Shown one piece after another: positions 1 to 64,000 of a stretch of 64,000 nt of DNA. The notes beneath the pieces are model-generated. The model did not search any database and was not told the DNA's origin. It saw only the letters and a list, made by a program, of their open reading frames with translations. Each line of letters starts with the position of its first letter. Position 1 is the first letter of the stretch. Position numbers and translations under genes: made by a program. Origin of the DNA: an uncultured Alphaproteobacteria bacterium (lineage in GTDB: Bacteria > Pseudomonadota > Alphaproteobacteria > HIMB59 > GCA-002718135); the NCBI GenBank assembly GCA_902571865.1, contig CACGDO010000005.1, positions 65,486 to 129,485 of the forward strand, in the 5' to 3' direction.

Positions 1-17
1 GGTACTCATTTAATCAA

Positions 18-794
18 ATGGTCAGTGAAAGATCTTCAATTTACTATTGGAACGCTATTGATAGAACATTTGATAAAGATGGTGATGTTGTTTTGCAAGA
101 TGAGAAAAGAAGAATGTATATGAATACTTGGATTAGAACATTTAAGGTGAGTATATATGTTACAATTTTTTGTTTAATTCTAGGTTTTCCCGTTGCTCAT
201 TTATTAGCTAACTTACCACTTAGATACAGTAATCTTTTGATGATTTTCGTATTACTTCCTTTTTGGACTTCTTTACTAGTGAGAACAACTGCATGGATAG
301 TAATGCTTCAACAAAACGGGGTGATTAATGGAATTTTAGTTTGGTTAGGCGTCATATCTGATGATGGGAGAATACAAATGGTTTACAATGAAGCAGGTAC
401 TTTAATTGCAATGACGCAAATTTTACTCCCATTTATGATTTTACCTTTGTACAGTGTAATGAGAGTAATTCCCAAAAGTCATATGAGAGCTGCTCAAAAC
501 TTAGGCGCTAAACCAGCAATGGCGTTTTGGCGAGTTTATCTACCCCAAACTATACCTGGTATAAGTGCAGGCGGTTTATTAGTATTTGTTCTTGCTATTG
601 GATATTTTATAACACCTGAACTAGTTGGTGGAAAAGATGGTAAATTAATTGGTAGTTGGATAGCTTACCATTTAAGAACAACGCTCAATTGGGGATTATG
701 TGCTGCTCTAGGTGGTATTTTACTTGGTATAATGCTAATATTCTACTGGCTCTACAATAAAATTGTTGGAATAGATAACATTAAGCTAGGATAA
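18..794 (+). CDS. ABC transporter permease, PotB-like (spermidine/putrescine or related); 5' end may lie upstream of the window
   Basis: BPD_transp-type TM protein with the EAA-like motif 'AAQNLGAKPAMAFWRVYLPQTIPGI'; frame remains open to window start. Confidence 0.85.
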   Translation: MVSERSSIYYWNAIDRTFDKDGDVVLQDEKRRMYMNTWIRTFKVSIYVTIFCLILGFPVAHLLANLPLRYSNLLMIFVLLPFWTSLLVRTTAWIVMLQQNGVINGILVWLGVISDDGRIQMVYNEAGTLIAMTQILLPFMILPLYSVMRVIPKSHMRAAQNLGAKPAMAFWRVYLPQTIPGISAGGLLVFVLAIGYFITPELVGGKDGKLIGSWIAYHLRTTLNWGLCAALGGILLGIMLIFYWLYNKIVGIDNIKLG

Positions 795-797
795 AAC

Positions 798-1694
798 ATG
801 GCTCTTCCAAGTTACGCAACACCAGTACAAAGAACATACTATTATTTATATTTATTTTTTTGTGCTGTAGTTTTCTTCTTTTTAATAGCACCACTGTTTG
901 CAATTATTCCAATTTCTTTCAGTGTTTCTCCGTTTATGGTTTTTACAGAAGGAATGTTGGCATGGCCTCCTGATCCAGAAGCTTGGTCGATAAGATGGTA
1001 TAAAAATATGATTGGTGATTGTAGTGCTGATGTTGTTTCTTCTACCGTTCCATGTTCAACAAAGTGGATGGTTGGTACAGTAAATAGTTTTTATATTGGT
1101 ATTATAGCAACTGTTATTGCTACAGCTTTAGGAACACTGGCAGCTCTTGGTTTAAGTAGACCACATATGCCATATAAAGGTTTGATAATGGCAATATTAA
1201 TTTCACCAATGATTGTTCCACTAATTATAACAGCTGCAGGAATGTTTTTCTTCTATGCAAGAATAAATCTTGTTTATACTTTCACAGGTGTAATTCTTGC
1301 ACACGTTGCTCTTGCTACACCTTTTGTAGTAATCACTGTAACGGCAACATTAGTTGGTTTCGATATGAATATGGTAAAAGCTGCACAAAGTTTAGGCGCT
1401 AAACCAATGAGAACATTTTTTAAAGTCATTATGCCTTTGATTTTACCAGGTATTATATCAGGAGCTTTATTTGCTTTTATTACATCTTTTGATGAAGTTG
1501 TTATTGTTATGTTTATGGCAAGTATTGATCAGTTAACTATTCCTAAACAAATGTGGGCCGGCATACGACAAGAAATTAGCCCTGTTATTTTATGTATGGC
1601 TACGTGTTTAGTGCTTCTTTCTATATTTTTATTAACTACGGTTGAGCTACTTAGAAGAAGGTCTGAAAAACTCAGAGGTATTAAAGCTCGATAG
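798..1694 (+). CDS. ABC transporter permease, PotC-like
   Basis: EAA motif 'AAQSLGAKPMRTFFKVIMPLILPGI'; follows the PotB-like gene after a 3-nt gap. Confidence 0.85.
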   Translation: MALPSYATPVQRTYYYLYLFFCAVVFFFLIAPLFAIIPISFSVSPFMVFTEGMLAWPPDPEAWSIRWYKNMIGDCSADVVSSTVPCSTKWMVGTVNSFYIGIIATVIATALGTLAALGLSRPHMPYKGLIMAILISPMIVPLIITAAGMFFFYARINLVYTFTGVILAHVALATPFVVITVTATLVGFDMNMVKAAQSLGAKPMRTFFKVIMPLILPGIISGALFAFITSFDEVVIVMFMASIDQLTIPKQMWAGIRQEISPVILCMATCLVLLSIFLLTTVELLRRRSEKLRGIKAR

Positions 1695-1698
1695 AACA

Positions 1699-2928
1699 GT
1701 GAAGAACATTGCTGTTATTGGTGCTGGTATAGTTGGTATATGCAGCGCATATTTTTTAAAAAAATCTGGATTTAATGTAACTTTAATTGATAGGGAGCAG
1801 CCTGGCTCAATGACAAGTTTTGGGCATGCTTGTACTTTTGCAGACTATGCAAATGTTCCTGTTAATTATCCTGGATTGATTTGGGATATACCTTCAATGC
1901 TTTTAAGAAAAGATGGACCTTTGGCAGTTGATTTTTTTTATATTCTAAAAAACTTGCCTTGGGCAATAAGTTTTTTAAAAAACTGTAAAAAAGAAAAAGT
2001 TAATGAAATAGCAAACTCTCTCACCAACCTATTAAAACACTCACAAATATCTTACGATGAAATTTTTCAAGATGTAAATGTAAAAGAATATATTAGCTAT
2101 GAAGAAAATCTCTATCTTTTTAATACAAAAAAATCTTATGAAAATTATGAATACGCAAACATTATTAGAAAAAATAATAACGTTAAGGTAAGAAATTTAA
2201 ATAAAGATGAAGTTAAAGAATTAGAACCAAATTTAGCTGATGTTTATTATTCTGGGCAAGTCTTTACTGGATCAAGACACACAACAAATCCATTAGCAAT
2301 AAGTACTAAGATTTTTAAAAAGTTTTTAGAACTAGGCGGTGTTTATATAAATCAAAATATAAAAAATTTAACACAGAAAGAAACAAATATAGAATTATTT
2401 TTAGAAAATAAAAAACTTAATTTTGATAAAATAATTGTAAGTGCTGGTGCTTGGTCAAATCAAATTGCAAATAAGCTTGGAGATAAATTCCCTCTTGATA
2501 CCGAAAGAGGGTATCACCTTTTATTTAAAACTGAAGAGAAATTAATAAATCGTCCCGTTGCTTGGTCTGAATCTGGATTTTACTTAATACAAATTCATGA
2601 TGGTATAAGAGCTGCTGGGACAGTTGAAATAGCAGGTTTAAATAAACCACCTAATAAAAAACGTCTTGAAATGATAGAGAGACAATCAAGAAAGGTTTTA
2701 CCCCAATTGAAAGAGGTAAGATCAACATGGATGGGTAGAAGGCCTACATTACCAGACTCATTACCTGTTATTGGAAAGTCTCGCAAAAATAATAATGTCA
2801 TTTATGCATTTGGACATCAACATATTGGCTGGACTTTAGGAGCTGTTACAGGAAAAATTATTGATAGTTTATCAAAAGATCAACTGCCGAATATAGATAT
2901 TAGCGCTTATTCTCCTGGCCGATTTTAA
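1699..2928 (+). CDS. FAD-dependent oxidoreductase, DadA-like (D-amino acid dehydrogenase/DAO family)
   Basis: Rossmann motif 'IAVIGAGIVGICSAYFLKKSG' directly after a GTG at 1699; the listed TTG start at 1642 overlaps the permease and adds a non-homologous leader. Confidence 0.8.
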   Translation: MKNIAVIGAGIVGICSAYFLKKSGFNVTLIDREQPGSMTSFGHACTFADYANVPVNYPGLIWDIPSMLLRKDGPLAVDFFYILKNLPWAISFLKNCKKEKVNEIANSLTNLLKHSQISYDEIFQDVNVKEYISYEENLYLFNTKKSYENYEYANIIRKNNNVKVRNLNKDEVKELEPNLADVYYSGQVFTGSRHTTNPLAISTKIFKKFLELGGVYINQNIKNLTQKETNIELFLENKKLNFDKIIVSAGAWSNQIANKLGDKFPLDTERGYHLLFKTEEKLINRPVAWSESGFYLIQIHDGIRAAGTVEIAGLNKPPNKKRLEMIERQSRKVLPQLKEVRSTWMGRRPTLPDSLPVIGKSRKNNNVIYAFGHQHIGWTLGAVTGKIIDSLSKDQLPNIDISAYSPGRF

Positions 2929-4358
2929 CCTAAACTAATTCCAACATTTTTGACTTGAAGATAAGATTTAAGTCCATCCACTCCTTTTTCACGGCTATAT
3001 CCTGATTGTTTATAACCTCCAAAAGGTGTTGCATGATTTCCAGTGAACCATTTATTTACATATACTTGACCAGCTTCTAATTTACTTGCGGTCCAAGATG
3101 CTTTTTTTAGATCTTTTGTAAAAACACCAGCACCTAAACCATACTCAGTATCATTCGCAATATCAATTGCTTCCTCTTGATCTTCATATTCAAGAACTGA
3201 GAGTACTGGACCAAAAATTTCTTCTCTAGCTACAGTCATACTTTGTTTAACATTGTTTAGAACTGTTGGTTCCATAAAATATCCTTCACGTTCTAATCTT
3301 TTTCCACCATATGCTGCTTCTGCTCCTTCTTGGATTCCTGATCTTGCATAACCTTCAACTTTTTGAAGCTGATTTTCTGATATAACTGGAGTTAGATCTG
3401 TATCTTTTTCTATACCAGGTCCAATTTTTAAAGATTTACTCATATCAACTAGCTTATCTACTAATTCATCCTTGATTGATTTATGAACTACCAATCTAGA
3501 CATCGCTGTACAAATTTGTCCAGCAACACTAAATATTCCTGAACGTGCACTTTCCAAAACTTCATTTAGATCTGCGTCAGGGTACACTATACCAGCTGAC
3601 TTACCACCTAATTCAACTACAGCAGGTATAGCTTTGTCAGCACAAGCATGAAGTATCTTTTTTCCAGTTGCGACTGAACCCGTAAATACTACGTGATTTA
3701 CATCTTCATGAGATACAAGATAAGATCCTGCTTCATTTCCATAACCACAAATTATGTTGATTAATCCTTCTGGCACATCAGCATTTAGTATTGCTTTAGC
3801 TAAAATTGTTGCAGACAAAGGAGTTAATTCTGCAGTTTTAATAATTGTTGAATTTCCTGTAGCAAAAGAGCAAGATAGTGATCTTCCAATCATAGATAAT
3901 GGAAAATTCCAAGGTACAACATGTGCCGATACACCAAATGGCTCTAAAACTGTGTAGTCAAAAACATTTTTTGCAACAGGTATTGTTTTACCTTCAAGTT
4001 TATCAGTTAAGCCTGCATAGTAATCAAACATATCTGCTACATCATTGAATTCTTTAATTGCAGAAGCGATATTTTTTCCATTTTCATAACAAAGAAGTTC
4101 ACCACCTTCTTTTGAAACCTTTCTCGTCTCTTCGGCAATTTTTCTCATTAGCTTTGCTCTTGAAAGTAAAGGCATATCAACAAGAACTCTGCTATGGTAT
4201 GAATTCTTAGCTGCTTCTACTGCAAGATCAACTTCATTTTTTTTTGCACATGAAATTTCACCAATGATTTTACCATTTGAAGGATCATCAACCTTTATTG
4301 TTTCTTTGGACTCACTTTCAATCCATTTATTATTTATAAAATTCTTATATTTTTCCAT
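2925..4358 (-). CDS. NAD(P)-dependent aldehyde dehydrogenase
   Basis: 'VVPWNFPLSM', 'VFTGSVATGKKI', 'ELGGKSAGIV', 'GQICTAMSR', 'EEIFGPVLSV' motifs. Confidence 0.9.
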   Translation of the reverse strand: MEKYKNFINNKWIESESKETIKVDDPSNGKIIGEISCAKKNEVDLAVEAAKNSYHSRVLVDMPLLSRAKLMRKIAEETRKVSKEGGELLCYENGKNIASAIKEFNDVADMFDYYAGLTDKLEGKTIPVAKNVFDYTVLEPFGVSAHVVPWNFPLSMIGRSLSCSFATGNSTIIKTAELTPLSATILAKAILNADVPEGLINIICGYGNEAGSYLVSHEDVNHVVFTGSVATGKKILHACADKAIPAVVELGGKSAGIVYPDADLNEVLESARSGIFSVAGQICTAMSRLVVHKSIKDELVDKLVDMSKSLKIGPGIEKDTDLTPVISENQLQKVEGYARSGIQEGAEAAYGGKRLEREGYFMEPTVLNNVKQSMTVAREEIFGPVLSVLEYEDQEEAIDIANDTEYGLGAGVFTKDLKKASWTASKLEAGQVYVNKWFTGNHATPFGGYKQSGYSREKGVDGLKSYLQVKNVGISLG

Positions 4359-4442
4359 TTTCTGCGTTTTTTAATTAATTATTTTTGTTTCATTCTTTAT
4401 CATTTAGGATATGAAATTGATACAAATATAATTTTAAGAAAC

Positions 4443-5801
4443 ATGAGTATTACATTTAATCAGTTAAAAAAACTAATAACAAAAAAAGAAATAGATACAG
4501 TTTTAGTTTGTGTATCAGATATGCAAGGTCGACTAAATGGCAAAAGAGTTACTGGAAAAGCTTTTCTCGATTATGTGTATAAGGAAACGCATATGTGCGA
4601 CTATCTCTATACTGTTGATATGGATATGTTTACTGTACCCGGATATAAATCCTCTTCTTGGGAAACTGGCTATGGAGATATGACTGTAATTCCAGATCTC
4701 AAAACGATAAAGATAGCAAATTGGTTAAATAAAACAGCTATAGTAATATGTGATTGTTTAGACCATTCAGGAAAAAAACCACTTATTCATTCAACAAGAC
4801 AGATATTAAAAGATGTTTTAGCTAAGGCAGACAAAATGGGATTTCAATCAATGGTTGGTTCAGAATTAGAATTTTTTCTTTTTAATCAAACTTATGAAGA
4901 AATTCATAATAATAATTATACAAAACTTAAAGAGTCTTCTTGGTATATTGAAGATTATATGATTTTCCAAACTACGAAAGAAGAGGATGTGATGCAGGAA
5001 TTAAGGAATTCTCTTCTAGATAGTGGAATTTATGTAGAATGTTCAAAGGGTGAAGCAGCTCCAGGACAAGAAGAAATCAATGTTGTTTTTTCCGATGCAT
5101 TAAACATGGCTGACAATCATATTTTAATTAAAAATGCGACAAAAGAAATTGCTTATAAACATAACAAAGCCGTAACCTTTATGGCTAAATATAACAAAGA
5201 AGTTTGTGGAAGTTCATGTCATATTCATAACTCTTTATTCGATAAGAAAACAAAGAAAAATATTTTTTATAACCCTAAGGATAAATATGGAATGTCTGAT
5301 ATTTTTAAAAGTTATCTTGCGGGACAAATTAAATTATTACCAGATATTTCAATTTTTTTAGCACCAAATATTAATTCTTATAAAAGATTTCAAGATGGAT
5401 CATTTGCCCCTACAAAATCTGTTTGGGGCATTGATAATCGTACTGCTGGGTTTAGACTAGCTGGTCATGGATCATCCATAAGAATTGAATGTCGAGTCCC
5501 AGGAGCGGATGTTAATCCTTATCTTTCTTTTGCTGCTTTAGTTGGTGCTGGGTTATACGGTATTAAAAATAAACTTAAATTAGATAAACCTTATTCAGGG
5601 AATATTTATGAGAAAAAAGTAAATGAAGTTCCTAAAACACTTAACGAAGCAATCCAACTTGCTAAAAAATCTAAATTTTTAAAAGAGATATTTCCACAAG
5701 ATGTACTTGATCATTATATCCATGCTGCTGAATGGGAGCAAAAAGATTATGATGGTTCAGTTAATGATTGGCAATTACGAAGATATTTCGAACGAGGCTA
5801 A
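4443..5801 (+). CDS. Glutamine synthetase family protein, likely gamma-glutamyl-amine ligase (PuuA-like)
   Basis: GS catalytic-domain motifs ('GSELEFFLF', 'GSSCHIHNSLF', 'NSYKRF', 'NRTAGFR', 'RIECRVPGADVNPYL'); amine catabolism context. Confidence 0.85.
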   Translation: MSITFNQLKKLITKKEIDTVLVCVSDMQGRLNGKRVTGKAFLDYVYKETHMCDYLYTVDMDMFTVPGYKSSSWETGYGDMTVIPDLKTIKIANWLNKTAIVICDCLDHSGKKPLIHSTRQILKDVLAKADKMGFQSMVGSELEFFLFNQTYEEIHNNNYTKLKESSWYIEDYMIFQTTKEEDVMQELRNSLLDSGIYVECSKGEAAPGQEEINVVFSDALNMADNHILIKNATKEIAYKHNKAVTFMAKYNKEVCGSSCHIHNSLFDKKTKKNIFYNPKDKYGMSDIFKSYLAGQIKLLPDISIFLAPNINSYKRFQDGSFAPTKSVWGIDNRTAGFRLAGHGSSIRIECRVPGADVNPYLSFAALVGAGLYGIKNKLKLDKPYSGNIYEKKVNEVPKTLNEAIQLAKKSKFLKEIFPQDVLDHYIHAAEWEQKDYDGSVNDWQLRRYFERG

Positions 5802-5810
5802 TTTTACTAA

Positions 5811-7187
5811 ATGTTTGAGACTATTACTCCAATAGACAACTCCGTCTTAGTTAAAAGAGAATATGCAACAGAAGAAGATATTGAAAAAAGTCTCAGCAAT
5901 TCCTATGCTGTAAGAGAGCATTGGAAAAAAATATCTCTAGAAGAAAGAAAAAAGTCAGTTTTAAATTTTGTAGAAATATTTTTAAAAAATAAGGATGTTT
6001 CTAGTAATTTATGTAAGCAAATAGGCAGACCTATAGCACAGTGCCCAGGAGAGATGCGAGGTTTTGAAGAAAGAGCTCGTTATATGATTGAAAATGCTGA
6101 TAGAGCACTATCAAGAGTTGTATCAATTAAAAATGATGAATTTGATAATTATATAAACAAAGAACCACTAGGAACTATATTTGTAATTGCACCATGGAAT
6201 TACCCTTTCAACACTTCTGTTAATTCAATTGTACCAAGTTTACTTGCAGGTAATGCAGTTATATTAAAACATTCTTCTCAAACTCCACTCTGTGCTGAAG
6301 AATTATATGAGGCAGCTAAACAATCTTCATTACCAAAAAATATTTTTCAGTATTTACATTTAGATCATGATCAAACATCAAGAATAATTTCAGATTCAAG
6401 AATTAATCATGTTTTATTTACAGGTTCTGTAAGTGGTGGAAAACAAATAAAAAAATCTATAGGCACTAGATTTATTGGAGCCGGTCTAGAGTTAGGTGGA
6501 AAAGATCCTGCTTATGTTAGAGCTGATTGTGACTTAGATCATGCTGTTGAAAATTTAGTTGATGGATCATACTTCAATTCTGGTCAATCTTGTTGTGGTA
6601 TCGAAAGAATTTATGTTGATAAAAAAATATACAATACATTTGTTGAAAAATTTAAAGATGTAACTGAGAAATATATTTTAGGAAATCCACTAGAGATGGA
6701 GACAAATTTAGGTCCAGTAGTGAAGCAATCTGCTGCAAATTATATTAGATCTGAAGTTAACAACGCAATTAGTCAAGGTGGAAAGAATATTATAGATAAC
6801 AAAAAATTTAATTTAGATGATGGTAATAATTGTTATGTAAGCCCAAGTGCACTCATTAATGTCGATCATTCGATGAAATATATGATGGAAGAAATATTTG
6901 GTCCTTCAGTTGGAATAATGAAAGTAGAAAATGAAAATGAAGCTTTATCTCTAATGAATGATAGTTCTTATGGGTTAACAGCAAGTATTTGGACAAATGA
7001 TAAGTCTTTTGCGGAAAATTTTGGAAAAAATGTTGAGACAGGAACTTTTTTTATGAATAGATGTGATTACTTAGATCCTGGCTTAGCATGGACCGGTGTA
7101 AAAGATACTGGAATTGGCGTTACTTTATCTGTTCTAGGATTTGATCATTTAACAAGAGCAAAAAGCTATCATATAAGAAATATTTAA
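5811..7187 (+). CDS. Aldehyde dehydrogenase family protein
   Basis: 'IAPWNYPFNTS', 'LFTGSVSGGKQI', 'LELGGKDPAYV', 'GQSCCGIERIYV', 'EEIFGPSVGI'. Confidence 0.88.
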   Translation: MFETITPIDNSVLVKREYATEEDIEKSLSNSYAVREHWKKISLEERKKSVLNFVEIFLKNKDVSSNLCKQIGRPIAQCPGEMRGFEERARYMIENADRALSRVVSIKNDEFDNYINKEPLGTIFVIAPWNYPFNTSVNSIVPSLLAGNAVILKHSSQTPLCAEELYEAAKQSSLPKNIFQYLHLDHDQTSRIISDSRINHVLFTGSVSGGKQIKKSIGTRFIGAGLELGGKDPAYVRADCDLDHAVENLVDGSYFNSGQSCCGIERIYVDKKIYNTFVEKFKDVTEKYILGNPLEMETNLGPVVKQSAANYIRSEVNNAISQGGKNIIDNKKFNLDDGNNCYVSPSALINVDHSMKYMMEEIFGPSVGIMKVENENEALSLMNDSSYGLTASIWTNDKSFAENFGKNVETGTFFMNRCDYLDPGLAWTGVKDTGIGVTLSVLGFDHLTRAKSYHIRNI

Positions 7188-7191
7188 GATT

Positions 7192-8340
7192 ATGGAAAAT
7201 ATTAATTGGAATTATCCTACTACAATCTGGTTTGGTGTTGATAGAATAAAAGAAATACAAAAAGCCTGTAAAGAATTAAATATTCAAAAACCATTAATTG
7301 TTACTGATAATGGAATTTTAAAAACAAACATTATTAATAAGTTAAATGATTGTTTAGATAAACAGGCAATTGTTTATAGTGATGTTAAATCAAATCCTAC
7401 AGGTAAGAATGTTGAAGATGGTGTTAAAGCATTTAATGAAAATAAACATGATGGAGTAATAGCTGTTGGTGGAGGCTCGGGTATGGATACAGGAAAGGCA
7501 ATTGCATTCATGGCCAAGCAAGAAAGACCAATCTGGGATTTTGAAGATATTGGTGACTGGTGGACTAGAGCTAATGCAGATTCAATTTTTCCTATAATTG
7601 CTCTACCAACTACAGCTGGAACAGGTTCTGAAACTGGAAGAGCGTCAGTCTTTACTAACGAACAAACACAAGAAAAAAAAATAATTTTCCATCCAAAAAT
7701 GCTTCCATCAATTGTGATCCTTGATCCAAATTTGACAATTCCACTTCCTGCAAATCTAACAGCCTTTACAGGAATGGATGCGCTAGCTCATTGTTTAGAA
7801 GCATATTTGTCAAATATTTTTCATCCTTATTCTCAAGGTATTGCATTAGAGGGCATTAGATTAGTAAAAAATAATCTTGTTCTTGCTTTTAATGATGGAT
7901 CAAATCTAGAAGCTAGATCGCATATGCTAGCATCTTCATCTATGGGCTCAATAGCTTTTCAAAAGGGTTTAGGTGCTATCCATTCTTTAAGTCATCCTGT
8001 TGGTGCAATTTATAATACACATCATGGATTAACCAATGCAGTATTTATGCCATATGTTTTACAATATAATAAAAAAGGAATTGAAGAAAAAATTATTGAT
8101 ATTTCAAGATATATAAATTTAAAATCAGCAACATTTAATAATTTTATGGATTGGATTTTAGAGCTTAGATCTAATCTAAATATTCCTCATACTTTAAGTG
8201 AAATAATTGATGATGAAAAAAATTTAGAAAAAATGAGTTTAATGGCTTTTAATGATCCATCAACAAGTACAAATCCTATACCAGTTAACGCAGAAGATTT
8301 TTTAAAAATGTATATTAACGCCTTTAAAGGTGATTTATAA
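7192..8340 (+). CDS. Iron-containing alcohol dehydrogenase
   Basis: 'GVIAVGGGSGMDTGKAIA', 'PTTAGTGSETGRASVF', 'GMDALAHCLEAYLS', 'HSLSHPVGA..HHGL' metal-binding motifs. Confidence 0.9.
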   Translation: MENINWNYPTTIWFGVDRIKEIQKACKELNIQKPLIVTDNGILKTNIINKLNDCLDKQAIVYSDVKSNPTGKNVEDGVKAFNENKHDGVIAVGGGSGMDTGKAIAFMAKQERPIWDFEDIGDWWTRANADSIFPIIALPTTAGTGSETGRASVFTNEQTQEKKIIFHPKMLPSIVILDPNLTIPLPANLTAFTGMDALAHCLEAYLSNIFHPYSQGIALEGIRLVKNNLVLAFNDGSNLEARSHMLASSSMGSIAFQKGLGAIHSLSHPVGAIYNTHHGLTNAVFMPYVLQYNKKGIEEKIIDISRYINLKSATFNNFMDWILELRSNLNIPHTLSEIIDDEKNLEKMSLMAFNDPSTSTNPIPVNAEDFLKMYINAFKGDL

Positions 8341-8342
8341 AT

Positions 8343-9845
8343 TTATAGCGTTGCTCCAATTATCCAAGGATTAAATTCATCGTCACCATAATCATTTATT
8401 TCACTCTTTGATTTTTCACCCGATGCAACTGAAATTATTTTATCAAATATTTCTTTGCCAACTTCATTAACGCTTGCAACATTATCCATAATAGTACCAG
8501 CATTGATGTCCATATCTTCACTAAGTTTATTATACATATTTGTATTTGTTGCTATTTTAATACTTGGAGTGGGTTTAAATCCAAAGCACGAACCTCGACC
8601 AGTAGTAAAACAAATAACATTAGCGCCAGAAGCAACTTGACCAGTTACAGATACAGGATCATAACCTGGAGAATTCATAAAGTTAAAACCTTTGGTTTTT
8701 ACCTGTTCAGCATAATCGAGAACATCAACCATATTTCTATTTCCAGCTTTGGATACTGCACCTAATGACTTTTCCAGAATTGTAGTTAAACCTCCTTTTT
8801 TATTACCAGGACTTGGATTATTATCTAATGTGCTATCGTTGCTAGCAACATATTTTTTCCACCATTCAATTTGTTTATTTAGTTTTTCTATATTTTTTTC
8901 ATTTAATGATTTTTCAAATAATAAATGTTCGGCTCCATATATTTCTGGAGTCTCTGATAGTAATGTTGTTCCACCATGATCAATAATCATATCTGAAGCA
9001 AAGCCTAGTGCAGGATTTGCAGTTATCCCAGAATACGAATCTGAACCACCACATTGCAAAGCAACTGTTAGTTCTGAAATGGGTATATTTGTTCTAGAAA
9101 TACTATTAATTTCATTTAGTTGAATAAAAATTTTTGAAGTTACTTTCGTTATTATTTCATTTGTTCCACCTTCATCTTGAATATTCAAATATTCAATATT
9201 TCTTTTTTCCTGATCATTGTTGTACAAACTTATTTGGGCACATTCGCATCCAAGTCCAATAACAAAAACTTTTCCAAAATTAGGATGAATTTTAAAACCT
9301 TCAATAGTTCTGTTAAATACATTCATGGCATATCCAGAAGTATTCATCCCACAACCTGATGAATGTTTTAAACAAACTGCCCCATCAATGTTATCAAAAT
9401 TATTATCTTTTAAATAATTATTTATTTTATCAGATATTTTTTTAACAACTGTTGCCGAACAATTAACTGTACTAATTAAACCTATATAATTCCTAGTACC
9501 TGATGATCCATTATTCCTTTTAAAGCCTTTAAAGTATTCTGTTTTTTCACTTTTATTAATATCATTTCTAATATCTTTACGGATATATTCTCTTTTGAAT
9601 TCACTATATCCCATATTATGGGAATGTACATGTTCACCAGGTTCTATATTTTTATTTGATATTCCTATTATCTGACCATACTTAAAAATAAAATCACCAC
9701 TTTTAATTTTTTTTAAAGAAATTTTATGGCCATAAGGAATATTATTTATAGATTTAATTCCATAATTTATATTAATATTCTGAGGAATATCCATTGGAGC
9801 AATTCCAATATTATCTTTTTCATTTAATTTGATTATGTTAAACAT
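8343..9845 (-). CDS. UxaA-family hydrolase (altronate/galactarate dehydratase-like) with N-terminal SAF-like region
   Basis: 'NGSSGTRNYIGLISTVNCSATVVKKI', 'KHSSGCGM', 'LQCGGSDSYSGITANPALG', 'FTTGRGSCFGFKPTPSIKIATN'. Confidence 0.85.
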   Translation of the reverse strand: MFNIIKLNEKDNIGIAPMDIPQNININYGIKSINNIPYGHKISLKKIKSGDFIFKYGQIIGISNKNIEPGEHVHSHNMGYSEFKREYIRKDIRNDINKSEKTEYFKGFKRNNGSSGTRNYIGLISTVNCSATVVKKISDKINNYLKDNNFDNIDGAVCLKHSSGCGMNTSGYAMNVFNRTIEGFKIHPNFGKVFVIGLGCECAQISLYNNDQEKRNIEYLNIQDEGGTNEIITKVTSKIFIQLNEINSISRTNIPISELTVALQCGGSDSYSGITANPALGFASDMIIDHGGTTLLSETPEIYGAEHLLFEKSLNEKNIEKLNKQIEWWKKYVASNDSTLDNNPSPGNKKGGLTTILEKSLGAVSKAGNRNMVDVLDYAEQVKTKGFNFMNSPGYDPVSVTGQVASGANVICFTTGRGSCFGFKPTPSIKIATNTNMYNKLSEDMDINAGTIMDNVASVNEVGKEIFDKIISVASGEKSKSEINDYGDDEFNPWIIGATL

Positions 9846-9873
9846 AACTTAGATTAATATATCATAAATAATC

Positions 9874-10644
9874 ATGAACGAAATCGCAACTTATCCATCA
9901 CTAAAAGATAGAGTAGTGCTTATTACAGGAGGTGCCTCAGGAATTGGGGAAAGTATTGTCGAACAATTTGCTTCTCAAAAATCAAAAGTTGCATTTTTAG
10001 ATGTAAATGATGAGTTAGGTAACGAATTATCAAAAAAAATTAAAAACAAATATGATATTGATAGTCTATTTGTAAAATGTGATTTAAAAAATATAGAACA
10101 ACTTAAAAGTTCATTAGAGAAAGTAAAAAAAGAAATTGGGCCAATTTCAATTCTGGTAAATAATGCAGCAAATGATGAGAGACATGATCTAGATAGTGTC
10201 ACCCCTGAATATTGGGATGATAGAATGAATATTAATTTAAGACATTATTTTTTTGCAACCCAAGCTGTCTATAAAGACATGAAAGATTTAGGAAAAGGTT
10301 CTGTTGTAAATATAGGTAGTTTTTCATGGATGATTTCTCAAGGCGGTATGCCTGGATATACCACTGCAAAATCTGCTATTATGGGATTAACAAGAACTTT
10401 AGCAAGAGATTTAGGTGTCTATAACATTAGAGTAAATTGTATTGTTCCTGGTTGGATCATTACGGAGAGGCAAAAAAAATTATGGCTTACTCCAGAAATT
10501 AAAAAAACTCAACTTGAGAGACAATGTATTAAGAGAATGCTTATGCCTGAAGATATATCAAAGCCAGTTTTGTTTTTTGCATCCGATCAAAGTTCTGGTT
10601 GTACCGCACAAAATTATGTAATTGATGGTGGCATAGTTAATTAA
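9874..10644 (+). CDS. SDR family oxidoreductase
   Basis: 'VLITGGASGIGESIV', 'LVNNAAN', 'YTTAKSAIMGLTRTLARDLG'. Confidence 0.9.
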   Translation: MNEIATYPSLKDRVVLITGGASGIGESIVEQFASQKSKVAFLDVNDELGNELSKKIKNKYDIDSLFVKCDLKNIEQLKSSLEKVKKEIGPISILVNNAANDERHDLDSVTPEYWDDRMNINLRHYFFATQAVYKDMKDLGKGSVVNIGSFSWMISQGGMPGYTTAKSAIMGLTRTLARDLGVYNIRVNCIVPGWIITERQKKLWLTPEIKKTQLERQCIKRMLMPEDISKPVLFFASDQSSGCTAQNYVIDGGIVN

Positions 10645-11831
10645 TGAAAAAAAAATCCAAAATTGCTTTTGGTAGATTAGACTTACTTAGAAATGATACT
10701 TTAAATAATAAAAATAAAATTAGAATTGGTTTTATTGGTGGAGGTCCTAATTCATTTATTGGATACACTCATAGGTTATCAGCAAGATTTGATAATAAAT
10801 TTGAATTTGTTGCTGGAATATTTTCAAAAGATAAAAAAAAATCTAAATCTTTTGGTTCTTCATTAGGATTAGCTGATGATCGTTGTTACAGTGATTATAA
10901 GTCTATGGCATCCGCTGAGTCAAAAAGAAATGATGGTATTCAAGCGCTTGGAATAATGACTCCATCGGGTGATCATTATAAGATAGCAAAAGTATTTATT
11001 GAAAAAGGAATACATATTATTTGTGACAAACCTTTAACCGCAACGGTTGAGGATGCTGTTAAATTAAAAAAAGTAATTTTAAAAAATAAAATTGTATTTG
11101 CATTAACACACAATTACTCAAGCTATCCAATGCTACGAGAGGCAAAAAATATTATTTCAAATCATAAATTAGGAAAAATCAATTTAATAAATGTTGAGTA
11201 CCCCCAAGGTTATACAGTCGGAGTAAAAAAGAAAGATGAAAAAAGAACGTTAAAATGGAGACTAGATAAAAAACAATCTGGGCCCTCAATGATATTATCT
11301 GAAATTGGAACTCACGCGTATCATTTGTTGAGATATGTGACTGGATTAGAAGCAAATGAAATATCAGCAGAAGTAAATTCATTATCCTCAGAAATTTCAG
11401 TTGATGATAATGCTTTTGTATTATTAAGAATGCGAAATAAGGCAAGAGGTATAATCTGGGTATCGTCTGCTGCTACTGGTGGAGAAAATGGTCTAAAAAT
11501 TAGAGTGTATGGAACAAAAGGTTCAATAGAATGGTTACAGGATGATCCAAATAATCTAAAGTTTACAGAACTAGATAAACCAATGAAAGTTATAACAAGA
11601 GCAAGTAAATTAGTATCTAAATTTTCACTATCATCTTCAAGAATTGCTGCTGGTCACCCAGAAGGTTTCTTTGAAGCTTTTGCAAATATTTATTCAGAAT
11701 TTGCTGATCAGATTCATAATAAAAATAAAAAATATTCATTTCCAACAATTGATGATGGTGTCGCTGGTATTAAATTTATTTATGCAGCAAAAAAATCTTC
11801 TAATTTAAATTCAAAGTGGATAAAAATCTAA
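10644..11831 (+). CDS. Gfo/Idh/MocA family oxidoreductase
   Basis: 'IRIGFIGGGPNSFIGYTHR', 'GIHIICDKPLTATVEDAV'; TAATG overlap with preceding SDR. Confidence 0.88.
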   Translation: MKKKSKIAFGRLDLLRNDTLNNKNKIRIGFIGGGPNSFIGYTHRLSARFDNKFEFVAGIFSKDKKKSKSFGSSLGLADDRCYSDYKSMASAESKRNDGIQALGIMTPSGDHYKIAKVFIEKGIHIICDKPLTATVEDAVKLKKVILKNKIVFALTHNYSSYPMLREAKNIISNHKLGKINLINVEYPQGYTVGVKKKDEKRTLKWRLDKKQSGPSMILSEIGTHAYHLLRYVTGLEANEISAEVNSLSSEISVDDNAFVLLRMRNKARGIIWVSSAATGGENGLKIRVYGTKGSIEWLQDDPNNLKFTELDKPMKVITRASKLVSKFSLSSSRIAAGHPEGFFEAFANIYSEFADQIHNKNKKYSFPTIDDGVAGIKFIYAAKKSSNLNSKWIKI

Positions 11832-11832
11832 A

Positions 11833-12834
11833 ATGATTAATTTTACCTTATTAGGAACAGGAAGAATTGGGAAATTACATGCGTCAATCATAAATGATCA
11901 TCCAGAAGCGAGCCTCAAATATGTTTATGACATTGATACAAGCTCTGCTAAAAAAATTGCAAAAAAATATAGTTGTGAAATTGCAAAGACTGCAAAGGAA
12001 GCAATTTCTTCAGATCAAATAAATGCTATTTTAATTGCTTCTGCCACACCTACTCATACAGATTATATTTCTCTAGGAGCAGAATGTAATAAAGCTATAT
12101 TATGTGAAAAGCCAATTGATTTAGATATAAATAAAGTAAATAAATGTTGGCAAAAAATTAAAAAATATAAACCAACTATACAAATTGGTTTTAATCGTAG
12201 ATTTGATCCTAATCATAATAAAGTACAAAGTGAGGTTCTATCAGGAAAGATTGGTAAAATTGAAATGATTGTAATCACAAGTAGAGATCCTTCTCCACCT
12301 GGTATTGATTATTTAAAACAATCGGGTGGAATTTTTAGAGATTGTTCAATTCATGATTTTGATTTGGCACGATTTATTCTTAATAATGATCCAATTGTAG
12401 AAGTTTTTGCACAAGGTTCTGTAAATGTCTCAAATGATTTTAAGGTTACCAATGATTATGACACAACTATGTGTTTTATGAAATCAAAAAAAGGTGTTTT
12501 AGTTCATATAAATAATTCAAGAAGAGCCGTCTATGGTTATGATCAAAGACTCGAAGTATTTGGAAGTAATGGAATGTTAATTTCTGATAATGTTCCAAAT
12601 AATGATATCAATTACTATAATCAAAATTTATCATTTGCAAAAAAACCTATTAAAAATTTTTTTATTGAAAGATACAAAGATGCTTATCAAATACAATTAG
12701 ATCAATTTATTAAATCAATAAAAAATAAAAAAAATATATCAGTCACTTTTGAGGATGGAAAGAATGCTTTAATTCTTGCTAATTCAGCTACTAAATCAGC
12801 AAAATTAAATAAAGTTGTAAAACCAAAATTTTAG
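11833..12834 (+). CDS. Gfo/Idh/MocA family oxidoreductase (inositol 2-dehydrogenase-like)
   Basis: 'FTLLGTGRIGKLHASII', 'ILCEKPIDLD', 'GFNRRFDPN', 'GGIFRDCSIHDFDLARF'. Confidence 0.88.
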   Translation: MINFTLLGTGRIGKLHASIINDHPEASLKYVYDIDTSSAKKIAKKYSCEIAKTAKEAISSDQINAILIASATPTHTDYISLGAECNKAILCEKPIDLDINKVNKCWQKIKKYKPTIQIGFNRRFDPNHNKVQSEVLSGKIGKIEMIVITSRDPSPPGIDYLKQSGGIFRDCSIHDFDLARFILNNDPIVEVFAQGSVNVSNDFKVTNDYDTTMCFMKSKKGVLVHINNSRRAVYGYDQRLEVFGSNGMLISDNVPNNDINYYNQNLSFAKKPIKNFFIERYKDAYQIQLDQFIKSIKNKKNISVTFEDGKNALILANSATKSAKLNKVVKPKF

Positions 12835-12849
12835 TTATAGATAAATTCT

Positions 12850-13680
12850 ATGAATGAACAATTTAAAGATAAGGTCATTATAGTTACAGGTAGTACACAA
12901 GGTAGTGGTGCTGAAACAGCGAGATTATTAGCTAGCAGAGGTGCTAAAGCTATTACAATTTGTGGGAGACAAGAAAATAAAGGTCTTGAAGTTAAAAATC
13001 AGATTGAAAAATTAGGTACTGAGTGTTTGTATATAAAAGCAGACCTTAAAAATGTTGATGATTGCAAAAAAATTGTTTTAGAGACTGATAAAAAATTTGG
13101 AACAATAAATTCTTTAATTAATGTTGCAGGATACACAGAAAGAGGAACAATACTAAGTGCTACTCTAGAAAATTATGAAAATAATTATAATATTAATACC
13201 CGTGCACCTTTCATATTAATGCAAGAGACAATTAAAATAATGATTAGAGATAAGAACAAAGGAACAATTGCAAATGTATTATCTATGGCGATGTATAGTG
13301 GTATGCCATTTATTGTTGCTTATAGTGGTTCAAAAGCTGCTTTAGCTACAATGACAAAAAATATTGCAAATTCTGTCGCTAGTTATCAAATAAGAGTAAA
13401 TGCCTTAAATATTGGATGGACAGATACTCCTGCTGAACATGATATTCAAACAAGAGTTCATAAAAAAAATCCTAATTGGTTGCAAGATGAAGAAAAAAAA
13501 GTTCCTTTTAACAGATTGATTAAGCCTATCGATGTAGCAAAGGGATTAGCTTTTATGTGCTCAGAAGAATCTGGATTAATGACAGGTAGTGTAATTGATT
13601 TTGATCAAACAGTACATGGCTGGCACTCTTACTCAGCATATGAAACTAGAGTTTTGGATGATTCTCTACTAGGAGAATAA
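12850..13680 (+). CDS. SDR family oxidoreductase
   Basis: 'VIIVTGSTQGSGAETARLLASRGA', 'YSGSKAALATMTKNIA'. Confidence 0.88.
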   Translation: MNEQFKDKVIIVTGSTQGSGAETARLLASRGAKAITICGRQENKGLEVKNQIEKLGTECLYIKADLKNVDDCKKIVLETDKKFGTINSLINVAGYTERGTILSATLENYENNYNINTRAPFILMQETIKIMIRDKNKGTIANVLSMAMYSGMPFIVAYSGSKAALATMTKNIANSVASYQIRVNALNIGWTDTPAEHDIQTRVHKKNPNWLQDEEKKVPFNRLIKPIDVAKGLAFMCSEESGLMTGSVIDFDQTVHGWHSYSAYETRVLDDSLLGE

Positions 13681-13766
13681 TTTATCACTTATTTCTCAAC
13701 CATTTTTTAATTTTTAACTATAATTTATAATTTACACAAATTTAAATATTAATTAATAAACTAAAA

Positions 13767-14843
13767 ATGGGAAAAAAAATAATTTCTATTAATGAAGGAA
13801 AATTATCAGAGTTTAAACTTCATAGTATTTGGCTTCGTGAAAGATTAAATGGGAGTGAATTTGTAGACCAAAATAATTTACAACGTTTATATGAACCAAG
13901 CCTTTTAGATGATAATCTATTTATAAATTCTCATAATGTTAACGAAAATATATTAAATGTTGAATTTAGTGATGGAGCAAAAGGATCTTTTAATATTGAT
14001 GATCTTTATAATGAAATCAATAATATTGATGTCATACCTGAAAAAAAAATATGGAATGTCAGTGAACAAAATTTGGAAATTTTTGATAATAATAAAATCT
14101 TTGAGAATAAAAAGGAACTTATCAATATGCTTAAAGTATTTTATCAATATGGTTATGTAATAATTGAAAATACAAAAGCAGAAGAAGATGAAGTTATAAA
14201 TTTTGCTGAAAAATTAGGCCCAGTTCGAGCAACAAATTTTGGAAAATTATTTAACGTTGTCTCAAAACCACATCCAAATGATCTTGCCTATACTGCATTA
14301 GAGTTAACTTCGCATTCTGATAACCCATATAGAAAGCCTGTTCCTGGAATTCAATTACTTCATTGTATTGCTAATGAATCTACAGGAGGAGACTCAAGTT
14401 TAGTTGATGGTTTTAGTGTTGCAAATTTTTTAAAACATAACCAACCTGAATTTTATAAAGTATTAACTGAAACTAATGTTACTTTTAAATTTACAGATAT
14501 TGATACTATTTTAGTTGATGAAGCAAAATTAATTGAACTAGACCATAATAATAACTTTAGACAAATACGATTTAGTGGAAGACTTGATTATGTTCCATTA
14601 TTAGAGGAAAACAATCTTGATCTCTTTTATAATGCTAGAAAATATATGTTCAAACTTTGTAACTCTGATGATTTCAAAATTAAATTTAGATTATCTAGAG
14701 GAATGATTGCAATGTTTGATAACCTGAGATTATTACATGGAAGAACTAAATTTGATCCAAATACTGGTTTTAGACATCTACAAGGATGTTATATTGATCA
14801 TGATGTCACTGAGGGTAAGCTTAGAAGGTTACTAAAACCCTAA
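13767..14843 (+). CDS. TauD/TfdA-type 2-oxoglutarate dioxygenase, gamma-butyrobetaine hydroxylase-like
   Basis: Fe(II)/2OG facial triad 'SHSDNPYRKP ... LLHGRTKF ... FRHLQGCY'; N-terminal DUF971-like region. Confidence 0.8.
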   Translation: MGKKIISINEGKLSEFKLHSIWLRERLNGSEFVDQNNLQRLYEPSLLDDNLFINSHNVNENILNVEFSDGAKGSFNIDDLYNEINNIDVIPEKKIWNVSEQNLEIFDNNKIFENKKELINMLKVFYQYGYVIIENTKAEEDEVINFAEKLGPVRATNFGKLFNVVSKPHPNDLAYTALELTSHSDNPYRKPVPGIQLLHCIANESTGGDSSLVDGFSVANFLKHNQPEFYKVLTETNVTFKFTDIDTILVDEAKLIELDHNNNFRQIRFSGRLDYVPLLEENNLDLFYNARKYMFKLCNSDDFKIKFRLSRGMIAMFDNLRLLHGRTKFDPNTGFRHLQGCYIDHDVTEGKLRRLLKP

Positions 14844-15907
14844 TTGACTTCGAAGATCTTTTCAGCAGGATAAAAATTTAATATTTTACTATACCAATTA
14901 CTATAATTATTTCTTTCAATTAATGAAACTGTAAAACCACCAAATCCACCACCAGTCAATCTGGCGCCTAAAGCACCACATTCAACCGATCTCTGAACAA
15001 TTAAATCAACATCTAAAGTAGATGCTTCAAAATCTTTAGAATATGATACGTGACTTTCATTCATTAATTTTCCAAACTCCTGAATATTATTTTCTATTAA
15101 ATTTTTTTTCGCATTAATCACTCTATCATTTTCAAAAACTACATGCTTTGCTCTTTTTGCTATAGTATTATTGTCAAATTTATTTGTTTGAAAATTTTCT
15201 TTTTTAACTTCACCTAAATATTCTACACCAAGTTTTTTTTCAGCCTCTTGGAGTTCAGCAAATCTTTCATTATAAGAGCTATCTCTTAAATTTCGTTGTA
15301 CTTCAGAGTCAATCAAACAAAATTTCCAATTTTCTGGAAAATTAATAAGTTCGTATCCTAAATTCTTACAATTCATAAAAAATGCTTTGCCATGAATACC
15401 AATAGAAGAGACCATTTGATCCATTATTCCACCAGAAACATCTATATAGTTGAATTCTACTTTCTTTGCTAATTTTGCAATTTCTGGATCTTTGATTTTT
15501 GTTTCAAAAAAAGTATTAAGTGCTTTTAGTGTAGCAACACACAATGCTGAAGATGACGAAATACCTCTTTCTAAAGGTATATCAGATGAAATAAAAATGT
15601 TTAAAAATCTAGATGAAATCTTATTTTCATCAAAAAAAATATGCAAACAACCTTTTATATAATCAACCCACTCATTGTTTATTGATTTTTTGAAATCATT
15701 GAATGTTTTTTTTTCTTTAAAATGTTGAGAATAAACTGTGAATTCATTAGAATTATTTTGAGATATCTCAATGGTATTTTTAAAAGATAAAAGTGTAGGC
15801 ATGACATATCCACCAGTATAATCGGTATGTTCACCAATTAAATTTACTCTTGCATGAGCACTTTCCTTTACTTCTGCGTCTATATTAAATATATCTTTAA
15901 AACTCAT
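14840..15907 (-). CDS. galK: GHMP kinase, galactokinase-like
   Basis: 'ARVNLIGEHTDYTGGYVMP', 'LERGISSSSALCVA', 'GALGARLTGGGFGGFTVSL'. Confidence 0.88.
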   Translation of the reverse strand: MSFKDIFNIDAEVKESAHARVNLIGEHTDYTGGYVMPTLLSFKNTIEISQNNSNEFTVYSQHFKEKKTFNDFKKSINNEWVDYIKGCLHIFFDENKISSRFLNIFISSDIPLERGISSSSALCVATLKALNTFFETKIKDPEIAKLAKKVEFNYIDVSGGIMDQMVSSIGIHGKAFFMNCKNLGYELINFPENWKFCLIDSEVQRNLRDSSYNERFAELQEAEKKLGVEYLGEVKKENFQTNKFDNNTIAKRAKHVVFENDRVINAKKNLIENNIQEFGKLMNESHVSYSKDFEASTLDVDLIVQRSVECGALGARLTGGGFGGFTVSLIERNNYSNWYSKILNFYPAEKIFEVN

Positions 15908-15920
15908 ATAATTACTAGTT

Positions 15921-17783
15921 ATGACTAATCAAATTAATATATCTTTTACAAATGAAAATAAATTAAAAATTATTCTTGATGATAAATTAGTAGTTTCAAA
16001 TTTGAAACTGTGTTTCTCATTAGTTTATTCAATAAAATCTATATCAGGAGGTGAAATAACAAAGCAAATTGGGCGTTATTACGAGTTATCTATAAAAAAA
16101 AATACAATTTTATTAGATTTACAAATTCCTAAAATTGGTAACTTCAACCTTTCGTGTGGTCCGGAAGGTATTTTCATTATTGATACATTAAACAATAGTA
16201 AATTAAATATAAATGTTTCAGATTTGATATTTGAAAAACCAATTAAAAAGAAAACTTATGAAGATTTAAAAACAAAAAATTTTATACCTATTATACCTGA
16301 GCCAGAAAAAATTTATTTACAAAATGAATTTGTAAATATTGAAAATAAAACATTTAATCTAAATACGGAAATTGAAATTATTTCTAATTTGCAAAATATT
16401 ATTTACAAATTGGATATTAATTTTACTTCTGAAAAAGGATTTCCAATTTTTTTTAAAAAAGATGATCAGTTATTAAACGATCAATATTTTATGCAGATAA
16501 CAAAAGATAATATTGAGATTAAATACAATACTTATGGTGGAAAGCTATATGGTCTTATATCTTTAGTTCATTTAATTGATTTCTATCAAACAAAGCTTCC
16601 AATTTGTACAATTCACGATAATCCAAAATATCAATGGAGAGGAATGCATCTCGATTGTGCAAGACAATTCTATACTATTGATGAAATCAAACGTTTATTT
16701 AATTACATGGCATTATTTAAGCTTAATAGATTTCATTGGCATTTAACAGATAACGAAGCGTGGAGAATTGAAATTAAAAAATATCCAGATCTAGCATTAA
16801 ATGGGGGATACAGAGGATATAATTTTAAAATACCACCATTGTACGGAAGTGGTTATGAAAAATACGGCGGATATTACTCACAGGAAGATATCAAAGATTT
16901 AATTATATATGCAAAAAAATTAAATATCGAGATTATGCCTGAAATTGATTTACCAGCACATTCTTGGGCATTACTAGAAATCATGCCAGAACTTAGAGAA
17001 CAGTCTTCAAATATAGTTAGTGAAGATGTTGGTTCGTATAAGAATAATACTATAAATCCTTCCTTAGAAAAAACTGTAACTTTTTTAAAAGATATGTTGA
17101 ATGAAGTAAGTGATATTTTCTCATATGATGTAATTCATGTTGGCGTTGATGAAAGACCAAGTAATGCGTGGGAAGGTTCTCCGGCAATTATCGAGTTTAT
17201 GAAAAAAAATAATATTAAATCTCAAGAGGAATATCAAGATTACTATATGAATTTTTTAATAGATTTTCTAAAATCAAAAAATAAAAGAACAGCTGCATGG
17301 AATGAGGCAGCAGTGTCTCCTCATATCGATCATGGTGTGGGTGGAAGTGCTGGAAAAATTGATAAATCATGTTTGATCTTTTCATGGGAGCATTCAGATG
17401 TTGCAAAAGAAACTACAAATAAGGGATTTGAAACAATACTTTGTCCTGGTCAAAAAACATATTTTGATATGGCTTATAATAACTCAACTGAAGAGAGAGG
17501 TATTTGTTGGGCTGCAACTATAGAAGTAAAAGATATTTATGAGTGGGACCCAATAAAAGATTTAAATAAATCAGAATTGATAAAAGGGTTACAAGGTCAA
17601 CTGTGGTCAGAGACAATTACAGATAAAAAATTTTTTGATCAAATGATCAATCCAAGATTAGCAACTTTATCAGAAGTTGCATGGAGAGGAAAAATTTCAA
17701 GAAAATGGATAGAATTTCGTTCAGCACTTCTACATTCTATGGATTTTTTAAGAAAATTAGGCTGGCGATATCACAATTTTTAA
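15921..17783 (+). CDS. Beta-N-acetylhexosaminidase, GH20
   Basis: 'RGMHLDCARQFYTIDEIKRLFNYMALFKLNRFHWHLTDNEAWRIEIKKYP', 'PEIDLPAHSWA', 'IHVGVDERP' (GH20 D-E catalytic pair). Confidence 0.93.
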   Translation: MTNQINISFTNENKLKIILDDKLVVSNLKLCFSLVYSIKSISGGEITKQIGRYYELSIKKNTILLDLQIPKIGNFNLSCGPEGIFIIDTLNNSKLNINVSDLIFEKPIKKKTYEDLKTKNFIPIIPEPEKIYLQNEFVNIENKTFNLNTEIEIISNLQNIIYKLDINFTSEKGFPIFFKKDDQLLNDQYFMQITKDNIEIKYNTYGGKLYGLISLVHLIDFYQTKLPICTIHDNPKYQWRGMHLDCARQFYTIDEIKRLFNYMALFKLNRFHWHLTDNEAWRIEIKKYPDLALNGGYRGYNFKIPPLYGSGYEKYGGYYSQEDIKDLIIYAKKLNIEIMPEIDLPAHSWALLEIMPELREQSSNIVSEDVGSYKNNTINPSLEKTVTFLKDMLNEVSDIFSYDVIHVGVDERPSNAWEGSPAIIEFMKKNNIKSQEEYQDYYMNFLIDFLKSKNKRTAAWNEAAVSPHIDHGVGGSAGKIDKSCLIFSWEHSDVAKETTNKGFETILCPGQKTYFDMAYNNSTEERGICWAATIEVKDIYEWDPIKDLNKSELIKGLQGQLWSETITDKKFFDQMINPRLATLSEVAWRGKISRKWIEFRSALLHSMDFLRKLGWRYHNF

Positions 17784-17801
17784 TGTTAAAGTAAAACAAA
17801 T

Positions 17802-18947
17802 ATGAAAATAGGCGCAGTCGGTTTTGGGAGTAGGACAGCAGGTGTTTATAATGAATTTTCAAAAGTTAATCCAAATTTTGAAATGGTTGCTTATGTAGAT
17901 CCTCAGCCAATAGGTAAAGATTTTGCTGAGAAAAATAATTTTTTTCCAAATAAATCATATTCAAGTTTAAACGAAATGTTGGATCGAGAGAAACTAGATA
18001 TGTTAATGATTGGGTCCCCCAATCATTTACATTTAGATCATATTAAGCTTGGATTAAGAGCAGGATTACAAATATTTGCTGAGAAACCTATAGTAATAAG
18101 CGAACAAGAAACTTTTGAGTTAGCAAAATTAATAAAAGAATATGGCAAAGAAAGAATTATTGTTGGCTTAGTTTTAAGATATTCACAGCAAGCAAGATCT
18201 GTGAGAAAATTATTAGATCAAAATGCTATTGGAAATATAATATCGATTGAAGCTTCAGAACATATCGTACCTTCGCACGGTGCTTTTTTTATGAGAAACT
18301 GGAGAAGAAAACAAAAATATTCTGGAGGCTTTATGCTGGAAAAATGTTGTCATGACATTGACTTTTATTCAATGATTACGAAGAGCAGACCTATTAAAGT
18401 TGCTAGTTTTGGTTCAAGAAGATCTTTTATACCCGAAAATCTTCCAGAGGGTTCTCATGAACAATATACAAAAGACAGACTGAAAGGTTGGGAGTCAAAA
18501 TCAAATGTTTTTGATAGTGATGCTGATATTGTCGATCATCAAGTAGCAATAATAGAATATGCAAATAAAGCAGTACTATCTTTTCATACTAATATGAAAG
18601 TTCCAGACGAATTTCGAAGATTTGCAGTCATAGGATCTGCGGGAATGATTGAGGGAGATTTTGTTAAAGGATTTATGAAAGCTCATGATGAAAATAATAA
18701 TGTACTTATTGATGAAGATTATGGAGCAGCTTTTGGAAAAGAAATTAAAGGTCATTATGGCGCAGATAGCATGATGGCTCAAGACATTAACAATTATTTA
18801 TTAAAAAATAATAAAGAATTACCAGTTGGTGTAGTAGAATGTATGGAGGCAGGAATTGTTGCTATGAAAATTGATGAAGCTAGAAATACTGGTAAAGTAA
18901 TTGACTTAACAAGCACTTGGGATAAATTCGACTCCCTATTAAATTAG
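17802..18947 (+). CDS. Gfo/Idh/MocA family oxidoreductase
   Basis: 'KIGAVGFGSRTAGVYNEF', 'LQIFAEKPIVISEQE', 'GGFMLEKCCHDIDFY'. Confidence 0.88.
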   Translation: MKIGAVGFGSRTAGVYNEFSKVNPNFEMVAYVDPQPIGKDFAEKNNFFPNKSYSSLNEMLDREKLDMLMIGSPNHLHLDHIKLGLRAGLQIFAEKPIVISEQETFELAKLIKEYGKERIIVGLVLRYSQQARSVRKLLDQNAIGNIISIEASEHIVPSHGAFFMRNWRRKQKYSGGFMLEKCCHDIDFYSMITKSRPIKVASFGSRRSFIPENLPEGSHEQYTKDRLKGWESKSNVFDSDADIVDHQVAIIEYANKAVLSFHTNMKVPDEFRRFAVIGSAGMIEGDFVKGFMKAHDENNNVLIDEDYGAAFGKEIKGHYGADSMMAQDINNYLLKNNKELPVGVVECMEAGIVAMKIDEARNTGKVIDLTSTWDKFDSLLN

Positions 18948-18952
18948 TAATT

Positions 18953-19852
18953 ATGAATCAAAAATTAAAATCATATACCGCCCAAACATATATAGCATAT
19001 GCACTAATTGCTCCTGCTGCTATTTATATAATTCTTATTGTTGCTTGGCCATTATTAGAAACAATTAGATTATCTTTTACAAATTCTAGTTTAGCAGGAG
19101 AAGATTATGTTGGGTTAGAAAATTATCAAAAAATGTTTTCTAGTAAAAAATTTAATGGAATAGTGACCAGAACATTTGTTTGGATGTTTTTTTCAGTCTC
19201 TTTAAAACTTATCATTGGTTTAATTGGAGCTGTTTTACTTAATGCTAATTTAAAAGGAAGATCAATTTTCAGGGTACTTGTAATGCCTCCATGGGTAGTT
19301 CCAATTGCAATTGGTATGCTTGGCTGGTTATGGTTATATAACGGGTATTTTGGAATTATCGCAGGTGTAGGTATGCGAACTGGTATTTTGGACGGTCCTT
19401 TTGGATTTCTTGCTTACAAACAAAGTGCCTTTATTTCTACAATCATTGCCGATGTTTGGGTTGGAACACCAATGGTAACCGTTTTCTTTCTAGCTGCAAT
19501 GCAGGGTGTGCCAAGAGATTTATATGAAGCTGCTTATTGTGATGGCGCTTCAAGATGGGATAGATTTTTTAAAATTACATTACCTCAAATCACTCCAGTA
19601 ATTATTACAATGTCATTATTATCTGCTATTTGGACATTCAACTCATTTGAAATAATTTGGATATTGACTGAAGGTGGGCCAAGAGGTTCTACAACTACAT
19701 TAATTATCGACACCTATAAACAAGCATTAGGAAATTATAAATTTGGAAGAGGTGCTGCTAGAGCCGTAGTCGTAATGATTTTACTAATGTTATTTGCAGG
19801 ATTTTACTTAGCTTTACTTGCTAGAATTAATAAGAAAATTTCTCATGAATAA
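18953..19852 (+). CDS. Carbohydrate ABC transporter permease (MalF/UgpA type)
   Basis: EAA motif 'LYEAAYCDGASRWDRFFKITLPQITP'; TM-rich. Confidence 0.9.
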   Translation: MNQKLKSYTAQTYIAYALIAPAAIYIILIVAWPLLETIRLSFTNSSLAGEDYVGLENYQKMFSSKKFNGIVTRTFVWMFFSVSLKLIIGLIGAVLLNANLKGRSIFRVLVMPPWVVPIAIGMLGWLWLYNGYFGIIAGVGMRTGILDGPFGFLAYKQSAFISTIIADVWVGTPMVTVFFLAAMQGVPRDLYEAAYCDGASRWDRFFKITLPQITPVIITMSLLSAIWTFNSFEIIWILTEGGPRGSTTTLIIDTYKQALGNYKFGRGAARAVVVMILLMLFAGFYLALLARINKKISHE

Positions 19853-20684
19853 ATATAATCCTTTTGAAAAAATATTGATCTATTTTGGCATCTTTGTCTT
19901 CATGACTTTTATTCTTTTGCCTTTTATTGAAATGTTTTATGCATCGCTTCGTCCCTTAGATCATTTATTTAGATCTCCATACCAATTTTATTCAGATGAT
20001 TTATCTTTTTGGGCTTATCAAGAAATGTGGAATACGGTACCAATGCTAGGAAGATATATCTTTAATAGTTTTTTTCTGGCTTCCTGCGTTGCTATACTAA
20101 CTCTTATATTTGTTATTCCTGCAGCTTACGCATACGCACGTTTTAAATTTCCAGCTAAGAATACGAGCTTATACATACTCTTAGCAATTAATATGTTTTC
20201 AGGAGCAGTAATTTTAATACCTTTATACAAATTGTTAAGGACTTTAGGTTTATTAAATAGTTATCAATCTATGATAATTCCTGGTGTTGCTTTTTTAATA
20301 CCAACTGCAATTTGGTTGCTAAAATCTTACTTTGAGAAAATACCAATAGATTTAGAAGAGGCAGCTTTTGTTGACGGGGCTTCAAGAGTACAAATACTCA
20401 GACATATCATAGCTCCTTTAAGTACACCTGGCTTAGTTGTAGTTGGTATTTATGCATTCATAGGCGCATATGCTCAACAATTCTTATTTGCGATTACATT
20501 TAATCAGAAAAAAGAATACATGCCAATTCCAACAGGGTTATATGAATTTATAGGATATCAAAGCGTTAAATGGAATGAAATGATGGCAGCAGCCTTAGTA
20601 GGGATGTTGCCTGTTTTATTATTATTTGTATTTTTACAAAAGTATATTGTAGAGGGGCTTACTGCTGGTGCGGTAAAAAACTAA
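19845..20684 (+). CDS. Carbohydrate ABC transporter permease (MalG/UgpE type), copy 1
   Basis: EAA motif 'DLEEAAFVDGASRVQILRHIIAPLSTPGL'; ATG at 19845 preferred over listed start 19818, which lies inside the upstream gene. Confidence 0.9.
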   Translation: MNKYNPFEKILIYFGIFVFMTFILLPFIEMFYASLRPLDHLFRSPYQFYSDDLSFWAYQEMWNTVPMLGRYIFNSFFLASCVAILTLIFVIPAAYAYARFKFPAKNTSLYILLAINMFSGAVILIPLYKLLRTLGLLNSYQSMIIPGVAFLIPTAIWLLKSYFEKIPIDLEEAAFVDGASRVQILRHIIAPLSTPGLVVVGIYAFIGAYAQQFLFAITFNQKKEYMPIPTGLYEFIGYQSVKWNEMMAAALVGMLPVLLLFVFLQKYIVEGLTAGAVKN

Positions 20685-20685
20685 A

Positions 20686-21525
20686 TTGGATAAATATAAT
20701 ATATACGAAAAGATATTATTATATTCAGGAATACTAGTCTTTATGATTTTTATTCTTTTGCCTTTTGTCGAAATGTTTTATGCATCGCTTCGACCTTTAG
20801 ATCATTTATTTAGATCTCCTTATCAATTTTATTCAGATGATTTATCTTTTTGGGCTTATCGAGAAATGTGGAATACAGTACCAATGCTTCCACGATATAT
20901 TTTTAACAGTTTTTTTCTTGCCTCAGTAACTTCTATAATTACTTTGCTTTTTGTAATTCCAGCAGCTTACTCTTACGCACGTTTTAAATTTCCTTTTAAA
21001 AATTCTTCACTCTATATTTTATTAGCAATTAATATGTTTTCAGGCGCAGTTTTATTAATACCTCTTTATAAAGTATTAAGAACATTTGGTTTGCTAAATA
21101 CGTATCAAGCTATGATAGTTCCTGGTGTTGCTTTTTTAATACCAACTGCAATTTGGCTGCTAAAGTCTTACTTTGAAAAAATACCAATAGATTTAGAGGA
21201 GGCGGCTTTTGTTGACGGGGCTTCAAGAGTACAAATACTCAGACATATCATAGCTCCTCTTAGTACGCCCGGTCTGGTAGTTGTTGGGATATATGCTTTT
21301 ATAGGATCTTACGCTCAACAATTCTTATTTGCGATCACATTTAACCAGAAAAAAGAATATATGCCTATCCCTTCGGGACTTTATGAATTTATAGGATACA
21401 CAACAGTCAAATGGAATGAAATGATGGCAGCTTCTCTTGTTGGGATAGCACCTGTCTTAATTATTTTTCTTTTTTTACAGAAATATATCGTTGCTGGATT
21501 GACTTCCGGGGCAGTAAAAAACTAG
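20686..21525 (+). CDS. Carbohydrate ABC transporter permease (MalG/UgpE type), copy 2 (tandem paralog)
   Basis: Highly similar along its length to 19845-20684, including long identical nucleotide stretches; TTG start. Confidence 0.88.
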   Translation: MDKYNIYEKILLYSGILVFMIFILLPFVEMFYASLRPLDHLFRSPYQFYSDDLSFWAYREMWNTVPMLPRYIFNSFFLASVTSIITLLFVIPAAYSYARFKFPFKNSSLYILLAINMFSGAVLLIPLYKVLRTFGLLNTYQAMIVPGVAFLIPTAIWLLKSYFEKIPIDLEEAAFVDGASRVQILRHIIAPLSTPGLVVVGIYAFIGSYAQQFLFAITFNQKKEYMPIPSGLYEFIGYTTVKWNEMMAASLVGIAPVLIIFLFLQKYIVAGLTSGAVKN

Positions 21526-21600
21526 AGAAATATCCAAAAACTAACTTGCTTCATAGAGCCTGTTAATGTTATCTCTTTTCTATATTTAAATGGAGGAAAT

Positions 21601-22812
21601 ATGACTTTCAAAAAACTATCTTCATTTCTTACAATAGCTATACTTTCACTAGTTGGTTTTAAAACTTATGCTGCTGAAGTACACGGAGTATTCTGTGGCG
21701 GTGAGCTTCGACCAAACTATGTTGAAATAGCTGATAAGTACATGGAAGACAATCCTGGAGTTACTGTAACTCTAGAAGCTGTTCCCTGGGGAACATGTCA
21801 GGATAAAGTAATCAATCTTGCAATTGCAGGTGATCCCGTTGCATTTTCATATGTTGGATCAAGAACTCTAAAAGGTCTTGCAGAAAACGGACATATTTTA
21901 GAAACAAATATTCCTGCTTCACAAAAAGCAATGTATCAACCAGGTATCCTAAACACAGTTACACACATGGGTAAAACTTGGGGCTTCCCTCATGCATTTT
22001 CAACTAAAGCTCTTTTCATGAATTGTGGTCTTTTAGAAAAAGCAGGCGTTGCATGTGAAGGTCCTCAAAGTTGGGATGAATTATACTCAATGGCTGAAGC
22101 TGTAACAAAAAATGTTGATGGAGCGGCAGGAATTGGACTAGCTGGTAAAGATTTTGATAATACTATGCACCAATTCTTAAACTACCTATACAGTAATGGG
22201 GGACAAGTTATTGATCCAATGACAAACGAAATAACTTTAAATTCATCTAATACTGTTGAAACATTAGAGTTTTATGGAAAGTTAGCAAACGTTGCTCAGG
22301 AAGGTCCTTTAGCTTGGGAGAGATCTCAGTTAACAGAACTATTTAATGACGAAAAAATTGCTATGTATATTAATGGACCTTGGGGTAGAGGTCAGCATAA
22401 GGAAGGTCTAGATGTTAAAACAGTTAGAATTCCAGCTGGACCACAAGGAAGCCAAGGTACACTTTTAATTACTGATAGTGTTGCAGTTTTCTCAAACACA
22501 GGTGTTGAAAAAGAAGCAATGGAATTAGCTAGCATAATCACATCAGGTGATTCTCAATACAGTCTTGATACTGATTGGGGTTTAACACCAATTATGCAAT
22601 ATCCTCAAATTGGAAATGAAGCTCCATACAATGAAGATTATTGGATGATGTTTATTGATTCTATTGGCGATGGTGGACCAGAGCCACTATTTGTAGACTA
22701 CAAAGCTTTTCAAACTGTTATGAACTCTATGATCCAAGGCGCAATTCTTGGTGAAGGAGATGCTGCAGATTTAGTAGCTGAAGCTGCTGAAGAGCTAGAA
22801 GAATACAAATAA
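21601..22812 (+). CDS. Extracellular sugar-binding protein of ABC importer
   Basis: Signal peptide 'MTFKKLSSFLTIAILSLVGFKTYAAE', SBP family 1 body; strong SD 'ggagg' upstream. Confidence 0.9.
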   Translation: MTFKKLSSFLTIAILSLVGFKTYAAEVHGVFCGGELRPNYVEIADKYMEDNPGVTVTLEAVPWGTCQDKVINLAIAGDPVAFSYVGSRTLKGLAENGHILETNIPASQKAMYQPGILNTVTHMGKTWGFPHAFSTKALFMNCGLLEKAGVACEGPQSWDELYSMAEAVTKNVDGAAGIGLAGKDFDNTMHQFLNYLYSNGGQVIDPMTNEITLNSSNTVETLEFYGKLANVAQEGPLAWERSQLTELFNDEKIAMYINGPWGRGQHKEGLDVKTVRIPAGPQGSQGTLLITDSVAVFSNTGVEKEAMELASIITSGDSQYSLDTDWGLTPIMQYPQIGNEAPYNEDYWMMFIDSIGDGGPEPLFVDYKAFQTVMNSMIQGAILGEGDAADLVAEAAEELEEYK

Positions 22813-22823
22813 TCATAATTTAT

Positions 22824-22848
22824 TACTGGGGCAAACATTGCCCCAGTA
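22824..22848 (+). other. Perfect stem-loop immediately downstream of SBP gene
   Basis: tactggggcaa-aca-ttgccccagta, 11-bp perfect arms, 12 nt after the SBP stop. Confidence 0.85.
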
Positions 22849-22864
22849 CTCAGTAAAAATTCAA

Positions 22865-23593
22865 ATGAGTAAATTAACAAGATCTTATTCCTCAAAAATT
22901 AATTCTATTTTAAAGAAGATTTTAAAAGAAGAAGAAAAAAAATTCTTACAGTGTGCTAAGTTAATTAGTAAATCATATAAAAAGGGTGGGCAGTTATATA
23001 TTTTTGGAACTGGACACTCTAGATTACTTGGAGAAGAGTCATTTCACAGAGCAGGAGGTTTTGCTGCAGCATGCCCAATAAGAGATGATGATCTTAGTTT
23101 TAAAAAAGGAGCACGAAAAGCTACGGCTTTAGAAAGAACTCCAAATATTGCAAAAAAAGCTCTAGCTAAATATAAAATTACTAGCAAAGATATTTTGATG
23201 ATTGTATCTAATTCAGGTGTGAATCACGCACCAGTTGAAGCAGCTTTGATTGCTAAGAAAAAGAAAATAAAAACTATTTCACTAACATCTGTAAAGTATT
23301 CTAAACAGGCTCCTTTATCTAAATTGAATAAACGATTATTTGAAATAACAGATATATTCATTGATAATAAAATTCCACCTGGTGATGCGATTATTAATAT
23401 TAAAGATAATATGGTTGGTCCAGCTTCAACAATCACAGGATCTTTTATTTTAAATTCAATTTTAATTGAAGTTGCCAATATATTAAAAAATGAAAAAGTA
23501 TTTCCATTCTACATCAGTGTAAATATGCCAAATGCTAAAAAAAATAACGATAAATTAGAAAAAAAATTTAGTAAGATTAATCCTCATTTATAA
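22865..23593 (+). CDS. SIS-domain sugar isomerase/phosphosugar-binding protein (UPF0309-like)
   Basis: 'GQLYIFGTGHSRLLGEESFHRAGG', 'MIVSNSGVNHAPVEAALIAKKKKIKTISLTS'; listed start 22838 lies in the stem-loop, ATG 22865 preferred. Confidence 0.85.
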   Translation: MSKLTRSYSSKINSILKKILKEEEKKFLQCAKLISKSYKKGGQLYIFGTGHSRLLGEESFHRAGGFAAACPIRDDDLSFKKGARKATALERTPNIAKKALAKYKITSKDILMIVSNSGVNHAPVEAALIAKKKKIKTISLTSVKYSKQAPLSKLNKRLFEITDIFIDNKIPPGDAIINIKDNMVGPASTITGSFILNSILIEVANILKNEKVFPFYISVNMPNAKKNNDKLEKKFSKINPHL

Positions 23594-23662
23594 AATAACG
23601 AAATATATTTAAGAAAAAAAATTGATATATAAAAAGTTTAACAACTAACTAAATATTTTTAG

Positions 23663-24556
23663 ATGAAAATTATTAAAAAATATATTGTAACTATAGATTT
23701 AGGTGGAACTAAAACAAATATTGGCTTTTTTAGAAATGGAAAATTAGTTCAAAATACTAAACTCCTGACACAAAAATATGGCCCTGATAATATTGATATA
23801 ATTTCTGAAATTTTGATTAATTCAAAAAAAAATATTTCTTCAATTTGTCTGTCACTTACTGGTTTAGTTACCAGTAAAGGCTTATGGAATCCTATTAATA
23901 AGAAAGTACTTGGGAATTTTAAAAATTACCCAGTAGTTAAAGTTTTAAAAAAAAGATTTAGTATTCCAGTTTATGCACTAGGCGATACCCAAGCAGCTGC
24001 TTTGGGAGAAATGCATTATGGTAATGGTAAAAATTTGCAAAATTTCTTTTACTTAACAGTATCCACTGGAATAGGAGGTAGTATCATTTATAATCAAAAT
24101 CTATTTGATAACAAAATATCAGATATTGGGTCTATTGGTCATAATGTGATAAAATATAATGGAAAACTTTGTGGTTGTGGTAAAAAGGGGTGTTTAGAAG
24201 CGTATTCATCAGGGACTGCTCTAATCAAGCAGAACAAAATTAAAAAATGTTATAATACGAGAGATCTTTTAACAAAATATAAAAACAATTTGCAAACAAA
24301 AAGAATAGTAAATGAGGCTACATCAATGATTGCTCAAAGTATTTTGAATATTAATTTATTGCTTAGAATTAATTTTTTTATTATTGGGGGGAGTGTTGGT
24401 CTTAATCCATTTTTTTATAATTCGATAAAAAATAATTTAACAAAATCTATACCTCCAGTAAAAATTCAAAAAGCTAAATTAAAATCTAAAGCTGAATTAT
24501 ATGGATGTTTTATATACATACATAAAAAACTTTTTTTAAAGAAATCTAATATTTAA
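23663..24556 (+). CDS. ROK family sugar kinase (NagK-like)
   Basis: 'TIDLGGTKTNIGFFRNGKL', 'LTVSTGIGGSIIYN', zinc motif 'GHNVIKYNGKLCGCGKKGCLEAYSSG'. Confidence 0.88.
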   Translation: MKIIKKYIVTIDLGGTKTNIGFFRNGKLVQNTKLLTQKYGPDNIDIISEILINSKKNISSICLSLTGLVTSKGLWNPINKKVLGNFKNYPVVKVLKKRFSIPVYALGDTQAAALGEMHYGNGKNLQNFFYLTVSTGIGGSIIYNQNLFDNKISDIGSIGHNVIKYNGKLCGCGKKGCLEAYSSGTALIKQNKIKKCYNTRDLLTKYKNNLQTKRIVNEATSMIAQSILNINLLLRINFFIIGGSVGLNPFFYNSIKNNLTKSIPPVKIQKAKLKSKAELYGCFIYIHKKLFLKKSNI

Positions 24557-24563
24557 TTCATTA

Positions 24564-25655
24564 ATGAATAATAAAAATAAAATTACTGGTAAGATAATAA
24601 ATCATAACTCATCTTTTATAGGTGAAATTTATTTTGATGAAAATATTATTGATATAAAAAAAAATAAATCTGATGATTTTGAAAACATCATAGTGCCTGG
24701 CTTCATTGATCTGCATTGCCATGGTGGGAATGGTTTTGATATTATGGAAGGATCAAGCTCAATAGTAGAAATGTCAAAATACCATTTAAAACATGGAACT
24801 ACATCAATTATGCCAACCACTTGGACCAATACACTAGAAAATACTATTTCTGCTTTAGAAAATTTTAATAATATAAAAAGTGATAATCCACATATTCTGG
24901 GTGTTCATTTAGAGGGTCCTTTTATTAATCCAAAAAAACTTGGTGCACAGCCCAACTTAACACAAATGCCATCTTTAGAATTTATCAATAAAATTATTGA
25001 GGTTGCTGATGTTAAAATTATGACATTAGCTCCAGAAGTTGATGGGATGCAAAAATTTATAAATGACTTAGTAAGTCTAAATATTAAGGTTCAATTTGGT
25101 CACACTTTAGCAGATTTTACTTGCTGTGAAAAAATTATGAAAGATTATGAAATAGGTTTTACACACCTTTATAATGCTATGTCTGGAAATGATCACAGAT
25201 CCCCAGGAGTATTATCAGCTGCTCTTTCAAAGGGAAATTTTGCTGAAATAATTTGTGATAATATCCATGTAAGTAAACAGGCAATAAAAATAGCGCATAA
25301 ATGCATTTCTGGTTTATATGCAATTACTGATTCAATTAGTGCTAGCGGCCTAAATGATGGAGAATATAATTTTGCCAACAATAAAATTAAAAAAGAAAAA
25401 AATTCAGTTAAAATTATATCTGATGGAACTTTAGCAGGTAGTATTGTAACTATGGATCAAACTTTTAAAAATTTAATATCAATGGACTTTTCATTAGAAG
25501 AAGCAGTAAGTTTAACAAGTTACAATGCATCAAGATATCTTGAATTGAATAATGTTGGTGTAATCGATAAAAATTATATTAGCAATTTCGTGGTCTTAGA
25601 TAAAAAATTCAACCTTAAAGAAGTATATTTAAATGGGAAAAAAATTGATGCCTAA
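24564..25655 (+). CDS. nagA: N-acetylglucosamine-6-phosphate deacetylase
   Basis: 'PGFIDLHCHGGNGFDIMEG', 'HLEGPFINPKKLGAQ', 'GHTLADF', 'THLYNAMS', 'ITDSISASGL'. Confidence 0.92.
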   Translation: MNNKNKITGKIINHNSSFIGEIYFDENIIDIKKNKSDDFENIIVPGFIDLHCHGGNGFDIMEGSSSIVEMSKYHLKHGTTSIMPTTWTNTLENTISALENFNNIKSDNPHILGVHLEGPFINPKKLGAQPNLTQMPSLEFINKIIEVADVKIMTLAPEVDGMQKFINDLVSLNIKVQFGHTLADFTCCEKIMKDYEIGFTHLYNAMSGNDHRSPGVLSAALSKGNFAEIICDNIHVSKQAIKIAHKCISGLYAITDSISASGLNDGEYNFANNKIKKEKNSVKIISDGTLAGSIVTMDQTFKNLISMDFSLEEAVSLTSYNASRYLELNNVGVIDKNYISNFVVLDKKFNLKEVYLNGKKIDA

Positions 25656-26670
25656 TTCACTTGTTTTATCTGAAGCATTATCAATACCAGAAAAAATAAA
25701 TAAATTTATTTTAAATGATAACAATAAATATCAAGAAATATCAAATTTAATATCATTAAAAAAAATTGATTATGTAGTAACTGTGGCAAGAGGTACTTCA
25801 GATTGTGCTGCTCTTTATTTATCTTATATGTTTGCAAAATATTTAGGCTTACCAACATACAGCATGCCTCCATCTATTATAACTTTAGAAGAATCAAAAT
25901 TTGATTTTTCTAGAGCATTAGTTTTCATTATTTCTCAATCTGGAAAAAGTGAAGATTTAGTTGAATGTCATAAAATGGTACAAAAAATGGGAGCAAAGAC
26001 GATATTAATAAGTAATAATTTAAATAGCCCTATTATAAAAACATCCAATTATTTTTTTGATATAAATGCTGGGGAAGAAAAAAGTGTTGCAGCAACAAAA
26101 ACTTTTGTCTTGTCTTTATTGATAATTTTAAAACTTGTTTTTAACACTCTTAATAAAAAAGATATTAATAAACATATTGAAAAACTAAGTGATCATTTAA
26201 TTTTGGATAATCAAAATCAATGGAATCCAAATATATTAGATAAAACTATAAGTAATGGATATATAATTAGTAGGGGTGTTGGATATGCAATTTCTAATGA
26301 AATATCTCTAAAGTTTAAAGAATTATGTCAAGAAATGATAGAACCTTTTAGTAGTGCTGAGGTAATGCATGGACCGAAAAGCCTTATAGAAAACTCATTT
26401 AAGTTATTTACTTTATCGCTTAGAGATAAAAGTGGGATGATAGTGGCAAAAGATTCTACTCAAATTATCTCACTAACTAATCTTCACTATGAAATTACCT
26501 ATGATGAAAAATCGAATACAAAATTTAAATATAACACTAGTGAAATGATAGAGTTAGATCCAATAATAGTACTATCAAAATTTTATCCATGGATAATTAA
26601 TTACTCATTTGAAAAAGGATTAAACCCAGATAATCCTAGATATTTAACTAAAGTAACACAAACATTCTAA
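25633..26670 (+). CDS. Double-SIS protein, GlmS C-terminal-like (probable glucosamine-6-phosphate deaminase NagB-II type)
   Basis: No glutaminase domain; 'VARGTSDCAALYLSYMF', 'ISQSGKSEDLV', 'KSVAATKTFVLSL', 'LKFKELCQEMIEPFSSAEVMHGP'. Confidence 0.85.
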   Translation: MGKKLMPNSLVLSEALSIPEKINKFILNDNNKYQEISNLISLKKIDYVVTVARGTSDCAALYLSYMFAKYLGLPTYSMPPSIITLEESKFDFSRALVFIISQSGKSEDLVECHKMVQKMGAKTILISNNLNSPIIKTSNYFFDINAGEEKSVAATKTFVLSLLIILKLVFNTLNKKDINKHIEKLSDHLILDNQNQWNPNILDKTISNGYIISRGVGYAISNEISLKFKELCQEMIEPFSSAEVMHGPKSLIENSFKLFTLSLRDKSGMIVAKDSTQIISLTNLHYEITYDEKSNTKFKYNTSEMIELDPIIVLSKFYPWIINYSFEKGLNPDNPRYLTKVTQTF

Positions 26671-26671
26671 T

Positions 26672-28285
26672 TTGAATAATATTGATATAGCAATTATTGG
26701 AGCAGGTTCTGCAGGAAGTATAATAGCAAATAAACTTCTGAGTAAAACTAATTTTAATATAATTCTTATTGAGGCTGGGCCTAAAGATAACAATCCTATC
26801 ATTGACGTTCCTCTTGGTTATGGAATGACATTTTATAATAAAAAAATTAATTGGAACTTCTACTCGGAAAAACAAGATAATTTATTCAATAGGCAAATAT
26901 ATTATCCGAGAGGTAAAGTTTTAGGTGGCTCTGGCTCAATAAATGCAATGGTCTATGCAAGAGGATTAGAAACAGATTATGAAAATTGGGGTAGCAATAA
27001 GGAATGGAGTTTTGAAAATATAAAAAAAGTATACAGTTCTATGGAGCAACAAATAAATCATGATAAAGAATTTCTTACAAAAGAAAAGATTCCAGTAAAT
27101 AATGTAAGTAAGCATCATCATTCAATTTTAGAATATTTTTTTAATGCTAGTAATGAAATTGGTATTAAAAAAAATACAAATTTAACTACATCAATCGAAA
27201 ATCAAGTAGGTCATTATAATATTAATACTTACAACGGTACTAGACATTCATCATCAAAAGTATTTTTAAAGCCTGTAATAAAAAATCCAAGACTTACAAT
27301 ATTAGACAATACTCAAGTTAAAAATTTAATAATTAAAGATAAAAAAATTACTGGTATTAAAATTCAAAATAAATCAATAGAACAAATCATACACTTATCT
27401 CATGGAGCAATTTTATGTTCTGGTTCTATAATGACACCTTATTTGTTAATGCATTCTGGTATTGGTGATAAAGAACATTTAAAAAAATTTGATAAAGAAA
27501 TAATAATTGATAATTCTAATGTTGGAAGCAATCTTCAGGATCATCTTGGGTTAGATTATTTATTTAAAACTCATCATCATTCACTAAATAAATCGTTAGG
27601 AACTTGGCCAGGCAGAATTACTTCCGTATTAAAATATATTTATAATAGGAAAGGACCATTATCACTAAGTATTAATCAGTCTGGGGGATATGTAAATTGG
27701 AATTCAAAACATCATTATCCCAACTTGCAGATATATTTCAATCCGTTGACTTATTCTATCACTCATAAAAATAAAAGACCTCTTCTAAAAACTGACAAAT
27801 TTAATGGTTTTATTATTGGTTATAATTCTTGTCGACCAAAAAGTTTGGGTAGGGTTGCATTGAACTCTCCAAATTTTGAAGATGCTCCATTAATTGATCC
27901 AAATTTTCTATCACATGAAGAAGATATATATGATGTTAAATGCGCAATTAATTTTTCTCAAGTTTTGGCGAATACAAATAGTATAAAAAAAATAAGAAAT
28001 GAAAGTGTTAAGCATGATCTTTTAAATGCTACTGAAGAAGAAATGATTGATCACTTTAAATCTAATGCAGTTTCTATATATCACCCTTGTGGTACTTGTA
28101 AAATGGATGAAGATCCTAAAAAGGGAGTTGTTTCTGAAAGATTAAAAGTTCATGGAATGGAGAATCTTTGGATTGCTGATGCATCTGTTTTTCCAAATAT
28201 TACTTCTGGCAATATAAATGCCCCTGTAATGATGCTTGCTAATCTTGGAAGTAAATTTATTATTGAGGATTTAAATAAGATTTAA
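26672..28285 (+). CDS. GMC family oxidoreductase (choline dehydrogenase-like)
   Basis: 'DIAIIGAGSAGSIIANKL', 'YYPRGKVLGGSGSINAMVYARG', 'YHPCGTCKMDEDP', 'LWIADASVFPNITSGNINAPVMMLA'. Confidence 0.92.
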   Translation: MNNIDIAIIGAGSAGSIIANKLLSKTNFNIILIEAGPKDNNPIIDVPLGYGMTFYNKKINWNFYSEKQDNLFNRQIYYPRGKVLGGSGSINAMVYARGLETDYENWGSNKEWSFENIKKVYSSMEQQINHDKEFLTKEKIPVNNVSKHHHSILEYFFNASNEIGIKKNTNLTTSIENQVGHYNINTYNGTRHSSSKVFLKPVIKNPRLTILDNTQVKNLIIKDKKITGIKIQNKSIEQIIHLSHGAILCSGSIMTPYLLMHSGIGDKEHLKKFDKEIIIDNSNVGSNLQDHLGLDYLFKTHHHSLNKSLGTWPGRITSVLKYIYNRKGPLSLSINQSGGYVNWNSKHHYPNLQIYFNPLTYSITHKNKRPLLKTDKFNGFIIGYNSCRPKSLGRVALNSPNFEDAPLIDPNFLSHEEDIYDVKCAINFSQVLANTNSIKKIRNESVKHDLLNATEEEMIDHFKSNAVSIYHPCGTCKMDEDPKKGVVSERLKVHGMENLWIADASVFPNITSGNINAPVMMLANLGSKFIIEDLNKI

Positions 28286-28288
28286 TTT

Positions 28289-29389
28289 ATGAAAATAGTT
28301 AAACTTGAAACGTTCACAAAACCATATGTAAGTTTTGTAAAAATAACAGTTGAGGATGGTTCAATCGGTTATGGTCAAATGTCAACTTATCATGCAGATA
28401 TCACAGCTCAAATTTTTCATAAACAAGTAGCGCCTTGGGTTGTAGGAAAAGAATATTTTGATTTCGATGATTTAGAAGATTTTATCTTTGAGAGAGAGCA
28501 TAAATTTCCAGGATCTTATCTTTTACGTGCAATTGCTGGTTTAGATACAGCCTTGTGGGATTTGAAAGGTAAAATCGAAAGTAAACCTGTAGTCTCATTG
28601 ATAGGAGGATCTCCAGGAAATTTAAGAATATATGGTTCATCAATGAAAAGAGATATTACACCAAATGATGAAGCAAATAGATTTAAAAAACTTTTTGATG
28701 AAAATGGTGTTGACGCATTTAAATTTAGAATTGGTTCTGAATGTGGAAGAGGGATCGATGAATGGGAAGGAAGAACCTCTAGTATAGTAAAAACAATAAA
28801 TTCGACTCTAGATAAAAGTGTAATTAAGATGGTCGACGCAAACAGTTGTTATAGTTCTATGCAAGCAATAGAAATTGGGAAACTTTTAGAAGATAATAAT
28901 GTTACTCATTTTGAAGAACCTTGTCCTTACTGGAAACCAGAAGAAACTAAAAAAGTTACTGATAGTTTGAAGATAGATGTTACTGGGGGAGAACAAGATT
29001 GTGATCTCAGAATTTGGAGAGATATGGTTAAAAGAAAAATTGTAAATATTTTTCAGCCAGATGTTATGTACGTGGGAGGATTAACAAAAGCTTTGAAGGT
29101 TGCGAAAATTATTGAAAAGGGTGGTTTTATATGTACTCCACATACAGCTAACTTATCTTTAGTAACAATTTGTACAATGCATTTTTTAAAAGCAATAAAT
29201 AATTCAGGTCCCTATCTTGAATTTTCAATTGAAGGTAAAGATTATTATCCATGGCAACAGAATTTATTTTTAGGCGATCCTTTTAAAATATCTGATGGAA
29301 TGGTTAAAATTGAAGATACTCCTGGTTGGGGTATAGAGATTAATCCTGATTGGTTAGAGAAATCAGAATATAAAAAGACAGAAATATAA
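28289..29389 (+). CDS. Mandelate racemase/muconate lactonizing enzyme (enolase superfamily) protein
   Basis: 'AIAGLDTALWDLKGK', 'FKFRIGSECGRG', 'MVDANSCYS', 'HFEEPCPYW', 'TGGEQDCD'. Confidence 0.87.
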   Translation: MKIVKLETFTKPYVSFVKITVEDGSIGYGQMSTYHADITAQIFHKQVAPWVVGKEYFDFDDLEDFIFEREHKFPGSYLLRAIAGLDTALWDLKGKIESKPVVSLIGGSPGNLRIYGSSMKRDITPNDEANRFKKLFDENGVDAFKFRIGSECGRGIDEWEGRTSSIVKTINSTLDKSVIKMVDANSCYSSMQAIEIGKLLEDNNVTHFEEPCPYWKPEETKKVTDSLKIDVTGGEQDCDLRIWRDMVKRKIVNIFQPDVMYVGGLTKALKVAKIIEKGGFICTPHTANLSLVTICTMHFLKAINNSGPYLEFSIEGKDYYPWQQNLFLGDPFKISDGMVKIEDTPGWGIEINPDWLEKSEYKKTEI

Positions 29390-29393
29390 AATA

Positions 29394-30053
29394 ATGATTA
29401 AAAATATAATTTTTGATTTTGATGGAGTAATAGTTGATAGTGAGGTCTTAGCTTCTAAGGCATTTTCCAAATATTTTAGTAAATTTGATCAATCAATTAA
29501 AGAGGAGCAATTTTATAAATATGCTGGAAAAAAAACAGTCGAAGTAATAGATTTATTATCTGATAAATATAAGATTGAAAACAAAGAAAAATTTACAAAT
29601 GAAATATTTGATATTGTGTCAGAAGTTTATTCCAAGGATTTAAAACTAGTTGATGGAGCAAAAGATTATATTAGTAAATCAGATAGAAATCACTTTATTG
29701 GATCTAACAGTAATAAGGATAGAATTCTCGATGGATTGAAGCTTGTTGGGTTAGATAAATTTTTTTTAAGTGATCAGGTTTATTCATTCGATATGGTAAA
29801 AAGACCAAAACCTGATCCAGATATATACTTAAAGGTTTTAAATGATAATTCACTTATTAGAGAAGAGTCAGTCATTATTGAAGATAGTAGCGTAGGTGTT
29901 AAAGCAGCAACTGCAGCAGGAGTAAGGGTATTTGGTCTTACTGCAGGAAAACATTGGCATTCAGATAGAGATACAAATGAATTATTTGACAATGGTGCTT
30001 TGAATGTATTTAGTGATTATGAAAGTTTAGGTAAGGCAATAGAGGAGCTTTAA
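29394..30053 (+). CDS. HAD hydrolase, beta-phosphoglucomutase-like
   Basis: 'IIFDFDGVIVDSEVLA', 'RPKPDPDIYLK', 'VIIEDSSVGVKAATAAGVRVFGL'. Confidence 0.88.
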   Translation: MIKNIIFDFDGVIVDSEVLASKAFSKYFSKFDQSIKEEQFYKYAGKKTVEVIDLLSDKYKIENKEKFTNEIFDIVSEVYSKDLKLVDGAKDYISKSDRNHFIGSNSNKDRILDGLKLVGLDKFFLSDQVYSFDMVKRPKPDPDIYLKVLNDNSLIREESVIIEDSSVGVKAATAAGVRVFGLTAGKHWHSDRDTNELFDNGALNVFSDYESLGKAIEEL

Positions 30054-30512
30054 ATGGGGCCAGATGTAAAAGGAAATCCACTTTATATTTCAGTCTATCT
30101 TTTGATAGTCTCCTATATTTTAGGTGAATTTATTTTTCCTAAATATCCACTGCTATATATTCTTAATCTTTTTGGATTTTTAATTATAATTTTAATGCCA
30201 ATTGTATTTTTTTCTTCAAGAAATGCATTTAATGCACATGAAGAAAAATTACCTCCTCAAACTGAAACAAATAGAATTATAAAAACTGGAATTTACTCTT
30301 ACTCTAGAAATCCAATTTATCTATGTTTTGTTTTATTTCATTTTGGTATGTTTCTTACTTTTGAAAATATTATGTATTTTATTTGTTCTATAGGATTATT
30401 TTTTTGGTTAAATAATTTTGTAATATATGAAGAGGAAAAATATTTAAAAGATAAATTTGGGGATGAATTTGAAAGATATTGTAATTCGGTTAAAAGATGG
30501 ATTTTTTTCTAG
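30054..30512 (+). CDS. Isoprenylcysteine methyltransferase/PEMT-family membrane protein
   Basis: 'TGIYSYSRNPIYLCFVLFHFGMFL' and 'EEKYLKDKFGDEFERYCNSVKRWI' signature. Confidence 0.8.
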   Translation: MGPDVKGNPLYISVYLLIVSYILGEFIFPKYPLLYILNLFGFLIIILMPIVFFSSRNAFNAHEEKLPPQTETNRIIKTGIYSYSRNPIYLCFVLFHFGMFLTFENIMYFICSIGLFFWLNNFVIYEEEKYLKDKFGDEFERYCNSVKRWIFF

Positions 30513-31369
30513 TTAAAATTTATTGAAGAAATTTTATGATTTTTTTCAAATTTAATAACGATCTGAGCTTTTTTATTTAGATCCTTCATCATCCATTTAG
30601 TTATTTTCTCATAATGTTGAACAAAATATTCAATTTCATTTGGAGTCATTCTTTTTGATTTTTTGTTTTTTGATTGATTAGTTTTTTCCTGCTTTAACCT
30701 CCATTTGAAAACATTATCAAAAGAGGATGTTTTCAAAAAAATAAGTTCATCAAATAATTTAAATAATTTTTTATATTCTAATTTTAATTTATTATTATAG
30801 AAATTTCTCCATTGATATTTTGGATCTTTAATTTTTTCTAAATTATTTATATTTTTATGAAGAATTTTTTTTGGAATTTCTGAACTTCCACAACACCAAC
30901 CTTCTAAGAAAAGAATATCACATTTAGTTTTAGTTATTTTTGTTGATTTAGTCGTATCATCAATCAACTTATCAAATAGAGGGGATGTGATAGGGTATTT
31001 ACTTTTATTGAATTGTTTTATATTTTTAATTAATTTTTCAATATCATGTGTTCCAGGAACACCTCGAGTTATTAACAATTGATGTATTTTATTTGATAAT
31101 TGAGATCGTTGTTTTCTTGATAAATAATAATTATCTAAACTAAGCAAAAGTATTTTCTTATTATAAAACTTTTCAATAGTTTTAGAGATAATATTAATAA
31201 ATGATGATTTTCCAATACCCTGAGAGCCTCCAAATAGGAATTTTTTTGATTTACTAGAGCAAATATAATTAATGATTGGAATTAATTTATCTTCTATATA
31301 CTTTTTGGAATATTCTTTATTATATGTTTTATGTATTTCTATTTGAATATAGTCTATTAATGCACTCAT
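30509..31369 (-). CDS. D-glycerate 3-kinase-like P-loop kinase
   Basis: P-loop 'FLFGGSQGIGKSSFINII', 'LLLSLDNYYLSRKQRSQL', 'TRGVPGTHDIEKL'. Confidence 0.83.
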   Translation of the reverse strand: MSALIDYIQIEIHKTYNKEYSKKYIEDKLIPIINYICSSKSKKFLFGGSQGIGKSSFINIISKTIEKFYNKKILLLSLDNYYLSRKQRSQLSNKIHQLLITRGVPGTHDIEKLIKNIKQFNKSKYPITSPLFDKLIDDTTKSTKITKTKCDILFLEGWCCGSSEIPKKILHKNINNLEKIKDPKYQWRNFYNNKLKLEYKKLFKLFDELIFLKTSSFDNVFKWRLKQEKTNQSKNKKSKRMTPNEIEYFVQHYEKITKWMMKDLNKKAQIVIKFEKNHKISSINFN

Positions 31370-31401
31370 TTAATATTTATTTATAAACAAAATACTTATA
31401 C

Positions 31402-32006
31402 ATGAAATTTCTTTTTGATTTAGGTGGTGTTTTTTTGATTGGGACCCTCATTATTTTTATAAAGATGTAATTAAAGACAAAAAAGAAAGAGACAATTTTC
31501 TCAATAATATTTGCAATGATGAATGGAATGTCCAACAAGATGCTGGAAGACTTATAAAAGATGCTGAAACTGATCTAATCAAAACTTATCCTGATTATGA
31601 AGATAAAATTAAATTATATTATAAAAATCATCATAAAATGTTCAGAAAAATTTTTCAATATTCAGTGGATGTTTTAGATCATTTAAAAAATAAAAAATAT
31701 GAGTGTTATGTTTTGTCAAATTGGTCTTGGGAAACATTTAAAGGTATGGATTTAAAATATCCATTCTTAAATAAATTTGATGGCCTAATAATATCTGGAA
31801 AAGAAAAATTGGTTAAACCTAATGCTGAAATATATAAATTAGCTACAAGTCGTTTTAATCTAATTCCAGAGGAAACTGTATTTATTGATGATAAAAAAGA
31901 GAATATTGAGGCTGCAAAGAAACTTGGTTTTTTAACTATACATTTAACTGACCCTGAAATAATAATTCACGAAATTAATAGATTTATTAAATTTAAGCAT
32001 GAATGA
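31402..32006 (+). pseudogene. HAD superfamily hydrolase interrupted by a -1 homopolymer frameshift (T7 at 31430-31436)
   Basis: Frame 1 gives MKFLFDLGGVF then stops; adding one T gives MKFLFDLGGVFFDWDPHYFYKDVIKDKKER..., continuous with the 31638-32006 ORF ('VLSNWSW', 'KLVKPNAEIYKLA', 'FIDDKKENIEAA'). Confidence 0.85.
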
Positions 32007-33150
32007 AACTTTTGATATTTTAGTTATTGGTGGAGGTATTAATGGTGCTGGAATTGTTAGAGATGCATCAGGCAGAAATTTAAAAGTTTGTTTAGTTGAA
32101 AAAAACACAGTTGGCTCAGCCACTTCATCTTGGTCTACAAAATTAATACACGGCGGATTAAGGTATCTTGAAAATTATGAATTTCGCCTTGTACGTGAAT
32201 CTCTCAAGGAAAGAGAGGTAATTAAAAAAATTGCCAGTAATATAACAACACCATTACCTTTTATTATACCTTATCAAAAATCTTTAAGACCTAAATGGTT
32301 AATTAAATTAGGATTATTTTTATATGATAATATTGGTGGCAAAATGACTATACCAAAATCTTCAACTATAAATATTAAAAAGGAAATTCCTAGCATTTTA
32401 AAAGATCAATTTAAAATTGGTTTCCAATATTATGATTTACAAGTTGATGATAAAAAACTTGTTCAGTTAAATGTTGAAGACGCAAAGAAAAAAGGTGCTA
32501 TTATTATTCAAAATAGAAAAGTTATAGATGCAAAACGAAATAAAAATATTTGGGATATAGCTTTAGATGATAATACTATACTTAAATCTAAAATTCTTAT
32601 TAATGCTGCTGGACCTTGGATAAATGAAGTTTTAAGTAATGTTATTAAATTAAATTCAAATAAATCAATTCGACTTGTAAAAGGTAGTCACATAATAACT
32701 AAAAGTCTTTACCGTCAGAAAAAAGCTTTCACTTTACAAAATGAAGATAACAGAATAATTTTTGTTATACCTTATAAAGATGAATATTCCCTTATTGGCA
32801 CCACCGAAACAGAAGTTTTTTCACCAGAAAATCCAAAAATTGATGAAAGTGAAATTGATTATTTATTAAATTCAGTAAATAAATATTTCATTAAACAAAT
32901 ATCGAGAGATGATGTGGTAAGTTCTTATTCTGGAATTAGACCACTTATTGAAGATTTCAAAGAAGCTTCAAAAGTTACTAGAGACTATATATTCGACTTA
33001 AATGAGGATGGTTCACAGGCACCATTATTAAACATCTATGGAGGAAAACTAACGACTTATAGAAAATTAGCTGAAAATGTTCTTTTAACTCTTAATAAAC
33101 ATATTCCAATAAATAAGGAAAGTTCTTGGACTGCTAAACAAAAACTATAA
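31999..33150 (+). CDS. glpD: FAD-dependent glycerol-3-phosphate dehydrogenase, C-terminally truncated (383 aa)
   Basis: 'ILVIGGGINGAGIVRDASGRNLKVCLVEK', 'SWSTKLIHGGLRYLENYEFRLVRESL', 'YGGKLTTYRKLAE'; ends at the WTA..L region where the usual C-terminal domain would begin. Confidence 0.85.
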   Translation: MNETFDILVIGGGINGAGIVRDASGRNLKVCLVEKNTVGSATSSWSTKLIHGGLRYLENYEFRLVRESLKEREVIKKIASNITTPLPFIIPYQKSLRPKWLIKLGLFLYDNIGGKMTIPKSSTINIKKEIPSILKDQFKIGFQYYDLQVDDKKLVQLNVEDAKKKGAIIIQNRKVIDAKRNKNIWDIALDDNTILKSKILINAAGPWINEVLSNVIKLNSNKSIRLVKGSHIITKSLYRQKKAFTLQNEDNRIIFVIPYKDEYSLIGTTETEVFSPENPKIDESEIDYLLNSVNKYFIKQISRDDVVSSYSGIRPLIEDFKEASKVTRDYIFDLNEDGSQAPLLNIYGGKLTTYRKLAENVLLTLNKHIPINKESSWTAKQKL

Positions 33151-33158
33151 TTGGTATC

Positions 33159-33252
33159 CCTCTTAAATAACTTTTCAAATTTGGTGGGCAGAAAAGTTTT
33201 ATAAGAGGAATACTTCTTATAGGAGGAAATAATATGAACTCTCTGCCCATCA
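33159..33252 (+). ncRNA. Candidate structured RNA element with possible H-type pseudoknot and embedded SD/ATG
   Basis: Arms 33159-33176/33191-33208 pair 15 of 18; loop ggtgggca (33183-33190) complements tgcccatc (33244-33251); SD aggagg 33221-33226 and ATG 33234. Confidence 0.45.
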
Positions 33253-33291
33253 TTATTTTAGTTTAAATTTATGATATTTATTGAAAATTTT

Positions 33292-33330
33292 TAAAAAAGG
33301 GATGTATTGCCCCTTATATTAGGGGCAATA
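33292..33330 (-). terminator. Rho-independent-like terminator of the ugpC-type operon
   Basis: Perfect 10-bp stem tattgcccct-tatatt-aggggcaata (33305-33330) followed on the minus strand by a T-rich tract. Confidence 0.8.
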
Positions 33331-33345
33331 TTCAATACGATTCTA

Positions 33346-34422
33346 TTATTTAAATGCTTGTCCTGAACTGTCAAATAACTGGCATCTTCCAGCAGGAAAA
33401 CCAACTTTTACAGTATCACCAACTTTAATTTCTGAATGTCCTTCAGTTTCAGCAACTAATGGCTCTCCATCTTTTTCAAGGTATAGGTAAGTAACGTCAC
33501 CAAGTTTTTCCACAACAAATACTTTACTCTCCCAAGATCCATCTGCATCACCATTTACTACTAAGTGTTCAGGTCTAATACCTAGAGTTACTGAATCACC
33601 CTCTGAGGAGGATGCTGACATTTTAGAGACTGATATTTTTGACATTCCCATAATATCAACTTCTGTAGCATCAGAACTTTTGCTTAATATCTTACTTGAA
33701 ATAAAGTTCATTTTTGGTGAACCAATAAATCCACCTACGAACATATTATTTGGTCTATCATAAAGTTCTAATGGGGATCCTTTTTGTGAAACGATACCTG
33801 TATCTAGAACAACAATATCGTCAGCTAAAGTCATAGCTTCTGTCTGATCATGTGTAACATAGATCATTGTTGCTTCTAGTTCATTATGAAGTTTTGCTAA
33901 TTCAACTCTCATTTGAACCCTTAATGCAGCATCAAGGTTTGAAAGCGGTTCATCAAATAAGAAAACTTTTGGTTTTCTTGTAATTGCTCTTCCAATAGCA
34001 ACACGTTGTCTTTGACCACCTGAAAGTTGTTTTGGTTTTCTTTGAAGATAATCTTCTATTTGAAGAATTCTTGCTGCCTCATTAACTCTTTCATTAATCT
34101 CATCTTTTGATCTTTTTTCTAATTTCAAACCAAAAGCCATGTTATCAAATACAGTCATGTGAGGGTATAATGCATAAGATTGAAATACCATTGCAATATT
34201 TCTTTGCTTTGGTGGTAAATCATTAACTACCTGACCATCAATTGAAATTGTACCTGAATTAATATCTTCAAGTCCTGCTATCATTCTTAACATAGTTGAT
34301 TTTCCACAACCACTAGGTCCAACTAGAACTGTGAACGATTGACTTTTGATATCTAGGGATACATCCTTAATTACATGGACGTCTCCAAAATATTTGTTAA
34401 CAGTATTTATATTTATATCTGC
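33346..34422 (-). CDS. Carbohydrate ABC transporter ATP-binding protein (UgpC/MalK/MsmK type)
   Basis: Walker A 'GPSGCGKSTMLR', 'LSGGQRQRVAIGRAI', 'LFDEPLSNLDA', C-terminal TOBE-like region; GTG start at 34422 preceded by 'aaaggagg' preferred to listed 34452. Confidence 0.93.
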   Translation of the reverse strand, partial: ADININTVNKYFGDVHVIKDVSLDIKSQSFTVLVGPSGCGKSTMLRMIAGLEDINSGTISIDGQVVNDLPPKQRNIAMVFQSYALYPHMTVFDNMAFGLKLEKRSKDEINERVNEAARILQIEDYLQRKPKQLSGGQRQRVAIGRAITRKPKVFLFDEPLSNLDAALRVQMRVELAKLHNELEATMIYVTHDQTEAMTLADDIVVLDTGIVSQKGSPLELYDRPNNMFVGGFIGSPKMNFISSKILSKSSDATEVDIMGMSKISVSKMSASSSEGDSVTLGIRPEHLVVNGDADGSWESKVFVVEKLGDVTYLYLEKDGEPLVAETEGHSEIKVGDTVKVGFPAGRCQLFDSSGQAFK

Positions 34423-34453
34423 CACTTCATCCTCCTTTGAGCGATCTTTCAAG

Positions 34454-34474
34454 TGTATGAAAACTCATCATACA
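34454..34474. promoter_or_regulatory. Inverted repeat upstream of ATPase gene (possible operator)
   Basis: tgtatga-aaactca-tcataca, 7-bp perfect arms, about 30 nt upstream of the GTG start. Confidence 0.4.
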
Positions 34475-34529
34475 AATATAAAAGCATTTAACGATAATTT
34501 AATATAAAAATCAATAGCTAAAAGGTTTT

Positions 34530-35354
34530 TTATCCTTTTACCGCACCAGCTGTAAGTCCTTTAACAATTCTATTTTGGAAAATTAATACCACAATTAAAA
34601 CAGGTATAGTAACAAGAACCGAAGCTGCCATAATATTTGGCCATGGAATTTCAAATTCACTTTCTCCTCGAAAACTAGCCATGAATACGGGAAGGGTTGT
34701 AACCTCTGGTGATATTGTTAATGTTAATGCAAATAAGAATTCATTCCATGCTCCTATAAAAGCTAATATTCCTGTTGTTACCATTGCTGGCCACATTAAA
34801 GGTAAAAAAACTTTAAATAAAATCACGTAAGAATTTGCGCCATCAACCATTGCTGCTTCTTCAATTTCAATAGGTAAATCTCTTATGAATGCAGTCAATA
34901 TCCATACAGTGAATGGTAAAGAAAAAACAACATAAGACATTATAAGACCTTGATATGTATTATAAACACCAAGACTTCTTACTAATTCAAACATTCCTGA
35001 TAATATTGCTACTTGAGGGAACATTGATGTGCCTAGAATTCCAAGGAGTAAAACTGTCCTCCCTTTAAATTGAATTCTTCCTAAAGCATAAGAAGCTGTC
35101 AATGCAATTAGAAGACAAAATAAAACAGTTAATGTTGAGACTAAAAATGAGTTAAAAAATGTGGAACCAAATGCTGGTCTATTAAGAACATAAATAAAAT
35201 TTTTAAGAACAGGTTCACTAGGCCAATATTCTACAATAAAAGTCCCCGTACCAGCTTTTTTTAATGCCGATACGATTGCCCAATAAAAAGGAAAGCATGT
35301 ATAAACTAAAATTATTAACAATAAGAATACCAGAGATATTTTTTTCCAACTCAT
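34530..35354 (-). CDS. Carbohydrate ABC transporter permease (MalG/UgpE type)
   Basis: EAA motif 'IEEAAMVDGANSYVILFKVFLPLMWPA', C-terminal 'VKGLTAGAVKG'. Confidence 0.92.
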   Translation of the reverse strand: MSWKKISLVFLLLIILVYTCFPFYWAIVSALKKAGTGTFIVEYWPSEPVLKNFIYVLNRPAFGSTFFNSFLVSTLTVLFCLLIALTASYALGRIQFKGRTVLLLGILGTSMFPQVAILSGMFELVRSLGVYNTYQGLIMSYVVFSLPFTVWILTAFIRDLPIEIEEAAMVDGANSYVILFKVFLPLMWPAMVTTGILAFIGAWNEFLFALTLTISPEVTTLPVFMASFRGESEFEIPWPNIMAASVLVTIPVLIVVLIFQNRIVKGLTAGAVKG

Positions 35355-36265
35355 TAATAAACTCCCTGTCTATCAAAACTTGTTTTCGTGATAATTAAGT
35401 AAAGAATTGTGGCAATCGTCAAAAATGCAAACAATAGAGTTGATGCAGCAGATCCTTGTCCTACTTCCATGAAATCAACTAACCATTGTCTGGCGTATAC
35501 GGACATTGAAGCTGTTTCTCTAGAATTTGTAGTGAGTACATATAATAGATCAAAGACTCTCAAAGCATCTAATGTTCTAAATATAATTGCTATAACTAAA
35601 GTTGGTTTAATTAATGGTAAAGTGATATTCCAAAATACTTTCCATGAACTAACACCATCAATTCTTGTTGATTCGTAAATATCTGTTGGGATCATTTGCA
35701 AAGCTGCTAAGGTTAATAATGTTATAAAGGGAGTAGTTTTCCATACGTCTACAATAATAGCAGCTGCCATAGAGCTATCTGGATAAGCTAAAAAAGCTAT
35801 AGGTTCTGAGATTATGCTTAAGTCCATTAAAATTTCATTAAAAACACCAAATTGTTGATTAAACATCCATTGAAACATTTTTGCATTAACAATTGTTGGT
35901 ATTGCCCAAGGTATTAAAATTGCAGCCCTTACAATACCTCTTGCTGGCATATTGTTATTTAAAATTAGAGCAAAGGTGACACCAATTATGGTTTCAAAAA
36001 AAACAGAAAAAAAAGAAAAGATAAAAGTATTTTTAACTGAAACCCACCACCACTCATCATAAAAAAACAGAGTTTCGTAATGAAACCATCCAACATAATT
36101 ATAATTATATAAATCTCCTAATCTAGCATCTGTAAAACTATAATTTATTGTTGTTATAAGAGGGTATATGGCAACGACTGCAAGACAGATAAACATGGGT
36201 GTTAAAAATATCCATGCGGATCTAATTCTTTCTTTTGAAAGTTTTGTTCTTTGAATTTTTGCCAT
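35354..36265 (-). CDS. Carbohydrate ABC transporter permease (MalF/UgpA type)
   Basis: EAA motif 'IYESTRIDGVSSWKVFWNITLPLIKP'. Confidence 0.9.
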   Translation of the reverse strand: MAKIQRTKLSKERIRSAWIFLTPMFICLAVVAIYPLITTINYSFTDARLGDLYNYNYVGWFHYETLFFYDEWWWVSVKNTFIFSFFSVFFETIIGVTFALILNNNMPARGIVRAAILIPWAIPTIVNAKMFQWMFNQQFGVFNEILMDLSIISEPIAFLAYPDSSMAAAIIVDVWKTTPFITLLTLAALQMIPTDIYESTRIDGVSSWKVFWNITLPLIKPTLVIAIIFRTLDALRVFDLLYVLTTNSRETASMSVYARQWLVDFMEVGQGSAASTLLFAFLTIATILYLIITKTSFDRQGVY

Positions 36266-36281
36266 ATGATAATCTAATTAG

Positions 36282-36308
36282 ATTACTGGCGCATTAAGCG
36301 CCAGTAAT
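36282..36308 (-). other. Perfect stem-loop between SBP and permease genes
   Basis: attactggcgc-attaa-gcgccagtaat, 11-bp arms, 12 nt downstream of the SBP stop. Confidence 0.9.
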
Positions 36309-36320
36309 AAAAATATATAA

Positions 36321-37589
36321 TTAGAACTTTCTAGACAGTGCTTTTAAGTCCTTTTCCATTGCAGCAGCTGCATCTTCAGCACTTTTTGAACCAGTTAATA
36401 CTGAATGTACTTCATTAAAGAATACGTTACTAACTTGTCCATAATACTTATGAGATACAGTTGATGGTCTCGCAACAGCGTTATTAAATGTATCAAATAG
36501 CATACCAAAGAAAGGGTTTGCTGCTTTTACATCTAGGTCATCATATAACACAGGTCTTGTTGGAAGATTTGAAGTATCAATTGCTTTAGTCTTCATAACT
36601 TCAACACTTGTCATGTGTTTAATTAAATCAGCTGCAATTTCTGGGTTCTTAGAATTTTTATTCACCATTAATTGCCAGCCTCCTAATGCACCAGTCATTT
36701 TTCCATCTGATCCACCACCAGGTAGTGCCATAGCTCCAACTTTATCTTTGATTGGACTATCATCAGCTTGTGAACGACTCCATGCATATGGCCAGTTTCT
36801 CATAAACACTGCATTACCAGTTTGCCATACACCTCTTGCATCTTCTTCTTTGTAAGTAACAACATCTTCAGGAGAAATTGTTCCTACCCAAGAAGCAGCA
36901 GTTTTAAGTGCAGCAATGGCATTTGGATTATTTATTGAAACCGTACCGTCTGCTTCAATGATATTTCCACCACCAAATGAGTTTACCCATTCAATACCAT
37001 CACAAGTTAAACCTTCGTAAGCAGCACCTTGCCATACAAAACCTTGCATTTTAGCATTTCCTGCAGCTCTTTCTTTGTCTTGAATGAACTGAGCAGTTTC
37101 TGCTAATTCACTCCATGTTGAAGGCGGGCTTTTGCCATATTTATCAAGTAAGTCTGTTCTGTAGTATAAAAGACCTGCATCCGTGAAATAAGGAACAGCA
37201 ACATATTTACCACCAACAGTGTTATTACCTACAATACCTTCAAAGAAATCTGCTTTGTGAGCATCATCAAAAATATTATTTAAATCATATGCACAATCAG
37301 CAAAAATTCCTGGCCAAATAACATCAATCATAAAAATATCGATATCACTTGATCCTGAACTACAAATTTGTTGATACAAATTTAGAGTATCAGTTGCACT
37401 AGCTGGTCTGTAAACATAACCAATTTCGTGACCATTTTCTTCAGCCCAATCAAGAGCAAATCTATAATGCTCTCTCATAGCTCTTTCGTCATCGCCACCC
37501 ATTGTAATGGTAATTTTTGCAGCAAAAACGTTGAATGACATCATTAATGCAACAAAAAAAGTAGCGATTAATTTTAGAGATAATTTCAT
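36321..37589 (-). CDS. Extracellular sugar-binding protein of ABC importer
   Basis: Signal peptide 'MKLSLKLIATFFVALMMSFNVFAA', SBP family 1 features. Confidence 0.92.
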   Translation of the reverse strand: MKLSLKLIATFFVALMMSFNVFAAKITITMGGDDERAMREHYRFALDWAEENGHEIGYVYRPASATDTLNLYQQICSSGSSDIDIFMIDVIWPGIFADCAYDLNNIFDDAHKADFFEGIVGNNTVGGKYVAVPYFTDAGLLYYRTDLLDKYGKSPPSTWSELAETAQFIQDKERAAGNAKMQGFVWQGAAYEGLTCDGIEWVNSFGGGNIIEADGTVSINNPNAIAALKTAASWVGTISPEDVVTYKEEDARGVWQTGNAVFMRNWPYAWSRSQADDSPIKDKVGAMALPGGGSDGKMTGALGGWQLMVNKNSKNPEIAADLIKHMTSVEVMKTKAIDTSNLPTRPVLYDDLDVKAANPFFGMLFDTFNNAVARPSTVSHKYYGQVSNVFFNEVHSVLTGSKSAEDAAAAMEKDLKALSRKF

Positions 37590-37611
37590 ATTTCCTCCTA
37601 CTTAAATGTAA

Positions 37612-37630
37612 TTGTACATTTACTGTACAA
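37612..37630. promoter_or_regulatory. Inverted repeat upstream of SBP gene (possible operator)
   Basis: ttgtaca-tttac-tgtacaa, 7-bp perfect arms, about 23 nt upstream of the SBP ATG. Confidence 0.45.
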
Positions 37631-37736
37631 ATATAAACCACCTATTCACCATCATTATATTAATGTCAATTGGCTAAATAATTCAAAGTGAACAAATTGG
37701 AGTGAAAGTTAAAAAACTATTAAAATCTAATAGTAT

Positions 37737-38738
37737 TTAACTTCTGGAAGGCACTTCTTTTAATATGTGATAACTATTATCTTTATGCTGTTTGACTATA
37801 GCTGGTAATATTTCTTTATAAGCGTCATACAAACTAGTGTTAGCTTTAGGTAATTGATCTTTAATTAAATTACTCAATTTAGGTAAGTTATAGGATGGTA
37901 CAGAAGGAAACATATGATGCTCAACATGATATTCCATATGCCAATATAAAAAACTAAAAATTGGATTAAATCGTACTGATCTAGTTGTATATCGGTGATC
38001 TTTGATATCTTCTGGCAGTCCAAGATGTTGAGTCATATTAAATATATTAATTATGTTACCCCAGTATCTTGGGAAGAATATTAAAAGTGCAGGAAGTGGA
38101 TTCATTAGATAAAATGATAAAGCAAAAGATGCAATCCATAATAAAACATGTATTCTAGATATAAGACGGCATTTTGATATTTCATTTTCAGGTATGCAGT
38201 CTCTCATAACAGGTGTCGTATATCCAAGTGCATGCTTAATTGTTTCAAATTTAAATGAGTTTTTAAAATATATGAGTTCATAAAATGGTACAAAACTAAA
38301 TAAAAAACTTTTTAAACTTGGGTACTCATGAAATAATGCAGCTTCAAAATCATGAGGATCATTAACTGATGATGTATTACTATGATGCCTAAAATGACTC
38401 CAAGTCCATCTTGTAGGTTCGAAGTCCGTCATAAAAGAACCTATCTGATAAAAGATTTCGTTTAAATATTTTGATTTAAATGCAGTTCTATGACCGCACT
38501 CATGCCAAATGGGATTGCTGGAATAAAAAAGAACTCCGTATAACCATAACCATAATATTGTCCACCATGTTCCCCATGTTGCAACTGACATATAACCTAA
38601 GAAAAATAATAATATGAAATACAAAGTTACGTGTCGCAATCCTTTAAGATCACTTTTTTTAGATAATTGTTTTAAGTCTTTTTTGCTTATTTCAGCTCTA
38701 AACCATTTTTCATCAACATTATCTAATTTTTCATTCAT
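37737..38738 (-). CDS. Membrane fatty acid desaturase, copy 1
   Basis: His boxes 'HECGH', 'HFRHHSNT', 'EYHVEHHMFP'. Confidence 0.9.
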   Translation of the reverse strand: MNEKLDNVDEKWFRAEISKKDLKQLSKKSDLKGLRHVTLYFILLFFLGYMSVATWGTWWTILWLWLYGVLFYSSNPIWHECGHRTAFKSKYLNEIFYQIGSFMTDFEPTRWTWSHFRHHSNTSSVNDPHDFEAALFHEYPSLKSFLFSFVPFYELIYFKNSFKFETIKHALGYTTPVMRDCIPENEISKCRLISRIHVLLWIASFALSFYLMNPLPALLIFFPRYWGNIINIFNMTQHLGLPEDIKDHRYTTRSVRFNPIFSFLYWHMEYHVEHHMFPSVPSYNLPKLSNLIKDQLPKANTSLYDAYKEILPAIVKQHKDNSYHILKEVPSRS

Positions 38739-38800
38739 GAAGCTATTTATAAAAAAAAAGTAAATATATTTAAAGTTAAATATTCAACTATATTGTCTCA

Positions 38801-39868
38801 TTAAATATCAACCCACTTACCATTTTCACTACTTTCATAGCATTTATCAAGTATATTTTGAATTTCAGCTCCTCTATAAAAATCAGGTTCACTATTCTTA
38901 TTATTTTTTATAGCTTCTATAAATTTCTCAAAATTAGTTTGAGAAGGCTCACATTGGATCTCTTCCCATTTTAAATTATCTTCTTTACCAGATAATTGTC
39001 TTTGAGTGTCCTTAGTAAACATAAACTTATTACCTTCAGTTATTGCGTCATCAAATTCAATTTTTACCGCTCCCTTATCGCCAAATATTCTTAATTCTAA
39101 TCTATTTTTATAACCTGTAGCAAATCTAGTTGCATTAACAGTCCCAATAGCACCATTTTCAAACTCAACCATAGAAATAAAAGTGTCATTAGCATCTAAA
39201 ATATAATCTTTAATTTTATCACCTTTAGATTTAAATGTTTTTAAATGAGCATTTAATTTTTTTAATTTACCAATTGGAAATGAAGCAAAATCAAATATAT
39301 GAACGCCAATATCACCTAGAGTTCCCTTGCTTCCATGCTTAGTAGATAATCTCCACAGCCATTTGTCCTCTTCTTTCCAATTACCCCAGTAATTAGATGT
39401 TAACCATGATTGATAATAATTAGCATCCATATGAAACACATTTCCAATCTTTCCAGATTTTACTATTTTACATAATTCTTGGTAACCTGATGAATTGCGG
39501 TAACTAAAATTAACCATATTAATTAAATTTTTTCCTTCAAGTGCTTTGCACATTAATTTTGCATCTTCAAAATTTTCTGCAAGAGGTTTTTCGCAAAAAA
39601 TATGCTTATTTTTTTTTATTGCCTTTATTGATATTTCTTTATGAAATGCATCTGGTGTTGTATTTGTAACTGCATCTATTTCATTATTTTCAAGAAGTTC
39701 ATCAACACTATTGTATCTGTTTTCTATTTGAAATTTATTACAAAATTCATTTAGTCTATCATCATTAACATCGCATGCAGCTATAACTTCAGAGTCCTTG
39801 TGATTTTTAAAAGCAGATGCATGCCATTCGGCAATACCACCTGTTCCAACAATAGCAATTTTAATCAT
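38801..39868 (-). CDS. Gfo/Idh/MocA family oxidoreductase (ThuB-like position)
   Basis: 'KIAIVGTGGIAEWHASAF', 'IFCEKPLAENFEDA', 'GDIGVHIFDFA'. Confidence 0.88.
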   Translation of the reverse strand: MIKIAIVGTGGIAEWHASAFKNHKDSEVIAACDVNDDRLNEFCNKFQIENRYNSVDELLENNEIDAVTNTTPDAFHKEISIKAIKKNKHIFCEKPLAENFEDAKLMCKALEGKNLINMVNFSYRNSSGYQELCKIVKSGKIGNVFHMDANYYQSWLTSNYWGNWKEEDKWLWRLSTKHGSKGTLGDIGVHIFDFASFPIGKLKKLNAHLKTFKSKGDKIKDYILDANDTFISMVEFENGAIGTVNATRFATGYKNRLELRIFGDKGAVKIEFDDAITEGNKFMFTKDTQRQLSGKEDNLKWEEIQCEPSQTNFEKFIEAIKNNKNSEPDFYRGAEIQNILDKCYESSENGKWVDI

Positions 39869-40650
39869 TTTTTATAAGTATGATCTGTCTGTGGCCCTTT
39901 AATTTCAATTGGTTCTACTGGCTCTTTTCTTTCCATATTATTTATACCTCTACCAAAGTAATCAATCCATTTACCAGAGGTTTTTTCTGGGCTTACCCAA
40001 TGAACCGCATTTTTAATTACTCTTTGTACATCTTTATTATGATAAACAGGATATGCTTCATGACCAGGTCGGAAATAAAAAATTTTGCCATTCCCTCTTT
40101 TGTAGCATAAACCAGATCGAAAGACTTCACCACCTTCAAACCAACTTACAAATACCGTTTCATCAGGCGCTGGAACCTGAAAGGGTTCCCCATACATTTC
40201 AGTCATTTCTATTTCAAAGTATTCATCTAAACCATCTGCAATTGGATGACCTGGATTGCAGACCCAAATTCTTTCTTTTTCTCCTCTTTCTGCCCAGCGA
40301 AGATTAGCTGTTGTTCCCATCATTCTTTTAAATATTTTAGAATGATGACCTGAATGCAATACTAAAAGTCCCATACCTTCTAATACTCGTTGTTGAATTC
40401 TATCTACTATTTTATCTTCAACCAATTTGTGTGCTTTATGACCCCACCAAATTAATACATCTGTTTTTTCTAATAACTCTTCTGACAAGCCATGATCTTT
40501 TTCTTCAAGCGTTGCAGTGGATATACTAAGTTCTTTATCTTTTGATAAAAATTCCTTTATGCATTCATGTATACCTTTTGGGTAAATAGATTTAACTTGA
40601 TCGTTTTCTTTTTCATGAAGAAATTCATTCCAGATTACTAAATTTATCAT
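39865..40650 (-). CDS. ThuA domain protein
   Basis: 'DVLIWWGHKAHKLVEDKI', 'LVLHSGHHSKIFKRMMGTTANLRWAERGEKERIWV', 'GKIFYFRPGHEAYPVY'. Confidence 0.88.
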   Translation of the reverse strand: MINLVIWNEFLHEKENDQVKSIYPKGIHECIKEFLSKDKELSISTATLEEKDHGLSEELLEKTDVLIWWGHKAHKLVEDKIVDRIQQRVLEGMGLLVLHSGHHSKIFKRMMGTTANLRWAERGEKERIWVCNPGHPIADGLDEYFEIEMTEMYGEPFQVPAPDETVFVSWFEGGEVFRSGLCYKRGNGKIFYFRPGHEAYPVYHNKDVQRVIKNAVHWVSPEKTSGKWIDYFGRGINNMERKEPVEPIEIKGPQTDHTYKK

Positions 40651-41624
40651 TATCTAACTCTTTCTCCATGAAGACGATGTCCTAATAATGCTAACAATAT
40701 AATTAAGCCGTTAAAAAATTGTCTCCACTCTCCACTCCAACCAATGGCAATGATTCCTATTTCCATATAGGCAATTATACCAACTCCAAATACTGCTCCA
40801 ATAATAGTTCCTAACCCTCCCCAGTAAGGAGTGCCTCCAACAAAAACAGCTGCTAGTGCAAGCAATAAATAACCAAATCCTTGAGTTGGAAAAAATGTAT
40901 AAGTAATCATCGTTGTAAAAATTCCACCAATAGCAGAGCCAATACCTACAAACATGAATGCTTTAATCTTTACGGCATTTACATTAATACCCATCTGTTC
41001 TGCACTAACAGAATTATCTCCTACATGCTGAATATGAATACCAAAAACATGTTTATTAAAAAAATAGTAACAAAAAATTACAAATATTGCTGCCCAAAAA
41101 ATTTGCATTGGGAAGCCATAAAAATTTCCAACTAAAAGAGGGTAGATCCAGTGGTTATCTATTTCCATAATCGTAATGGATCTGCTGTTAGATAATAAGA
41201 GAATTACACCTCTCAATAAAAATAATACTCCAAGTGACGCAACAAGAGAGGAAAGTCTAAATACAACAATTAATGTTCCAACGAGAGCACCAATAGCTGC
41301 TCCAGTAAAAATACCAAGAACTAAACAAATAGCCGGATCAACGCCGTTCTTAACTAATAATGCAAAAACATAAGCTGCTACTGCGTAAGTAGAGGCAAAA
41401 GAAAGATCTATTTCACCAGATGCAACTAGAAAAACTAATGGTATAGTTAAAAATATCAAAGTTGGCATCATTACAAATACTGATTGATGAAGGTTGGGTC
41501 TTATCCAAGCTTCTGGCGCACCTATTAAAAAAATTACCATTAATAGGACAAAGTATCCAATGCTTCCTAAAGCTCTTCCATTTCTGTGAAAGTAATTACT
41601 TAAATATGAATTTTTATTGCTCAT
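40650..41624 (-). CDS. Sugar ABC transporter permease (RbsC/FrcC type)
   Basis: 'VASGEIDLSFASTYAVAAY', 'GVDPAICLVLGIFTGAAIGALVGTLI', 'AVFVGGTPYWGG'. Confidence 0.9.
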   Translation of the reverse strand: MSNKNSYLSNYFHRNGRALGSIGYFVLLMVIFLIGAPEAWIRPNLHQSVFVMMPTLIFLTIPLVFLVASGEIDLSFASTYAVAAYVFALLVKNGVDPAICLVLGIFTGAAIGALVGTLIVVFRLSSLVASLGVLFLLRGVILLLSNSRSITIMEIDNHWIYPLLVGNFYGFPMQIFWAAIFVIFCYYFFNKHVFGIHIQHVGDNSVSAEQMGINVNAVKIKAFMFVGIGSAIGGIFTTMITYTFFPTQGFGYLLLALAAVFVGGTPYWGGLGTIIGAVFGVGIIAYMEIGIIAIGWSGEWRQFFNGLIILLALLGHRLHGERVR

Positions 41625-42370
41625 TAGTGCGCCCCTATAGTGTCTCTCATTATTTTCATGAGTTCTTCAGGAGTAGATATGTCATTCTTATTGAGTTGAT
41701 GAACGACTTCTCCTCTATCTAAAATTACAAATCTATCTGAAATGTCGTATACATGATAAATATTATGACCAATAAATAGAACAGATCTATTTGATTTTTT
41801 CACATTTAAGACAAAATCAAAAACTTTCTGTGTTTCATTAAGAGATAAGTTATTTGTTGGCTCATCAAGAACAATTAATTCTGCTTTATTGTAAATTGCT
41901 CTTGCAATTGCTACGCCTTGTCTTTCACCTCCAGATAAATTTCCAACTGGAGATTCAGCATTAATTAATTTTGATGTAAAACCTATTTCTCTTATTAATC
42001 TATTAGCTTCAAAAATTTGTTCTTTTTCTTTTATAAAACCAAATGGATATCGAAGTTCCTTACCCATAAAAATATTTTTAACTATCGATTGTTGTGGTGT
42101 TAAAGCTCTATCTTGAAAAACAGTTTCTATACCAGACTCTCTAGCCTTGAGTGCATTCCAAGTGTTTACTTTTTTCCCCCTTATAAGTATGTCACCTTCG
42201 TCAGGACTATAAACGCCTACTAGTGTCTTAATTAAAGTTGATTTACCTGCACCGTTATCACCAATTAAACCTACCACTTCACCCCTGGTTACTTTTAATG
42301 ATGCTTTGTTTAGAGCGGTAATACCGCCAAATCTTTTTGTAACATTATCTAATTCAATGATATTTTCCAT
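41624..42370 (-). CDS. Sugar ABC transporter ATP-binding protein, single ATPase domain (FrcA-like)
   Basis: Walker A 'GDNGAGKSTLIK', 'LSGGERQGVAIARAI', 'VLDEPTNNLS'. Confidence 0.9.
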   Translation of the reverse strand: MENIIELDNVTKRFGGITALNKASLKVTRGEVVGLIGDNGAGKSTLIKTLVGVYSPDEGDILIRGKKVNTWNALKARESGIETVFQDRALTPQQSIVKNIFMGKELRYPFGFIKEKEQIFEANRLIREIGFTSKLINAESPVGNLSGGERQGVAIARAIYNKAELIVLDEPTNNLSLNETQKVFDFVLNVKKSNRSVLFIGHNIYHVYDISDRFVILDRGEVVHQLNKNDISTPEELMKIMRDTIGAH

Positions 42371-42381
42371 AAATTTTGAAA

Positions 42382-42407
42382 TGCTAACCCATTAAAATGG
42401 GTTAGCA
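42382..42407 (-). other. Stem-loop between SBP and ATPase genes
   Basis: tgctaaccca-ttaaaa-tgggttagca, 10-bp perfect arms (extendable), about 11 nt downstream of the SBP stop. Confidence 0.88.
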
Positions 42408-42417
42408 GTATATTTAC

Positions 42418-43413
42418 TTATCTTAAGCCTGCATCAGCAAGAGCTTTAACAGCTTGATAATTATTTGTATCAACAAACCCTGCACCAGTATCTTGGTTTA
42501 TTGCACCAGTACCAAGTACAGCTGTTTGACAAAGTGATAACACTGGAAGATACCCTTGAAGGAAAGGTTGTTGATCAGATGTTAGATGAACATATCCTTT
42601 TTCAAACGCCGACATAATTTGTGGACTTGTATCAAATCCAATTTGAAGTAACTCTCCTGGTCCATAACCAGCAGCTTTGGCAATACCTTCTGCAACATTC
42701 ATTACATCACTTCCAGAGTGAACAATTACTTTTGTTTCAGGATTTGCATTTAACGCTGCTGAGAAAACTGGGATAGTCATATTTGGATCTGAAGCATAAG
42801 CTGGTTGCCCATCAAGAACAGTAACTGTCATTCCGTGTTCTTCAAATATGATTCTTGCACCATCTTCTCTTTGAGCTCTAGCGTAATCTCCAATAGGAAC
42901 CATTACTATAGCGTGATCTCCAGCTTTGAAACCAAATTGCCTAATTGCTTCTCTCGCAAGAGCTTTACCTTGAGTTGCTAAATTTGCTCCTACGTATCCG
43001 CCACCAAATTTTGCTCTTACACCTGATGGATCAACGTTTTGATATGTCATTAGAATACCTTTTTCTGCAGCTTGTTTTGCTAAAGGCATTAGAGCTTCAT
43101 CTCCCGGATGCCCCATCATTGCAATTGCATCTACTCCAAGTCCAACTGATTCTCTAAGTTGACGGACCATTTTTTCAAAATCCCATTCTGAGTAAATAAT
43201 TTCAGCATCTGCGCCCGTATCTCTTATTGCATTCATTGCTCCTGCTGCAACTATTCCAGCAAAGCCACCAGCCTCAGGACCGCCAGCATAGAAATGCATT
43301 TTTACATCTGAGCACCATTTATCACCAAGATCTTGTCCAGTTGGAGCAGCATATGCATGCATAGAAACTGGAAGAAGAAATACTGTGATTAAAAATAATT
43401 TAATAAATTTCAT
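42418..43413 (-). CDS. Sugar ABC transporter substrate-binding protein (RbsB type)
   Basis: Signal peptide 'MKFIKLFLITVFLLPVSMHAYAA', periplasmic-binding protein I fold motifs; listed start at 43425 is the SD region itself ('atgggaggaattatg'). Confidence 0.9.
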   Translation of the reverse strand: MKFIKLFLITVFLLPVSMHAYAAPTGQDLGDKWCSDVKMHFYAGGPEAGGFAGIVAAGAMNAIRDTGADAEIIYSEWDFEKMVRQLRESVGLGVDAIAMMGHPGDEALMPLAKQAAEKGILMTYQNVDPSGVRAKFGGGYVGANLATQGKALAREAIRQFGFKAGDHAIVMVPIGDYARAQREDGARIIFEEHGMTVTVLDGQPAYASDPNMTIPVFSAALNANPETKVIVHSGSDVMNVAEGIAKAAGYGPGELLQIGFDTSPQIMSAFEKGYVHLTSDQQPFLQGYLPVLSLCQTAVLGTGAINQDTGAGFVDTNNYQAVKALADAGLR

Positions 43414-43481
43414 AATTCCTCCCATGAATTAATTTAAAAGTATTATTAGAATATTGTTAAGATAATATTTGTGAATGTCAA

Positions 43482-44918
43482 CTAGTACAGTCTTTTACTT
43501 ATTCGCTTTGTTTGACCATGGCTATAAACACCGTCAACTCCGCCATCTCTTCCATAACCAGATCTTTTGTAACCGCCTCCAGGAAGATTATTTCCATCAA
43601 CAAACCAATCATTTTGCCAAATAATTCCAGCTTGAATTCGATCCGCTGTCCATTTAGCTTTTTGATCATCCGCAGTAAATACACCCGAAGCTAGACCATA
43701 CTTCGTTGAGTTGGCTATACTTATTGCTTCTTCTTCATCTTCAAAATCAAATACTGATGTTACAGGACCAAAAATTTCTTCTTGAGCAATTGTAGCATCA
43801 ACTTTAACATTATCAAAAATAGTTGGTTGATAGAAATTTCCATCATCTCTTTCAGCTTTATCTCCACCTATTGTTAAAGTAGCTCCAGATTGTATTCCTG
43901 ATTTCACATAATTTGATACTCTTTGCATTTGATCAGTTGATATTAAAGGTGTCACTTCAGTTCCATCTTCGTCCCCAGCACCAATTTTTAGTTTTTGCGT
44001 TTTGGCAACTAACTTTGTCATATATTCATCTTTTATTTTTGGATGAACAATTACCCTGGACATTGCAACACATATTTGACCAGCATTAGGTTTAAAAATT
44101 CCTTTAACTGTACTATCAACAGCTTTGTCAATATCGGCATCAGGATAGATTATAGCTGCAGACTTTCCACCTAATTCAAAATGAGTAGGAATAATTCTAT
44201 CTGCTGTTTCTTTTAGAATTTCTGAGGCAACTTCAGGCGATCCTGTAAAAACAATATAATCACTTCCAGGATGTTGAACTAGTTTTCGACCAGTTGTTTC
44301 ACCATAACCATGAACAATATTTATAATTCCATCTGGCACGCCTACATCTTTAAAAATTTGACCATAAAAATTAGATGATATGGGACACAATTCAGGAGGT
44401 TTTATAACTATTGTATTTCCAACAATCCAGTTTTGTGCAACCATTCCTGAAAAAATAGAAACAGGATAGTTCCACGGAACAATTTGAAGAGCCACACCAA
44501 AAGGCTCAAGCACAACAAAATTTAAAGTATCATGTCCTGAGGGTATAAGTTTATTTTCTATTTTATCTGTTAGTCCAGCATAAAAATCAAAAGTATCGGC
44601 AGCACCTTTAAATTCATCAATACATTGTTTAATCGTTTTGCCATTTTCTTGGCTAAGGAGTTTTCCTCCTTCTTCTTTGCGCTCTCTTAATTTTTGAGCA
44701 ATAGCTCTCATCATATTCGATTTATCTTTTGCATCCATGTCTACTAAAATTCTTTTATCGAATGCTCTTTTTGCAGCGTTGAAAGCTAAATCTATTTCTT
44801 CATCTAACGCTTCATCAATATTACCAACAATTTTTTGATTAGCCGGATTTAAAACAGGAATATTTTTCTTTGAGAGTGAATCAATGAATGAACCATCAAT
44901 AAAATTTCTTAACTCCAT
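43482..44918 (-). CDS. Aldehyde dehydrogenase
   Basis: 'IVPWNYPVSIF', 'VFTGSPEVASEI', 'ELGGKSAAII', 'GQICVAMSR', 'EEIFGPVTSV'. Confidence 0.92.
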   Translation of the reverse strand: MELRNFIDGSFIDSLSKKNIPVLNPANQKIVGNIDEALDEEIDLAFNAAKRAFDKRILVDMDAKDKSNMMRAIAQKLRERKEEGGKLLSQENGKTIKQCIDEFKGAADTFDFYAGLTDKIENKLIPSGHDTLNFVVLEPFGVALQIVPWNYPVSIFSGMVAQNWIVGNTIVIKPPELCPISSNFYGQIFKDVGVPDGIINIVHGYGETTGRKLVQHPGSDYIVFTGSPEVASEILKETADRIIPTHFELGGKSAAIIYPDADIDKAVDSTVKGIFKPNAGQICVAMSRVIVHPKIKDEYMTKLVAKTQKLKIGAGDEDGTEVTPLISTDQMQRVSNYVKSGIQSGATLTIGGDKAERDDGNFYQPTIFDNVKVDATIAQEEIFGPVTSVFDFEDEEEAISIANSTKYGLASGVFTADDQKAKWTADRIQAGIIWQNDWFVDGNNLPGGGYKRSGYGRDGGVDGVYSHGQTKRISKRLY

Positions 44919-44964
44919 ATAAAGATATAGATAAAACTAAAGCTGAAGATGTGTCAAGTATAGT

Positions 44965-45975
44965 TTAATTATTTGGAACTTGAACAGGAATAAAATAGTC
45001 AGGGTTTTTAGATTTTTTTATAACTGCAGGAAAAATTTCTTTATAAGCTTGGTATAGGGTTTGAGGTTCTGGCATTTGATCTTTTATTACTTCGTACAAT
45101 TTAGGAAGGTTATATGAAGGCACCATAGGAAACATATGATGCTCAATATGGTATTCCATTTTCCAATATATAAAACTAAAAATCGGATTAAGTCTAACTG
45201 ATCTTGTTGATAGTCGGTGATCTTTGGCGCTTTCTTTTAGACCCATATGTTGAGTTAAACCCCAAATACCATTAATGCCAAAGAACTTTGGTATTAAAAA
45301 TAAAAATATTGGTAAAAAAGTAGAAAAGTAAATTGAGAAAGCTATTATTGTAATCCATAGAAGAACAAAAATTCTAGAGCTATTTATACAATCCTTAATT
45401 TTATCTTCAGGAATGCAATCTTTCATTACATCAGTTTTAATGCCTAAAGCATGTTTAATAATTTCTACATAAAGAGATTTATGAATTGTAAAAAAACCAA
45501 TTCCAGGAATGAAATTTAAGATAAAACTTAAAAATGTATGTTTGGCAAAAATACTCCCATCAACTTCGTAGTCATGAGGATCAACTGAAGCAGTATAGCT
45601 ATGATGAAGAGAGTGACTCCACTTCCATCTAACAGGTTCAAAATTATTCATAAAACTAGCAATGTTATAGAAGAATTTATTTAATCTTCTATTTTTGAAA
45701 GCAGTTCCATGACCACACTCATGCCAAATAGCATCAGCTCCACTCCAAACGGTACAATAAGCAAGGTAGACAGGCACAAACCATAAAGTTTGCCATGTAT
45801 AAACCGATAATACGCATAGAGCAGTTAAAGATATTGTATAAATAATTATATGTTTCCAGCCCTCAAAATCTGATCTTTTAGAAAGTTTTTTTAGAGTTTT
45901 TCTATCTATATTAGCCCTAAACCATTCGTCTGATATATTGTTTATACCTGTTTGATTTTTTTTAGTTTCTGACAT
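44965..45975 (-). CDS. Membrane fatty acid desaturase, copy 2
   Basis: His boxes 'HECGH', 'HSLHHSYT', 'EYHIEHHMFP'; clear paralog of 37737-38738. Confidence 0.9.
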   Translation of the reverse strand: MSETKKNQTGINNISDEWFRANIDRKTLKKLSKRSDFEGWKHIIIYTISLTALCVLSVYTWQTLWFVPVYLAYCTVWSGADAIWHECGHGTAFKNRRLNKFFYNIASFMNNFEPVRWKWSHSLHHSYTASVDPHDYEVDGSIFAKHTFLSFILNFIPGIGFFTIHKSLYVEIIKHALGIKTDVMKDCIPEDKIKDCINSSRIFVLLWITIIAFSIYFSTFLPIFLFLIPKFFGINGIWGLTQHMGLKESAKDHRLSTRSVRLNPIFSFIYWKMEYHIEHHMFPMVPSYNLPKLYEVIKDQMPEPQTLYQAYKEIFPAVIKKSKNPDYFIPVQVPNN

Positions 45976-46095
45976 AATTAAGATATAAATAATAAAAATT
46001 TGAGTTTTTTCCAGTAAAAATCTCTAATTTATTTTATAACAAATGATAAATATTTAGGTTATTGAGACAGAAATTTTAATAAATCCTGAAATATG

Positions 46096-47391
46096 ATGAA
46101 TCTTACAATCGTTGGTACTGGTTACGTTGGTTTGGTAACAGGAGCATGTTTTGCTGAATTTGGTTACTCTGTAACATGTATCGATAAAGATAATGATCGT
46201 CTCGAGAAGCTTAAATCTGGAAAGTGCCCATTTTTTGAACCTGGAATGGATGAACTTTTAGACAAGCACATTAATAAAACAAAATTATTATCCTTTGCTT
46301 CTAGTGTAAAAAATAAATTAGATAATACAGATATTATATTTATTACTGTTGGAACACCTACAAGAAGATTGGAGGATGAAGCTGATCTAAGTTTTGTATG
46401 GCAAGTTGCAGAAGAAATATCAGAAAACATAAAAAAATATTGTTTAGTTGTAACTAAATCCACAGTACCAGTTGGAACAACAAGAGAAGTAAAAAAAATT
46501 ATTTCAAATAAAGTTGATAAAAAATTTTTTGATGTAGTTTCTAATCCTGAATTTTTGCGTGAAGGATCTGCAATTGATGATTTCATTAGACCGGATAGAG
46601 TTGTGATAGGAACAGATAATCAAAAATCTGAAAATATAATGAAAGAACTTTATAGACCATTATTTCTCAAAGAAACTCCAATTGTGTCCACATCAATAGA
46701 AACTTCAGAAATAATTAAATATGCATCCAATAGTTTTTTAGCAACTAAAATAGCCTTTATCAATGAAGTTGCTGATTTATGTGAAGTAGTGGGAGCTGAC
46801 GTTCAGCAAGTAGCACATGCAATGGGGATAGATAAACGTATTGGTTCTAAATTTTTAAATGCTGGACCGGGATTTGGAGGATCATGTTTTCCAAAAGATG
46901 TAAAAGCATTTTATTCAACAGCTAAAAAGAAAAATATTGATTTATCAATAATTAATGCGGTGAATAAATCTAATCAAGATCGTATAATTAAAATTTCTAA
47001 TAAAATTACTTCAAAAATAAAAAATAATTCTACAATTACTTTTCTTGGTTTAAGTTTTAAACCTAATACAGATGATGTAAGAGATTCCACATCAATGAAA
47101 ATTGCATCAAATCTTTTTGACCAAGGATTTAAAATACAGTGTTATGACCCAGAAGCAATGGATAGTGCAAAAAGAGAAAATACTAATCTCATTTTTTTTA
47201 ATTCTGCCTACGAAGCTTGTGAAGGATCTTCTGCAATAATAATAGGAACAGAATGGAATGAATTCAGAGCTTTAAATTTTAAAAAAATATCAAACTTGTT
47301 ACAAGAAAAAATAATTTTTGATTTAAGAAATATTTATATTCCAGAAGATTTAAAAGAAATGGGATTTGAATATTATGGAACAGGTAAATAA
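46096..47391 (+). CDS. ugd: UDP-glucose 6-dehydrogenase
   Basis: 'LTIVGTGYVGLVTGACFAEFGYSVTCIDKD', 'GPGFGGSCFPKDVKAF', 'GLSFKPNTDDVRDS'. Confidence 0.95.
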   Translation: MNLTIVGTGYVGLVTGACFAEFGYSVTCIDKDNDRLEKLKSGKCPFFEPGMDELLDKHINKTKLLSFASSVKNKLDNTDIIFITVGTPTRRLEDEADLSFVWQVAEEISENIKKYCLVVTKSTVPVGTTREVKKIISNKVDKKFFDVVSNPEFLREGSAIDDFIRPDRVVIGTDNQKSENIMKELYRPLFLKETPIVSTSIETSEIIKYASNSFLATKIAFINEVADLCEVVGADVQQVAHAMGIDKRIGSKFLNAGPGFGGSCFPKDVKAFYSTAKKKNIDLSIINAVNKSNQDRIIKISNKITSKIKNNSTITFLGLSFKPNTDDVRDSTSMKIASNLFDQGFKIQCYDPEAMDSAKRENTNLIFFNSAYEACEGSSAIIIGTEWNEFRALNFKKISNLLQEKIIFDLRNIYIPEDLKEMGFEYYGTGK

Positions 47392-48781
47392 GTTGGAAAT
47401 TGAAAATTTTGATAAAGAGGTTTTGAGAGAGTATGATATCCGAGGAGTGGTCGGTAACAATATCAATCAAAATACCGCCTATACTATTGGAAGGACATTT
47501 GCTTACACAGTTATTAATCGATTAAAATCTAATATAATTGCTACTGGTTTTGATGGAAGATTAACATCACCAGATTTACATTCAGCACTTTGTGAAGGCT
47601 TAATAGACTCAGGTGCTAAAGTTATTAATATTGGTATGGGTCCTACGCCAATGACTTACTTTGCTCATTACCATCTTAATGCAGATGCAGCTATTATGGT
47701 AACAGGCTCTCATAATCCTTCAGAATACAATGGCTTTAAAATGGTTTTAAATAAGCATTCTTTTTATGCTGAAGACATTAAAAGCCTTCAAAAATTAATT
47801 GATCAAAATGATTTAAAATTAAAAGATGGTGAGATCATTAATAAAGATATTAAAAAAGATTATACCGAAAGATTATTGCAAAATATTAATCTCAATAAAA
47901 AAATAAAAATTGCTTGGGATATTGGTAATGGTGCTATGGGAGCTGTCATTAAGGAAGTTACAAATAATTTAAATAATTCTGAAAACATATTAATTAATGA
48001 AGAAGTTGATGGCAATTTCCCTAACCATCATCCAGATCCAACTGTTCCAAAAAATATGGAGCAATTGATAAAGTCAGTCAAAGATAACAGTTGTGACATA
48101 GGTCTGGCTTTTGATGGAGATGGAGATCGTTTAGGTGTTGTAGACAACTTAGGACATTTAGTTTGGGCGGATCAGTACATGTTATTACTATGCACTGAAA
48201 TTGCTCACTTATATGATAACCCAAAAATAATTATGGATGTTAAATGTAGTAAAGTTTTTTTTGATGAAGCAAAAAAACTTAATTGTGATCCTATTATGTC
48301 TAAAACTGGTCACTCTCCAATAAAAGAAAAAATGAAAGAATTAAAATCGCCTTTATCAGGAGAAATGAGTGGTCATGTATGTTATGCAGATGATTTTTAT
48401 GGTTACGATGATGCTATGTACGTTGCATTACGACTACTTAGAATACTATGTAATCAAGAAAAATCCTTGAATGAGTTAATTAATGTATATCCAAAAACTT
48501 ATTCAACTCCTGAAACAAGGTTTGATGTAGATGAAACAAAAAAATTTTTAATTGTTGACGAAATTAAAGACAGAATAAAAAATACAGAAGGTAAAATAAT
48601 AGATATTGACGGAATAAGAGTTGAAAATGATGATGGATGGTTTCTAATGAGAGCTAGTAATACCCAAAACCAACTAACTTGTAGAGCAGAGTCTACTTCC
48701 CAAGAAGGCCTTAAGTCTTTGATAGCAATTATCGAAAATCAGTTATCTCAAAGCGGTGTAAATTATAAGTTTACAGTCTAA
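47366..48781 (+). CDS. Phosphomannomutase/phosphoglucomutase
   Basis: 'REYDIRGVVG', 'VTGSHNPSEYNGFKM', 'GLAFDGDGDRLGVVD', 'GEMSGHVCY'. Confidence 0.92.
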   Translation: MNIMEQVNKLEIENFDKEVLREYDIRGVVGNNINQNTAYTIGRTFAYTVINRLKSNIIATGFDGRLTSPDLHSALCEGLIDSGAKVINIGMGPTPMTYFAHYHLNADAAIMVTGSHNPSEYNGFKMVLNKHSFYAEDIKSLQKLIDQNDLKLKDGEIINKDIKKDYTERLLQNINLNKKIKIAWDIGNGAMGAVIKEVTNNLNNSENILINEEVDGNFPNHHPDPTVPKNMEQLIKSVKDNSCDIGLAFDGDGDRLGVVDNLGHLVWADQYMLLLCTEIAHLYDNPKIIMDVKCSKVFFDEAKKLNCDPIMSKTGHSPIKEKMKELKSPLSGEMSGHVCYADDFYGYDDAMYVALRLLRILCNQEKSLNELINVYPKTYSTPETRFDVDETKKFLIVDEIKDRIKNTEGKIIDIDGIRVENDDGWFLMRASNTQNQLTCRAESTSQEGLKSLIAIIENQLSQSGVNYKFTV

Positions 48782-49883
48782 CAAAACAATCACGATTATA
48801 TTTTTTCAATCTTTTACAAGCTGTATATGCTTCTTTTTTAGAAAAATTTTCAAATCTAGATTCATAAAGTTGTTTACCGCTAACTTTTATCAGCACTATA
48901 TTCGATATTTTATCTTTTGTAGAAACTGGATATTTACTTTTAATTAATTTAATTTGTTTTTCTGCATTATTTCTATACTTAAATGTTCCAACAACAATGG
49001 AATAAGCATTTTTTTTCTTTTCAATTTTTTTCTTTGCAGTCTCTTCTTTTTTAACTATTTTTTTATTACTACTTTTTGTCTTAATATTTAATTCAGCAAA
49101 TTCTTTATCCATTATTATTTTCAAAGATTGATTGCGTTGACTTCCCGTATCACCCCCAAAAATAATTCCTATTAATCTCTTATCATCTCTAACTGCTGAA
49201 AAGGCTAATTGAAAACCAGATGCTTTTATATATCCAGTTTTAATTCCATCAGCACCATCGTAGCTTAACATTAATTTATTATGCGTTTTGTAAGTCTTAC
49301 CCTTATAAGTAAATTTTGTTTTTCTAAACAACTTATACTCTTCTGGAAAATTTGAAATTAGTGCATGTGAAAGTTTTGCTATATCTCTTGCAGTTGTTAA
49401 TTGCGCTCTATTGGGAAGACCTGATGCATTTTTAAATGTTGTATTATTCATACCTAAATTTTTTGCATAGCTTGTCATAAGTTTAGCAAACTCTTTTTCA
49501 CTACCCGATATATTTTCAGAAACTACAGTTGCTACATCATTTGCTGATTTAATTATAAGGGCATTAATTGCATCTTTAACTTTTATATTTGATCCCGCTT
49601 CTAAATAAAGTTTGCTTGGTGATCTTGAAGCGGCAATATTTGATACACTTAATTGACTATCATAAGTAAGCTTTCCTTTATTAATATAATCAAACACTAT
49701 GTAGAGAGTCATTATTTTTGTTAAGGATGCTGGGTAATTTCTTGTATCAGCATTGACTTCAAATAAAACTTCTTCAGTATCAAAATCGATTACTATAGCT
49801 GCTTTTTTGGCAAATATATTTGATGAAAAACTTAATATGAAAAAACTATTTAAAATTATGATTAATAATAAATTTTTTTTCAT
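48771..49883 (-). CDS. D-alanyl-D-alanine carboxypeptidase with C-terminal SPOR domain
   Basis: 'YPASLTKIMTLYIVFDYI' (SxxK), 'SANDVA' (SxN), 'DGIKTGYIKASG' (KTG); SPOR-like 'YSIVVGTFKYRNNAEKQI'. Confidence 0.92.
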   Translation of the reverse strand: MKKNLLLIIILNSFFILSFSSNIFAKKAAIVIDFDTEEVLFEVNADTRNYPASLTKIMTLYIVFDYINKGKLTYDSQLSVSNIAASRSPSKLYLEAGSNIKVKDAINALIIKSANDVATVVSENISGSEKEFAKLMTSYAKNLGMNNTTFKNASGLPNRAQLTTARDIAKLSHALISNFPEEYKLFRKTKFTYKGKTYKTHNKLMLSYDGADGIKTGYIKASGFQLAFSAVRDDKRLIGIIFGGDTGSQRNQSLKIIMDKEFAELNIKTKSSNKKIVKKEETAKKKIEKKKNAYSIVVGTFKYRNNAEKQIKLIKSKYPVSTKDKISNIVLIKVSGKQLYESRFENFSKKEAYTACKRLKKYNRDCFVRL

Positions 49884-49966
49884 TTTTCTTTGCTTAACAT
49901 AAGATTTTCGATGCTTTCAAACATAAAAATACTTTAAAATATTTCAAAACATATTATTTAATAAAT

Positions 49967-50299
49967 ATGGCAAATGAGGGTCAAAATAACAATAATAATG
50001 AGGATTTTCAAAGAGGTCTATTATTAGATACTAAACCAAAAACAAAAAAACCGTCTATGTATAATGTATTATTATTAAATGATGATTATACTCCAATGGA
50101 ATTTGTTGTGATGGTTTTAGAAAAAATATTTAATAAAAAACAAGAAGAGGCAACGCAAATTATGTTACATGTTCATAAAAATGGTATTGGAGTGTGTGGA
50201 ACATTTACTTATGAGGTAGCGGAGTCTAAATGTAAATCGGTAATGGATATGGCAAAAAAAAATGAACATCCTTTACAATGTACAATGGAAAAAAGTTAA
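49967..50299 (+). CDS. clpS: ATP-dependent Clp protease adaptor ClpS
   Basis: '[24 protein letters not shown]', '[24 protein letters not shown]'. Confidence 0.96.
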
Positions 50300-52572
50300 T
50301 GCTGTCACAAAATTTAGAAAAAACATTAAGAGAAGCATATCAATTAGCAACTAACTATAAGCATGAGTATGTCACTCTAGAGCATCTTTTATATTCTCTT
50401 TTGGAAGATCAAGATGCTATTAGTGTACTTAAAGCGTGTGCTGTTGATATTTCAAATTTAAAAGAAAATGTTGAAAAATTTATCATTAATGATTTAGAAA
50501 ATCTTAAAGAAAATTTTACAGGCGAGCCAAAATTAACAAATGGTTTTCAAAGAGTTTTACAAAGAGCTGCTATACACGTGCAATCGAGTGGAAGAGAAAG
50601 TGTTACAGGAGCTAACATGATTGTAGCTTTATTTTCTGAGAAAGAAAGTCATGCTGTATATTTTCTTCATCAACAAAATATGAGTAGATTAGATGCTGTT
50701 CAATATATTTCACATGGTATTTCAAAAGCTAACGAAAGTTTTGAAAATGAAGAATTTGTAGATAGTCAAACAAATGACAATAATTCACAACAAGAGCCTA
50801 AAAGTGCTTTAGGTCAATTTTGTATAAATCTTAATGAAAAATCAAAAGATGGTAAAATTGATAAGCTAATCGGAAGAAGCAAAGAATTAGATAGAACAAT
50901 TCAAATTTTATGTAGAAGACAAAAAAATAATCCTTTATTTGTTGGAGATCCTGGCGTTGGAAAAACAGCGATTGCTGAAGGTTTAGCAAAAAGAATTACA
51001 GAAAAAAAAGTTCCTAAAATTATGGAGGATGCAGTAATTTATTCTTTAGATATGGGTGCATTACTAGCAGGCACAAGATACAGAGGTGATTTTGAAGAAA
51101 GATTGAAAGCCGTTCTTAAAGAATTACAAAAAAAAGACAAAGCCGTTTTATTTATTGATGAAATCCACACAGTTATTGGGGCAGGGGCAACGAGTGGAGG
51201 CTCAATGGATGCAAGTAATTTATTAAAACCATCCTTAGGAAATGGCAGCCTCAAATGTATTGGATCAACAACATATAAGGAATTTAAAAATTATTTCGAA
51301 AAAGATAGAGCTTTAGTTAGAAGGTTCCAAAAAATTGATGTTAAGGAACCATCAAAAGATGAAACTGTTAAAATTCTTGAAGGTTTAAAAACGTACTATG
51401 AAGAACACCATAATATTAAATATTCACCAGAAGCAATTATTAGCGCGGTTGAGTTATCAAATAAATATATAGGTGATAGAAAGTTACCAGATAAAGCTAT
51501 TGATGTTATCGATGAAGCAGGAGCATCTCAATATTTATTACCAGAAGAAAAGAGAAAAAAAATTATTCTTTCTAAAGATATCGAAGCAGTAGTTGCTTTA
51601 ATGGCAAGAATTCCAACAAAATCCGTTAATCAAAGCGATAAGAACAGTTTAAAAAATTTAGAGAGAGATTTGAAAAATTTCGTCTTTGGTCAAGACAAAG
51701 CCATCGAAGAATTATCATCTTCCATTAAGTTGGCAAGAGCAGGATTAAGAGAAGATGGAAAACCAATTGGCTCATATCTATTTTCTGGGCCTACAGGGGT
51801 AGGGAAGACTGAGGTAGCTAAACAGTTAAGTAATACCCTTGGAATTAAACTGCTTAGATTTGATATGTCAGAATATATGGAGCGTCATACTGTGAGCAGA
51901 CTTATTGGAGCTCCTCCTGGTTATGTAGGTTTTGACCAAGGCGGTTTATTAACCGATGGCGTTGATCAAAATCCTCATTGTGTACTGTTATTGGATGAAA
52001 TTGAAAAAGCCCACTATGATTTATTCAATATTCTTTTACAAGTAATGGATTATGGAAAACTAACAGATCATAATGGTAAGACGATAGATTTCAGAAACGT
52101 TATATTAATTATGACAACTAATGCTGGTGCAATTGATGTATCTAAAAACAAAATTGGTTTTAATGCAAAAAGATCTAACGATGATAGTAGTGATGCAATA
52201 AATAGAATTTTTTCACCAGAATTTAGAAATCGTATCGACTCAATTATTCATTTTAATCATTTATCTAAAAATATTGTACTTTCGATAGTAGATAAATTTA
52301 TTATAGAAATTGAAGCACAACTCGAAGATAAAGGAGTTTCATTATCAATTAATAAAGAAGCAAAAGAATTTTTAGCTGAAGAGGGTTATGATGAAGTTTA
52401 CGGTGCGAGAGAATTAGGTAGAGTAATACAAGAAAAAGTTAAAAAACCGATGGCTGAAGAACTTATCTTTGGTAAACTAGCTAAAGGTGGACATGTTGAA
52501 ATTACATGTAAAGATAAAAAAATTAACTTTGAATTTTCTAATAAACAAGAAGTAAAAAAAGAATTAGCCTAA
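50299..52572 (+). CDS. clpA: ATP-dependent Clp protease ATP-binding subunit ClpA
   Basis: Two AAA+ domains ('GDPGVGKTAIAEGLA', 'GPTGVGKTEVAKQLS'); TAATG overlap with clpS gives start 50299. Confidence 0.97.
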   Translation: MLSQNLEKTLREAYQLATNYKHEYVTLEHLLYSLLEDQDAISVLKACAVDISNLKENVEKFIINDLENLKENFTGEPKLTNGFQRVLQRAAIHVQSSGRESVTGANMIVALFSEKESHAVYFLHQQNMSRLDAVQYISHGISKANESFENEEFVDSQTNDNNSQQEPKSALGQFCINLNEKSKDGKIDKLIGRSKELDRTIQILCRRQKNNPLFVGDPGVGKTAIAEGLAKRITEKKVPKIMEDAVIYSLDMGALLAGTRYRGDFEERLKAVLKELQKKDKAVLFIDEIHTVIGAGATSGGSMDASNLLKPSLGNGSLKCIGSTTYKEFKNYFEKDRALVRRFQKIDVKEPSKDETVKILEGLKTYYEEHHNIKYSPEAIISAVELSNKYIGDRKLPDKAIDVIDEAGASQYLLPEEKRKKIILSKDIEAVVALMARIPTKSVNQSDKNSLKNLERDLKNFVFGQDKAIEELSSSIKLARAGLREDGKPIGSYLFSGPTGVGKTEVAKQLSNTLGIKLLRFDMSEYMERHTVSRLIGAPPGYVGFDQGGLLTDGVDQNPHCVLLLDEIEKAHYDLFNILLQVMDYGKLTDHNGKTIDFRNVILIMTTNAGAIDVSKNKIGFNAKRSNDDSSDAINRIFSPEFRNRIDSIIHFNHLSKNIVLSIVDKFIIEIEAQLEDKGVSLSINKEAKEFLAEEGYDEVYGARELGRVIQEKVKKPMAEELIFGKLAKGGHVEITCKDKKINFEFSNKQEVKKELA

Positions 52573-53702
52573 TTTTTGAAAGGAAGATAATCTTCTAATT
52601 TTTCTTTTTGGTTATCAATAAGCTGACTTTCTTTATCAAGAAAATTTTGAATAGCTTTACTAAATTCTTGATCTTTAATCCAGTGAGTACTCCATGTTTT
52701 TGTCGGTGCATAACCTCTTTGTAATTTATGCTCACCTTGAGCGCCTGCTTCTACAATTTGAATCTTATTTTGAATTGCGTATTCAATTGCTTGATAATAA
52801 CAGAGTTCAAAATGTAAAAATGGCACTTCATATTTTGATCCCCATAATCGTCCATACAAATGAGATTTACTTAGAAAATTAATTGCAGAAGCAACCATTT
52901 GATTTTCTTGATAAGCCATTATAAGCAATATTTTATTTTTAAAATTCTGTAATATCTCAAAGAAAAATTCTTTAGTTAAATAAGTAGAACCCCATTTTCT
53001 TCCTGTTGTATCTAAATAACAATCGTAAAAAAAATTTATATGCTCTTCTTTAATATCATCTCCATTAAGTAATTTTACAGTTAAATTATTATTTTCAATA
53101 CATTGTCTTTCTCGCCTAATAATTTTTCTTTTTCTTGAGGATAAGTCATTTAAGAATTCATTAAAATTTTTGTATTCATTATTTTTCCAATGAAATTGTA
53201 TTCCTGATCTAACCATAATATTATCAATACCATTCCAATTTGATACATCATTGATAAAATTAAAATGGAGAGAAGAAACATTTATTTTTTTTGCCTCTTG
53301 TATAATATTATTAATTACCTGAACTTGCTTTCCCTTTTTATCTTTTACTGATTTGTTTAAAACAATTCTGCCACCAGTTACTGGTGTAAACGGTATTGCA
53401 GATTGAAGTTTTGGATAATAGTTTATTCCATATCGATGAAAAGCATCAGCCCAAGAATGATCAAAAATATATTCTCCAAAAGAATGGTTCTTTATATAAA
53501 GAGGACATAATGAGATAATTTTATCATTTTTTTGTTCAATATAATGATATGGCTGCCAACCTGTTTTGGTATTTGCACTATTACTTTTTTCTAAAGCGTG
53601 AAGAAATTCATATTGTAAGAACGGATGATCATTTCCAACACATTCATTCCATTCAGAACTTTTGATGTTACTGAGCGAAGAGCAAAAAAAATGTTCACTC
53701 AT
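52569..53702 (-). CDS. GNAT/FemAB-like protein (peptidogalycan biosynthesis / COG3146-like)
   Basis: 'HPFLQYEFLHALEKS', 'YIFDHSWADAFHRYGINYYPKLQSAIPFTPVTGGRI', 'VEAGAQGEHKLQRGYAP'. Confidence 0.85.
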   Translation of the reverse strand: MSEHFFCSSLSNIKSSEWNECVGNDHPFLQYEFLHALEKSNSANTKTGWQPYHYIEQKNDKIISLCPLYIKNHSFGEYIFDHSWADAFHRYGINYYPKLQSAIPFTPVTGGRIVLNKSVKDKKGKQVQVINNIIQEAKKINVSSLHFNFINDVSNWNGIDNIMVRSGIQFHWKNNEYKNFNEFLNDLSSRKRKIIRRERQCIENNNLTVKLLNGDDIKEEHINFFYDCYLDTTGRKWGSTYLTKEFFFEILQNFKNKILLIMAYQENQMVASAINFLSKSHLYGRLWGSKYEVPFLHFELCYYQAIEYAIQNKIQIVEAGAQGEHKLQRGYAPTKTWSTHWIKDQEFSKAIQNFLDKESQLIDNQKEKLEDYLPFKN

Positions 53703-53712
53703 TTTGAGTATG

Positions 53713-54177
53713 CTATTTAATTTTAATTATTGCGTCTATTTCAACAGAAATATTAAGTGGAAGAGCATTTGATCCAACTGCGAACCGTGCATGTCTTCCT
53801 TTATCACCAAAAATATTAACTAATAAATCTGATGCTCCATTTATAATTTTAGGTTGATCAGTAAAGTTGTCATTACAATTAACAAAACCCCCAAGTTTCA
53901 AAAAGGTGTCTAATTTATCCCAATCTCCTTTTATTGATGTTTTTAAAGCTGCGATAATGTTAATGCAGCAAATTTCAGCAGCCTTTATTCCTTCTTCTTC
54001 AGAAATATCCACACCAACTTTTCCACTATATAAAATTTTACCATCTATTACAGGTCCTTGACCTGATACATAAACGGTACTATCTGAAACTTTATAAGGA
54101 ACGTAATTTGCAAGTGGTGTTGGCATATCAGGAATATTTAAATCTAATTTCTTGATATTTTCTTCAAAGATGTGCAT
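53713..54177 (-). CDS. RidA family protein
   Basis: 'YVPYKVSDSTVYVSGQGPVIDGKILYSGKVG', 'DKGRHARFAVGSNALPLNISVEIDAI'. Confidence 0.88.
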   Translation of the reverse strand: MHIFEENIKKLDLNIPDMPTPLANYVPYKVSDSTVYVSGQGPVIDGKILYSGKVGVDISEEEGIKAAEICCINIIAALKTSIKGDWDKLDTFLKLGGFVNCNDNFTDQPKIINGASDLLVNIFGDKGRHARFAVGSNALPLNISVEIDAIIKIK

Positions 54178-54225
54178 TACACATATATATATAAAACAAT
54201 TTGGGTGAAGGTAAAGAAAACAAAT

Positions 54226-54792
54226 ATGATTAAATTTAAAAAACTATTTATTTTCATCTTCATTTTCTCAATATTTTTAAAAGGAGAGATTTTAATGGCT
54301 GATGAAAAAAAAGATATTATCCATATGACACTTAAAGATGGTATTGTTGTAATAGAGACAAAACCAAATGTAGCACCAAAACATGTTAAACAAATCAAGC
54401 AACTTATAGAAGAAGGACAGTATGATGGGGTTGTTTTTCATAGAGTTATAGATGGGTTTATGGCTCAGACAGGAGATGTAGAATTTGGGAATTCAAGTAA
54501 TGATAGTTTTAACTTATCAAGGGCTGGTACAGGTGGATCAAAACTTCCTGATATAGAGGCTGAATTTTCGTCAGAAAACCACGGAAGAGGAGCCGTGTCA
54601 ATGGCAAGAGCACAAAACCCAAATAGTGCTAACAGTCAATTTTTTATTTGTTTTAATGACTGCTCTTTTCTAGATGGTCAATATACTGTTTGGGCTCAAG
54701 TTACCGAAGGTATGGAATATGTAGATAATATCACAAGAGGTGAACCACCTGCAGATCCAGATAAAATAATTAAAATGGAGATTATTAAATAA
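54226..54792 (+). CDS. Peptidyl-prolyl cis-trans isomerase, cyclophilin type
   Basis: 'FHRVIDGFMAQTGD', 'GRGAVSMARAQNPNSANSQFFICFND', 'LDGQYTVWAQVTEGMEYVD'; hydrophobic N-terminus MIKFKKLFIFIFIFSIFLKG. Confidence 0.93.
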   Translation: MIKFKKLFIFIFIFSIFLKGEILMADEKKDIIHMTLKDGIVVIETKPNVAPKHVKQIKQLIEEGQYDGVVFHRVIDGFMAQTGDVEFGNSSNDSFNLSRAGTGGSKLPDIEAEFSSENHGRGAVSMARAQNPNSANSQFFICFNDCSFLDGQYTVWAQVTEGMEYVDNITRGEPPADPDKIIKMEIIK

Positions 54793-54796
54793 TTAA

Positions 54797-55879
54797 ATGT
54801 TTGTAGCTGACTTGCATAATGATCTTGTGCAAAGAGTTATCGAAGGTGAAGATGTTACAAAACTTACATCCCATGGGCATACGGACATACCAAGATTATT
54901 AAAATCTGAAATTGATTTAGAAATTTTAATTATTTGGGTTTCAAGTAATTCTAAAGAACCAAATTTTTTTAAAAGAGCTGATAAAATGTATGATGAGATT
55001 GAAAGAATTTCATCACACGAAGAAATTGTCATTCCAAAAAAACTTTCAGACATAAATGAGGCGATTAATAATAATAAGTTAATGCTTCCAATTTCAATGG
55101 AAGGTGGAGAAGGTTTAGAAAATGATATTAATAATTTATATCATTTTATAGAAAGAGGTCTTTTCTATTTCGGCCCAACTTGGAATCATTCTTTGGAATG
55201 GGTTTCATCAAATTATGATGAGACATACAATTCTTCAAAACTTAAAAGTCATGGTTTAAACGAATTTGGGAAAGAAGTTATTTCTATTTGCCAAGATAAT
55301 AATGTGCTAATTGATGTTTCGCACATTGGAGAGAAAAGTTTTTGGGATATTGCATCAATAAGTACCAAACCTTTTATTGCCTCACATTCTAGCGTGTATA
55401 ATTTGTGTCCACATTTTCGTAATTTAAAAGATGATCAAATTGAAGCTATCAAAAAATCAAAAGGATTAATTGGCCTAAATCCATATCCTTTTTTTATTGA
55501 TAAATCTTTTAAAGAAAGAGAATCAAAAGAAAGGAATAAATATCTCGATGAATTAAATTCTATTGAAAGAAAATATTCTAATAAAACTTCTCAATGGATA
55601 GCAAAACAACATTTTCTACAAAAAAAATTAGCAGACATATGCCCAAGTATAGAAGTATTTGTTGATCATATTGAATATATAATTAATCAAATAGGAATTG
55701 ATTATGTAGGTATAGGCAGTGACTACGATGGACTTGATTGCTTGCCTCATTCATGGAATGATTGTTTAGACCATATGATAATTCAAGAGTCTTTAGAAAA
55801 AAGAGGTTATAAATTTTTAGAAATTGAAAAAATTATGGGAAAAAATATTTTAAGAGTTTTAGAAGAAATCTACAATTAG
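54797..55879 (+). CDS. Membrane dipeptidase (peptidase M19)
   Basis: 'DLHNDL', 'MEGGEGLENDINNLYHFIERGLFYFGPTWNHS', 'DVSHIGEKSFWDI', 'ASHSSVYNLCPHFRNL', 'GIGSDYDGLD'. Confidence 0.92.
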   Translation: MFVADLHNDLVQRVIEGEDVTKLTSHGHTDIPRLLKSEIDLEILIIWVSSNSKEPNFFKRADKMYDEIERISSHEEIVIPKKLSDINEAINNNKLMLPISMEGGEGLENDINNLYHFIERGLFYFGPTWNHSLEWVSSNYDETYNSSKLKSHGLNEFGKEVISICQDNNVLIDVSHIGEKSFWDIASISTKPFIASHSSVYNLCPHFRNLKDDQIEAIKKSKGLIGLNPYPFFIDKSFKERESKERNKYLDELNSIERKYSNKTSQWIAKQHFLQKKLADICPSIEVFVDHIEYIINQIGIDYVGIGSDYDGLDCLPHSWNDCLDHMIIQESLEKRGYKFLEIEKIMGKNILRVLEEIYN

Positions 55880-56467
55880 CAAAATACCAATTAAAACTAA
55901 AATAAATCCTGATATTTTTTGAATTATACCTTGCCTTTTTTGGAAAAAATCATTCATTCCATAACTTGTCACAACAAGGCAAACAATAATGTACCAAATC
56001 CCATCAATAACGGAAGCAGTTACAACAAGAATTGAATGAGAATAAAATGAGGCATCAATTTTTACAAATTGAGAAAAGACAGCTGAAAACCATATAAGAA
56101 TTTTGGGATTAAAAATCGCTATCAAAAATCCTTGTAGAAAAGAATTAATACTTTTTTGTTCGTTAATTTTATCTATTTCCTCATTTTTTTTAAATATAAA
56201 TTGAAAACCTAAATATAATAAAAAAAGAATTCCAATTATTTGAATTAATTGAAATAATAATTCGTTTGCTGTTAAAATTATTGATAATCCAGTAACCGCA
56301 AATACAGCATAAACACCCATTCCTAATCCATGACCAACTGCAGTCATAAAGCCAGCAAATCGATTAATTGTAATACTATTTCTTATAATTAACGCTAAAC
56401 TTGGACCTGGTGACATTGCTCCTGCAACACAAACAGTAGCAAACTGAAGCCAAAATATAAAAGTCAC
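55859..56467 (-). CDS. LysE family translocator
   Basis: 'MSPGPSLALIIRNSI', 'FLQGFLIAIFNPKILIWFSAVF'. Confidence 0.9.
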   Translation of the reverse strand: MTFIFWLQFATVCVAGAMSPGPSLALIIRNSITINRFAGFMTAVGHGLGMGVYAVFAVTGLSIILTANELLFQLIQIIGILFLLYLGFQFIFKKNEEIDKINEQKSINSFLQGFLIAIFNPKILIWFSAVFSQFVKIDASFYSHSILVVTASVIDGIWYIIVCLVVTSYGMNDFFQKRQGIIQKISGFILVLIGILLIVDFF

Positions 56468-57202
56468 TTAATTACTTGTTAGGGTTAAATATTTTTTTAT
56501 TGTTTCTTGTAAGCCAAATTCAAAAGTATCACAGATGAGAGCATGACCAATAGATACTTCTTTAACATTATTTATTTTATCTAAAAAAAACTTTAAATTT
56601 TCTAAATTTAAATCATGACCAGCATTTAATTCAATTTTTGGAAACTCTTTTTTTAGATAGTTTGTTACTTCGATATAATCTCTAATTGCTTTTTCCTTAT
56701 TTTCATTAAAGTTATGAGCATAATCAAAAGTATAAAGTTCTACTCTATCAGTTTTTATTACTTCTAAATTTTCCAGTGTTTTTATAGATGGGTTAATAAA
56801 TATTGAAACACGAATATTCTTACTCTTAAATTCACTAACTATATCTGATAATAAATTTTTGTTAGTTTCACAGTCCCAGCCAAAAGAAGAGGTAAGAGCA
56901 CCAGGTGGATCTGGAACTAAAGTTACTTGATCTGGTTTAACTTCAATTACTTTTTTGACAAAAAAATCTGATGGGTATCCCTCTACATTAAATTCTTTAT
57001 TTTCAAATTTTGATAATAAGTTTTTCAAAGGTTCTAGGTCAGAAAATTTTGCATGTCTTTCATCAGGACGCGGATGTACTGTAATTCCATCAGCACCATA
57101 GTTTAAGCATTTATCACTAATATCAATTAAGTTTGGTAAATCTGCTCCTCTAGCATTTCTTACTAAAGCAAACTTGTTTACATTAACACTTAAGGCTGTC
57201 AT
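56468..57202 (-). CDS. pdxJ: Pyridoxine 5'-phosphate synthase
   Basis: 'LSVNVNKFALVRNARG', 'GADGITVHPRPDERHAKFSDL', 'LVPDPPGALTSSFGWD', 'ELNAGHDLNLENL'. Confidence 0.95.
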   Translation of the reverse strand: MTALSVNVNKFALVRNARGADLPNLIDISDKCLNYGADGITVHPRPDERHAKFSDLEPLKNLLSKFENKEFNVEGYPSDFFVKKVIEVKPDQVTLVPDPPGALTSSFGWDCETNKNLLSDIVSEFKSKNIRVSIFINPSIKTLENLEVIKTDRVELYTFDYAHNFNENKEKAIRDYIEVTNYLKKEFPKIELNAGHDLNLENLKFFLDKINNVKEVSIGHALICDTFEFGLQETIKKYLTLTSN

Positions 57203-57211
57203 GTTTATAAA

Positions 57212-57868
57212 TTATATAACTTTCCCATATGTTTTAATCATCCATTCATGAACTTTAGGATGATTATATACTTCTTCTCTCAATTTTTTTAACCTTTCAT
57301 AAGGTTCTAATATATCAGTTGGTACACCATCTAAAAGTCCGGAGGTTAGCCAGCCAAGTAGTCTCCATATTGCCAAATCAGCAATAGAAATCTTTTTACC
57401 AACAAAAAAATTAGATTCATTATTTTTCTCAAGTAAATTGTCAAGAAACTGAAACCATTTTGGCAGATGTTTTGTTGCTAAAATTTTTCTAGCCAATTCT
57501 AATCGTTCCTTCTCTTTATCTCTACTAGATAGAGTTACCAGATAGTTTATGTCTTGTGCCGTATCAATAATTTGATCAATTTGAGCTGCTTCAAAATCAT
57601 TATCTTTTGGATATAAACCTGCTAACTTTCCACAAAATCTGGCAATTGCTCCTGTCTGCGCAACTATTTTGCCATCAACATCCAATACAGGTAATTGTTT
57701 GAAAGGAGCTATTTTTTTGTTTGGTAATAATCCCGTTGCCTTCAGGTCATCTATTTCTTTTCCCTCAACACGATAATCATTGAATGGAATACCCCCTATA
57801 AATAAAGCTAATCTCGTAACTTCTGCTCTCCAAAAAGGGATTTTAAAATAGTATAATGTAATTTCCAT
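57212..57868 (-). CDS. Glutathione S-transferase family protein
   Basis: N-terminal thioredoxin-like 'YYFKIPFWRAEVTRLALFIGGIPFNDYRV', 'KQLPVLDVDGKIVAQTGAIARF'. Confidence 0.88.
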   Translation of the reverse strand: MEITLYYFKIPFWRAEVTRLALFIGGIPFNDYRVEGKEIDDLKATGLLPNKKIAPFKQLPVLDVDGKIVAQTGAIARFCGKLAGLYPKDNDFEAAQIDQIIDTAQDINYLVTLSSRDKEKERLELARKILATKHLPKWFQFLDNLLEKNNESNFFVGKKISIADLAIWRLLGWLTSGLLDGVPTDILEPYERLKKLREEVYNHPKVHEWMIKTYGKVI

Positions 57869-57903
57869 ATTGATTATTTAATTTTTTTACATGATACACA
57901 GAT

Positions 57904-58305
57904 ATGTTCAAAAAAAATATAGATAATTTAATCATTATTCTAAATATTATTTTCTTTTCTTACTACGCTATTCAACTTTTAATATTTACTGATGAATTTG
58001 CTATGAACAATTTAGGTTTTTTTAATCATGCAGTAGCAGGTTTATCAGAGATTGTAGGAATAATATTTGTTACTTTTGTATTAGCTTACATAATAATTAT
58101 GTTTAGAGGGATAGAAAAACAACTACCATTTATTTTTTTAATATTTTTTTTTCAAGTTTTAGTATCATTAAATTTCTGGAGATATGTTTTTACGAATAGT
58201 CCTGGTGAAACAAGTCTAAACATTATTGCAACTAATGCAATTTTCTTTTCTATATTGAGTATTTTAAATTTATTTTTTATTTTTCGAAATTTCAAAAAAA
58301 TTTAA
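57904..58305 (+). CDS. Small four-TM membrane protein, function unknown
   Basis: ORF dominated by hydrophobic segments; no recognised motif. Confidence 0.6.
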   Translation: MFKKNIDNLIIILNIIFFSYYAIQLLIFTDEFAMNNLGFFNHAVAGLSEIVGIIFVTFVLAYIIIMFRGIEKQLPFIFLIFFFQVLVSLNFWRYVFTNSPGETSLNIIATNAIFFSILSILNLFFIFRNFKKI

Positions 58306-58685
58306 CATTGATCATTTATCATTTCATTTTTTCTCATAGGCATAGAATCAATTAATTTAAATAAGCGTATAAAAATTTTTTCATTTATACCATAATCTTT
58401 AATTAAGCCGTCGTATCCGATTACCCATATTCCATACTTATTTAGAAAAGTTGGTGCTTCAAATTCCTTATTTTTGAATTTTTCAAAGTATATAAATTTT
58501 AAATTTCTATCGTTTATTGAACATTTATTTTCAGAAACAAATTTTTGAGTAAGAAGAAATATTTGATCTTCTTTTTTTTCAAAGGAAACTATAACTATTC
58601 TTTTTTCCCAATTAAAATCCGATATTTTCTTGGCCATTATTTCAAAATTTATAAATAAAATTAGAATTATAATTGCATATTTCAT
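58302..58685 (-). CDS. DUF4174-like secreted protein
   Basis: Signal peptide plus 'WEKRIVIVSFEKKEDQ...NLKFIYF...KYGIWVIGYDGLIKDY' pattern. Confidence 0.65.
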   Translation of the reverse strand: MKYAIIILILFINFEIMAKKISDFNWEKRIVIVSFEKKEDQIFLLTQKFVSENKCSINDRNLKFIYFEKFKNKEFEAPTFLNKYGIWVIGYDGLIKDYGINEKIFIRLFKLIDSMPMRKNEMINDQC

Positions 58686-58690
58686 TTCTA

Positions 58691-58765
58691 TGGTGCTGAT
58701 ACCGAGAATCGAACTTGAATCTGACCGTTACCAACGGCCTGTAATAACCATTATACTATATCAGC
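58691..58765 (-). tRNA. tRNA-Thr (anticodon GGT), CCA encoded
   Basis: Minus strand GCTGATA TA GTATAATGGTTATTAC A GGCCG TTGGTAA CGGTC AGAT TCAAG TTCGATT CTCGG TATCAGC A CCA; acceptor 7 bp and anticodon stem 5 bp pair. Confidence 0.88.
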
Positions 58766-58823
58766 ATTTATGTAATATTAGCATAAGCAAAATATTTACT
58801 CAAATCATTCATAATTGACTTGA

Positions 58824-60030
58824 TTAGCCTTTAACGCTTCCTGCAGTTAAGCCTCCTACCAAATATCTTTCAAAAATAAAAAATAACAATAGTACAGGCA
58901 CAGTTATCATCACAGACCCAGCCATCAAATATTGTCTTGGCACTTCTTGATCATCAAGTTGAGTATAAAGACCTCTTGGTATAGTAAAATATTCTTGATT
59001 ATCTAAAAAACATAAAAGCAAATAAGAATTCATTCCACGCAATCATAAATACGTACAATGAAACAGATAAAATAGCTGGCACACTTAACGGTAATGTAAT
59101 TCTTAAGATGACCCCAATGCGAGAACATCCATCAATAAGAGCAGACTCTTCTAGTTCATATGGGATACCTTTGAAATATCCTTGCAACATGTAAAGTGCA
59201 ACAGGAATAGTTGTTGCCGGATAAACAATCATTAGACTAAACAAACTATTTCTAAACCCAAGCTGACTGAATATAACATAAAGTGGAATTACAAGTACTA
59301 TAGCTGGAACCATATATATAATTAAAATAGATGATGATATTTTCGATCTTCCTGTAAATCTTAAGCGTGCAACTGCATATGCACCTGGAATAGAAAAAAA
59401 CAAACTGACGAAAACAGTTACAAATGAGACAATAGTGCTGTTTAAAGCAAAATTTAAAAAGTTGTATTGAGTGATAACCGCAATATAACTAGAAAAAAAA
59501 TCTGATATTGAATAAAAAAATGGAATACTTAAATCAGTTGGGTTTTGTAACAAAACCATTTGACTTTTTAAGCTTGATACAAACATTAAATAAAAAGGAA
59601 AAATAATTATAAAAGAAAAAAATATTAAACTATTTGTTTTAAGAAATTTTAAAAAAGAAACTTCAAATAAAAAATTACTAAAATTTTTAGCTGTAAAATA
59701 TTTTTGTAACAGTAGATTAAAAGCTATAAACACTGATATAATAATTAATATTTGATAGGCATTAATTTCTTTATTAATAAGAAAAAAATACGATAAAGTT
59801 AAAGATATTATAAAAATAAAAATGTTAGAGACTTGAGTGGTAATTATAATTCGTATTGCAAAAAAACAAACAGCATAGAGGAAACAATATAGAAAAATAT
59901 TTTTATAAATAAATATATTTTTTGAGAGAAAAATTGATATTGAAACAAAATCTCCAATTACAGCTAATAAAAATAGCGTAATTATTGAATATAAATAAAT
60001 GAAAAAAAACTGATAAATATTATTTGTCAT
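58824..60030 (-). pseudogene. MalG-type carbohydrate ABC permease with N-terminal extension, split by +1 homopolymer frameshift (A6 on + strand at 59005-59010)
   Basis: ORF 58999-60030 ends '...YVFMIAWNEFLFAFMFFR*'; removing one T gives '...FAFMFLDNQEYFTIPRGLYTQLDDQEVPRQYLMAGSVMITVPVLLLFFIFERYLVGGLTAGSVKG*'. Confidence 0.88.
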
Positions 60031-61268
60031 TCTTCTATATCCTTAGGTGCTATTTTTTGATGAATGAAAACAAAAATTGCCAGAAGAATAAATATAAGTA
60101 CAGCTACTGAAGATGCAGTGCCCATATTTGAAAGTGCAAAAGCTTCATCGTACACCTGAACCGTTAATGTTCTAGTTCCAGCATTACCCCCCGTTAATAA
60201 AAATATATCCTCAAACTTATTAAAGTTCCAAATGAAACGTAAAATGAAAAGCAGGGAAATAACTCCAAGTAATTGCGGTAATGTAATGTAAAAAAACTGT
60301 TGTATTCTTGTTGCTCCATCAATATCCGATGCTTCGTAAAGATCTTTTGGAATAGCTTGTAATCTTGCTAGTATAAATAAAAAAGCTAATGGAAAATATC
60401 TCCAGCTCTCAAAAAGAATTACAATAAATAGAGTAAATGGAAAATCAAACCCAAGAAAATCAACTTTTTTTAGTCCTAAGAAAAAAATTGGCTCACTTAT
60501 AAATTCGTTGTTTAATAAATAATTATTAAGAAAGCCCTTAAAAGGATCTAAAATGTAAACCCAGGTAAATGCTACTGCTATTACAGGAGAAACAAATGGA
60601 AATAAAAATAAACCTCTAAAAAATCCTTTTCCTAAAAAATTTTTTTCAAGTAATAAAGCAGCACTTATACCTAATAATAATGCTCCGATAGTAGCAAAAA
60701 AAGAATATAAAAAAGTTACCTTTATATTTTCTATTGTTTCATTTTTTTGTAATATTTTTTGAAAATTTTTAAGAGAAAATTTTAAGTTTGTTAAAATATT
60801 ATCTGCATCAGCAACACCTCTTGGTTTGCTTTCTTTTGGATTGAAATTATCTATTTCAAAATTATCATTCGCTTTAAATTTAAAAATTATTTTTTCATTA
60901 TATTTTGGTTTCCACTCTTCAAAATAACAACTCAATAAATTATTATTTACTGAACATCCCTCCGCAATTTCTACAGGTGAAATAAATTTTGAAATTTTAT
61001 CAGTAATTTCTATATTAAATATTGGTTTTTTTTGTGAACTATTTTTGAATCTATATTCAATTAAAATATCATCTCCAGGTTCTATATCCTTAGTCTTAAG
61101 TTTTTCTTTTATAATAGGTTGTGGCGCTCTTAAATCTCCAAGCTTAACTTCTTTAAAGCTTAACCAAAAATTTCCAAAAATAGGAAATAATATAATTAAA
61201 AAAACGATACTAATTGTAGGAATTAGCATTGTGTATGCTAATTTTGCTTCTTTATTTAAGTTAAACAT
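60027..61268 (-). CDS. MalF-type carbohydrate ABC permease with inserted periplasmic (DUF11/Ig-like) domain
   Basis: EAA motif 'LYEASDIDGATRIQQFFYITLPQLLGV'; about 100-aa hydrophilic insert after TM1. Confidence 0.87.
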   Translation of the reverse strand: MFNLNKEAKLAYTMLIPTISIVFLIILFPIFGNFWLSFKEVKLGDLRAPQPIIKEKLKTKDIEPGDDILIEYRFKNSSQKKPIFNIEITDKISKFISPVEIAEGCSVNNNLLSCYFEEWKPKYNEKIIFKFKANDNFEIDNFNPKESKPRGVADADNILTNLKFSLKNFQKILQKNETIENIKVTFLYSFFATIGALLLGISAALLLEKNFLGKGFFRGLFLFPFVSPVIAVAFTWVYILDPFKGFLNNYLLNNEFISEPIFFLGLKKVDFLGFDFPFTLFIVILFESWRYFPLAFLFILARLQAIPKDLYEASDIDGATRIQQFFYITLPQLLGVISLLFILRFIWNFNKFEDIFLLTGGNAGTRTLTVQVYDEAFALSNMGTASSVAVLIFILLAIFVFIHQKIAPKDIEE

Positions 61269-61274
61269 TAATGA

Positions 61275-61299
61275 AAAGGCGACAATATATGTCGCCTTT
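61275..61299 (-). other. Perfect stem-loop between SBP and permease genes
   Basis: aaaggcgac-aatatat-gtcgccttt, 9-bp arms, 19-20 nt downstream of the SBP stop. Confidence 0.88.
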
Positions 61300-61318
61300 A
61301 ATACGATAAAAAAAAAAT

Positions 61319-62647
61319 TTAGTCTATATCGCTAATTTGGCTATTGATAGCAGCTACTGCATCACTAGCAGATTTGTTACCATCTATAACTTCTCTAACC
61401 TCACGATTTATAATTTGACTATTAATTACTTTTGAAGCTGCAGATAGCTGGCCTTCTTTGACTCCCCATCTTTCAGCAACGTCTAGTCCTGCAACAATGT
61501 CATTAATAACTGATGCATCATATAAATCTTTAAGTGGTGCTTTTCGATCTACACCTACAGGTAAGCTACTCCAAGCTTGGACAAATTTATCTGAATCTGA
61601 AGCATCTCCTCTACGAACAGGAAATTTACCTTCAGGAGCGATACTTAAAGTTTGAACATAACCATCGCCAACAGCATATTTAATCCATTCCTGTGCAACT
61701 TCAGTGTTCGCAGAATCTGTAATAATCATAAATCTAACGTCTGCCCATGCAGCACCACTTGGGTTACTTGGACCAGCAAAGTTAGTAATGAAACCAGTTT
61801 TACTTGCTAATTCTGGTGAAGTTGGATCATCATTTATTGTTGGAGGTGCTGAGTCTCTAAGACCAGCTAATTCATCCATAATAAAAGGTGACCAAATAAT
61901 CATAGCCGCTTTACCAGCAAAATATAATTCACGAGATTGTTGCCAGAATAAATCACCTGGAGGACTTGCTTTCGCTAATTCTTCATAAAAATCAATTGCT
62001 TCAACACAAGCACTACCCATTTCAGCAATTCCTGCAGAATCAACAGGTGAACATCCATTTGCTAAAAGCACGTGTTCCAATACCTGACTCATAAAATTTT
62101 CATCAGTTTTTGTTGCTGCCACAAATCCATACATATTTGGTGGATTGTGTAGTGCATCAATTGCTTTTAGAATGTTATCAAAAGTATTTGGTGCAGCTAA
62201 ACCTTTTTCTTCAAAAAGATCTTTTCTGTATACTACCATTTGAGTCCAACCATCAACTGGCACACCAGCAAATTTACTATCGTAACTTGCCATGCCTAGA
62301 GCTTTTTCCCCAAAAGTAGAAGCACCTAACATATTAACTACTTCGTTTGTAGCATCTACATCAATTATACCTTCTTCAGCCCATGGTAAAATATACTGCA
62401 AAGTAGTATAGATTACATCCGGCAAATCATCTGCAGCAAAACCAGCTACAGCTCTTTTACCCATTTCACTCTCTGAAATTGGTATAACAGTAACATTATG
62501 GCCAGACGCCTTATTAAAGTCCACAGCCATTTGAACTTGCTTCATCATTCTTGCAGGCTGTTCTTCAGTAGTCCAATACTTGATAGTGTCAGCATTTAAC
62601 GAAAATGATAAAAACAAGAAGCTAATAAAAATTGATATAATTTTCAT
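61319..62647 (-). CDS. Extracellular sugar-binding protein of ABC importer
   Basis: Signal peptide 'MKIISIFISFLFLSFSLNAD', SBP family 1 features; listed start 62659 sits on the SD-like 'atgggggta'. Confidence 0.9.
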   Translation of the reverse strand: MKIISIFISFLFLSFSLNADTIKYWTTEEQPARMMKQVQMAVDFNKASGHNVTVIPISESEMGKRAVAGFAADDLPDVIYTTLQYILPWAEEGIIDVDATNEVVNMLGASTFGEKALGMASYDSKFAGVPVDGWTQMVVYRKDLFEEKGLAAPNTFDNILKAIDALHNPPNMYGFVAATKTDENFMSQVLEHVLLANGCSPVDSAGIAEMGSACVEAIDFYEELAKASPPGDLFWQQSRELYFAGKAAMIIWSPFIMDELAGLRDSAPPTINDDPTSPELASKTGFITNFAGPSNPSGAAWADVRFMIITDSANTEVAQEWIKYAVGDGYVQTLSIAPEGKFPVRRGDASDSDKFVQAWSSLPVGVDRKAPLKDLYDASVINDIVAGLDVAERWGVKEGQLSAASKVINSQIINREVREVIDGNKSASDAVAAINSQISDID

Positions 62648-62836
62648 TTTTACCCCCATTTTTTTAAATAAATATTTAAAGAATATGACATAAAAGTTTC
62701 TAAAAATTATTATTAAATATTAATAACTTATGGGTTATGCCTATCTATTTTGATTGGGGATTTAGCAAAGAATTGCCTTTTTTTGCCAAAAAAAATTTTA
62801 ATTATTTGAGCATATTATCCACATTAAAAATAATTA

Positions 62837-63988
62837 TTATGAATTTTGATTTTTTTTAATTAAGTAAATTAAAGCCAAACCATTAAAACCCCAGATAACT
62901 GATAATAAATACATATTAAAAGTTAAACTTATATATTCGGCAAGATATCCCACTACTACTGGTCCAAAAATAAATCCACCAAAACCTAAGGTAATCAAAT
63001 TTGATACAGTCAAACTAATACCCTCATTTGATTCACTTATTGCTTGTCTGAGAACAATAGCAACAAAATTGGCTGTTCCAAATCCAAAAATTAATACACC
63101 AAATAATATTATATTTAAGTTCATACTTAATATTGTAATAAATAATAAAATGCATGAAATTATGCTGAAATATGAACCAATGGTTATTTCACCAAATCTA
63201 TTTATTAATTTACTTGCACTTATTCTTGCAACTATCTCACCTGCATTAAAAAACATAATTGCTAAACCCCCTAAGAAAAGAGGAGCTCCTAAATCTTTTG
63301 TTAACCAAACTGGTGACCAATCAATAATAATTCCTAACGTAGCAAAATTCATCATTAATAAAAATCCATAAATAAGAATATTTCTTTCTGGTATTTTAAA
63401 TTTTTCGACTTTTTCATCTTCTTCATAAATTTTTTTTAATCCAAAAAAATAAAAAATTATTGCATAGAGAAGAAACATTGTTCCAACTATAAGGAATGTA
63501 ATTCTTGGATCTGGAATTAATTTAATAAATAAAGCAGCTCCAAGAGCACCAAATAAAGAACCTGCAGAGAAAAATGCCTGAGTTACAGGAAGTAAAATTT
63601 TATTTGTCTTTTGTTCAATGATGGCAATTTGTGCATTAATTACTGGGAAGATAAAACCAGCACCAACACCAATTGGAATAAAAAAAAGAGTAAAATAAAA
63701 ATAGTTTGGCGCACTTGCAATCGCCAAAGGTAAGTACGAAAATATAAATGTTCCTAAAATAATTGTATATGTACTTCCTATTCTTGGAACTAGAACTCTT
63801 GCACCAAATTGATTAGCAAATAAATTCGCTATGCCAAAAGCAAAAATTGAAATACCAAGTTGGGACTCAGAAATATTTAGTCTACCTATATTCCAGGGAA
63901 TATATACAAAATATATTCCTATCATAAACATTATTAAAAATGCTCCACCAAAGCATGTTACTATTTCTCTTCGAAATGAAATTTCCAT
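62837..63988 (-). CDS. MFS transporter
   Basis: About 12 TM segments over 383 aa; sugar-MFS-like 'GGAFLIMFMIGIYFVYIPWNIGRLNISESQLGISIFAFGIANLFAN'. Confidence 0.85.
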   Translation of the reverse strand: MEISFRREIVTCFGGAFLIMFMIGIYFVYIPWNIGRLNISESQLGISIFAFGIANLFANQFGARVLVPRIGSTYTIILGTFIFSYLPLAIASAPNYFYFTLFFIPIGVGAGFIFPVINAQIAIIEQKTNKILLPVTQAFFSAGSLFGALGAALFIKLIPDPRITFLIVGTMFLLYAIIFYFFGLKKIYEEDEKVEKFKIPERNILIYGFLLMMNFATLGIIIDWSPVWLTKDLGAPLFLGGLAIMFFNAGEIVARISASKLINRFGEITIGSYFSIISCILLFITILSMNLNIILFGVLIFGFGTANFVAIVLRQAISESNEGISLTVSNLITLGFGGFIFGPVVVGYLAEYISLTFNMYLLSVIWGFNGLALIYLIKKNQNS

Positions 63989-64000
63989 ATTAAATTCTAT

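Follow-up and report, generated by a model that had tools for sequence, protein, structure and literature searches.

The locus and the folds of the candidate RNA

The window analysed here is a 64,000-nucleotide stretch of DNA from an uncultured alphaproteobacterium. In it, a MalK/UgpC-type ABC ATPase gene (33346-34452, minus strand) belongs to the same cluster as a sugar-type binding-protein (SBP) gene (SBP_bac_1; 36321-37589, minus strand). The spacer beyond the ATPase gene is bounded on the far side by a GlpD-like ORF (31999-33150, plus strand), whose 383 aa match the first ~390 positions of the 502-508 aa glycerol-3-phosphate dehydrogenase models, and whose C-terminal domain is missing. A terminator scan places an intrinsic terminator of the transporter operon at 33305-33330 (minus strand), and downstream of it lies the element considered in this study.

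A preliminary description of the spacer had reported several complementary sequences and a short reading frame, all of which are present. They are the inverted-repeat arms at 33159-33176 and 33191-33208; a loop, ggtgggca (33183-33190), that is complementary to tgcccatc (33244-33251); a competing tataaga/tcttata pair (33200-33206 and 33215-33221); and a Shine-Dalgarno (SD) sequence with an ATG. Two of the counts are corrected here: the arms match at 16 of 18 positions rather than 15, and the frame opened by the ATG (33234-33266, plus strand) has 10 codons plus a TAA stop rather than 11 codons. The proposal of a structured RNA with alternative helices is borne out by the homologues and their covariation (below) and by the predicted folding of the minus strand, which over 33145-33235 has a z-score of -7.1 relative to dinucleotide shuffles, with none of 200 shuffles folding as well. 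The value for the plus strand (33145-33275, 131 nt) is -2.9. The preliminary description had not recognised the element as a member of any known family, and a cmscan of 32900-33500 against Rfam, on both strands and at gathering and relaxed thresholds (E up to 5), indeed returned no relevant family.

Sequence comparisons indicate that the evolving unit is a minus-strand RNA of ~63 nt, running from 33248 down to 33186, with an optional longer hairpin that extends to ~33140. The core (33186-33248, minus strand) is defined by the covariance model, by covariation and by a sharp start of conservation. Its predicted fold has a closing stem, GGGCAGAGAGUU / AACUUUUCUGCCC (33248-33237 with 33198-33186), that is supported by covariation and encloses a large loop and an inner hairpin. 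The inner hairpin, UAUAAGA-loop-UCUUAUA (33200-33221), is the competing hairpin of the preliminary description and the third helix of the covariation analysis. A putative anti-SD seed, CAUAUUAUUUCCUCCUA (33220-33236), is mostly unpaired in the predicted MFE fold of the window copy.

In the window's clade there is a 3′ extension (33140-33185, minus strand), in which the arm at 33191-33213 would pair with that at 33154-33176 to form a long terminator-like hairpin, with a distal U5 (33144-33140) on its 3′ side. The window's own copy has a weak U-tract, and the terminator scan did not call this hairpin. U-runs are found elsewhere: in L028/L087 U7 comes directly after the closing stem, and in L023-L027 a U-run directly follows the same longer hairpin. 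Because the strand 33198-33191 is common to the closing stem and the long hairpin, the sRNA has two alternative folds. The loop complementarity, which had been thought to form a pseudoknot, is genuine and shows covariation (G-C to A-U, C-G to U-A); what it forms, however, is the sRNA's closing stem. A loop to 5′-end pseudoknot might nevertheless arise in the long form, through pairing of GGGCA with the loop UGCCC.

Homologues, covariation and strand

When 61 related genomes were searched at the DNA level, strong matches were obtained in 27 of the 37 genomes from the window's genus. Of 163 genomes of the order, 92 had a match at E <= 0.1 (most at E ~1e-17, the best at ~1e-18) to a covariance model (R1) built from 13 sequences, almost always a single one per genome; the window copy was matched at 33174-33251 (minus strand) with 99.7 bits. 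The strong matches all fall in the window's own family, in four genera; weak but plausible matches occur in two more genera, and those of G127 (L079) and G134 (L078) are of this weak but plausible kind. In a class-wide sample of 387 genomes, matches were confined to its two genomes of the window's genus. The sole match in the sister family looks like chance, and weak matches in G045 (L080), G012 (a second match) and G013 (L090), with E-values of 0.07-0.08, were dropped as coding sequence or chance.

Read in the minus orientation, conservation begins abruptly at GRGCAG (GGGCAG or GAGCAG), usually 6-8 nt past a -10 box. Within the conserved stretch, AUUAUUUCCUCC is invariant, and the seed is invariant in alignment A1. 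The motif UUUCCUCC is kept in 50 of 50 distinct homologues, its presence having been part of the filter.

The helices of the RNA show compensatory change in these homologues. Among 28 of them, two-sided changes occur at seven pairs (such as the replacement of G-C by A-U in the closing stem and of C-G by U-A in L076), and the covariation of 0.158 compares with 0.105 in shuffles, none of 500 of which reach the observed value; slid controls also give values well below it. For the inner hairpin, 95% of cells are paired and three pairs have two-sided changes. A long imperfect palindrome in an AT-rich spacer might suggest a selectively neutral repeat or a mobile element with inverted repeats, such as a MITE; however, this is contradicted by the single copy per genome, the fixed position and the compensatory covariation, and we regard it as hardly credible.

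The pairs also indicate which strand is functional. Read on the minus strand, 29 of the 503 pair cells in the 28 homologues are G-U, and the plus-strand reading gives three; the cells are not independent, owing to shared ancestry, and the wobbles fall at six different pairs. The preliminary description had favoured a riboswitch-like element on the plus strand that encloses the SD and ATG. A cis-acting RNA or leader of this kind would contain a short translated ORF, and its structure would hide or expose the SD and ATG from which the leader peptide is made. This reading has some attraction: the SD-ATG arrangement is perfect, the stretch that follows the ATG is paired in the MFE fold, and short frames with a median of 10 codons occur on the plus strand of most homologues. 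The idea does not hold up well, however, because the wobbles point to the minus strand, and the ATG is absent from 5 of 50 distinct homologues (L076, L077, L078, L079 and L086). The peptides are unrelated between clades, differing in frame and sequence with nothing in common beyond residues dictated by the stems. There is also no conserved plus-strand gene downstream; the upstream plus-strand gene is glpD in some genomes and HAD-type or another gene elsewhere; and it is the minus strand that carries the promoter and terminator features. We therefore consider a plus-strand leader very improbable, and the 10-codon frame is judged not to be a gene, given the losses of its ATG and the lack of conservation of its peptide.

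The functional strand being the minus strand, what reads as an SD and an ATG on the plus strand is complementary to an anti-SD seed (CAUAUUAUUUCCUCC) that is conserved and predicted to be mostly unpaired. The SAM-II and preQ1 riboswitches, to which the element had been likened, are short RNAs with pseudoknot-capable loops that act as cis elements before the gene they regulate. The RNA described here differs in being on the other strand, in having no downstream gene to regulate in most genomes and in its lack of an Rfam match; a riboswitch with an SD-sequestering pseudoknot was rejected on account of the minus-strand wobbles and the lack of a conserved plus-strand ORF. Overall, the sequence comparisons give good support to the gene, its strand and its fold, and the function proposed below is a prediction.

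Predicted promoter, neighbours and a shared operator

Features of an independent transcript are predicted on the minus strand: a -10 box in the window, plus an operator and a U-tract in relatives. The -10 box, TAAAAT (33255-33260), lies 6 nt before the start (~33248); it is TATAAT in several more divergent copies, and at least five of six matches to TATAAT are found in 55 of 56 distinct upstream regions, compared to 50% for shuffles. The constant neighbour is the ATPase gene, which is 88% identical between genera. The sRNA start lies 98 nt past its stop codon in the window, and ~97-115 nt after it, on the same strand, at almost every locus whose examined stretch includes that gene. This constancy would also be expected of a 3′UTR-derived RNA that is processed from the transporter mRNA and has the same anti-SD function without being an independent gene. 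However, an intrinsic terminator stands in between, a -10 box precedes the conserved start, and in several lineages there is a LacI-type operator, CCAAAACGYTTTRG, at -22 or -49 of that start. Processing from the mRNA thus seems unlikely, though it is the alternative to which we give the most weight.

Of the two sides of the spacer, that of the upstream minus-strand ATPase gene is conserved and the glpD side varies. Downstream of the sRNA there may be a convergent glpD, a convergent HAD-type gene or a co-directional gene, and this variability argues against a cis element. One possible cis role would be as an attenuator or leader for the next minus-strand gene. It is consistent with the mutual exclusivity of the closing stem and the long hairpin, and with the co-directional gene that follows in three sampled loci (L081, L083 and L087); but most of the loci examined have a convergent gene (glpD or HAD-type) next, which leaves nothing to regulate in cis, and we give this role very little probability.

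In relatives, the LacI-type operator links the sRNA to the transporter. The operator at the sRNA, CCAAAACGYTTTGG, recurs at a distance of ~5-6 kb, in the interval that separates the transporter SBP gene from a divergent lacI-family gene, whose product has LacI HTH and sugar-binding domains. Both copies are present in G001, G131 and G132, and the second copy alone (on the SBP-lacI side) in G086 and G111. In G132 and G131 (L309 and L311), a LacI-type palindrome with one mismatch is also located after a transporter permease gene and before a Fur-like gene.

The operator was not found in the window's own genome, and in the window no lacI gene adjoins the cluster; this lineage therefore probably regulates the sRNA differently. 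The ATPase gene is conserved throughout the family, but by BLASTP the SBP of the window's cluster (33346-37589) shows no similarity to the lacI-linked SBP that occupies the corresponding position in G111. It seems from these sequences that the transporter was swapped around a conserved ATPase-sRNA pair in the window lineage.

Predicted targets and Hfq

Potential targets were sought with RNAduplex by pairing the seed region with 1555 predicted leaders of the same genome (about 1.58 Mb of 1.63 Mb), with a simple choice of start sites and no term for target accessibility. The best pairing, at -29.0 kcal/mol, is with the leader AAAUACUUCUUCAAGGAGGAAAU of a gene for an SBP_bac_3 (amino-acid type) protein at G000:C3:139917, and the second, at -28.5 kcal/mol, is with the leader UAUGGAGGAAAUAAUAUG of a gene for an SBP_bac_5 (peptide type) protein at G000:C8:84503; the sugar-type SBP gene of the window's own cluster ranks tenth, at -22.3 kcal/mol. 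A crude signal-peptide filter is passed by 7 of the 10 top targets, compared to 31 of 98 strong-SD genes. Pfam confirms six of these seven as binding proteins, and the remaining one appears to be a false positive.

Part of this pairing is generic because SBP genes have strong SDs anyway. In 120 control RNAs that keep UUUCCUCCU and have shuffled flanks, two genes at or below -28 are obtained for one RNA, and the single best energy is equalled by six. Among strong-SD genes, those with signal peptides pair better than others relative to the flank-shuffled controls (P 1.6e-4), and the same median advantage is reached by 6 of the 120 shuffled RNAs (about P 0.05). The window's subclade retains the SBP_bac_3 pairing, whereas the G001/G036/G092 clade has lost it but still has the sRNA; conservation of the SBP_bac_5 pairing extends over much of the genus and to g6. 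On this evidence the flanks carry some target information, and much of the predicted affinity is generic anti-SD pairing.

A separate observation comes from the sister family, where the sRNA is absent according to the covariance model. In L029-L031 (G053, G038 and G058), the leader of an SBP gene resembles the plus strand of the sRNA: the leaders in L029 and L030 contain TTCTTATAGGAGGAAATAATATG, which agrees with the plus strand of the seed region over 23 nt without a mismatch, and that of L031 has one change.

No match to Hfq (PF17209) was found in five genomes of the order (G000, G111, G001, G131 and G037), one of which is 99% complete in one contig, and the same search was positive in control genomes, including Caulobacter. 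Hfq is probably absent from these genomes.

A proposed function and its relation to known sRNAs

To our knowledge, few regulatory RNAs have been described for small-genome ocean alphaproteobacteria. A literature search with partial coverage found none for this clade.

We consider it likely that the element is a minus-strand sRNA gene, situated after a sugar-transporter operon, whose product represses SBP mRNAs through an anti-SD seed. The transcript would be ~63-105 nt, with a stem closing the loop that presents the seed, and the seed would pair with the SD region and start codon of periplasmic SBP mRNAs, such that ribosome entry is blocked. In the presumed ancestral arrangement, the same LacI-type operator would control the sRNA promoter and the transporter operon, an implication of which is that the sRNA would be made when that sugar is available. 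The cell would then invest less in other uptake systems. We infer transcription, pairing in vivo, repression and this physiological purpose from features that can be read directly in the genomes, namely the gene with its strand and fold, the seed, the linkage to the ATPase gene and the operator shared in relatives.

A fuller scenario, which we put forward tentatively and would place slightly below an even chance, is that a new sRNA family, co-induced with a sugar transporter through a LacI-type repressor, ranks nutrients for uptake by covering the ribosome-binding sites of other SBPs. Its hosts would be AT-rich, probably marine alphaproteobacteria apparently without Hfq, and the window lineage would have kept the ATPase-sRNA module when the transporter genes and the repressor were replaced. 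If true, this would couple sugar sensing to how other uptake proteins are translated, and would apparently do so in the absence of Hfq.

By analogy, the RNA most likely represents a new sRNA family that would work like AbcR and NfeR1. AbcR1/2 and NfeR1 silence mRNAs for transport proteins, especially periplasmic SBPs, via anti-SD motifs (PMC8844928, PMC3712013, PMC7143759). AbcR1 and AbcR2 (alpha-r15) of Rhizobiales are trans-acting sRNAs that repress ABC-transporter SBP mRNAs through unpaired anti-SD motifs (PMC8844928, PMC3712013); they are 114-121 nt, have three stem-loops and two anti-SD motifs, are encoded next to lsrB and are bound by Hfq (PMC7143759, PMC8844928). The likeness is that of an alphaproteobacterial anti-SD sRNA, with the pairing to SBP leaders being in silico here. 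In contrast, the present RNA is ~63-105 nt, and instead of three stem-loops and two anti-SD motifs it has one closed stem with an inner hairpin and a single extended CCUCC seed; its gene lies beside a sugar ATPase gene, and Hfq was not found. The AbcR/alpha-r15 covariance model (SuhB, RF00519) has no match in 32900-33500 on either strand at E up to 5.

NfeR1 (alpha-r14) of Sinorhizobium is also an anti-SD sRNA, and its two validated targets encode periplasmic SBPs (PMC8844928). It is about 115 nt, with three hairpins that each have an anti-SD loop, and is present in several copies per genome (PMC7143759, PMC8844928). The RNA described here resembles it in being an anti-SD sRNA aimed, by predicted pairing, at SBP mRNAs, and differs in having one copy per genome and one seed rather than three hairpins with anti-SD loops.

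The operator arrangement has a parallel in AglR and ThuR, which are local regulators encoded divergently from homologous sugar ABC operons (PMC4052901). Common to these systems and the relatives of the window are a lacI-family gene divergent from a sugar ABC operon and an even palindrome with a central CG, a comparison of layout rather than of orthology. The difference is that in the relatives a further copy of the palindrome stands in front of an sRNA gene located at the operon's 3′ end. If the proposed function is correct, anti-SD control of SBPs, known from rhizobia and their relatives, would also operate in a distant order, through an RNA that looks unrelated.
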